Source: Bermanella sp. (GTDB lineage: Bacteria > Pseudomonadota > Gammaproteobacteria > Pseudomonadales > Oceanobacteraceae). From it: a DNA stretch of 45,480 nucleotides. Where the stretch lies: contig JAPYOO010000008.1 of NCBI GenBank assembly GCA_029938135.1, positions 1 through 45,480 of the forward strand, given 5' to 3'. This document shows, piece by piece, positions 1 through 45,480 of the stretch. Below the pieces are notes generated by a model. It saw only the letters and a program-made list of their open reading frames with translations. It was not told where the DNA came from and made no database searches. The position numbers were made by a program, and so were the translations under genes. Numbering within the stretch: the stretch's first letter is position 1; the number at the start of each line of letters is the position of its first letter.

Positions 1-41
1 ATCTTCCCGCACAGGCTATATAGAAGCCTTTAAACTATAAA

Positions 42-1649
42 CTAGGCTACTTCTAGTGACTCACTTTGGCTATCCAAGTACTCTTCATAAGTACCTTGGT
101 AGCTGATTACTTCTTGGTTTTTAATTTCAATTACATGGCTTGCTAAAGACGATACAAACTCACGGTCGTGACTTACAAAAATCAAGGTTCCGTCAAACTC
201 TTTAAGAGCTGAGTTTAACGCCTGTATAGATTCCATGTCTAAGTGGTTAGTCGGCTCATCCATGATCAATACGTTTAGATCCATCATCATTAACTTACCA
301 AACAACAAACGGTTCTTTTCACCACCAGAACAAACACGCGCTTTCTTTAAAAGGTCATCTGGAGTAAACAACAAACGCCCTAACATGCCACGAACCATTA
401 AATCGTCGTGCTTAGAGGTGCGCCACTGAGACATCCAATCAAACAAGGTTAGGTCGTTATCAAAGTCTTTAGTGCTGTCTTGTGGGCAGTAACCAATAGT
501 GGCATTTTCAGACCACTTAATAGTACCGTCATTGGCTTTTAATTCTTCGATCAAGCACTGTAAAAACGTGGTTTTACCTGCGCCGTTTTCACCAATCACT
601 GCCAGTTTAGCACCGGCTTCTAAAATTAGGTTACCGTTAGAGAATAAGGTTTCTTCCCCTTCGTAGCCGTGTGCTAGATCTTCTAAAATTAACACCTGGC
701 GGTGTAACATTTTATCTTGTCTTAACTTAATGTTAGGCACTAAACGACTGGTTTGTTTTACTTCATCTAACTCAATTTTATCCAGTTTCTTAGCGCGCGA
801 GCTGGCCTGCTTGGCTTTAGACGCATTGGCACCAAAACGGGCAACAAACGCTTTTAGCTCTTCTATTTCTTCGCTCTTCTTAGCGTTCTCACCCAATAGC
901 TGCTCACGAATTAACGATGAAGCTTCTAAGAAGTATTCGTAGTTACCAGGGTAAATACGCAGCTCACCATAATCAATATCGGCCATGTGAGTACATACTG
1001 AGTTTAAGAAATGGCGATCGTGCGAAATAATAATCATGGTGCATTTACGTTGATTTAGTACACCGGCCAACCAGTTAATAGAGTGAATATCCAAGTTGTT
1101 GGTAGGCTCATCAAGCAGCAAGATATCAGGGTTAGAAAACAACGCCTGCGCTAATAATACTCGTACCTTATAACCCGGAGATACCGCGCTCATTAGGCCA
1201 AAATGCAATTCTTCATCAATACCGGCTTCTAGCAAAATATCACCCGCACGACTTTCGGCGGTGTAACCGTCCATTTCAGCAAACTCAACCTCAAGGTTGG
1301 CTACTGTCATGCCCTCGTCTTCGGTCATCTCAGGCAATCCGTAAATACGATCACGCTCTTGCTTAATTTCCCATAATTTTGGGTCACCCATAATTACAGC
1401 ATCAATTACGCTGTACTCTTCAAAGGCGAACTGATCCTGACTTAAAACACCTAGCTTATTGCCTGGTGTAATAGAAAGGTTGCCCGAAGTAGGTGCTAAT
1501 TCGCCACTAAGGATTTTCATGAACGTGGATTTACCACAGCCATTAGCACCAATTAGGCCGTAACGGTTGCCGTTACCAAACTGTGCAGAGATGTTTTCAA
1601 ACAAAGGCGAAGCGCCAAACTGCATGGTGATATTTGCGGTAGTAATCAA
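42..1649 (-). CDS. ybiT: ABC-F family ATPase, YbiT-like
   Basis: 535-aa ORF with two ABC ATPase domains ([29 protein letters not shown] and [11 protein letters not shown]), no TM segments; N-terminus [19 protein letters not shown] typical of YbiT. Confidence 0.93.
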
Positions 1650-1946
1650 AGAGATAATCCTGACATAACAAAGAGTGAATGACGCTATAGGCCTTATCTG
1701 TGCTGCTTTTAGTACTTATTGTGGAGAAAAAACCACTGGCAATAGATAGGGTGCGTTCAATTTGGGCGCACTATAGACATTTAACGCATGAATGTCGAGC
1801 TAAACTGACTATTTTATGTACAAATACACATATTTAAAAGCAACTCTAAACACGCTGTGTGCTGCCTGCTTATTGCTATTTTGGGAGAGTAAAAGGGCTT
1901 TAGGAGCCCATTTATGGGGACGTGGTCGTCAGACTAGGTTCTGTTT

Positions 1947-2438
1947 TTAATCGGTAAGAAGCGCTTTTTGCCAAAACATCGCTTTTCCCATGGCAGGATC
2001 AAGCTCGTAGCCTGCAAATCCAAACTTTGAGTAACTATTTTGAGCCACCTTATTACCCTCCAATACCTCAAGGGTTAATTTACTGCAGCCCTTATCGATG
2101 GCAATGTTTTGTACCGCTTCTAACATCTTCTGGCTAATACTCAGCCTTTGATAATCACTTAAAACTATAACGTCATGGATATTCAACAAAGGTTTACACT
2201 GAAATGTAGAGAACCCTTCAAAGCAGTTAACCAATCCAGCAGGTTTGCCGTCTACGTAACACATAACAGTTAGGGCGTGAGCCGTTTTCGCCAGCTCTTT
2301 AACTAAATTATCTTTAACGAATTGCGAGAGAGGCTCACCGCCTCCCATGGGGTCTTTTGCGTAACTATTTAATAGAAATACAATGTCCTGGGCATGTTGT
2401 GGGTTCAGGTAATCGGCATTTATTACTGTTATGTTCAT
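1947..2438 (-). CDS. GNAT family N-acetyltransferase
   Basis: C-terminal pattern QRLSISQKMLEAVQNIAIDKGCSKLTLEVLEGNKVAQNSYSKFGFAGYE typical of the GNAT fold; ORF track start 2447, internal Met at 2438 also possible. Confidence 0.85.
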   Translation of the reverse strand: MNITVINADYLNPQHAQDIVFLLNSYAKDPMGGGEPLSQFVKDNLVKELAKTAHALTVMCYVDGKPAGLVNCFEGFSTFQCKPLLNIHDVIVLSDYQRLSISQKMLEAVQNIAIDKGCSKLTLEVLEGNKVAQNSYSKFGFAGYELDPAMGKAMFWQKALLTD

Positions 2439-2546
2439 ACACGGCATCCTTTCACTGCTTTAAAAGCGAGGCAGGCCGGTGGTAGCAGCCCTTCCCGCGT
2501 TTATAAACTATTTGAGTTAAGGCAAGCGTAACATGTGCCCTTTACA

Positions 2547-2948
2547 CTATTTAGGAACGAAGCCGGCATCTTGTAAATTTTTAGTCATTTTATCTAACAT
2601 TAATTGCAAGCCATTAATGGGTCGTAACATCACTTCAAAGTGCACTATTTTACCTTGATCGTTCCAACGAATTAAATCGATGCCTTTTACCTTTTTATCA
2701 TCCACTCGGGCTGAAAACTCCAACGCTAGGTTTTCACCGTCAATCCATTCTCGCTGGTATTCAAAATCCTGAAATATATCTATGACCATTTTTAAGATGT
2801 ACTGGGTAATATCACGGCCTTTTTTTGGCTGCCAAACGGTGGGCGAGTGAAACTCTACGTTCTCGTCCAGTAATTCACGTAATAGGGCCATATCTTTGTT
2901 TGCCACCACTTGGTGCCAACGATCTAGGTTTTCCTGACTCATGTTCAT
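2547..2948 (-). CDS. SnoaL-like / NTF2-fold family protein
   Basis: 133 aa, WHQVVANKDMALLRELLDENVEFHSPTVW...GKIVHFEVMLRP pattern typical of the SnoaL/NTF2-like fold. Confidence 0.8.
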   Translation of the reverse strand: MNMSQENLDRWHQVVANKDMALLRELLDENVEFHSPTVWQPKKGRDITQYILKMVIDIFQDFEYQREWIDGENLALEFSARVDDKKVKGIDLIRWNDQGKIVHFEVMLRPINGLQLMLDKMTKNLQDAGFVPK

Positions 2949-3178
2949 GCCTTTTATTATCTAAGGTAACGATAGAGACGCTTATTTGAATTGCATATAC
3001 AAGCAAGCGCACCCCACTTATAAAGCCAAGCTACAGCATAAACCTTACACTGTATAGTTCACTTTAAGGCATAAACCACTTAATTGAGCTTACTGTACTT
3101 AAGACTACCAAAAGGATGTATCAATAAACGGGCCCACTGAGCAACACTTACGCCAGCAACCTTTTTTGTAAAGGCGGA

Positions 3179-3832
3179 TCAGCTTTTTCCATGAAACTCG
3201 TTAATGATGGATTTAAATACATCCGGCCCATACCAGCCTTTAGTATTGAATTGATATTTGCTCTGAAGCTTCAGTAACTGTAGCTTGGCCGTTTGAACAT
3301 TATCTTTTTGATTATTTTGATAGAAATCTACTTCTGCTAAAAACTCCAAAAACCGTGAAGCCAGTATTTTTTTAGTTAAGCACTGATCTTTATCCTTGCC
3401 TGCGGTGAAATTAAGGCTAGTGCCATAACACTGAGTGTCATGATTAAAAATTAACAGCTTATATAAAAAGGTGCCATCTACACGCTGCACTTCAGCTAAT
3501 TGACCCTGCATTTCTTGTATTTTTTTCTCATGCATTTGTACTTCGGCTTGGTAATCGGCCAACAAACGCGTTATTTCCTGTTGCGTTAACGCGATCGTTT
3601 CTTGCTGGGTTTGCACTGGAAATAATTTAATAATATTCGCAGGTGCCATGTAATCTTGCCGTTCATTTAATTTATTTTTCAATTCAAAAATATCGTCGCT
3701 GCCTTTTTCATGAATAACCGGCGGCCAGAATTCCACTCGTCGACCATCGGCTACCGCAAAACAGGCCAATACCATTAAAATTAATAACAACGCCACAATA
3801 GACCACACGGGTAATTTTTTTATTATTTCCAT
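3179..3832 (-). CDS. Hypothetical membrane-anchored coiled-coil protein
   Basis: 217 aa; single N-terminal TM (VWSIVALLLILMVLACFAV), then DGRRVEFWPPVI motif and charged helical region. Confidence 0.7.
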   Translation of the reverse strand: MEIIKKLPVWSIVALLLILMVLACFAVADGRRVEFWPPVIHEKGSDDIFELKNKLNERQDYMAPANIIKLFPVQTQQETIALTQQEITRLLADYQAEVQMHEKKIQEMQGQLAEVQRVDGTFLYKLLIFNHDTQCYGTSLNFTAGKDKDQCLTKKILASRFLEFLAEVDFYQNNQKDNVQTAKLQLLKLQSKYQFNTKGWYGPDVFKSIINEFHGKS

Positions 3833-4070
3833 TTACTTGCCCATCCCTGAATTTTAGCACAGGTAATTCAAAGGGCCTGAGTCGCCCAAGTCACAATAGA
3901 CACCAGATTGAATGGTCTATTAAAGAAGGGCTAATATAGCAGTTATCAACATTCAGGGAAGCCCACACGCCACCTTGAATTGACAGGTATACACGGGCAA
4001 GAAAAAGAATAAAAAATTACAATTTAAATTATTTAGTGGCATTACAGCTTGATTTAAAGTACTTGGCCAA

Positions 4071-4850
4071 TCAGTAATGCCATTTATCCACTACCGATTT
4101 TACGAACCCACTTCTTTTAAGCTTTTTTAACTCACGATCAAATTGGTCCCTTAATAAAGACAATTGACGCTTTTTTGAAAATGCCACATACAAAGGAATA
4201 GATCCTATAGGATGCGCGACTCTAACAATGCCCCCCGCTGGGTATGCTTTTAATATTTTTGACGCTCGCTGCTGAGTACTCACGACTACATCAACCCGAT
4301 TTTTCAATAACATGAAAAAACTAGAGTCTAAAGTCTTAGTTCCTATAAGATTTAAGCTGGCAGCCATTTTATTGAAGGCCTCGCCATACGTATCCCCTAG
4401 AATAACCGCCATCTTTTTTTGCTTAATGGCGGAATAGTCGCCACTAAATTCAAACTGATGACCTGCGTTTACGTAAAAATAGACATTCTCATACAGCAGG
4501 ACTTCTTGGCTGTAATCTAAATACACTTCACGCTTAGGTGTTTTGCGAATAAAAGGCACACCATCAGCTTGTCCATTTTCCAGCATATGAATCACACGCT
4601 TGCCAGGTAAAAGCTCCAACGTCGAATTATGACCTAGATTGCCCATCACCTTTTTAAAGATTTCAATCGCCACACCCTGCACTTGCTGTTTATCATCATA
4701 AAAACCCAAAGGATGGGCATTTACATCAACAAAAAAAAGCTCGTCGCTAGCGGCGCTAAAAGAGCCCAGTGCATGAGTCACTAACAAACATATTGATAAC
4801 GGCTTAAACCTCACTGAATGCCACCATAAACTGATATTGCTAATTATCAT
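4071..4850 (-). CDS. Transporter substrate-binding domain protein (SBP_bac_3-like, periplasmic)
   Basis: N-terminal signal-like segment; PLGFYDDKQQVQGVAIEIFKKVMGNLG and LPGKRVIHMLENGQADGVPFIRKTPKRE typical of family 3 solute-binding domains. Confidence 0.85.
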   Translation of the reverse strand: MIISNISLWWHSVRFKPLSICLLVTHALGSFSAASDELFFVDVNAHPLGFYDDKQQVQGVAIEIFKKVMGNLGHNSTLELLPGKRVIHMLENGQADGVPFIRKTPKREVYLDYSQEVLLYENVYFYVNAGHQFEFSGDYSAIKQKKMAVILGDTYGEAFNKMAASLNLIGTKTLDSSFFMLLKNRVDVVVSTQQRASKILKAYPAGGIVRVAHPIGSIPLYVAFSKKRQLSLLRDQFDRELKKLKRSGFVKSVVDKWHY

Positions 4851-5190
4851 TATTGCCCTATCTCATAAAACGGTACTTAACCTACCCTCAGTATAGAAGC
4901 CACTCTAAATAGTGATACCTACGCCCCCTTTTTCACTAAACGATACGCCCTATCATTACTTTGATGATGCCAACAGCCTATTTAAGTGACGTTTTGACCA
5001 AATTAACAGCGCTTTTGGGCCATTAATACCCCGCTGCTCCTGCAAACCATGTACATAAGCTTAATATTTTGACCCATTGAATCGAATACTTAACCCAATG
5101 CCTCTTAAGCTGCCATCCCACTAGCTAATTACCACTCTTTAATACAGTATATTGATCAATTTCCACCGTCACATTAAGTAGAAGCTAAGT

Positions 5191-6393
5191 ATGATCATTA
5201 AACCTAAGACTCGTGGCTTTATCTGTACCACTGCTCACCCTGTGGGCTGTGAAGCTAATGTACTTGAGCAAATTAACATCACTAAAGCTCAAGGGGGCGT
5301 AAAAGGCGGCCCTAAAAATGTTTTAGTAGTGGGCTCATCTAGCGGCTACGGTTTATCTTCACGCATTGCAGCGGCCTTTGGCAGCAAAGCGGCCACCTTA
5401 GGGGTGTTTTTTGAAAAGCCCGGCACAGATAAAAAATCAGGAACTGCAGGCTGGTACAATTCAGTTGCATTCGACAAATTGGCCAAAGCCGACGGCCTTT
5501 ATTCTAAAAGCATTAACGGCGACGCTTTCAGCCATGACGCCAAACAAAAAGCCATCGACATTATTAAACAAGAGATGGGTCAAATTGATTTAGTGGTGTA
5601 TTCACTGGCCTCTCCTGTACGAACACTGCCTGACAGCGGTGAGTTAATTCGCTCAGCACTTAAACCCATTGGCAACACTTACACCGCTACCGCAGTAGAC
5701 ACCAATAAAGATAAAATCATTGAAACCAGTGTAGAACCCGCCACCGAACAAGAGATCGCTGACACCGTAACGGTCATGGGGGGGGAAGACTGGGAGCTAT
5801 GGATGTCTGCCTTATCTCAAGCAGGCGTATTGACCGATACTTGTAAAACCGTAGCCTATAGCTACATAGGAACCGAACTTACTTGGCCAATTTACTGGCA
5901 CGGTGCGCTGGGTAAAGCCAAAATGGACTTAGACCGCGCCGCTAAAGAATTAAATTCAAGAATGGTTGTTACCGGTGGCAGCGCCAACGTTGCCGTTCTT
6001 AAAAGTGTGGTCACACAGGCCAGCTCTGCCATTCCCGTTATGCCGCTTTACATCGCAATGGTATTTAAAAAAATGCGTCAGGAAGGTCTGCACGAAGGCT
6101 GCATGGAGCAAATTAATCGCTTATTTAATGAACGCTTATATCTTGAAGACGCAGCCACACCTGAATTAGATGATTGCAACCGCATACGTTTAGATGATTG
6201 GGAATTGCGCGATAATATTCAGCAGCATTGCCAAACTATCTGGCCGCAAGTCACCACTGAAAATTTATCTGAACTCACTGACTACCGTGAATACAAACAA
6301 GAGTTTCTTAAATTATTTGGTTTTGGTGCCCAAGGTGTTGACTACGAAGCCGACGTAAATCCAAATGTCACGTTAGACGTAGTTGAGCTTTAA
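5191..6393 (+). CDS. fabV: Enoyl-[acyl-carrier-protein] reductase FabV (trans-2-enoyl-CoA/ACP reductase)
   Basis: 400 aa; [25 protein letters not shown]-terminus, [22 protein letters not shown] Rossmann motif, Y-X8-K active-site pattern in [10 protein letters not shown]. Confidence 0.96.
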
Positions 6394-6435
6394 ACTTAAC
6401 GTATTAACGTTTTTTTCATTCTTTAAGTGAAAGAT

Positions 6436-6473
6436 AATGTGTTACTTGTTCATACAAGTAGCACATTTTTTTT
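6436..6473 (+). terminator. Rho-independent terminator after fabV
   Basis: AATGTGTTACTTGT-TCAT-ACAAGTAGCACATT (14-bp stem with one T-G wobble) followed by a T run. Confidence 0.9.
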
Positions 6474-6614
6474 ATCTGGTTAACACGTCAACTGCTTTCA
6501 ACTGTTAGAACACAAGCAGATCAAACTCATGATAAATGGTGATTTAATAAGTATCACCGAGGTTTATGCTCTTGTTGTTACTCTGCCATTTAGATAAAAC
6601 AAAAAGGATTGTTC

Positions 6615-7310
6615 ATGGGCCCATTTATTAAGTTTATCAGCGTGTCATTATGTATATTATTAGCCGCCTGCGCTTGGCAAACCAGTGATGAAATAAAAAC
6701 GCCACTGCAACCTGATATTGTGGGCATAGATATATCCAAGTACCAAGGTGACGTTGACTTTAAACAACTTAAAGCTGCCGGTATCACCTATGTATTCATT
6801 CGCGCCAGTGAAGGTAATACTTACCAAGACCCTGAGTTTAAAAGCCACTTTGCCAAAGCAAAGGCCGCGGGTTTAATCGTTAGTGCCTACCATTTTTACG
6901 AAACCAATGATGCTCCTCACAGCCAATTGGAAAACTTTACCCAGCTCGTAAAGCTATCTGTCGGTGACTTACCACCCGTAGTCGATATAGAGCGACTGCA
7001 TCAACAAGATGACACCCTTTTGAGTGAAAATTTACAAGTCTACTTAAACGGGCTAGAGCGTCACTATGGCGTTAAACCCATCATTTACACTGGGCTTAAT
7101 TTCGCTAATCAGCACGTAACCCGCTTTTCACAGTACCCGTTGTGGTTAGCCGAATACGGACGCACTCAACCCACCCTGCCCTCTGGCTGGTCACAATGGA
7201 CATTCTGGCAATGGTCCCAGTCACATGCGCTTAAGGGCATTGATGGCAAAGTAGATGCCGATAAATTTAATGGCGATGCACTCAGTTTTGCTAAGTTGTT
7301 AATTAAATAA
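6615..7310 (+). CDS. GH25-family lysozyme-like lipoprotein
   Basis: Lipobox-like LLAAC; VGIDISKYQGDVDFKQLKAAGITYVFIRASEGNTYQDPEFKSHFAKAKAAGLIVSAYHF typical of GH25 muramidases; ATG at 6615 preferred over the TTG at 6609. Confidence 0.9.
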   Translation: MGPFIKFISVSLCILLAACAWQTSDEIKTPLQPDIVGIDISKYQGDVDFKQLKAAGITYVFIRASEGNTYQDPEFKSHFAKAKAAGLIVSAYHFYETNDAPHSQLENFTQLVKLSVGDLPPVVDIERLHQQDDTLLSENLQVYLNGLERHYGVKPIIYTGLNFANQHVTRFSQYPLWLAEYGRTQPTLPSGWSQWTFWQWSQSHALKGIDGKVDADKFNGDALSFAKLLIK

Positions 7311-7420
7311 ATCTATACCGCCGCACCACCATAATGGTTCCATAGTACCCCTTAAATATACATTGTATAGTTAAGGGTATGTTAATCTGAATCATCCCTT
7401 AAACTGAGTCTTTGCCTTAC

Positions 7421-8251
7421 ATGCACCAGCCGCATAGCCAAAGCACTACACCTAAGAGTGTTTCCATTACCGCACGTAGACCACAGTTTGATTTTTCGCA
7501 TGTAGAAAAGGTGTGGCTGGCAGACCCTATTAAGACTCATTTCTTAAATGCCTTGTCAGTACTGATTCCTCAAAGCGAACGGGTTGTAAATGACATCATG
7601 CGCCGACAACTTAAACACATTCACGACCCTGTTTTAAAACAACAAGTACAACTTCTAATTAAGCAAGAAAGTGCCCACGCCCTTATGCACCGGCAATCTA
7701 ATAACACGCTTAAGCAGCATTACCCGCTGATAACTCGTTTTGAAAAAATACAAACGGGTGTAATGAATCAAATTTTAAAATGGGGCAGCACAGCATTTAT
7801 TTTGGCGTTGCCGGCCGCGTTTGAGCATTTTACCGCTGCAGTTAGCCGAGATTTTTTAACACATCATGATAACTGGACTCAGGGTAACCAGAATCAAGCC
7901 ATTGAATTTGTAAACTGGCATTGCTTGGAAGAAATAGAGCATCAAGCAGTGTGCTTGGATGTTTATAAAACAGAATATTCCAGTGGCTGGCGCTTAGTCT
8001 GCATTTTATTGATATTTTGGCTGCCACTTACCCTAGTGTCTACTTTTACTATTCATTTATTTTTACTGCATAAGGATAGAGTGATTTATAAACCTAAAAA
8101 CTGGCTACCCTATTTTAAATTCTTGGCTCGCAGCACAAAGCTTTTAAGCCAAGGCATTTTTGCCTATCGGAAACAACACTTTAACCCTTGGCAAGCAAAA
8201 GACCAACAGCTATACCAAGACGCTCTTAAACGTTTTTCTCAATCACAATAA
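7421..8251 (+). CDS. Predicted metal-dependent hydrolase family protein (PF10118-like)
   Basis: H-rich helical protein with RRPQFDFSHV..VWLADPIKTHFLNALSVLIPQSE and NWHCLEEIEHQAVCLDVY motifs; ATG at 7421 preferred. Confidence 0.85.
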   Translation: MHQPHSQSTTPKSVSITARRPQFDFSHVEKVWLADPIKTHFLNALSVLIPQSERVVNDIMRRQLKHIHDPVLKQQVQLLIKQESAHALMHRQSNNTLKQHYPLITRFEKIQTGVMNQILKWGSTAFILALPAAFEHFTAAVSRDFLTHHDNWTQGNQNQAIEFVNWHCLEEIEHQAVCLDVYKTEYSSGWRLVCILLIFWLPLTLVSTFTIHLFLLHKDRVIYKPKNWLPYFKFLARSTKLLSQGIFAYRKQHFNPWQAKDQQLYQDALKRFSQSQ

Positions 8252-8281
8252 ACACAGCTTAAATGCTCAACACGCAAACCT

Positions 8282-8707
8282 TTAAGCGGGAATGACCGCC
8301 ATGGTGAGACGTGAAATACAGCTTAACTTACCCTGACTATTCACCATGCGAATCTCCCATACTTGTGAAGCTCGACCTTTATGGATAATAGTTGCCGTAC
8401 CGGTTACGACTCCGTCTCGTACTCCACGTATATGATTGGCGTTTATTTCTTGGCCCACTGCATACTCTTTGCTGTTATCAAGGCATAAATTAGCGGCCAT
8501 GCTGCCTAAGGTTTCGGCCAACAATACATTCGCCCCGCCATGCACTAAACCAATGGGTTGAAAGGTACGAGCATCCGCGGGCATCGTGCCCACAACATAA
8601 TCAGGCCCGATCTCTGTGATCTCAATACCTAATTGACTGCAGGCGGTATTTTGCATCTGACGATTCATGTCTTCTATTTTTGGGGTGGAAAACCAAATAC
8701 TATTCAT
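8282..8707 (-). CDS. Hotdog-fold thioesterase (YdiI/PaaI type)
   Basis: 141 aa; GIEITEIGPDYVVGTMPADARTFQPIGLVHGGANVLLAETLGSMAA signature. Confidence 0.9.
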   Translation of the reverse strand: MNSIWFSTPKIEDMNRQMQNTACSQLGIEITEIGPDYVVGTMPADARTFQPIGLVHGGANVLLAETLGSMAANLCLDNSKEYAVGQEINANHIRGVRDGVVTGTATIIHKGRASQVWEIRMVNSQGKLSCISRLTMAVIPA

Positions 8708-8753
8708 AAAACCCTACGTAATTTCAATAAAAACGGATGCTTAACTCTGCCAA

Positions 8754-9524
8754 TCAAGATAAAGTGCGCAGCGCATCTCGTATAGTCATGCCAAATAAAC
8801 GCTTAAACGTACGACTTAAATGGGCACTGTCTGAAAAGCCCGCTTGATGGGCGGCCTCGGTGGCATTTTTTTTAGCGCTTAACGCCTTAATAGCACACAA
8901 CAGGCGACGCCATAATAAATAGGGGCGCCAAGGCAAGCCCATTTCTTGCTTAAACAAGTGTAAAAATCGACTTTCAGACACCCCTAAATCCTGAGCAATT
9001 TCTTGCGCTAACCATTTATCGGGCTTTACACACTCACCTTCAAAACACGCATTTAAGGTATGTAAAAGCTGTTCAATACGTTTATCTAACGGCGCACCAA
9101 AACAGTTTACCCCTGTGTTAGTTGATGACAACAAGCTAGCTGCATTAATACTAAAAATATCAAATAAGGGTTGCAGACATTGCGCTAAATCCGCGCAAGG
9201 TTGAGGGCAAGTGATTTTTGTAATATTCAAGGACGCAACTGGTCGCTGTTGTAAATAATTAGCTAATGTTATGCCAGCTGACGATTGAGGCTCAATTAAA
9301 ATAATCCAGCCTTTAGACATAACTAACTTATGTTCAATATTAGACTGTATTAGGAAGCCATTATACGAGCCTGTCACCACCTCACCCTCAACCGTAAGGG
9401 TACAAACACCTTTTAGGTCAGGCCAAATAAGCTGCACAGCCTGATGCTGGTGGTCTGAGGCTGCAAGCGATTCACCATAAATCGCCAAAATCCCAGGCAA
9501 GCAGATTACATTGTCATTTATCAT
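8754..9524 (-). CDS. AraC family transcriptional regulator
   Basis: C-terminal double HTH: LAQEIAQDLGVSESRFLHLFKQEMGLPWRPYLLWRRL...AAHQAGFSDSAHLSRTFKRLFGMT. Confidence 0.92.
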   Translation of the reverse strand: MINDNVICLPGILAIYGESLAASDHQHQAVQLIWPDLKGVCTLTVEGEVVTGSYNGFLIQSNIEHKLVMSKGWIILIEPQSSAGITLANYLQQRPVASLNITKITCPQPCADLAQCLQPLFDIFSINAASLLSSTNTGVNCFGAPLDKRIEQLLHTLNACFEGECVKPDKWLAQEIAQDLGVSESRFLHLFKQEMGLPWRPYLLWRRLLCAIKALSAKKNATEAAHQAGFSDSAHLSRTFKRLFGMTIRDALRTLS

Positions 9525-9836
9525 ATTTCATTTACTATTTAACAATTCTGGCAAAGTACCATTTACGTCTAAAAGAATTAATTATTCAACCTTTAAACAC
9601 ATGCTGGAGTACTTATTATATACCCTAAGCCGTTATTGATTGATGTATTCAAGTGCCATCAATTTTTCATATTTCACATTAAGAGTAAGGTAATATCACC
9701 GGGTTAGGTTTCATGTTTAAGGTAATGCCTAGATACCCACAGCTAAAAATCGAAATGCCATCTCGGGTAATTTTGCACTTTTTTTGTGCCCGCCTATACT
9801 CACAACATAGCCATACTATCAAGCTAAAGGGGCGGC

Positions 9837-11492
9837 ATGCCTGATATTGACTACAGCCAAAGTTCCATCCTAATCATAGAATCTACCGAGCTTTATCGTG
9901 GAATATTAAAGAAAATCCTCATGGACATAGGCGTAGAAGATATTCGTGTCACCTCCACCGGTAAAGGCGCCATAGCAGCGTGCCAAGAAGCCCTATTTGA
10001 CGTGGTATTTTGTGACTTTGAGTTAGGCCGAGGTAAAACAGGCCTGCAAGTCTTAGAGGAGCTGCGCACCACAGAACTCATTAAACCCTCTTGTATATTT
10101 GCAATGATCACCGCTGAGGTTGATAAAAGTATTGTATTGTCCTGCCTTGAACACAAACCCAGCCTGTTTATCACTAAACCCTTCACCCATAACAGCTTAA
10201 AATCCCGACTGGATAGAATTATTGAGCTACATACATATTTAAGGCCGATCATTAATGCCATAGATGATCAAGAATATAAATTAGCCCTATTATTGTGCGA
10301 TAAAGAACTTAAATCCGATAGCCGTTACCCATCATGGTGTGTAAAAACGCAATGCGAGCTTTTGTTTAAAATAAAGGCTTATGAACCGTGCATAGAAGCC
10401 TGTCGTGCCGCTTTGACACTTAAAGCACACACATGGGCCCAACTACTGTTAGGAAAGGCACTGTGCGCCACTGAACAACATGACTTAGCATTGCATACGT
10501 TTAACGTACTGTATTCTGGTGAATCTATTAGCGTAGATGGAATAGAAGCATTTGATGAAGCTGCCCAAATTCATTTTCAAAAAGGCGAAAGTGAAACAGC
10601 TCAAGTGTTATTACAGAAAGCCACTGATTTGTCGGGTTTATCGGTACCACGGTTACTCACACTAGCCGATTTATGTGAACAAAATGATGATGTTATTGCC
10701 GCCACTAAGGTCTATCGCAATGTAGCTAAACATGCTGAATATTCCATGCATGCCAGCCCTGACAATCAACTAGATTTTGCCCGTAGCCTTACCGAATCTG
10801 CCACGCGTTCCGACCAAGTACAATCAAAAATTTTTATCGCCGAGGCGCTTACTACGATCAATAAAGTGAATCGTAGTTTTAATGATAACAATACTCGAGT
10901 ACGGTCTGGATTATTGGCCAGCCAAGCCTATTCATCAATTGATGAAAGCGAAAAAGCCAATCAACTGTTAACAAAAGCCTTAGTAAACTACAACGAACTA
11001 AATGATGCTGAAAAAAATATCGACGTAAAAGTTGAATTGGTTCGCACTTATATAATGACGGACAATCAAGACAAAGCTGACGCATTAATGGAAGAGGTGA
11101 ACCGGTGTGATGAGTTCAGTACTAAGCTTGCTTCGCGTATTGACCGTGTATCGGAAGAACCGGTTAGCCCTTCAGGAAAGAGTGAAGTGGTTAAAATTAA
11201 TAATAAAGGCATTACCTTTTATAATGCCAAAGAATTTAATAAAGCCATTACCTATTTCAGTAAAGCACTTAAACGTTTTCCCAAGCACATAGGCATTCGA
11301 TTAAATCTAGCTCAGGCTCTGATTGCACAATTAAACGTACAAGGCCCTGATGCTGTACTTATTCAACAATGCCGTGATGATTTAGACCACTTAAACCACA
11401 TTACCTCCACCCACCCTCAATATCATCGATTAACAGAATTAACTGAAAAAATTAATGTTTGTCAAAAAGAATTGGACATAGAAGTGCTCTAA
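9837..11492 (+). CDS. Response regulator receiver domain protein with C-terminal TPR-type repeats
   Basis: REC domain (ILIIESTELYRGILKKILMDIG...DVVFCDFELGRGKTGLQVLEELR) followed by repeated TPR-like helices (AKEFNKAITYFSKALKRFPKHIGIRLNLAQALI). Confidence 0.88.
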   Translation: MPDIDYSQSSILIIESTELYRGILKKILMDIGVEDIRVTSTGKGAIAACQEALFDVVFCDFELGRGKTGLQVLEELRTTELIKPSCIFAMITAEVDKSIVLSCLEHKPSLFITKPFTHNSLKSRLDRIIELHTYLRPIINAIDDQEYKLALLLCDKELKSDSRYPSWCVKTQCELLFKIKAYEPCIEACRAALTLKAHTWAQLLLGKALCATEQHDLALHTFNVLYSGESISVDGIEAFDEAAQIHFQKGESETAQVLLQKATDLSGLSVPRLLTLADLCEQNDDVIAATKVYRNVAKHAEYSMHASPDNQLDFARSLTESATRSDQVQSKIFIAEALTTINKVNRSFNDNNTRVRSGLLASQAYSSIDESEKANQLLTKALVNYNELNDAEKNIDVKVELVRTYIMTDNQDKADALMEEVNRCDEFSTKLASRIDRVSEEPVSPSGKSEVVKINNKGITFYNAKEFNKAITYFSKALKRFPKHIGIRLNLAQALIAQLNVQGPDAVLIQQCRDDLDHLNHITSTHPQYHRLTELTEKINVCQKELDIEVL

Positions 11493-11665
11493 AGCTGATT
11501 CCGAGTAATGCCCACGCCTATATTTATGATCTATTCCTACAGCGACTAAATGTATTAATTAAGCTTTAAGAGACGTTAAAATGACTCTGGAGCCATATAG
11601 GCATGCACGCTTACAGGGAATCTACCTGCACATTTAGCCCTGAACTCATAAAAACCTCTTTACAT

Positions 11666-11684
11666 GCGAATGATTATCATTATG
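11666..11684 (-). promoter_or_regulatory. Candidate Fur box
   Basis: Minus-strand CATAATGATAATCATTCGC matches GATAATGATAATCATTATC at 16 of 19 positions; 73 bp upstream of the ORF at 11757. Confidence 0.7.
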
Positions 11685-11756
11685 ATACGAGAAATAAATA
11701 ACCACGCCCCCGAATAAAGAGGCGCTACTTCATTTATTTCAATAAGAGCCTCTTCT

Positions 11757-12197
11757 ATGAGATTTTTGTGTACCGATCACCGCCGTGAATTAAACTGTAA
11801 CCCTAAGCAGGCCGCCCAATTATGGCAGAAACTCATTTTACAAGGCAGAGGCTTGTTCCACTTACAGTACTGGGAACAGGCGGTGGTGGTATACGGCAAC
11901 GCTTTTGAGATATCTGAAATGCTCATCGCTAACAGTCAGACCAAATATTCCATAGACAGGTATCTACGCACCGCCCTTGAATTCGCATATGTCTTACGAA
12001 AAAGCCAAACGCCATGTAATCTCGAGTCATTCCCTCTTCATGTTAAGAAGCAACTATCACTCCTGAAGACTGAGCAGCCTATCTCGCACTTAATGCAACC
12101 CATCGAAGAGGTTATCGACTTGCCACTGCATATGGCCGATTTTTGGCTCAGGGAATTATTGTCACTGGATAGTATTGAGTCGCGAATTTATCATTAA
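11757..12197 (+). CDS. Hypothetical protein, helical/TPR-like, candidate Fur-regulated
   Basis: 146-aa ORF, ATG start, downstream of a Fur-box-like site; MRFLCTDHRRELNCNPKQAAQLWQKLILQGRGLFHLQYWEQAVVVYGNAFEISEMLI. Confidence 0.75.
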   Translation: MRFLCTDHRRELNCNPKQAAQLWQKLILQGRGLFHLQYWEQAVVVYGNAFEISEMLIANSQTKYSIDRYLRTALEFAYVLRKSQTPCNLESFPLHVKKQLSLLKTEQPISHLMQPIEEVIDLPLHMADFWLRELLSLDSIESRIYH

Positions 12198-12305
12198 AAT
12201 ACAATTGTCACGTTTAACATCCTTCAAAAAGTTATTTTACTCAACTGCACACAGTTGATAGTCTGCCCGATACAATGACAATATGATGTATCTTTAAGGT
12301 TGCAC

Positions 12306-12746
12306 ATGAAAACGATTTCTAAGCCCCTATTTATAGTTTTATGCCTATTGGCTTTTGCAAATACACACGCCAGCGAAAGTCAAACACTGGGCCAGCAGCT
12401 AGACAGTGCAGTAGACGCTATTAAGGAATTTAGCCATGACAAAAAAACGAAAACTCTGTCACAGGTAGAAATGGCACTGAATACGTTGGATGTGCGCATC
12501 AATGATCTTGAGAAAAGACTGGATAACAAATGGGATACAATGGACCAATCTGCCCGTAAAGAAGCACGTAAAAGTTTACAAGCTCTCCATAGCAAGCGTA
12601 CTGAAGTGGCCCAGTGGCTAGGCAGTATGAAGCAGTCTACCTCCAGTGCTTGGGGTAAAATTACAAATGGCTTTTCACAAGCATTCAGCGCTCTAGAAGA
12701 ATCCTGGCAAGATGCCGAAGAAGACATCCCTGTAACGACAATTTAA
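12306..12746 (+). CDS. Hypothetical secreted coiled-coil protein
   Basis: Signal peptide MKTISKPLFIVLCLLAFANTHA|SES, then a heptad-rich helical region; ATG at 12306 preferred over the TTG at 12300. Confidence 0.8.
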   Translation: MKTISKPLFIVLCLLAFANTHASESQTLGQQLDSAVDAIKEFSHDKKTKTLSQVEMALNTLDVRINDLEKRLDNKWDTMDQSARKEARKSLQALHSKRTEVAQWLGSMKQSTSSAWGKITNGFSQAFSALEESWQDAEEDIPVTTI

Positions 12747-12768
12747 GGTTCATCATTAAAGATAACAA

Positions 12769-12799
12769 AACCACATGGGGTCTCACCCGTGAGGTTTTT
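12769..12799 (+). terminator. Rho-independent terminator separating the upstream genes from the buf operon
   Basis: AACCACATGGG-gtctca-CCCGTGAGGTT stem (one mismatch, one wobble) running into TTTTT. Confidence 0.75.
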
Positions 12800-12808
12800 C
12801 TGTGCATC

Positions 12809-12836
12809 TTGACCCCTTCCTTTTTTATTTTAAATA
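12809..12836 (+). promoter_or_regulatory. Weak candidate sigma70-like promoter for the buf operon
   Basis: TTGACC-N16-TAAATA immediately after the terminator and about 80 bp upstream of the precursor ATG; weak -10. Confidence 0.35.
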
Positions 12837-12913
12837 CCCTGCAATCAATTTGTCTGCTCGCTCGTCTATATAGTAGGACTCATAGTCCTTGCTAACTAAA
12901 TATTGGAGCAAAC

Positions 12914-13177
12914 ATGAAAGACACTAAAAAAATAATGAGCACTGCCATCGCCAGTACCTTACTTGGGTTAACCATTGCTTCCTCGTCAGTACTTGCGGCT
13001 AAACCTGGATTTGAAAAATGCCAAGGCATTGCCAAAGCCGGATTGAATGATTGCGGCACCAGCAAACATGGTTGTGCTGGACTTGCTAAAGCCGCAGGTG
13101 ATGCCGAAGAATGGGTATACGTGCCTGAAGGTACTTGCGACAAAATTGTAGGCGGGAAGATTAAAGCCGCTAAATAA
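12914..13177 (+). CDS. bufA1: Bufferin-type RiPP precursor (BufA1 / DUF2282-like periplasmic protein)
   Basis: 87 aa; signal peptide ending SSVLA|A; core [51 protein letters not shown] with four conserved Cys in the DUF2282 pattern; followed by DUF692 and DUF2063 genes. Confidence 0.92.
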
Positions 13178-13189
13178 AAGCGCCCATAT

Positions 13190-13223
13190 AAAGACTAAAG
13201 AGACACTATGCTCTTTAGTCTTT
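13190..13223 (+). terminator. Intra-operon hairpin between bufA1 and bufB (attenuator or mRNA-stabilising element)
   Basis: Perfect 13-bp inverted repeat AAAGACTAAAGAG-acactatg-CTCTTTAGTCTTT starting 13 nt after the bufA1 stop; only a short TTT within the arm, then gttaaaa. Confidence 0.7.
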
Positions 13224-13253
13224 GTTAAAACTACCAAGCCCGATAGGTTGTAA

Positions 13254-14093
13254 ATGTCCCAACTAAAATTTAAGTCTAACGCTATTTATGGCGCAGGATT
13301 AGGCCTGCGTGCTAGTCATTATCAAGAAGTATTGTCTTCTAAACCTAATATTCCTTGGTTTGAATTGTTGGCTGACAACTACATGAGCGATGGCGGTTTA
13401 CCCATTGAACGGGCACACAAAATTCGCCAAAATTACCCCATAACCTTGCACTGCGTGGGTATGTCATTGGGTTCATGTGACCCTCTGAACATAAACTACT
13501 TAACTAGGCTTAAGGCGTTAAGTGAGAAACTAGAGCCTGCTTATATATCCGACCACTTAGCATGGGCGTCCATTGACGGTCAGTACACCCATGATTTATT
13601 ACCCTTGCCCTATAATGCCCACACCCTTGATCATATGTGTGAACGTATTTCAAAAGTACAAGAGTTCTTAGGGCGAACAATCCTCATTGAAAATCCATCG
13701 TCCTATTTAACATTTGAAGAAAGTGACATGACAGAGTGGGATTTTATCTCTCAAATGGCAAAGATAAGCGGCTGCGAATTGCTTGTTGATATTAATAACA
13801 TTTATGTGAGTTCCATCAACCATAAGTTTGACCCTTTGCACTATGTAGCATCCCTGCCTGCGGAAAAAGTAAAAGAGCTTCACTTGGCAGGTTTTACTAA
13901 GATGGATAATTACCTTTTAGACACGCATTCAGAAAAGGTGCACCCACCTGTATGGCAATTGTATCGCGCTGCCATAAAACAATTTGGTGCCACCCCCACA
14001 CTTATTGAATGGGATAGCGACGTACCCGACTTTGCCACATTACACCAAGAAGCCCTCACGGCTGAAAGGCACATGTGGGCATTATCACAATGA
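13254..14093 (+). CDS. bufB: DUF692 family multinuclear non-heme iron oxidative enzyme (MNIO), BufB-like
   Basis: 279 aa; GAGLGLRASHYQEVLSSKPNIPWFELLADNYM, ISDHLAW, ILIENPSSYLTFEESDMTEWDFI, LLVDINNIYVSSINHKFDP, ELHLAGF, PTLIEWDSDVPDF, all DUF692 hallmarks. Confidence 0.95.
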   Translation: MSQLKFKSNAIYGAGLGLRASHYQEVLSSKPNIPWFELLADNYMSDGGLPIERAHKIRQNYPITLHCVGMSLGSCDPLNINYLTRLKALSEKLEPAYISDHLAWASIDGQYTHDLLPLPYNAHTLDHMCERISKVQEFLGRTILIENPSSYLTFEESDMTEWDFISQMAKISGCELLVDINNIYVSSINHKFDPLHYVASLPAEKVKELHLAGFTKMDNYLLDTHSEKVHPPVWQLYRAAIKQFGATPTLIEWDSDVPDFATLHQEALTAERHMWALSQ

Positions 14094-14878
14094 ATTTAAA
14101 AAAATGGCAACAAGATTTTTATCAAGGTATTTTTCACCCAAGCCAAAATAACATTCAGCTGGCTTGCCAAGGCATCAATACCACCGGAAACCTCAGTGCA
14201 TCACAACGTTTGGACATATATCGTGATAGCATTTTGGGGGGCATCACTGATGGTTTAAGCGGGGTATTTCCAGTGTGCGAGAATCTGGTAGGGTCGCAAT
14301 ATTTTTCTCACATGCTCACCGATTTTTTAAAACAGAATCCATCATATTCACCCGATCTAGGTAACTACGGCGCATTATTGCCTAATTATATTGCGCAGTT
14401 TAAACCGGCCAAAGATTTAGTATACTTACCTGAAGTGGCTAAACTTGAATGGCTGTGGCACAAGGCATTTAATGCTAGCGACGTACACAATAATAACGCT
14501 GCCATTTATACACTTGAACAATTAGCAAGCATTACAGAAAATGAGCAGGGCCGTATTCAGTTTGTATTGCAGCCAAGCATTCAATTAATGCAATCCGATT
14601 ACCCCATTCACCTTATATGGGAAATGAACCAAGATAACTACGATGGCCAAAAACAAGTAGATTTGAATGAGGGTGAAGTTAACTTACTCATATTTAGAGC
14701 CCCCGATTACTCAATGCATATAAATCCATTGAATAAAGACGAATTTATTTTCTACCAAGCATTGCAGGCAGGGTTAATATTTTTAGATATTGCCAAGCTT
14801 ACTTTCACTGCCCCCATAGAGACGCTGCTGGCCCCCGCCATTCAGTCTGGATTAATCATCGGTTTTAACATAGCCTAG
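14090..14878 (+). CDS. bufC: DUF2063-type putative DNA-binding domain protein, BufC-like MNIO partner
   Basis: ATG overlaps the bufB TGA (ATGA at 14090-14093); LKKWQQDFYQGIFHP...ASQRLDIYRDSILGGITDGLSGVFPVCENLVG..YFSHMLTDFLKQNPSYSPDLGNYG is the DUF2063 N-terminal pattern. Confidence 0.92.
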   Translation: MNLKKWQQDFYQGIFHPSQNNIQLACQGINTTGNLSASQRLDIYRDSILGGITDGLSGVFPVCENLVGSQYFSHMLTDFLKQNPSYSPDLGNYGALLPNYIAQFKPAKDLVYLPEVAKLEWLWHKAFNASDVHNNNAAIYTLEQLASITENEQGRIQFVLQPSIQLMQSDYPIHLIWEMNQDNYDGQKQVDLNEGEVNLLIFRAPDYSMHINPLNKDEFIFYQALQAGLIFLDIAKLTFTAPIETLLAPAIQSGLIIGFNIA

Positions 14879-15079
14879 TGCCCGCTGAGGCATGAAGGAA
14901 GCCAGCATTTATTAACGGCAATGCACACGTATACCCATTTACCATTCCAGAGCCCCACCTAAACTCATCATGCTTTATCCCGAGTTGGGTCAATTTTTGC
15001 AATAGTCTCCTTACACAATAAAAAACTGGCACTCTTTGTCGTAATCGATAATACCGTGCAAACTAGCAGGGATCAGCCC

Positions 15080-15613
15080 ATGAAGTTGCTTGTATTAGTA
15101 GCCGTAACGGCCTTATTTTGGTGTACGCCATTCACAGTTCAGGCCTCCGTTTGCTCTCCTAACTGGAAGGTCACCGGCTATTACTCCCCTATAGAAACTG
15201 AATTCCCACGTGGGGACATGAGTGGTATTAAAGTGCAAAACTTAACACGGCTAGCCTTTAACAGCGCCTTTTTAAAGGAAGTGAAATTAGAAGGCTGGGG
15301 ACGTACCCGTTATGGCTGGTACTTAGGTTATTTTGGTCAGCAATGGCATAAAAATGCCACCCCCTTAGATGCAAGAGGCAAAGATTTAACACTGGGAGCC
15401 GTGGCCATAGATAAACGCTACTTAAAAATGGGCCACAGAATTTCTATCCCTCAGGTGAATGACATTGTAGGCGTTCCTTGGTTTGTAGCCCGCGACACCG
15501 GCAGCGCCATTAAACGTAAACACATTGATGTGTACACTGGTGAAGGCCTGCTCGCTAAAAAAACATCCTGGAAAGTCACCGGCAATAAACAAGTATGCAT
15601 CACAACAATCTAA
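15080..15613 (+). CDS. 3D (Asp-Asp-Asp) domain protein, secreted
   Basis: Signal peptide MKLLVLVAVTALFWCTPFTVQA; WKVTGYYSP...LDARGKDLTLGAVAIDKRYLKMGHRISIP...FVARDTGSAIKRKHIDVYTG = 3D domain; ATG at 15080 preferred over the GTG at 15056. Confidence 0.87.
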   Translation: MKLLVLVAVTALFWCTPFTVQASVCSPNWKVTGYYSPIETEFPRGDMSGIKVQNLTRLAFNSAFLKEVKLEGWGRTRYGWYLGYFGQQWHKNATPLDARGKDLTLGAVAIDKRYLKMGHRISIPQVNDIVGVPWFVARDTGSAIKRKHIDVYTGEGLLAKKTSWKVTGNKQVCITTI

Positions 15614-15758
15614 ATCAGAGAATTTTGAAATAAAAAACGTAACCACGCGCTAATTGTGTACGACTTATTACACTCCATTGCACATTTTGTTACATCTAAT
15701 TTAAACCGTTCCGTATAAGATGCTGGCCTTAGAGTATTACCCTCAGGAAGAGACCAAC

Positions 15759-16076
15759 ATGCACTTCAATAACCATGCACAAAAATTGCTGCAGGAAGCT
15801 AAAAACACTCATTTAAAAGTAAAACAAGTGATGCCCAACACATACCATATTCAATGTTTATTGGGCGAAACCATTGTTCAAGAACACAACACACGCTACT
15901 ACCATCGCATTACCAATGCCTTAATTGAAAAATATGCCAGTGAGACGGAACACGACTGTTGTCTCATTGCCTTTCACCCCATTTTAGAGAAGTTTAAAAA
16001 CCCTTGTTACAATATGTCGGGCACAATTCATTTAACACTTAAAAAATTAAACGATAGACAAAAGGTTAATGCATGA
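15759..16076 (+). CDS. Hypothetical protein
   Basis: ORF 15720..16076; ATG at 15759 preceded by aggaagag SD-like sequence. Confidence 0.55.
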   Translation: MHFNNHAQKLLQEAKNTHLKVKQVMPNTYHIQCLLGETIVQEHNTRYYHRITNALIEKYASETEHDCCLIAFHPILEKFKNPCYNMSGTIHLTLKKLNDRQKVNA

Positions 16077-16120
16077 AGCATGAAGCATGAATAATGCCCC
16101 ATACGTTTATAAATAAACGA

Positions 16121-17869
16121 CTAAAATAATCGACTAAAAAATGCCTTTATGGGCCTGACCACTCTTACATCGATAGCATTATTGATCACTTGGCGACGCT
16201 GATCGTAATCACTGGGTACTGGTAACACCCCATTATCAGTTTCATATTGCGCATAAGCTAATTTCATATCCTGGAACAATTGTGGCATTTTGGTACTTAA
16301 ATCCAGAGTTTCACCAGGGTCTTTTACTATGTTATATAAGTGCCAAATACCATCCCCCACTGCGGGGCGATTTAACATGATTTTAAAATCCCCTTTAAAT
16401 AATGCGGCGTTACCCCCAATTTCATAGGCGATGGTATCTTGGGGCCCGTGCACACTTACTTGGCGATTACTAACAATCGGCATGAGGCTTTTACCGGTAA
16501 CAGGCTCAATGGATTTACCTTTATATTCAACACCTGGATGGGACGTATTGGCTAATTGTAGAATGGTGGGCGCTAAATCTTTTACATACGTAAAGGCTTT
16601 ATTTACAGTGCCCTCTAGGGCGTTATTTAACGCTGGTCCAGAGATAATCATGGGTACTCGCAGCCCACCCTCCCCTGAATAAAATTTATAGTGACCCAAA
16701 GGCCCCACCACTGCACTGGCAAAACTGGCGCCTATATAGTTATAACTGCCTTTTTCGCCAAGGGTTTCATAATCTTGATTGTAATCTTCAAACCACATCC
16801 ATAACGGAAACAATTTTGAAATATCCCCGGGAGCTGACGCCTCACCGCCATTATCAGATGTAAAAATAAACACGGTATTATCATATTCACCAATGTCTTT
16901 TAAATGCTGTATTAAACGGCCAATATTAGCGTCCATAGCATCCACCATGCCGGCATACACAGCCATACTTTTTGAATGATACTTTTTTTCTTCTTCCGTC
17001 AGCGCTTGCCAATCTTGAGTGGTAACCACGTCGGTCATAGCCGCGTCTTTGGGTATTAAACCTAATTCTTTTACGCGTTTTTGACGTAATTTACGTAGCG
17101 CGCCCCAACCTTCATCATACTTGCCTATATATTTTTCTGTGTATTCTTTAGGTGCCTGCACCGGAATGTGTACTGCTTGAAATGCCACATACGAAAAAAA
17201 CGGTTTATTGTCTTTGAGGTTGCTATCAATAAACTCAATGCTTTTATCTACAATGTATTTTGAGGAGTAAAAGTCATCGGGCAACGTAATATTTTTGCCA
17301 TTGGCGAACCATTCAACTTTTGCATAGTTTGGTAGGTATGATCGTTGTTGCCAGTTATCAGCCCCTGAATAAGGCATCATGACGGTTTGCTCAAAGCCTC
17401 GGTTTATAGGCCGTAACTTTTCTTGTTTGTACCCCAAATGCCATTTACCCGCCATATAGGTGTGATAACCCTTATCCTTTAATAAGGTGGCTACTGTCAC
17501 TACGTTTTCATTTAGACTGCCGTTGTAAAAAGGTGAGCTGGCTTGAGATTGAGTTTTTGCCTCGGCAATATTACCTACCCCCGCACGATGACTGTCCACA
17601 CCAGACAACAACATGGCTCGGGTAGGCGCACAGCTAGCAGAGGTGTGATAGTTACTAAAGCTTAAGCCCTCTTTTGCTAACTGATCAAGATTAGGGGTGT
17701 CTATTTCACCGCCATAAGACTGAAGGTCGCTGTACCCTAAGTCATCGGCCAAAATCAAGACGATATTGGGGCTTTTAGCAGCGCCTGAGGCGATTGCACC
17801 GAAACTCACGCAAAGGGCCAGCAATGCACTTAAGGCCATGGAAAAACAAAATTTTGATAATGTTGGCAT
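16121..17869 (-). CDS. Sulfatase family protein (arylsulfatase), Cys-type
   Basis: 582 aa; signal peptide; PNIVLILADDLGYSDLQSYGGEIDTPNLDQLAKEG, sulfatase motif SCAPTRAMLLSG, AGKWHLG. Confidence 0.95.
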   Translation of the reverse strand: MPTLSKFCFSMALSALLALCVSFGAIASGAAKSPNIVLILADDLGYSDLQSYGGEIDTPNLDQLAKEGLSFSNYHTSASCAPTRAMLLSGVDSHRAGVGNIAEAKTQSQASSPFYNGSLNENVVTVATLLKDKGYHTYMAGKWHLGYKQEKLRPINRGFEQTVMMPYSGADNWQQRSYLPNYAKVEWFANGKNITLPDDFYSSKYIVDKSIEFIDSNLKDNKPFFSYVAFQAVHIPVQAPKEYTEKYIGKYDEGWGALRKLRQKRVKELGLIPKDAAMTDVVTTQDWQALTEEEKKYHSKSMAVYAGMVDAMDANIGRLIQHLKDIGEYDNTVFIFTSDNGGEASAPGDISKLFPLWMWFEDYNQDYETLGEKGSYNYIGASFASAVVGPLGHYKFYSGEGGLRVPMIISGPALNNALEGTVNKAFTYVKDLAPTILQLANTSHPGVEYKGKSIEPVTGKSLMPIVSNRQVSVHGPQDTIAYEIGGNAALFKGDFKIMLNRPAVGDGIWHLYNIVKDPGETLDLSTKMPQLFQDMKLAYAQYETDNGVLPVPSDYDQRRQVINNAIDVRVVRPIKAFFSRLF

Positions 17870-18007
17870 AGACGTGCCTTTTTATTATGAACAAGAATTT
17901 ACTGTACCGCCAAATGGCATTCTATGAGGGAATATATTCATTCCAAATGCTCATCAACGGTTTTTACTTAACCCCTTACCGCGTACACCAGCCTTCTATT
18001 CTCACAA

Positions 18008-18778
18008 TTAAAGGGATAGAGGTAACTCAAGAAATCCCTCATAGATAAAGTCCCTATGAGCCAATAAAATTGGATCGAGTGCCTCCGTCACCTCTGCCGT
18101 GTTGGATTCAAATGCCGCTCGCATATGTGAATCCATAGGGCAAACCGACTGCTCAAGGGGATTAAAATAGGCCATAAACGTGGCGCTGTAAATGTCCACC
18201 GCACTTAAGGTGTCGCCAACATAAAAGCGACTACCGCTCTTTTTCTGATCCTTTAAACACACGGCCAATTTGTGTAGTAAAGCCACTAACCTGTCAGAGT
18301 TACTTTGAGCAAGGCCCGCGTCATAACCATATTTGGCCCCTAAATATTGGGCGATGGGCTTTGGGAAACCACCCTGATCGTTTAGACCACTGTGAACGCC
18401 ATCCAGTCGGCCACTCCATCCCAGTCCAGATTCCCCACAGATGTCTTCACACAACGCCAGCGCCTTAGCGCGCGCAGTCGCTTCATTAGGCAATAACTCA
18501 GGAGTGGGGCCCAATGTTTCAGCTAGCATTAATATTTGCTGCCAGTGCGACTGTGGCGCTTGTTTATCAAACATGACAACAGGCCCACTACGAGTGCCGG
18601 TCCACACAGCCATGTCCTTATCACGCTGATCTAACCGTACCGCCGACCATGTTATGTTTTTAACATGAAAAAAACCTTTGGCAGCCTCGCTCCAAGGACT
18701 GGGAATACCCGGCACCACCACCATACGCAGGCCAGATTGCTCTTTAGCCTGTTCAAAATTTATGTAATTAATTGGCAT
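18008..18778 (-). CDS. Glutathione S-transferase-like protein
   Basis: 256 aa; N-terminal thioredoxin-like segment and helical C-terminus (FYVGDTLSAVDIYSATFMAYFNPL) typical of GST_C. Confidence 0.75.
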   Translation of the reverse strand: MPINYINFEQAKEQSGLRMVVVPGIPSPWSEAAKGFFHVKNITWSAVRLDQRDKDMAVWTGTRSGPVVMFDKQAPQSHWQQILMLAETLGPTPELLPNEATARAKALALCEDICGESGLGWSGRLDGVHSGLNDQGGFPKPIAQYLGAKYGYDAGLAQSNSDRLVALLHKLAVCLKDQKKSGSRFYVGDTLSAVDIYSATFMAYFNPLEQSVCPMDSHMRAAFESNTAEVTEALDPILLAHRDFIYEGFLELPLSL

Positions 18779-18952
18779 TTAACTATCTCGAGATTCAAAT
18801 ATTTAATTAGCTAGACTTACCTTAGTAAAGGTAAATATTTCATAAACCCCATAATTACTGGGTAACAGCCGTTAATCAAACGATAAAACATAATCATTAC
18901 ATTAGAATTTCTAATTTAATTTGTTAATATATGCCCCTGAGGGATTAGATGT

Positions 18953-19849
18953 ATGACTGTTTTTTACAAATCACCACCGATTCAATATTTACCGGCTTTT
19001 GTAGCGGCTGCCCGTGCTAGCAGTTTTAAAGTCGCTGCTAGCCAGCTCAATGTGACTCCTTCGGCCATTAGCCAGCAAATTAAAACCCTTGAAAACCATA
19101 TGGGCCTTAAACTGTTTAGCCGTAAAAAACGCAGCCTGCAATTAACATTCGCTGGCATAAGTTTTTACCAAGTGGCACAAGATACTTTGAATCAATACGA
19201 GTCTGGCTGCCGAGAGTTTAATGAAAAACACCAGTCCTCCACTTTAAACGTAAGTATGATTCCGTACATTGCCAACGAAATCCTTATCCCAAAGTTAGCC
19301 GAATTTAATACATTACATCCAGATATTAACTTAATGATTCATACCAGTGTGACCCTTGAAAATCTACAGGTACAAGAATTAGACGCGGCCATTCGGTTTG
19401 GCATTCCTCCTTGGTCCGAACAGGACATGGTAAACATTGAATTAATTTGCCACGCACAGTCTGCACTTGTGGCAAGCGAAGAATATTTAGCCCGCCACCC
19501 TATACACAGCACCAGTGATTGGAAAAAACAAACCCTGATTCATAGCCGCAGTCACATTAATGATTGGCAAGTATTCATGGACAAACTAAATTTTAAACCT
19601 CACCAACAATTAGTCTTTGATTCCTACGACGCCAGTATTCGAGCGGCCGAAGAAGGATTAGGCATCGCCATTGCTGTACTACCCATTTCTCAGGATAAAA
19701 TACACCAAAATAAACTAGTGTGTTTATCGCCAAATTATAAAGACATAGATGAAAGTTTTTATTTAGTTAGTAAACCCAACGAGCATAAACAAACCAACAT
19801 ATTAGCTTTGCATATTTGGCTTAAAGATATTTTTAAACAAGTAGGATAA
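18953..19849 (+). CDS. LysR family transcriptional regulator (GcvA-like)
   Basis: YLPAFVAAARASSFKVAASQLNVTPSAISQQIKTLENHMGLKLFSRKKRSLQLTFAG HTH. Confidence 0.94.
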   Translation: MTVFYKSPPIQYLPAFVAAARASSFKVAASQLNVTPSAISQQIKTLENHMGLKLFSRKKRSLQLTFAGISFYQVAQDTLNQYESGCREFNEKHQSSTLNVSMIPYIANEILIPKLAEFNTLHPDINLMIHTSVTLENLQVQELDAAIRFGIPPWSEQDMVNIELICHAQSALVASEEYLARHPIHSTSDWKKQTLIHSRSHINDWQVFMDKLNFKPHQQLVFDSYDASIRAAEEGLGIAIAVLPISQDKIHQNKLVCLSPNYKDIDESFYLVSKPNEHKQTNILALHIWLKDIFKQVG

Positions 19850-19887
19850 AGGTACGGTTAAAATAGATACGGGTAAACATGGGCATG

Positions 19888-21903
19888 TTAGTTAAAACTG
19901 TAGTCCATTTGTAAATGCCCTTCAATACCGGAGTTAGGTATGCCTTCGTTTAGCCGACTGCCCTGAGGGGCCGATTCATAGTTATTATCTAACAAGTTTT
20001 TCACTTGCATACTGACGTTTAAATTTGAGTTAACCTGATACTTAACTTTACCACTAAGCAATACGTAATCATTTAACGTTAGCTGTTGCGTGCCCGAAAT
20101 CATTTCTTTTTCCCCACCATAAATAGCCCCAAGAGTACCCAGCCAACTATGACCATGGACACTAAACAATACCGAAGCTTGGCGCTTAGCTTCACGAAAG
20201 AAGGCATCCGGTTTGTCAAACATTTCAAAATAAGTCACCCGCAAAGAACTGAACTGCCCCAGTTGGCAATTAATTTCAGCTTCAAATCCTTGGCCACTGG
20301 CGGCCTTACCATTAGCATACTGGCGCACATTATCACTGGATATCTCAATTAATATTGGATGTTCGTAACGATTAAAAAATAGGCCAAGCTGCAAATTTAC
20401 ATGCTGAAACTGATACAAACAAATAGCATCAAGGGTCTTGATTACTTCATGTTTAAGGCTGGTTGAACCACGTAAAATAGGGCTATCGGGGTTAGCGGTT
20501 TCATTCAAACTGGCGGCACGAAACGCCTCACCATATAACAATTTTATACTATGCAGCCCACTAATTTGATGCACCCAACCCACCCTTGGACTAAGGTGAG
20601 ATTGTTTTATCTTATTGCGGTCATATCTTAAACCTGCATTAATCTGGTTACTGGTATTAAACTGATAAATACTTTGCCAATATATCCCCACGGAACTATG
20701 TAGGTCTTGGTGATCTGCCCTAGTCACTTGAGTGAAATCACCAAAATAATCAATAGAAGATTCATTTCTTGTGAGCTGACCTGTATCAAAATTATTGGCG
20801 GCTTCAGATATCACCTCGTCATCTATTTGCCAATTTAAACCTGTTTGAAAACTGATATCTTCATTAAAGTACCAGTCATTATGCCAGTTAAACTTCAGTG
20901 ATTGAGATTTCAGATACGCTTTTAAAAATAATGGGTCGTCGCTGCTAGGATTACTTATAGGTGCTAAGTCTCCAGCTGCCGTCACCTGAGTATGTAGAAA
21001 CTGTTCCACATGGCTAAAAGAAAACGATACAAATGATTGTATACCTTGAGAGAGTGAATAATTTTGTTTTGCATAAACGGAATGTAAAATTGACTCATTA
21101 AAACTAAAACCATTCGAGAGCGTTTCAAGGGAGTAAAAATCATCCGCTTGAGTATTGTGATAAAAATAGCCAAATGAACTGTCGCCGTGATCAAGTCTAA
21201 GGTGCACGCTACTTTTTTTCAGAGGGTCTTGTGTAGGAATGCGAACACTCGGGTCCTGATTAAAATTATCATCCACCACATAACGTTCACCTTTATCGTC
21301 ATAAATGCTGGCAAAAACATTCAGATCCCAAGCACCACTTTCTACATGGGTATTTACACTACCAGCCACTCTATTGTGACTACCCGCTTGCAATTGCCAG
21401 TCGTCGACCCCTTTTCTAGTTTGTATATTAATCACCCCACTATAGGCCCCCGAACCATAAAGGGCTGAGCTTGGTCCGCGAATAATTTCAATTCGTTCAA
21501 TTTGGCGCACACTGAACATACGTACCGCGCTATTAGCCGCCCCTGTTCGTGGGTCGTTTAACACTAAACCATCCATCAACAAGAGTATCTCTTTTGACTG
21601 ATTACCATTACGTCGTCCGCGCGCACTGTACCCATAAGCGTTGGGGGTGTCAGCACTGCGCTGGCTTTGAAAGCCCGCCACATATACTAAAAGTTCGTGA
21701 AGATAATCAACCCCTAAAGTCGAAATAAAGGCATGATCAAATACGGTAACGGCAGAAGGGGCATTATTAATGGTTTGCTCAGTCAAGGTAGAACCCGTTA
21801 CGCGCAAACTTAGTAACTCGCTCAGGCTTAACTCAAATAGACTTTCGTCTATTTGCGAATAGCAGGCGTGACTATGCAATAACAAAAAGGTGAAGGCACA
21901 CAC
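19888..21903 (-). CDS. TonB-dependent outer-membrane receptor
   Basis: 671 aa; plug domain (NNAPSAVTVFDHAFI..., LLLMDGLVLNDPRTGAANSAVRMFSVRQIERIEIIRGPSSALYGSGAYSGVINIQT) and C-terminal beta-barrel ending in MDYSFN. Confidence 0.94.
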   Translation of the reverse strand: MCAFTFLLLHSHACYSQIDESLFELSLSELLSLRVTGSTLTEQTINNAPSAVTVFDHAFISTLGVDYLHELLVYVAGFQSQRSADTPNAYGYSARGRRNGNQSKEILLLMDGLVLNDPRTGAANSAVRMFSVRQIERIEIIRGPSSALYGSGAYSGVINIQTRKGVDDWQLQAGSHNRVAGSVNTHVESGAWDLNVFASIYDDKGERYVVDDNFNQDPSVRIPTQDPLKKSSVHLRLDHGDSSFGYFYHNTQADDFYSLETLSNGFSFNESILHSVYAKQNYSLSQGIQSFVSFSFSHVEQFLHTQVTAAGDLAPISNPSSDDPLFLKAYLKSQSLKFNWHNDWYFNEDISFQTGLNWQIDDEVISEAANNFDTGQLTRNESSIDYFGDFTQVTRADHQDLHSSVGIYWQSIYQFNTSNQINAGLRYDRNKIKQSHLSPRVGWVHQISGLHSIKLLYGEAFRAASLNETANPDSPILRGSTSLKHEVIKTLDAICLYQFQHVNLQLGLFFNRYEHPILIEISSDNVRQYANGKAASGQGFEAEINCQLGQFSSLRVTYFEMFDKPDAFFREAKRQASVLFSVHGHSWLGTLGAIYGGEKEMISGTQQLTLNDYVLLSGKVKYQVNSNLNVSMQVKNLLDNNYESAPQGSRLNEGIPNSGIEGHLQMDYSFN

Positions 21904-22022
21904 TACGGGAATAGACGTGTCATAAATTAAACCAAAAGGATTGTTTTTTAACTATAGTCCAATTGATTTCAAAATTGTTCGATTTAAGGGTATTTATGCC
22001 CCCTTAAATCGCCACTCTCTCG

Positions 22023-22568
22023 CTAACGAGCAAAGGCCGCCAGCTCAGTGTTTACTTGCGTTTTAGTAATATGGTTAGCGTAGTTAGATAGGCTTTTAAG
22101 CATATTACACACCAGTAAATCAAACATGTTTTCTCGACTAAAACCTGCGGCTAAAAATGCATCCGTTATCTCTTCATTCACAAATCCACGGTCGTTAACC
22201 AATGCACGTACAAAATCTACTAAAGCTTTATCTTTTGCATCGTTAATATCTCCGCCATCTCGTATAGCCGCCACGGTTTGTGCATTAGCTTTTAAGCTGT
22301 CTCCCATCCAGCTGTGAGCAGCAATACAAAATTCGCAATCATTCACTTCAGATATCGCCAGTAAAGCCACTTGCACTTCAATAGGCGTTAACGAGCTGTG
22401 CTTCATTAATTGATCATTAATATGTAGATATGCATTCAGTGCCACAGGGCTTTCAGCCAAATAGCCATATAGGTTAGGCAGCATGCCGTAAGCGGCCTTC
22501 ACTTCTTTAAGCGTATTTTTGGTGCTATCTGGGGCGGTGTTTTCGTTATACAGGGTAAAATCAGTCAT
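22023..22568 (-). CDS. Carboxymuconolactone decarboxylase / AhpD-like family protein
   Basis: MLPNLYGYLAESPVALNAYL...VNDCEFCIAAHSW (CxxC-like/H peroxidatic motif). Confidence 0.9.
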   Translation of the reverse strand: MTDFTLYNENTAPDSTKNTLKEVKAAYGMLPNLYGYLAESPVALNAYLHINDQLMKHSSLTPIEVQVALLAISEVNDCEFCIAAHSWMGDSLKANAQTVAAIRDGGDINDAKDKALVDFVRALVNDRGFVNEEITDAFLAAGFSRENMFDLLVCNMLKSLSNYANHITKTQVNTELAAFAR

Positions 22569-22702
22569 GGTTATCTCTCTTATAAATGAGCTTGTTTGAA
22601 CACCCATTTAGAATACCCCAGAACACCTGAACGCTTGATACCATTTAGTTCAGGTTATATGATTGATCGTTCACACATATCATCACCGTCACAGGTAACC
22701 TT

Positions 22703-23563
22703 ATGCTGTCAGCTCTGCTGAACACCTTTCGCTTACAGGCTCAGGTTTATAGTACTTATCAATTTTGTGGAAACTGGCAAGTAGATGCCCACGCCATTGG
22801 CCAAACCTGTTTTCACATGGTTACCACTGGACGCTGCCAGATGAAAATGACAGGCCATGACCCTGTTATTTTAGAGTTGGGAGATTTAGTGGTGTTCCCA
22901 AGAGAATTGGCACATCAATTAGTGCCCATGGAAGATGAGCTTAAATCGATGATTCACCAACCCATGGAGATTATTTCGCCCAACGATGCTGTGCCTGGCA
23001 CTGCCATATTATGCGGCGCGTTAATATTTGAGCACACCGGCTTTAATCATATATTGGATGCTCTGCCCAGTATTTTTGTCATACACGCGAAAGACGCACC
23101 CTGGATTCAACCGTTACTGAGCCAAATTAGGTTTGAAATGAATGAACGCCAAACAGGCAGTGACAATATTATTAACCGCCTAAGCGAATTGTTATTTGTG
23201 TATGCTTTACGGCACCAAATTAAACTACAACCCGAAAACAGTTTCTTAAATTTATTTGTGCATCAAGCTTTGGCACCGGCTTTAAAAGCAATTAATGACT
23301 ATCCACAAAACAACTGGTCACTGGAATCGCTAGCATCAAAATGTGCCATGTCGCGAACTAAGTTTTCTTTATTATTTAAAAAAGTCAGCGGACTCACTGT
23401 GAATGAGTATTTGACATGGTGGAGAATGCAATTAGCTTATGATTTGTTAAAAAAAGGCAAGCGAATAGCACAGGTTGCCGATCAAGTGGGGTATCAATCA
23501 ATGGCTTCGTTTAGCCGAGTATTTAAAAAGGCTTATGGAGTGAGCCCTGGAAAAGTCATTTAG
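22703..23563 (+). CDS. AraC family transcriptional regulator with N-terminal cupin domain
   Basis: Cupin-like N-terminus and C-terminal HTH (LASKCAMSRTKFSLLFKKVSGLTVNEYLTWWRMQLAYDLL...VADQVGYQSMASFSRVFKKAYGVSP). Confidence 0.93.
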   Translation: MLSALLNTFRLQAQVYSTYQFCGNWQVDAHAIGQTCFHMVTTGRCQMKMTGHDPVILELGDLVVFPRELAHQLVPMEDELKSMIHQPMEIISPNDAVPGTAILCGALIFEHTGFNHILDALPSIFVIHAKDAPWIQPLLSQIRFEMNERQTGSDNIINRLSELLFVYALRHQIKLQPENSFLNLFVHQALAPALKAINDYPQNNWSLESLASKCAMSRTKFSLLFKKVSGLTVNEYLTWWRMQLAYDLLKKGKRIAQVADQVGYQSMASFSRVFKKAYGVSPGKVI

Positions 23564-23592
23564 AGCTGTTTAAATGGACATGAGAAAAGGTG

Positions 23593-23628
23593 AAACCCTG
23601 TTTTAAGTTATCCCTCAAAACAGGGTTT
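23593..23628. terminator. Bidirectional hairpin between convergent AraC-type and efpL genes
   Basis: Perfect 12-bp inverted repeat AAACCCTGTTTT-N12-AAAACAGGGTTT in the convergent intergenic region; no long T run. Confidence 0.65.
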
Positions 23629-23638
23629 ACATCATATT

Positions 23639-24214
23639 TTACTTGGCTTCTGCACGGCCAGTAAATTTACGATCTTCAACGTTAATTTTAATACGCTCGC
23701 CGGTTGAAATATGCTCAGGTACTTGTACGGTTAAACCGGTAGACAGTACCGCAGGTTTCGTTCTGGCCGTGGCTGATCCGCCTTTAAGTGAGGGATCAGT
23801 TTCAACAATGACCAACTCAACCGTTGACGGCAAATCAAGGGCAACAGGCGCATCGTTTACCATGATAACTTGCAGGCCTTGAGTATCTTCGCTGATAAAC
23901 AATAATTCATCGGCGATTGATTCTTTGCTTAAACTGTAAGCAGTATAGTCTTCGCTGTCCATGAATACGTATTCGTCGCCGTCTGAATAAGAAAACGTCA
24001 CTGAACGTCTAAACAAGTCAGCCAAACTCAGCATATCTGAATCCTTAAAGGCTTCATCTATCTTGTTGTTGGTCACAACATTGTACATACGCATGCGATA
24101 GATACTGCCGCCGGAACGACCTTGAGGAACTGAACGTTCAATTTCTCGCACTACGTACGTTTCACCGTTAATCTCAACCGCGGTATTCTTTTTAATCTCA
24201 CTGGCTTTAGGCAT
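23639..24214 (-). CDS. yeiP: Elongation factor P-like protein EfpL (YeiP)
   Basis: 191 aa; [57 protein letters not shown]-like segment and C-terminal [39 protein letters not shown] as in YeiP. Confidence 0.94.
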
Positions 24215-24522
24215 TCGGTAGCGCTCCTGGTAAAAATTTGACGGTATTATAAGCCCATATTAGAGCAATCGATAATAGAAAGCCGTCTAACGGTGAATAT
24301 TGATTAAATTTACCCTTATTTACAAGCACTGAAAGGTTTATTGCCTTTAAGCTATTCCTGTTCTGAACAAAACCACCCAATATGGTTAAATATCAACCAT
24401 ACCTGGCCGCTTTTGTTATTTATTAAGCGCGAACAAGCCACATCCATACCATATGGCAGGGGCGCTGGTAGCCATTGATTTTATAAAATAAGTACATACA
24501 AATAAGAGTTTAAGGTTGATAC

Positions 24523-25242
24523 ATGCGCGTATTATCCCTGCCGTTACCCGTATTGCTTTGTGCCACTCTTTTAAGTGCCTGTGGTTTGGTAAGTGACGAC
24601 GAATCTCAAAAGGTTACTTCCCACCATTTCACACCTGTATCGGGGCAGCTATTTGATACGCCGCTGGCGAATATGAAGTATCACAGCACACATTTCAGTG
24701 GCGTCACCAGTAGTCTTGGGGAGTTTTTATACAAGCCAAATGAAAGCATTAGCTTTAGCCTGGGTAACTATCAATTCCCCCAAATTAAAGCTGCACCTAA
24801 ACTAAACATATTAACGCTTCTACAAACAAAACAGATCACGCCATCAGTGTTAAATCTTAGTCGCCTATTACAATCAATTAGCCTTAAGTCACCTGAAGCT
24901 ACCTTGCTATTACCTGACTTAAACGGATTTGACTTAAGCCACTTAGACTTAAGCCAGCCCCCTTCACACTTTGCCAAGGATAGCCTTGTGCTGAGTGTGC
25001 TTGCCAAATTTGGCAACCAGAAAAATCCACTACAGCTTATCCCTCACCAACAAGCCTTGTATCAATTACAAACTCGCCTTTCAGATACGGTTAGTAGCCG
25101 TGAAGCTAGTGAGCGGACAATAATAAGCGAGACGTCAAATGGGTTGTTAACACTGATGAATAAATTAGCCGGTAAAGATGATGTACAAAGGTCTGTACAG
25201 TTAGGATCTATATCTTTGGCCAGTATGGCTAACTTTCATTAA
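24523..25242 (+). CDS. Hypothetical lipoprotein
   Basis: Lipobox LLSAC; FSGVTSSLGEFLYKPNESISFSLGNYQFP repeat-like surface motif. Confidence 0.75.
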   Translation: MRVLSLPLPVLLCATLLSACGLVSDDESQKVTSHHFTPVSGQLFDTPLANMKYHSTHFSGVTSSLGEFLYKPNESISFSLGNYQFPQIKAAPKLNILTLLQTKQITPSVLNLSRLLQSISLKSPEATLLLPDLNGFDLSHLDLSQPPSHFAKDSLVLSVLAKFGNQKNPLQLIPHQQALYQLQTRLSDTVSSREASERTIISETSNGLLTLMNKLAGKDDVQRSVQLGSISLASMANFH

Positions 25243-27017
25243 TCATTCATCCTCATTAAAACCCCCTCCCGTATTGAAGGGGATTGAGCCTTTAACGTTT
25301 GTCCATTTTGCTTCCAATCAAGTGTTCTTATCAGCTTTGGTAAACTTAAAAATAGCATGGATGCAAAACCCTCATCCTTATAAAAGTGAGCCATATTGTT
25401 AGGCAACAATTGTTTCAATTTCTTTGAAAACTCTGTGGCCACCGGGTCCCCCTCTCCATAAAAAATATGGCAAGGACACACAATCTTAGTTACATCAAAG
25501 CCCCACTCTTGAGTCGTCAGTATTATATCGTGCAGCAAGGCTTCAACTCCCTGCCTTACGCTCTCAATGGCTTGCCATTTTGCTCGGCTTTGAATTTGCT
25601 CAAGAGCAAGATAGCGGCTATCCACATCATTAAACAACCCTAACAAATGACGGTATGATTTATCGGGTTTACGTTTAAATTCAAACATACTTAATCGCAT
25701 GGCATATAACGCCATACGTGGCCATGCATGGCAAAATTGAGGAAAATGCCGGTAAAAAAATGGAGCGCCTTTGATTTTACTCGGCTCTACAAAAGGAGCG
25801 AAAGACTCAATCAACATCAACTCTTTTACCCGCGCTGGGTAAGCGTAAGCCACGGCCAAAGCAAAACATCCTCCTGCCAACGAGCCAATAAAATAAGCAG
25901 ACTCTATTTTCAAATGATCAAGTAAGCGCTCCATATCATCGGCAAAATCTAACATTGTGCTGTATACCGGCATGCTTGATAAACCAAAGCCTGCACGCTC
26001 AGGTACGATCAAATAATAACCCTGATCAAGCAAAGACTGCATATGAATAGGTGCTTCTAAACGGCAGCTAAGAGATGCATGGCATAACACCAGCGGTGTC
26101 TGATTAGTGTCGCCATAAACTCTAAATGACAATAAGCGCTTATCATGCAATTCAAGTATATGGTCTCGAGCAATCCATTGTGATTTTGTAGCTACGGATG
26201 GTTTATGCGCAAGAGGTGAACGCAGTAATAATGAAACCAATTCTTGTTGTTTGGCAGTACCGGTCTTTTGTAAAATAGATTTAATGTAATTTCGAATAGT
26301 GGCGACAGTACTGTTACGCATCTGTGCAATCTGTTCAGTTGAATAAGCACTGGCCAATTTACCCGCGATAAAAGCTTCGGTGGGAGTTAGCTTATACAAA
26401 TTTTGTAGCTGCTCATACTGAATGGCCACATTGGGTTGCTGCGAAAGAAATAACGCTGCCACCGCAGTACTTGGCACATTTCCACTGTACATGCTTTGCA
26501 CTTGATCAATAGGACTAAGCATGGCCAACAACGAGGCGGCCTCACTAGAATGACGGTTAACCGGAATATCCAACAACATCGTTTGTGCATCACTATTGGT
26601 GTGCTGACCTAGGGTTTTTAGTTGTTTGGCAATCTGTAATTTTTGTTTGTCATTACCAATATTCAATGCTGCAGGCAGTTGTTTCACGCTATTAATATTT
26701 AATACTTTTAATGCGCTTTCATTGGCAAGTGTTACTTGTGCATTTTCATCTAACAGAATAATGGGGAACGGCAATTGGTCAGCAAGGGTGTTGTATAACA
26801 CCTGACTTTGCTGGCTTTCAAAAAATTTCTGAGAAATTTCAGAAGACTGTTTAAGGTGGGCTAATAGCGAATTGACAGTATTAACATTTTCTTGACCATC
26901 AATCTGGCCTTTAAGGTTTTCAACTAACTCTAAATACAGCTCGCCATTGGTAGCCGCTCCGTAAATAAGCTCAATAATTTTCTGGGAATCCTGCCCTGGC
27001 GACATGATGTGACTCAT
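25239..27017 (-). CDS. LuxR-type HTH regulator fused to a C-terminal alpha/beta-hydrolase-like domain
   Basis: PAS-like segment (LPFPIILLDENAQVTLANESALKVLNI), LuxR HTH (LTPTEAFIAGKLASAYSTEQIAQMRNSTVATIRNYIKSILQKTG), then hydrolase fold (LVLCHASLSCRLEAPIHMQSLLDQGYYLIVPERAGFGLSS...). Confidence 0.88.
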   Translation of the reverse strand: MSHIMSPGQDSQKIIELIYGAATNGELYLELVENLKGQIDGQENVNTVNSLLAHLKQSSEISQKFFESQQSQVLYNTLADQLPFPIILLDENAQVTLANESALKVLNINSVKQLPAALNIGNDKQKLQIAKQLKTLGQHTNSDAQTMLLDIPVNRHSSEAASLLAMLSPIDQVQSMYSGNVPSTAVAALFLSQQPNVAIQYEQLQNLYKLTPTEAFIAGKLASAYSTEQIAQMRNSTVATIRNYIKSILQKTGTAKQQELVSLLLRSPLAHKPSVATKSQWIARDHILELHDKRLLSFRVYGDTNQTPLVLCHASLSCRLEAPIHMQSLLDQGYYLIVPERAGFGLSSMPVYSTMLDFADDMERLLDHLKIESAYFIGSLAGGCFALAVAYAYPARVKELMLIESFAPFVEPSKIKGAPFFYRHFPQFCHAWPRMALYAMRLSMFEFKRKPDKSYRHLLGLFNDVDSRYLALEQIQSRAKWQAIESVRQGVEALLHDIILTTQEWGFDVTKIVCPCHIFYGEGDPVATEFSKKLKQLLPNNMAHFYKDEGFASMLFLSLPKLIRTLDWKQNGQTLKAQSPSIREGVLMRMND

Positions 27018-27220
27018 CCATTAGATGTTCGTTTATAAGGTACAATTCCTAGATTCATACATGAAGTGCGCCTTTAATTAAGGGCGAAATTAACATAGGA
27101 AGGAAGTTTTTACCAGTTGGCACAAGCCTGCTAAGTTGGTACGAATTAGGCTATTCATATGAGGGACGACAGGTTGCCCCTGACTTAGCGTAAAGGTAAA
27201 ACCCTATTTAATAATTGCTG

Positions 27221-27439
27221 TTAAGCCGCTATTAAGTAGGACTCTGCCCCTTTCTTGTGACTTTTGTCTTTACGCTGATAAGCACCCTTGCCTTTTTTGG
27301 ATTTAACAATTCTTTGTCGATATACCGTTGATGTCACTAGGGCCGCTAAAAAGTTATGGTTAACCTGCCCTCGACCCGTTTCAACAGCCCCTTCATGGGC
27401 TTCGGCTAAAACATCATGCCGTTTAGATTTTTTGCTCAT
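27221..27439 (-). CDS. arfA: ArfA-like alternative ribosome-rescue factor
   Basis: GRGQVNHNFLAALVTSTVYRQRIVKSKKGKGAYQRKDKSHKK resembles the ArfA core (DNAxxALLxDPLFRQRVxKxKKGKGSYxRKxKH); ATG at 27439 preferred. Confidence 0.82.
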   Translation of the reverse strand: MSKKSKRHDVLAEAHEGAVETGRGQVNHNFLAALVTSTVYRQRIVKSKKGKGAYQRKDKSHKKGAESYLIAA

Positions 27440-27636
27440 GTCATTTATCCTTTGATTGGAGGAGATGAGTATATCAATTTTTAGGGGGATACAAAAAGTA
27501 GAATCTAAAATAGAGTGCATTTAGGCAATTAGCACTGCCAGCGAGAGTTGATAGCAGCCCTAAACAATGCGGTTGCTGAACTTATGACTCCATTAACTGT
27601 CATATTAAAATCACAGAAAAAGTGCATGGAAAAGCA

Positions 27637-28815
27637 ATGAAAAATACACTTAACCTATTTGTTACAAACTTTGTGTTTTGCGCTTTGTTATCTCTAGCCG
27701 TGCAAGCCGCGGCTCAACAAGACGCCACTCAAAGTGTGCTACCTGCAATAGTGCACCTGCAGGGAGTAGGAAGTATTGCAGGTATAGGCATACAAGGAAA
27801 AAATTTAGGCGATGATGACTTTTCTGCATTAGCTATGGCGGCTGCAGGGGATGCTCAGGGCGCACTTTTGTCAGTGTCTGAGCTACCTTGGGCCAACGGG
27901 TCCCTATCTCTTACTACAGCATTGATCACCGACATCACCCTAGATACTCAATATGCTCGTGGCACCAACACCACCACAGAATATGAGCAACACCTCAACG
28001 GACTGGCTCAGTTTGCCCGCCTTAATACTCGCATAAACCCGCAACAACATTGGTACGCAAACGTAGGAATAAGCTTAGTGTCATTAGAAGGTTACAGCGA
28101 TCGCCATGGAGTTGATATTGTTATCAATCAAGCGGGCCTGCACGACGTATTTACCACTATGGCAGCCGTGGGCATAAACTATGACAAACAAGCATTATCC
28201 AATAACACACCAGGGATAAAAGCCAACATTGAATTGGCCAGTTTATTATTTCGCGCCGGTCAAAGTGATCAAGCGCAACTAAACTACAGCACCAGTTATA
28301 TCTACCCCATTAACGATGCAACAAAACTCACAGGCTATATTCGTGGCAGCCACGGGTTTGTACTGGCTAAAAAATCTGACTACGATCAAGTCTCTGAGGT
28401 GTTGGCTGAAATAGATGGCCAATGTGATACGGCAGCCTGTACTGAACTTGAAAATGATTTGGCTAACTACATTGTAAAGGGTAACAAAAATGGTAATGCA
28501 CAAGCGTTGGGCGGCGCCTACGGTTTACGCAGTTACAGCGAACAATATATTAAAGGGGCTAATACATTATTAGAGGGGATAGAACTGGCTATAACCTTGC
28601 CCGTTGTGATGAAAGCAGGCAATAGCATTGAACTGGTGTCTTTTGTTGAAGCCGGACAAGCCAATGATGCACTTTCAGAATTAGTAAACGATTCCCTTTA
28701 TAGCCTAGGTGCCGGCGCACGTTTTAACATTGGAAACGTGCCCATTCGCTTAGAAGCGGCCGTGGGCAGTGATGACACACAAGCTTGGTATTTAACTGCA
28801 GGTAAACGCTGGTAG
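27637..28815 (+). CDS. Outer-membrane beta-barrel protein, signal peptide, possible Omp85-like C-terminal region
   Basis: Signal peptide MKNTLNLFVTNFVFCALLSLAVQAAA; C-terminus LYSLGAGARFNIGNVPIRLEAAVGSDDTQAWYLTAGKRW typical of beta-barrel strands. Confidence 0.6.
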   Translation: MKNTLNLFVTNFVFCALLSLAVQAAAQQDATQSVLPAIVHLQGVGSIAGIGIQGKNLGDDDFSALAMAAAGDAQGALLSVSELPWANGSLSLTTALITDITLDTQYARGTNTTTEYEQHLNGLAQFARLNTRINPQQHWYANVGISLVSLEGYSDRHGVDIVINQAGLHDVFTTMAAVGINYDKQALSNNTPGIKANIELASLLFRAGQSDQAQLNYSTSYIYPINDATKLTGYIRGSHGFVLAKKSDYDQVSEVLAEIDGQCDTAACTELENDLANYIVKGNKNGNAQALGGAYGLRSYSEQYIKGANTLLEGIELAITLPVVMKAGNSIELVSFVEAGQANDALSELVNDSLYSLGAGARFNIGNVPIRLEAAVGSDDTQAWYLTAGKRW

Positions 28816-28912
28816 CGTGCATGCCTTACTGTTAGTTTAAAGCGCCACCCATTAAGCCAGCTATTTATTAGTAATACACCGTATTCACACTGCCTAAAAC
28901 ACATCTTCATTA

Positions 28913-29713
28913 TCACATTTTTTGCTGCACACCATATTGTTTCATTATTTTAGAGAATGTCCCGCTTAAGCGGATTGTCTTCAAACCAAGGTTAAAGTCC
29001 CTCAATATTTCTTGATATTTAGGACCGGCTTTGGAAAACGCTACAAACGTGTCTTCACTCTCAACCACCACACCCACCTCTTCTATGGCATTTACGTTAG
29101 GGTATTTTTTATTTAACAGGTACTGCATCACCATCTGATCCATTAATGTGAATTCAATCCGCCGTTTAACCAGTTTATCTACATTTAACTCATCACGGCT
29201 TACCTCTTCAATTTTAACATCAACCCATTTTAAAGCGTCTGGTTGAGCGTATCCCCGAACTACTCCTAAGGTATAAGGCTGTAAACTGTTAAACCCGCTA
29301 AAATCAAACTTAAAATCCTTATGTTTAAAAAGCACGGTATTATTTACACCAATAGGCTGTGAAAAGGCCAGCCAGCTTTGACGCGCAGGCCTAAACCAAA
29401 TACCCAAAATACCGTGATAGCGGTCGGCCTTACTTTCAACCAAGAGTCTTGTCCATGGTAAATAGGTTAATTTCAATTGATAACCCGATACGTTAAAAGC
29501 TGCACGGGTGATGGCCACTAAAAAACCATCACCTGCTATTTCAGGCGTTGTGTAGGGTGGAAACACAGTGGTAACTAAGGATACTGTTTTAGGGTTAAGT
29601 GCCACTGAAGGAGTTTGCGACCAGCAAAAAGGCGTAAAGAAGATTAAAATGATCACAAAAGACGCGCCATACTTAAACCGCCGGCCATGTGTCTGCATCA
29701 TAATCTGGCCCAA
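28913..29713 (-). CDS. Transporter substrate-binding domain protein (SBP_bac_3-like)
   Basis: Signal peptide; VTTVFPPYTTPEIAGDGFLVAITRAAFNVSGYQLKLTYLPWTRLLVESKADRYHGILGIWF. Confidence 0.85.
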   Translation of the reverse strand: MGQIMMQTHGRRFKYGASFVIILIFFTPFCWSQTPSVALNPKTVSLVTTVFPPYTTPEIAGDGFLVAITRAAFNVSGYQLKLTYLPWTRLLVESKADRYHGILGIWFRPARQSWLAFSQPIGVNNTVLFKHKDFKFDFSGFNSLQPYTLGVVRGYAQPDALKWVDVKIEEVSRDELNVDKLVKRRIEFTLMDQMVMQYLLNKKYPNVNAIEEVGVVVESEDTFVAFSKAGPKYQEILRDFNLGLKTIRLSGTFSKIMKQYGVQQKM

Positions 29714-30164
29714 CCTCTTAAATAGTAAACACTATGATCAAATGTGTATTTTTAATAATTGTAGCAACTAATTAAGGCCCCACCAGTTTAGGTAATATTC
29801 ACCGCATTTAAAAATGCGCCTTAAAGTAACGACTGATAATAATAAAAGGCCAACATTCATTCACCTTTCAATACATCGCGTTTGACTGTCAATAAACGCT
29901 TAATAAAACCCTTTGAGACATGCCGCTGAACACCCTGTATTCCAGTGTTTTAGTCTATCGCTCAAAGCAAGCAATACTATAGGGTTAACGGCCGGTTTGT
30001 TATGGCTTGGACATGTATTCAATCTCTTCAGGCACAATTTTTAACCTATAAAAATCAGCGAACAGACTTTACACAGCCCTGCTTTTTTTACTTCAAGTCA
30101 ATAAATGGTCAAATTTTATATATGCCCTAACCTTAAAGTACCTATACTTTAAAGTGGAGCTTTC

Positions 30165-32078
30165 ATGTGGAACGCACTGGCCATACGGCATAAGCTTTCA
30201 ATTGTGATTGGTGGCGCACTATTACTTAGCCTTTTAATATCAACCATTATCAGTAATAACGCCATGCGTGATATGGTGATGGGCCGCATGAAAATCCAAG
30301 AAATACCGGCCACCTTAAACTCAGTGGCCAACGCCATTGAAAAAGAGATCAATATTCCTTTGGCCATATCAAAGTCCATGGCACAAAATCACTTTACTAA
30401 TAAATGGATACGCCAAGGAGAGCCTGATACTTTACTGCCAGATGTAATTGAATATTTAAAAGTATCCAAAACTGAAAACAACGCTATTACCTCCTATATT
30501 GTTTCCGGTAAAACCAAAAATTACTACACGCCACAAGGGATTTCTCGGCAAGTTAAACCCGGTTCCGACGATTGGTTTTTTAACTTTATAAAAAGTAATA
30601 GAACGTATTCTTTAGACATAGATATAGATGTAAAACTTAAAAAAGCAGCTCTGTTTATTAATTATCGAACCACAGACGGCAGTAGCGTTGCTGGAATTGG
30701 CATGGGCATCAATCAGGTAGTGGATCTTGTTAAAAACTATCAGATAGGTGAAAACGGCTTGGTTTATATCACTGATCCTGAGGGTAAAATTAAAATTCAC
30801 CCAGACCCTTCGGTACAAAGTGATACTGATTTAAATACGTATTTGGGCGATAGCGTTACTAAGCGATTACTCAACAAAAAATCTACCCAAGTGTTAGAGA
30901 CCAACAAAAAAGAAGACGCTATTTTATCGGCCCAATACATTCCCAGCCTTAACTGGTTTATTGTGGCCCAAATCCCCACCGACGAAGTCACCGGCCCCAT
31001 TAATGCTTCCTCGTTAAAATTAGTTGGGTTGAACATTATTGTCGCCATACTATTAATTAGCGTGGGTCTTTGGGTGGCCATGGGGGTTGCAAAACCGGTA
31101 TCTAATGCGGCCAGAATGCTGAATACCATCGCTTCAGGAGATGCTGACCTTACACGACAAATGCCGGTTACCACTGGGGATGAAGTGGGTAGACTGGCAA
31201 AATCCTTTAACAATTTTATCTCTCAATTAAGGGTGCTTATTCAGTCTGTGAGTATTAATGCGGTAAGTGTTAGTGATGCCGCCCACGAGTTATCTGATGC
31301 AGCAAAATCCACCGAGCAGAATACCGAAAATCAGCAGCAAAGTGTTGATATGGTGGCCGCGGCCATTAATCAAATGGGGGCAACCGTTCAAGAAATTTCA
31401 AAAAATGCCCACGACACCGCCGATTCAGCTAAGCGTGCGGCCATTAACAGTCAAGATGGACAAGCCGTCGTAAACACGACCGTTACTGGTATTAACAGCT
31501 TGTACGATAAAGTACAAAGTGCCTCTGACGTAATTGAAACACTGGCCAAAGATGTTGGTGAAATCAGTAGTATTTTGGCGGTGATTCAAGGTATCTCAGA
31601 GCAAACTAATCTGCTTGCGTTAAATGCGGCCATAGAAGCGGCCCGCGCTGGCGAACAAGGCCGAGGCTTTGCAGTAGTGGCCGATGAAGTAAGAACGCTG
31701 GCTAAACGTACCCAAGAATCAACCGAAGAAATAAACAGCATGATTCACAAACTGCAAAATGGTGCACAAGAAGCCGTAAGCGCCATGAATGCCGGCATTG
31801 AAACCGCGCAAGATTCCGTGGCCAGTGCTGATTCTGCCGGCCAATCGTTGCTGCAAATTACCAATGCCATCAATTCCATCAGTGATTTAAGTATTCAAGT
31901 GGCCACTGCCACTGAACAGCAAAGCTCTGTCGTTGAAGACCTAAACAATCACATTTTAAACATTAAAGAGATGTCAGATAATACAGCCGAACAAACCCGT
32001 ACTATTAGTGATAAATGCGCCGCCCTTAACCAGTCGTCAGATACCTTAACGGGCCTTGTGAATAATTTTAAGATTTAA
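30165..32078 (+). CDS. Methyl-accepting chemotaxis protein with Cache-type sensor
   Basis: 637 aa; two TM, HAMP, and MCP signalling hairpin ([48 protein letters not shown]). Confidence 0.96.
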
Positions 32079-32561
32079 CTTAATTAAAGTGAACCCTTAA
32101 TACACATAACAAATCGCCATTACTAAAATAAGTAGATCCGATAGTGACCAGCGATCGAACATAAATCCAATTCTTGGGTAGCCATGCCTTTGAGCACAAG
32201 ACCAAATCCCAGCCGAGCCTCTAGCTGGATACTCTTAGGAGTCGCCGTAGAGACCTCCAAGCCAGCGCTTCTGCGCCACTTGAAAACACTTATTAAGAGT
32301 TATAACTTGATCGACCTGAGTCATCGGGTAAGAAAATACACATTCGCAATCCACTGAGACGTGAAAGGGTAAACAAAACAGGCACTAACGAATTTAACTT
32401 GTTAGATGTACGTGACTAATGGAATGATTTAACGTGGCATTGAATTTGTTTGCAGGGAGGTATTGGACAAGCTTATACGTTTTAATTATGAGCTGGGCCG
32501 TTTTTACACGAGTCTAATTTTAGTTTTTCTTGATACATATGGACTCAAGTGTTTTATACAT

Positions 32562-32598
32562 AAAAAAGCCTTTAGGCGTGAACCTAAAGGCTTTTTTT
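32562..32598. terminator. Strong bidirectional rho-independent terminator
   Basis: AAAAAAGCCTTTAGG-cgtgaa-CCTAAAGGCTTTTTTT perfect stem with A/T runs on both sides; just 3' of the minus-strand lipoprotein gene. Confidence 0.95.
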
Positions 32599-32613
32599 AT
32601 TACAGCCTAGAAA

Positions 32614-33270
32614 TTAGGCTTCTTCAGGCTTATTCAACAACTCAGCAATGATCTTGTTCATCTCTACAGGCATTTGTGCCAATACAGCGCTTTCAGCTAA
32701 AGTAATGTCTTTTTCGATGTAAGAAACGATTTTCTTTGTTTCCATATCCATTACGCCGCCAAAAGCCGTTACTTTTTTCATAAAAGGAATTTGCATGCCG
32801 CTGGCTGAATCAACATGTAAAACAATTACGTACTTGAAGTTGTAGTTAGGATCTTTAATAGCACCAAGATCTTTAAGCTTACCCGTAAGCATTTTCATTT
32901 TAGTGTCTAGATCTGTTGCATATTTTGCAGCAGAACCCGTCATTTCCATTTTGTCTTTTTTAGCTTGACGACGCATGTTTTCACCCAGCGTCCAAGATAA
33001 ATTACCCACTGCACTGTAAAGTTGCTGACCAGATATAACAGCAGCGCCGTATTCACTTAGTGCACCTGAAGAAATGGCTAAACCCGTTTTAAGGTTGTCA
33101 CCAGGAACGCCGTGCAAACTAATTGGAAAGATGAATGCAGGAGCGCTAGCGCTAACCGTTAAAGGGAATTCTTGGCCTGCATTACGCTTAGTCATTGAAG
33201 AACTACAGCCAGATAAAGCAGTGGCGAAAACAACAGCAGCTACAACAGCCACGCGGGAAAATAATTTCAT
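32614..33270 (-). CDS. Hypothetical lipoprotein
   Basis: MKLFSRVAVVAAVVFATALSGCSSS lipobox; ATG at 33270 preferred. Confidence 0.8.
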   Translation of the reverse strand: MKLFSRVAVVAAVVFATALSGCSSSMTKRNAGQEFPLTVSASAPAFIFPISLHGVPGDNLKTGLAISSGALSEYGAAVISGQQLYSAVGNLSWTLGENMRRQAKKDKMEMTGSAAKYATDLDTKMKMLTGKLKDLGAIKDPNYNFKYVIVLHVDSASGMQIPFMKKVTAFGGVMDMETKKIVSYIEKDITLAESAVLAQMPVEMNKIIAELLNKPEEA

Positions 33271-33833
33271 TTGATACATCCTTATATTTGGAGCGAACAT
33301 ATTAGTTTTGAATATCTAATAGTACAAATATATTAATGAAAAATAAGATTAATGCATTAGATGTTTTTCTGTATTGATTAAAATACATTTAAGCTCTTAA
33401 GTTATTCCCAGTGCAGTAACAAGTGATCCATATCACAAAAACACCACTTGTATCTAATCACTTACAAAATAAATCAGAGCACCATTGTTTATACTTACAA
33501 ACAATGAACACTAAAAATCACACTATAGTATTGATTCTAAATTCCCCATTAATGCTATCCACACATTAATTTGCGATACAACCCGCTGTTAATTCACTTT
33601 AATTTTTATTCGTGAAGAAGCGAATACACAATTAGAAACATAGAATCGTTATGATCAACAACATCAGTGGCGCCAACCACACATTAATAAATATTTTAAT
33701 CACAAAACAATACAATCCAAGGTAATATTCTCCCGTCAATTATAGAAAACGCTGTATAAATGAAACTGGCATCCATTTTATCGGTGGAGACAATTACCGT
33801 GTTATATGTAAGTTAATATAGAGAAATCTTTAG

Positions 33834-34415
33834 ATGAACGCTTCTTTAAAACGATTACAACGCTATTTAGAAGAAGAGCGAAAAAATGGAAACGCTTTTC
33901 CACAAGGGGCCGTTTTATGCACAGTTTCCAAAGATGGCGTCCCTCGCTCAAGGGTTGTTGGAACAATGTTTGATGATGAGTGGCGACCCAAATTCCATAC
34001 ATCACCTATATCAAGGAAAGTAGAAGACATTAAGCATACTTGTACAGCGTCATTGACCTACTCTTTTCAGAATTCATTACGGTCAGTTAGCATCGAGGGC
34101 ATTCTGAGTCCATTAGGAAAAGAAGAGCTGGATAGTGATTGGATGCTTTTCAATCTAGACTTTCGAAAACATTACCTAGCTTTTGGTAAAATATCCGGCC
34201 AAGTCATAAAGTCGTTAGATAAACTTAGGCTAAAACGCGACTCATTTGTTTCCGGAGAAGAAGCCACTCGACCAGAAAGTTTCATAGGATACAAATTTTC
34301 AATCATTAATAGAGTGTCCTTTTATACTGTGAAAGATGGGGACTTTGCAGAAAGCTTATCGTACGAAAAAGGCACTCAACAAGATTCATGGGTAGAAGTG
34401 CTACATATACCTTAG
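33834..34415 (+). CDS. Pyridoxamine 5'-phosphate oxidase family protein
   Basis: 193 aa; NAFPQGAVLCTVSKDGVPRSRVVGTMFDDEWRPKFHTSPISRKVEDIKHTCTASLTYSF and C-terminal PESFIGYKFSIINRVSFYTV typical of the PNPOx fold. Confidence 0.87.
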   Translation: MNASLKRLQRYLEEERKNGNAFPQGAVLCTVSKDGVPRSRVVGTMFDDEWRPKFHTSPISRKVEDIKHTCTASLTYSFQNSLRSVSIEGILSPLGKEELDSDWMLFNLDFRKHYLAFGKISGQVIKSLDKLRLKRDSFVSGEEATRPESFIGYKFSIINRVSFYTVKDGDFAESLSYEKGTQQDSWVEVLHIP

Positions 34416-34833
34416 CAACACACAGACAACCTCAAGTAGGGCAGGCATATTATCAAATACCCATAATGGCATGCCTTGACCTACGACTAACGCCAATATT
34501 AGTTACGAAAAAGCTGCCCCCCTTAAGTAAACAATCAATCAAAATAGTATGAATTAACCTCTTATTTATGACCAATTGCCATAAATAAGCACTGCTGGCG
34601 GTATTGGAGGGCTTATTGAGCAGATAACTTACTGTCTAAGTATCACTATTTTTGGCAAATACAGTTCAAATTTGTTAAAATATTTCTTAACGGCTTTAAT
34701 TAGCATCGATTCGGCTGTAGCGTACATCGTAATCTTAGTTCTATCAGATACAGCCAAATAAGCTTAACAAGACTAACCAGAGGTGGAATTCTTCGCTCTC
34801 TGGCTGGTTTAAACTATAAAAGAGGCATATTGA

Positions 34834-35100
34834 GTGCAAGAAAAAATTACCGTGGTAGTTGACTACCTAAACGAAGTAAAAACACGCTGCACCTTCAATG
34901 CGGCGGCTGAAGCACTAGGTATCACACCCCAAGCGCTGAAAAAGCACTTAGGTGATGCACGCCCAGAAGTTTCTTGGTTTGTAAGCCCTACATCAGGTGA
35001 GCCTATGCGCTACACCGACAGCGAAAAGCACCCTGAGCTATATCGCACAACACGTATCATTACGTCTTCAAAGGTTTTAAAACGTAACCTTGATCTGTAA
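34834..35100 (+). CDS. Small hypothetical protein with HTH-like segment
   Basis: 88 aa, GTG start; TFNAAAEALGITPQALKKHLG resembles an HTH. Confidence 0.65.
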   Translation: MQEKITVVVDYLNEVKTRCTFNAAAEALGITPQALKKHLGDARPEVSWFVSPTSGEPMRYTDSEKHPELYRTTRIITSSKVLKRNLDL

Positions 35101-35508
35101 TTAGTTAAAAAGGCGCTTAAGACCGATCGGTTACGGCGTCGTTTTAACTTAGCGGTACATTCAACGCTGTAATTTTCAAGCGTCTTTGATACCTACCGCT
35201 GCTCCCCCTATTTTTACCTTTACTGACCCTCTAAACGTTATACTAACCATACTGGCAACAAACCTAACTGCCAGACACGCACCTTGTTATTTTCACTTTC
35301 TGCTTTTTTCACCGCTCCCCCAAAGACTACTGACCCAATATTAATTTTTTAATACAAATACTAATGATGCAACCATTTACAGGCCTTACCTGCTAAGCTC
35401 ATTTGGAATTTTAAGCCCATTAAATTCAGTGGCATCTCATAACGTGACAAACGGCTAAACGTGATTGCATATTAAGCGCACACTCGTGCTTTATACTAAG
35501 GATATGAA

Positions 35509-35925
35509 ATGAATATCAGCAAATACCCTCTTCATGGCTCTTGCCAGTGTGGCGGTGTCTCCTACACTCTTTTAGAAGCCCCACAAATGGTCGTTGCATG
35601 CCACTGCAAGGAATGCCAAAAGCTTTCAACCAGTGCATTCAGTATCACGGCCATGGTTAATTCACGTTCAGTGGAATTTAAAGGTGAGATGTCGCAATGG
35701 AATCGCCCAGCAGACAGTGGCAATATAAGCGCTGCAAAATTTTGCCCAACCTGCGGTAACCGCATATATCACTTTAATCCAGCCGAACCCGAAAAAATTA
35801 AACTTAAGCCCAGCAATCTTGATGACACCTCAATAATTGACCCAACCGTTCATGTTTGGTTGAGCGAAAAACAAGATTGGGTAAAGATACCAGCGGGCGT
35901 TAAAACCTTTGACAAGCAGCCTTAA
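35509..35925 (+). CDS. GFA family (glutathione-dependent formaldehyde-activating / CENP-V-like) zinc protein
   Basis: HGSCQCGGVSYTLLEAPQMVVACHCKECQKLSTSAFSITAMV ... FCPTCGNRIYH Cys pattern. Confidence 0.93.
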   Translation: MNISKYPLHGSCQCGGVSYTLLEAPQMVVACHCKECQKLSTSAFSITAMVNSRSVEFKGEMSQWNRPADSGNISAAKFCPTCGNRIYHFNPAEPEKIKLKPSNLDDTSIIDPTVHVWLSEKQDWVKIPAGVKTFDKQP

Positions 35926-35960
35926 AAAAAGTCAATAAAGCGCTCCACAGCTTTCTTTTT

Positions 35961-35980
35961 AAGCGTGTGACACGCTTTTT
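35961..35980 (+). terminator. Rho-independent terminator after GFA gene
   Basis: AAGCGTG-tga-CACGCTT followed by TTT. Confidence 0.7.
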
Positions 35981-36083
35981 CCCATGATCAATTTCATAAA
36001 ACGTACAGCCCATAGAAAACTCTCGCAATACACGAAAGGAAAACAAACATACACTTTTAAAGTTTTACACACGCAAAAAACCT

Positions 36084-38978
36084 TCATTCATGGGCCAGCC
36101 ATTGGCCCAATTTAATGCTTAATAATTTACTATCTATGGGCTTCGTCATGTAATCATTCATGCCCGCTGCGAGGCATTTCTCTTTATCCCCTTTCATGGC
36201 ATTAGCGGTCATGGCTAAAATGGGGATATCCTGATTAACAATGCCGGCTGCACCTAAACGAATCTGCCGAGTGGCTTCGTAGCCATCCATTTCGGGCATT
36301 TGGCAATCCATTAAAATAATCTGGTAGGGTGCGGTGTGAGGCGCACCATTTAAAGAGGCAATGGCCTCTACCCCGTTACCGGCTACATCTGCGCTAAGTG
36401 ATAAATCCTCCAGTATATTTAACGCCACCATTTGATTAATGGCATTATCTTCAACCAATAATATTCGTACAGCTGGATTAAATGCTTGCTGCACGTCTTG
36501 GGTAAGAATCGGTTCGGCATTTTCTGCAGCCTGACTCGTGCCCGTCTCACTTAATAAAGACAAAACCTCCACTAAATTATGCGCAGTGGCTGGTTTTCGG
36601 AAATAACCCGATAAAGACAACTCAGACAGGTAATCATCGCTTACTTGCTGCGCCATGGACGTCATAACTACCCGCTTACTTTGATCAAAACGTTTATCTT
36701 GCTGGATTGTTTTGGCTAACTCACTGCCCTTTTGAATAGGCATATCCATATCAATTAATATTAAGTCAAACCCCTTTTGATTATCCGAATACTCTTTATG
36801 CAAACACTCAAGGGCTTGATCCGCACTTACCGCATCAATCACTTTAGCTCCCCAATGCCTATACTGCTCACATAAGACCTGCAAGTTCTTACGATTATCA
36901 TCCACCACTAATATGTTCAAACGCGTGACATCTTGCCCCGCTAAAATATCAGCTGATTGCTGGCAACTTCGCAGAATAATATTAAAATCAAAGCGACTGC
37001 CACGGCCTACCTCGCTGTTCACGCTGATACCGCCGCCCATTAACTCAGATAGCTGCTTAGCAATAGACAAACCTAAGCCTGTGCCACCAAATTGCCGAGT
37101 AGTGGATGCATCGGCTTGAGTGAATGGTTTAAATAATTTTTCGGTTTGATGTTGGTCAATTCCAATGCCGGTATCTACGACACTGCAATTAAATTGTAAT
37201 TCAGACGGACTAATAATCTTAATCTCGCCACGAATAATAATCTCGCCTTGTTCTGTAAACTTAATGGCGTTGCCCACTAAGTTCACTAAGATTTGTCGTA
37301 ACCGTCCAGGATCTCCCATTACATTAGCGACATCAATATGAGTGGTATCCAGTACTAATTCCAAGCCTTTGTCTTGAGCCCTATTTGCCATAGATTCAGC
37401 AAAACTGCCAAGTTCAGTACGCAGGTCAAATTCTATTTCTTCAAGTTCCAACTTCCCGGATTCAATTTTAGTAAAATCTAGGATATCATTAATGATAAGT
37501 AATAAAGACTTGGCACAATCATTTGCTACATCCGCATAATGGTATTGATCTTGCGGTAGTTTAGAGCGCATCAATAAACCCAGCATGCCCATAATGCCAT
37601 TCATCGGGGTGCGAATCTCATGGCTCATGCAGGCTAAAAACTCCGATTTGGCCGCGTTTAGCTGCATATTTTTTTCGTTGAGTTCTTCCAATTCGGTGGC
37701 ACGCAGCCCAAGATTCATGAGTAAATCTTCACGCTCTATATCGGTAATATAGTTGTGAACCTTTATTGCTAGCCTTTCATTACACTGCTCAAGCAATTGG
37801 GTATCATTATTTTTTGGAACGCAAATATGACACGTCACCAATACGGCTATGCACTGGTTATTATGGAATAATGGGTATGACTGAATACGAAATAATTCGG
37901 CTTTTCCCAGCTTAAAATCAAACTGCAATTTTTCTTCATGCATATTGAATTCAAATGAGGTTTCACGTTTTAATCTAAAGCAGTTTTCAGCTATGTCCAT
38001 CTTAACGAGTGCATCAATATTCAGGTTTTCATGGTCAAGGGTTGATATATTTAAACAGGTTAATTCGCCCCCCTCTGCGGCCACAAACAAGGCACTACAA
38101 GGCAGGTTAAATAACTCCCTAATAGTCTGCGTGGCATTTATTAAGGCTTGTTTTGAATTCTCCCCAGCCATTGCATCCGTAAAGGCCGCAATAAGTACAT
38201 AACCCCTTTGCGCCTGAGAAATACTGTCACGCATAGTATCTAGCGATAACAATAATTTCCCGGTTTCATCTTTAGGAGTCGCGTGCTCAAATTCTCGCAA
38301 GTCCCCCCCTGCAATTCGTGCTGACATATCCACGGCCAACTGAAACGATTGTGAAACAGAACGAGAAATAAATAGACTTAACAATGTTACCAAAATAAAT
38401 ATGACCCCACCCAAGCCATACCCTAATGTTTGCACCTGATCATTTTGTTGATTTAGTTCAATGACTTTTTGCTTGAAGGACCGATAAACAATAGATTTTA
38501 AGGCATCGTAACTCTCATCAAATAACCGAGAGCTGGCGCTCATATTTTTAAGCGCTCGTATTTTTGGCGCTTCATCCTCGGGCGCTTCAAGCGACAGAGT
38601 AACAAACACGCGGGCGTATTGATGAAATTGGCGATACAACGCAATGAGTTGTGTCGACTCCGTTTGTAACTGAGGAATGGTATTTTTAATGAACTCGTAG
38701 GAGCTCAGGATTTCAGCGGCTACCTTTTCTGAAGCCTGCAATATACTAATATCCTCAAAATCCACCGCATCGGCCAGCAGTGTTCGATAACGGCCTACAT
38801 TACTTTCAAGCCCAGACAGCTCGGTCAGCACCACAAATTCTTGTGTACTAAGGGAAGTTAATAACACTCGATTACGTTGATTACTATAAATATTCACCGC
38901 TAAATAAAGCGTAAACCCCAGTATTCCCACAAGCCCAATAGCGAATATTTTTGACTTAATGGAGTGCCTGATTTTCAT
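36084..38978 (-). CDS. Hybrid sensor histidine kinase (TM-periplasmic-TM-HAMP-GAF-like-HisKA-HATPase-REC-REC)
   Basis: H-box CMSHEIRTPMNGIMG; N/G boxes (LVNLVGNAIKFTEQGE, DTGIGI, GGTGLGLSIAKQLSELMGG); two REC domains (LILIDMDMP; IILMDCQMPEMDG). Confidence 0.95.
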   Translation of the reverse strand: MKIRHSIKSKIFAIGLVGILGFTLYLAVNIYSNQRNRVLLTSLSTQEFVVLTELSGLESNVGRYRTLLADAVDFEDISILQASEKVAAEILSSYEFIKNTIPQLQTESTQLIALYRQFHQYARVFVTLSLEAPEDEAPKIRALKNMSASSRLFDESYDALKSIVYRSFKQKVIELNQQNDQVQTLGYGLGGVIFILVTLLSLFISRSVSQSFQLAVDMSARIAGGDLREFEHATPKDETGKLLLSLDTMRDSISQAQRGYVLIAAFTDAMAGENSKQALINATQTIRELFNLPCSALFVAAEGGELTCLNISTLDHENLNIDALVKMDIAENCFRLKRETSFEFNMHEEKLQFDFKLGKAELFRIQSYPLFHNNQCIAVLVTCHICVPKNNDTQLLEQCNERLAIKVHNYITDIEREDLLMNLGLRATELEELNEKNMQLNAAKSEFLACMSHEIRTPMNGIMGMLGLLMRSKLPQDQYHYADVANDCAKSLLLIINDILDFTKIESGKLELEEIEFDLRTELGSFAESMANRAQDKGLELVLDTTHIDVANVMGDPGRLRQILVNLVGNAIKFTEQGEIIIRGEIKIISPSELQFNCSVVDTGIGIDQHQTEKLFKPFTQADASTTRQFGGTGLGLSIAKQLSELMGGGISVNSEVGRGSRFDFNIILRSCQQSADILAGQDVTRLNILVVDDNRKNLQVLCEQYRHWGAKVIDAVSADQALECLHKEYSDNQKGFDLILIDMDMPIQKGSELAKTIQQDKRFDQSKRVVMTSMAQQVSDDYLSELSLSGYFRKPATAHNLVEVLSLLSETGTSQAAENAEPILTQDVQQAFNPAVRILLVEDNAINQMVALNILEDLSLSADVAGNGVEAIASLNGAPHTAPYQIILMDCQMPEMDGYEATRQIRLGAAGIVNQDIPILAMTANAMKGDKEKCLAAGMNDYMTKPIDSKLLSIKLGQWLAHE

Positions 38979-39258
38979 AAGAAAAACAAACCTTTAGCGA
39001 TTAACCTTAGTGTCATCATAGATATTGATGAGAGCTGATATTGGCCAAGTTACAGAGACTCCTAATTAGCGAAGGTACTCATTCATTAAATTATAGCAGT
39101 AACTTTGCCCGCTGATTGGAATGGGCCAAACCTGCCACCGATTTACCTCTAAACATGCAAATTCTCTGAAAACACCTATATTAAATATGTGTCAGTTTAG
39201 AACTTAACACGCTAAACAACCCACTCAACCACTTGCCTGAAGCAGGAACTCACCTCCC

Positions 39259-40371
39259 ATGAAACACTATCATGCTGCTAAACAGCCAATTCAGCGTGTT
39301 TTATCATGTTTACTGTGGTGTTGGCTTATGAATATAGGCATTGCCCAAAGCGCCACGCTAGATAACGTCACCATTAATGGCTATTTAAGCTTTGAATACG
39401 AGCGTCACCTCGATGGCGACAAAACAAATATCAGCAACGAGTCGGTGGGTGATGCCAATGGCTCGTTTGACATGGACTTATTTGACTTAGTCATTAATAT
39501 TCAAGCCACCGACAACCTACGAGTGGCCACCGATTTAACTTGGGAGCACGGTGCTGCCACAGAAGACGATCGTGGCAATGTCGCCATGGAATATGCCTTT
39601 GCCGAATACACCCTAAGCCAACACACTAAAGTACGAGCCGGAAAAATGTTCACGCAATTTGGTATTTATAACGAAATCCACACTGCTAAACCGGCCTCTT
39701 TATCCGTAAAGGAGCCCTTAACCACCAACAAAAATAATAAGCTTGGAAGCGATGTTCGTTTTTACCCACGCTGGTTAAATGGCCTCGCGGTCTCCGGCCA
39801 CTACCAACTTCCCGCATCTTCGTGGGATTATGTATTGCAATTGTCCAACGGTGAATCCCAAGAGGTTAATCCGTACGAAGAGGATGACAATATACACAAA
39901 GCATTTAACGGCCGTTTTCGATACCGTCCAGGGGATGCTTGGCAGCTGGGACTTTCTTTTTATCGGGACACAATGGAAGATTCAGCCGCTCAAATTAAAA
40001 TTGGAAGCTACGGCCTACAAGTTGAATGGGAGTCACAAGGCAACACAGAATTGGGCATAGAGTTTGAATATGTATCAGGCAATGAAGATCATTCAAACGG
40101 CGCCAATATCAACCGCAATGCCTATACCTTAATGATGTATCAACCCATCACCGATACCGTCACCCCTTATGTGAGGTATGAATACCTAGAGCCTAATACA
40201 GATGTAACCAGTGACGAAGCGAGTGTCTTAGTATTGGGCGGCAATATTCTAATCGATGAAAATATGTTTCTTAAGATTGAACTGGATCATTTTAAAGGTG
40301 AGGACAATAACGCTGACGTGGGTGGCGCCACATACAGTGAATTAAAAATATCCTTGTCGGTTGGTTTTTAA
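39259..40371 (+). CDS. Porin-like outer-membrane beta-barrel protein
   Basis: Signal peptide ending AQSA; VTINGYLSFEYERHLDGDKTN...LRVATDLTWEHGA...VRAGKMFTQFGIYNEIHTAKP; C-terminal LKISLSVGF. Confidence 0.85.
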   Translation: MKHYHAAKQPIQRVLSCLLWCWLMNIGIAQSATLDNVTINGYLSFEYERHLDGDKTNISNESVGDANGSFDMDLFDLVINIQATDNLRVATDLTWEHGAATEDDRGNVAMEYAFAEYTLSQHTKVRAGKMFTQFGIYNEIHTAKPASLSVKEPLTTNKNNKLGSDVRFYPRWLNGLAVSGHYQLPASSWDYVLQLSNGESQEVNPYEEDDNIHKAFNGRFRYRPGDAWQLGLSFYRDTMEDSAAQIKIGSYGLQVEWESQGNTELGIEFEYVSGNEDHSNGANINRNAYTLMMYQPITDTVTPYVRYEYLEPNTDVTSDEASVLVLGGNILIDENMFLKIELDHFKGEDNNADVGGATYSELKISLSVGF

Positions 40372-40832
40372 TGATGACCAGTGGCAGACATTTTATGAAG
40401 ATGAGCATTACATCAGTCATATTAATACTGGTTTGTATAAACCAAACATACGCACAATCCTTACTTGCCAATAATCAAGTGGGTGAGGAAAGCCTCAGCC
40501 CTCAAGAAATTAAATCCATTTTTTTAGGTACCACCTCACACTGGAAAAACGGACTTCCCATATCTTTATGCATAGATACCAGCAACCAAGAGTCATTTAA
40601 GCATTTTATTAAAAATGCGCTAGGGAAAAATGTAAGATCGTTTAAAAGAGTGTGGAGCAAACGCGTGTTTTCAGGCGCCTCTTCCGCCCTACCCCTGCTT
40701 ATCAATGACACTGAAAGAGCTCTTAAATATGTAAGCGAAAAGCAAGGAGCCGTTTGCTTTATAGAATCAGCCCCCATTCCTTTACCCAAACATACTAAAC
40801 AACTGAGCAGCCAAATAGATAACGAGCATTAA
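40371..40832 (+). CDS. Small periplasmic PstS-like phosphate-binding-type protein
   Basis: Signal-like N-terminus; LSPQEIKSIFLGTTSHWKNGLPISLCIDTSNQESFKHFIKNALGKNVRSFKRVWSKRVFSGASSALPLLIND pattern of short PBP-like proteins; TAATG overlap with the porin gene. Confidence 0.8.
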   Translation: MMTSGRHFMKMSITSVILILVCINQTYAQSLLANNQVGEESLSPQEIKSIFLGTTSHWKNGLPISLCIDTSNQESFKHFIKNALGKNVRSFKRVWSKRVFSGASSALPLLINDTERALKYVSEKQGAVCFIESAPIPLPKHTKQLSSQIDNEH

Positions 40833-40886
40833 AAGCGCCCGTTATATTAAGAGCGCTTAATGTCATTCAACTTATATTTGCGGATG

Positions 40887-41474
40887 TTATGCTGCTAAAG
40901 TTTCCTCAACAAAGTCTAAACGGTCTTGCCCAAAGAACATATCTTTACCCAAATACATAGTAGGCACACCGTAGCCACCGCGTTTAACCAATTCGCCGGT
41001 GGTGTCTTTAAGTTGATCTTTTATGGAATCGCTGTTTACAAGCGCTTGGAATTCTTCTGCGTTTATATTTAATTTTTTTACCACGCTTGCCAAGGCCTCA
41101 GGCTTAGAAAAATCCACTTTTCCAACCCACATCCCATCAAACACCATTTTTAAATACTCCATTTCCATAGATAACTCTTTGGCAGCATAATAACCTCGCA
41201 TAAGTGGCAAAGTGTTAAGCGGAAAATATGGATTAAAATTCATTTCAACTTGATAACGTTTGGCAAAGCGCGGTAAATCAATCGCCATATAACGGCCCTT
41301 TGGTGCCAATAATATAGGCGAGGTATTGCCTGTGCTTTTAAATACACCACCCAACAATACGCCCTTGTATTCTATATCCGCATTATATTTCTCTTGCAAC
41401 TGTTGCAATCGGTTAAACGCTAAAAATGCGGTGGGACTTGCAAAATCAAAATAAAACTCAATTTTTTTACTCAT
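40887..41474 (-). CDS. DsbA-family / 2-hydroxychromene-2-carboxylate isomerase-like protein
   Basis: IEFYFDFASPTAFLAFNRLQQLQEKYNADIEYKGVLLGGVFKSTGNTSP signature of GST-kappa-like HCCA isomerases. Confidence 0.9.
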   Translation of the reverse strand: MSKKIEFYFDFASPTAFLAFNRLQQLQEKYNADIEYKGVLLGGVFKSTGNTSPILLAPKGRYMAIDLPRFAKRYQVEMNFNPYFPLNTLPLMRGYYAAKELSMEMEYLKMVFDGMWVGKVDFSKPEALASVVKKLNINAEEFQALVNSDSIKDQLKDTTGELVKRGGYGVPTMYLGKDMFFGQDRLDFVEETLAA

Positions 41475-41537
41475 TTTTATTCTCTACCTTTTATTCAAAG
41501 TTATATTTATGTTTTTGTTCATTAACCTTTATAAGGC

Positions 41538-42293
41538 TTACCATTTTTCGCTCCATGGACGAACATCCAACTCAAACGTCCAGGCATTACGAGGCTGATT
41601 GTGAAGCATCACATAGTTGGCGGCTAAATCGTCGGGGTTAACAATACCGTCTGGACCTGCAGCTTTCACTTGAGATGGGAAATTAGAATGAATAAAGTCG
41701 GTATCCACCATGGCATCTATTACCACGTGTGCCACATGAATATTTTTAGGGCCTAACTCACGCGCCATGCTTTGCGCTAAAGCCTTAAGTCCCTGCTTGG
41801 CACTGCTAAACGCCGCAAAAATAGACCCGCCACGGACACTGGCGGTAGCGCCTGTAAAAATAATGGTGCCCCGCTGTCGCTTAACCATATATTGAGCCGC
41901 CTCACGACCCGTTAAAAAACCAGCAAAACACGCCATTTCCCAAATTTTATAAAACTTTTTACTGCTCGTTGCCAAAATACTCATGGGGACATTGGCCCCG
42001 ATATTAAAGACCACGACCTCTAACGCCCCCACACTGGCTTCAATTTCTTTAAACAGGGTCTGTACCTCTTCTTCTTTACGAGCATCACAGGCAAAACCGT
42101 GGGCAATCCCCCCTTGAGCGTGTATTTGTTCAACCAAGGGGGCCAGCTTTTCACCGTCACGACGCACCAGGCACACCGTATGGCCTTGCTGCGCAAACTT
42201 ACGGGCAATAGCGCTGCCGATCGCGTCTCCAGCCCCCATAACCAATACTGCCCCTTTGCTTGGGCCGGCTATTTTCTCGTCTATATTAGTCAT
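41538..42293 (-). CDS. Short-chain dehydrogenase/reductase family protein (atypical, active-site Tyr replaced by Phe)
   Basis: VLVMGAGDAIGSAIARKFAQQGHTVCLVRRD Rossmann motif; FTGATASVRGGSIFAAFSSAKQGLKALAQSMARELGPKNIHVAHVVID; ATG at 42293 preferred. Confidence 0.9.
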   Translation of the reverse strand: MTNIDEKIAGPSKGAVLVMGAGDAIGSAIARKFAQQGHTVCLVRRDGEKLAPLVEQIHAQGGIAHGFACDARKEEEVQTLFKEIEASVGALEVVVFNIGANVPMSILATSSKKFYKIWEMACFAGFLTGREAAQYMVKRQRGTIIFTGATASVRGGSIFAAFSSAKQGLKALAQSMARELGPKNIHVAHVVIDAMVDTDFIHSNFPSQVKAAGPDGIVNPDDLAANYVMLHNQPRNAWTFELDVRPWSEKW

Positions 42294-42318
42294 ATTACTT
42301 CCACCCCTGCCCTTAGTC

Positions 42319-42335
42319 AGTTCCAAATTGGAACT
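42319..42335. promoter_or_regulatory. Candidate operator 1 (HxlR/SDR divergent promoter)
   Basis: Perfect 17-bp palindrome AGTTCCAAATTGGAACT. Confidence 0.6.
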
Positions 42336-42343
42336 CGATAGTA

Positions 42344-42360
42344 GGTTCCATTTTAGAACT
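42344..42360. promoter_or_regulatory. Candidate operator 2 (HxlR/SDR divergent promoter)
   Basis: GGTTCCATTTTAGAACT, same GTTC-N7-GAAC architecture, 25 bp from operator 1; overlaps the predicted -35 of the HxlR gene (TATAAT at 42369-42374). Confidence 0.55.
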
Positions 42361-42402
42361 TGTAAAGCTATAATTTACCCCCCCCCACTTAAGGCTCGAT
42401 TA

Positions 42403-42945
42403 ATGCGCTGGAATGAAATAGAGAGCGATGTATGCTCAGTTGCGCGCACCCTATCTGTGGTGGGCGATCGCTGGACGTTATTGATATTGCGAGATTGTTT
42501 TTTGGGAAGTCGCCGTTTTGACGAATTCCAAAAGAACATCGGTTTAAGCCGACACCGCTTAACCGACCGTTTAAATAAGTTAGTAGAACATGAATTACTA
42601 TTAAAAAAGCCTTACCAAGACAACCCTCCTAGAAGCGAATATGTATTAACCGCAAAAGGAAAAGACATACACCCTGTACTAGTGACATTAACAGGTTGGG
42701 GCAATAAATGGATGCAGGATGGGGATGGTGTGCCTTTGCTGTATCACCATAAAAAATGTGAACACATCACCCAACCACAACTAAGTTGTGATCACTGTGG
42801 CGACAGCATTGATGCGAGTAACATGTATGTGACGCCAGGTCCTGGGATTTTAAAAAAGCTACAACGAGGCGTGAGTCCAAGCTACGTGCCCAAACGCTTG
42901 CTAAAGCTATTTAAAGACACACTAAACCTAGACGCACAAAAATAA
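42403..42945 (+). CDS. HxlR family winged-helix transcriptional regulator
   Basis: MRWNEIESDVCSVARTLSVVGDRWTLLILRDCFLGSRRFDEFQKNIGLSRHRLTDRLNKLVEHELLLKKPYQDNPPRSEYVLTAKG; ATG at 42403 preferred over the long N-terminal extension. Confidence 0.94.
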   Translation: MRWNEIESDVCSVARTLSVVGDRWTLLILRDCFLGSRRFDEFQKNIGLSRHRLTDRLNKLVEHELLLKKPYQDNPPRSEYVLTAKGKDIHPVLVTLTGWGNKWMQDGDGVPLLYHHKKCEHITQPQLSCDHCGDSIDASNMYVTPGPGILKKLQRGVSPSYVPKRLLKLFKDTLNLDAQK

Positions 42946-42955
42946 AAAACCGCGT

Positions 42956-44818
42956 TTATTCGCCAATAAAGCCACCGGTTTGATGACGCCATAACTGACT
43001 ATAAATACCTTTAGAATCTACCAATTCTTGGTGGCTACCCTGTTCCACAATTCGGCCTTCATCTAGCACCACCAAGCGGTCCATAGCCGCAATGGTGGAT
43101 AAACGGTGCGCGATGGCAATAACCGTTTTACCTTGCATCAATACACTTAAGCTATGTTGAATGGCCGCCTCTACTTCGCTGTCTAAGGCTGAGGTAGCTT
43201 CATCTAGTATTAATATAGGAGCGTCTTTTAACAGTACCCGTGCAATGGCTATACGCTGACGTTGGCCGCCGGATAATTTTACTCCGCGCTCTCCTACCTG
43301 TGCATCAAAACCGGTATTGCCTTTAGGGTCGGTAAGGTTAAGAATAAATTCATAGGCTTCTGCTTTTTTAGCGGCATCGATCATTTCTTCTTCGCTAGCG
43401 TCTGGGTGACCGTATAAAATATTGTCACGCACCGAACGATGCAAAAGCGAGGTATCTTGCGTTACCATGCCAATTTGTGCGCGTAAACTTTCTTGCTGTA
43501 TGGCGCTTATATCCTGCCCATCAATACAAATTTTGCCGCCATTAATATCGTAAAAACGCAGTAGTAAATTCACTAATGTAGATTTACCCGCGCCACTGCG
43601 CCCTACTAAACCGACTTTTTCGCCGGGTCTAATATCTAGCATTAACTCATTGAATACTGATTTTTGTTTGACGCCTGATTGTGCACTCTTGTCATCATTA
43701 GAGGCGTCGTAATTAAAGGCTACCTTGTCAAATACTATGGCACCTTCACTGACGTTTAATAACGGTGCATTCTTTTTATCTTGCACCTCTTGTGGTTGCG
43801 ATAACGTACCCATGCCATCGACAACAGTCCCTATATTCTCAAAAAGACTGCTCACTTCCCACATTATCCACTCAGCCATACCGTTAAGACGTAATGACAA
43901 ACTAATGGCCACAGCAATGGCCCCCACCGTAATAAAGCCATCACTCCATAAATACAAAGAATACGCGCCGATGGTAAATACCAGTAAATGGTTAATAAAA
44001 TCCACACTGATGTTCAGCCCCACGGCCAGGCGCATCTGCAAATAGACGGTTTTTAAAAATCCATCCATGCCCTGTTGGGCGTAGTCACTCTCACGCTGAC
44101 TATGACTAAAAAGTTTAACGGTACTAATATTGGTATAGCTATCAACGATTCGACCTGTCATGTCACTACGGGCATCCGCTTGTGAACTGGCGACATTTTT
44201 AAGTTGCGGTACAAATTTAATTTGGATCAATATATACAGCACCAACCAGATTAAAACGGGGATCATTAAACGCCAATCTGCGGCGGCAATAATGACCAGC
44301 ATGACGCTGAAGTACACCACGATATACACCATTACATTCAATAGTTTCATGACACTTTCGCGCACGGCTAAAGACGTTTGCATGACTTTAGTGGCGATGC
44401 GTCCTGAAAATTCACTTTCATAAAATGACATGCTTTGCTTGAGTAAATAGCGGTGCGCTTTCCAACGAATGGACATGGGCATATTCCCCATGAGCGTTTG
44501 ATGAATAACTAAAGAATGCAATAACGATAACAATGGCATACCAATTAACAACATGAAGCCTATGAAAAAAAGCTGGCGGCCATTTTCCTGCAATAACAGT
44601 TTTGGCTCTTTATCAACTAACCAATCGACCAACTGCCCCATAAAACCAAACAAATACACTTCAAAGGCCGCAATAGTAGCAGTTAGCAGTGCCATCAGAA
44701 TTAATGGTTTGCCCATACCTTGTGTGTAATGGCGGCAAAAAGCCCACATGGTATTAGGTGCTTGCACGGGTTCTTGGGGGGGGTAGGGATTAATGATTTT
44801 TTCAAAAAAAGAAAACAT
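42956..44818 (-). CDS. ABC transporter, fused permease/ATP-binding protein (MsbA/MdlB-like exporter)
   Basis: N-terminal TM domain, Walker A GRSGAGKST, signature LSGGQRQRIAIARVLL, Walker B ILILDEATSALD; ATG at 44818 preferred. Confidence 0.94.
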   Translation of the reverse strand: MFSFFEKIINPYPPQEPVQAPNTMWAFCRHYTQGMGKPLILMALLTATIAAFEVYLFGFMGQLVDWLVDKEPKLLLQENGRQLFFIGFMLLIGMPLLSLLHSLVIHQTLMGNMPMSIRWKAHRYLLKQSMSFYESEFSGRIATKVMQTSLAVRESVMKLLNVMVYIVVYFSVMLVIIAAADWRLMIPVLIWLVLYILIQIKFVPQLKNVASSQADARSDMTGRIVDSYTNISTVKLFSHSQRESDYAQQGMDGFLKTVYLQMRLAVGLNISVDFINHLLVFTIGAYSLYLWSDGFITVGAIAVAISLSLRLNGMAEWIMWEVSSLFENIGTVVDGMGTLSQPQEVQDKKNAPLLNVSEGAIVFDKVAFNYDASNDDKSAQSGVKQKSVFNELMLDIRPGEKVGLVGRSGAGKSTLVNLLLRFYDINGGKICIDGQDISAIQQESLRAQIGMVTQDTSLLHRSVRDNILYGHPDASEEEMIDAAKKAEAYEFILNLTDPKGNTGFDAQVGERGVKLSGGQRQRIAIARVLLKDAPILILDEATSALDSEVEAAIQHSLSVLMQGKTVIAIAHRLSTIAAMDRLVVLDEGRIVEQGSHQELVDSKGIYSQLWRHQTGGFIGE

Positions 44819-45173
44819 CTTGAATTCAACTCGCTGGTACACAATACAGATTTAGTCACATATTGTAGCTGCTTCACCTACGCAGGTCTTGGTTATTAAG
44901 AACCAAGAGCTTTGAATTTTTACTCAATTTTGAATGTAAACAGACCCCTGACAGCCACATTAATCCGTTGTTTAGCAAACACAGGCTGCTACGCCACACA
45001 TGTCAGTATACTTTTCAACCAGCCTGAATGTTTTTAGTGGCTAGCAGGCTAATTACAGAGCCCCACCCAACTTTAAATGAATATAGCTCACCATTATCAA
45101 ATAAAACTTGAATATTTCTAATAATAGATTTTTAATACAAACATCTAATACACTGGCATTACGTGACAGCAAT

Positions 45174-45480
45174 ATGAAAATAGAGCTCAGGCACCTCAAA
45201 ACCCTTAAGGCGCTGCATTCAACCGGCAGCCTAGTGGAAGCTGCTGCATTGATTCATTTAACCCAGTCAGCCCTTTCACACCAGCTAAAGGAATTAGAAA
45301 GCCGCTTAGATCAGCCCTTGTTTTATCGTAAAACCAAACCGGTACGTTTCACTCCTGCTGGGCAACGATTGCTTGAATTAGCGAACTCGGTACTACCTCA
45401 GATTGAAGCCAGCGAACGCGATCTGTCACGCATACGCCAAGGCCGTAAAGGTCGATTAAACATCACCATTGAATGCCACA
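45174..45480 (+). CDS. metR: LysR family transcriptional regulator MetR-like (truncated by window end)
   Basis: MKIELRHLKTLKALHSTGSLVEAAALIHLTQSALSHQLKELESRLDQPLFYRKTKPVRFTPAGQRLLELA matches the MetR N-terminal HTH; not in the ORF track because it runs off the window. Confidence 0.88.
   Translation, partial: MKIELRHLKTLKALHSTGSLVEAAALIHLTQSALSHQLKELESRLDQPLFYRKTKPVRFTPAGQRLLELANSVLPQIEASERDLSRIRQGRKGRLNITIECH

Follow-up and report, generated by a model that had tools for sequence, protein, structure and literature searches.

Recurrent loss of catalytic residues in a family of LuxR-type regulators with a PAS-like domain, fused to an alpha/beta-hydrolase domain

Introduction

In Bacillus subtilis, the hydrolase RsbQ signals to a PAS domain, and Model 2 of Nadezhdin et al. 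2011 casts the hydrolase itself as the sensor (PMC3183031). RsbQ stands as a protein of its own, with a Ser-Asp-His triad that is conserved and required; it is encoded beside a protein with an N-terminal RsbP-type PAS domain, and the outputs of RsbQ-RsbP modules are a phosphatase, a histidine kinase or a diguanylate cyclase (PMC3183031). In GID1, the active-site His was lost and the non-catalytic protein became a receptor, with KAI2 and DAD2 proposed as intermediates (PMC3531792); the conversion of enzymes into receptors has so far been argued mostly from such plant hormone receptors. Streptomyces PAS-LuxR regulators such as PimM, for their part, combine a PAS domain and a LuxR-type helix-turn-helix (HTH) in one protein (PMC9774167, PMC3367932).

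Here we analyze a regulator from Bermanella sp. that joins a PAS-like domain, a LuxR-type HTH and an alpha/beta-hydrolase (ABH) domain in a single polypeptide; by the window we mean the whole 45,480-nucleotide stretch of DNA that was analyzed. Our computations establish its architecture and fold, the loss of catalytic residues, the conservation and recurrence of that loss, and the conservation of the resulting pseudo-active site. The components are known, while the PAS-LuxR-ABH architecture and its recurrent triad loss appear to be undescribed. No NCBIfam model names the fusion family, and a literature search for LuxR-hydrolase fusions or pseudoenzymes, with many subscription journals outside its coverage, found no description.

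Results

A LuxR-type regulator with a C-terminal hydrolase fold

The regulator occupies an intact open reading frame at exactly the coordinates first assigned to it; pseudogene status was considered and rejected, the frame being intact. Its layout is as follows.

25239..27017, minus strand: regulator open reading frame, 592 amino acids, with an ATG start and a second in-frame ATG at codon 5
26763..27017, minus strand: N-terminal helices, residues 1-85, including a long helix at 45-81 (AlphaFold2 secondary structure)
26439..26762, minus strand: PAS-like domain, residues 86-193, comprising two strands, helices and three strands (sub-cut-off Pfam PAS_8 match and fold topology)
26220..26417, minus strand: LuxR-type (GerE) HTH, residues 201-266 (Pfam GerE, alignment A2)
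25320..26168, minus strand: ABH domain, residues 284-566, with a helical lid at about 405-505 (Pfam, AlphaFold2, Foldseek)

The ABH domain is clear by profile search (Abhydrolase_1, residues 308-548, 60.5 bits), and the other two domains score near their thresholds. Pfam PAS_8 matches weakly at residues 75-109 (E 7.7e-4, 19.7 bits against a cut-off of 21.8), and Pfam PAS is likewise below its cut-off; GerE matches residues 210-263 with 21.3 bits against 23.5 in the protein search, whereas a genome search scores the same HTH at 25.6 bits, over the curated cut-off. Among relatives, GerE is matched in 36 of 37, and the HTH residues T240, R242 and K246 are invariant across all 37 (alignment A2). 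Pfam matched no autoinducer-binding domain in the window protein, nor does one figure among the families listed for these 37 relatives.

With 37 aligned family members as input, AlphaFold2 gives a model (mean pLDDT 76, pTM 0.67) that contains a complete hydrolase core with its helical lid, and Pfam, the model and Foldseek agree on an eight-stranded-type core with the elbow between b5 and helix C. The best PDB match of the model found by Foldseek is the hydrolase 9wlv, with a TM-score of 0.88 over the target and an rmsd of 2.7. Topology at residues 86-193 agrees with a PAS domain, and the predicted fold thus supports the sub-threshold PAS and borderline GerE calls. The domain order first read from the letters alone (PAS-like, LuxR HTH, hydrolase fold) is thereby borne out by Pfam and predicted topology.

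Predicted loss of the catalytic Ser and His

Four elements of the ABH domain define the former active site.

26058..26081, minus strand: oxyanion-loop region H313-A-S-L-S-C-R-L320 (clade conservation)
25869..25886, minus strand: nucleophile elbow G378-S-L380-A-G-G383 (sequence, 9wlv alignment, AlphaFold2)
25446..25448, minus strand: acid position, Asp524, kept, codon GAC (9wlv alignment, AlphaFold2, survey)
25365..25367, minus strand: catalytic-His position, Phe551 in DEGFASM, codon TTT (9wlv alignment, AlphaFold2, survey)

The elbow reads Y-F-I-G378-S379-L380-A381-G382-G383, with L380 encoded by TTG at 25878-25880 (minus strand), and L380 is the only residue flanked by glycines two positions away on either side, matching the G-x-Nuc-x-G pattern. 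In the AlphaFold2 model, L380 lies at the nucleophile elbow between strand 374-379 and helix 381-392, D524 follows strand 516-521 and F551 follows strand 541-546. A phmmer alignment to 9wlv pairs the same three residues with the Ser of GWSGGG, the Asp and the His, respectively. Where a catalytic serine hydrolase has a Ser or Cys nucleophile, an acid and a His, the window protein thus has L380, D524 and F551, and loss of Ser and His with retention of Asp is well supported by both alignment and model. The sequence-only reading had proposed Leu at the nucleophile position and GF in place of the catalytic GH; codon, 9wlv alignment and modelled elbow uphold the first, and the pairing of F551 with the 9wlv His, with which AlphaFold2 agrees, upholds the second. 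Retention of Asp524 went unmentioned there.

The proposed loss of the triad also withstood a search for a substitute built on the neighbouring Ser or another His, in which nothing proved conserved save His313 of the oxyanion loop, the only invariant His in the ABH domain of the window clade. Across eight clade members, residue 379 is S, T, M, T, T, V, V and A, and a nucleophile relocated to this variable residue was rejected. Because Ser379 varies and His313 is the sole invariant His, we judge a relocated triad unlikely. Misalignment was also rejected, since the profile and MAFFT alignments give the same nucleophile column for 133 of 133 rows, as was sequencing error, since the orthologue and sister proteins carry equivalent replacements: GTLAGG...EGF in the 66% identical Bermanella orthologue, and GMLAGA, GTVAGG and GVAAGG in sister proteins, with EGFA in all.

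A family of fusions with recurrent triad loss

Relatives were sampled at the levels of order, class and phylum and, by an alignment-based scan, in named genomes, where a single-sequence search had given no confirmed match. The survey yielded 105 distinct full-length PAS-LuxR-ABH fusions and 28 related free-standing hydrolases. The window protein had first been treated as a single odd protein, a view that gives way here to a family in which some triads are intact. Fusion hosts are mainly Pseudomonadota (Alpha- and Gammaproteobacteria) and include Bermanella, Saccharospirillum, Oceanobacter, Thalassolituus, Marinobacter, Marinospirillum, Alcanivorax, Solimonas, Sulfitobacter, Roseovarius, Jannaschia, Paracoccus and two spirochaetes. 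The closest orthologue, from an uncultured Bermanella (L068; same genus by genome search), has the same Leu, Asp and Phe. A plasmid search gave one match only, of the free-standing type, in Legionella.

A Ser or Cys nucleophile together with His is kept in 18 of the 105 fusions (Ser-Asp-His, n=14; Cys-Asp-His, n=4), compared with 28 of 28 free-standing relatives (Fisher p = 6e-17), 27 of which also have the aligned Asp; this contrast rules out chance as the explanation. The remaining 87 fusions lack Ser/Cys, His or both, a state found in 0 of 28 free-standing relatives; degenerate types include Glu-Asn-Leu (9), Met-Asp-Gln (8), Cys-Asp-Arg (7), Glu-Asn-Gln (6) and Leu-Asp-Phe (4). Thus the loss is conserved in the window clade and recurrent across the fusion family.

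Two fusions, L181 and L183, have Asp at the nucleophile position and keep His (DDH, DSH). An Asp nucleophile with His is the arrangement of haloalkane dehalogenases, and members of this type may be Asp-nucleophile enzymes; possible enzymes in the family may therefore number 20, not 18. The Cys-Asp-His fusions, judged by their residues, may still be active. Such members, along with the retained Asp524 and His313, lend some substance to the idea that the window ABH domain remains catalytic through a non-canonical mechanism, in which Asp524, His313 or water activation might take part. We nevertheless regard this as quite improbable, as the window clade lacks both nucleophile and general base, with Ser379 variable and H313 alone invariant, and all three residues are gone in Glu-Asn-Gln subclades.

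Open reading frames of about 370-510 aa at six loci (L008, L014, L015, L016, L026, L027) match the query only in its N-terminal part and HTH; a PAS-HTH core lacking the hydrolase domain thus seems to exist as well. Fusion regulators often occur in tandem or as close pairs (L033, L073, L080, L069, L143, L146), and the paired proteins sometimes differ in triad type (ENQ with ENL; CDH with SDH), suggesting possible heterodimers.

Tree and direction of change

With the catalytic columns excluded, the family tree groups the fusions into one clade, separate from the free-standing enzymes (SH-aLRT 97). The window clade (SH-aLRT 98) contains the triad types DDW, LDF, VDF and ADF, and a smaller, careful tree recovers the same clade with support of 100/96. 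Nucleophile and His are replaced by differing residues in separate subclades, and parsimony counts 9 changes between Ser/Cys and other residues at the nucleophile and, at the His position, 12 between His and any other residue, counts that carry no direction and sit on a tree whose deep forks are weak. An active ancestor is favoured because every outgroup is intact, and since some fusions keep an intact S-D-H, the hydrolase was probably still active when first fused. An active ancestor followed by several losses is therefore the simplest reading of these sequences, with its direction unproven.

The former active site is conserved

We compared the pseudo-active site with the rest of the ABH domain in the seven closest members of the window clade. 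Of 29 site columns, 15 are invariant, against 38 of the domain's other 254 (p = 2e-5). The oxyanion-loop residues H313, S315, S317 and R319 are invariant in the window clade and the motif E-G-F-A-x-M in its seven closest members, giving the clade a new signature, H-x-S-x-S-x-R ... E-G-F-A-x-M. The former site is also conserved in the ENx/DNx group (p = 0.009) and the MDQ group (p = 2e-4); in the CDR group its conservation is not significant. For a Glu-Asn-Gln fusion of Oceanobacter mangrovi the model is of high confidence (pLDDT 88, pTM 0.82), with E366 exactly at the strand-helix elbow and 9wlv again the closest structure.

Between the window protein and its Bermanella orthologue, identity is 68% in the ABH domain (pN 0.19, pS 0.85), 53% in the PAS domain and 89% in the HTH; dS is saturated over most of the gene, and we therefore claim no formal dN/dS. 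With the former active site the best-conserved part of the domain in the window clade, the pattern points to repurposing, not decay. The idea of a useless remnant of an ancestral fusion in neutral decay could draw on the missing catalytic residues and on the patchy distribution of the fusions (a genus-level search found full-length matches only in the window genome and G004), but it is very hard to credit given an open frame under purifying selection, an intact predicted fold, a dead site conserved above its surroundings, and a domain that 105 fusions from Alpha- and Gammaproteobacteria and spirochaetes have retained.

Conservation of the pseudo-active site would suit a ligand-binding pocket, for which it is indirect support, and would also fit an interaction surface. 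The main rival to ligand sensing is accordingly a ligand-free scaffold for dimerization or protein binding. NDRG and neuroligin are non-catalytic hydrolase-fold proteins, loss of catalysis does not by itself imply ligand binding, and the several relatives in tandem pairs could heterodimerize; the window protein also has a weak Ndr match (PF03096), which at 18.1 bits against a cut-off of 23.3 places it outside the NDR family. Conservation, however, peaks in pocket-lining loops instead of being scattered, and subclades fix different but internally conserved pocket residues, so that we consider a pure scaffold unlikely, though a serious alternative.

Genomic surroundings

One gene converges on the regulator, being neither divergent from it nor assigned to a known family.

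24523..25242, plus strand: predicted lipoprotein, 239 aa, no Pfam family, its stop codon overlapping that of the regulator

A lipoprotein of related look adjoins the Bermanella orthologue (L068:7769-8383), and we regard the window lipoprotein as no more than a candidate target or partner of the regulator, its convergent orientation telling against that proposal. Across family loci, predicted-exported genes make up 28 of 89 immediate neighbours versus 62 of 395 other nearby genes (p = 8e-4), an enrichment that serves as a lead only because the signal-peptide rule was home-made. Among the exported neighbours are Ig-like, di-haem peroxidase-like and Lcl_C proteins. Ten neighbouring exported proteins share no Pfam family, and the idea of one conserved target was therefore rejected. 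In Marinospirillum alkaliphilum (L080:5437-9757), two regulator copies are interleaved with two exported proteins (219-243 aa) that resemble each other, an arrangement suggestive of a separate target for each regulator.

Other genes nearby include ArfA, an alternative ribosome-rescue factor (Pfam, 70 bits), directly upstream of the regulator at 27221-27520 (minus strand), and, at 23639-24214 (minus strand), a member of the elongation factor P family that carries all three EFP domains and whose N-terminus we take to resemble YeiP/EfpL rather than EF-P proper. PADLOC returned no match, and promoter and terminator scans fell below shuffle expectation and carry no weight here.

Discussion

We favour, with a probability of about 0.6, a one-component regulator whose hydrolase domain is now a pseudoenzyme, in which a small, probably hydrophobic molecule is bound in the retired pocket and changes DNA binding. 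The molecule would enter the lidded pocket and be bound, not cleaved; closure of the lid or pocket would then alter HTH/PAS contacts or the dimer state and with it DNA binding, the signal perhaps reaching the HTH through the PAS domain and the long N-terminal helix of a dimer. The ligand may be ester- or lactone-like, as the sequence-only reading proposed. Ligand binding, allostery, DNA binding and control of nearby envelope genes are thus what we infer for this protein.

A wider reading, which we put forward tentatively and somewhat short of an even chance, is that one transcription-factor family has repeatedly turned an enzyme into a receptor, with each subclade responding to a different ligand and regulating envelope or surface-lipoprotein genes in its vicinity. 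On that wider reading, the family would form a series from Ser-Asp-His through half-dead Ser-Asp-Phe, Ser-Asp-Asn and Cys-Asp-Arg to the replaced Glu-Asn-Gln, Met-Asp-Gln and Leu-Asp-Phe. The whole series would lie within one architecture with a direct transcriptional read-out, and in culturable hosts (Marinobacter, Alcanivorax, Oceanobacter, Sulfitobacter and Paracoccus). The family would also supply ligand-discovery targets as a new class of one-component regulators, and it bears on the question of which signal the RsbQ-PAS module senses.

Set against known systems, the window regulator shares a GerE-type HTH with AHL LuxR receptors, in which an autoinducer-binding domain precedes the HTH, but its putative sensor lies C-terminal to the HTH. 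With PimM-type regulators the likeness is one of shared domain types, as these have no C-terminal hydrolase domain by the papers' descriptions. Free-standing hydrolases of the 9wlv type (Abhydrolase_1) have the same fold, provide the closest structure and form the outgroup of the fusion clade, but have no HTH. The nearest precedents are RsbQ-RsbP and GID1. From the former, the window regulator differs in being a single polypeptide with a LuxR HTH output and a lost triad, which sets it outside the module as defined. With GID1, D14/DAD2 and KAI2 it would share the use of a hydrolase fold as receptor, a works-like comparison only; GID1 belongs to another subfamily and kingdom, binds its hormone where the active site used to be, keeps Ser and Asp, and acts through SCF-mediated degradation, whereas the window protein has both Ser and His replaced and would act by binding DNA directly.
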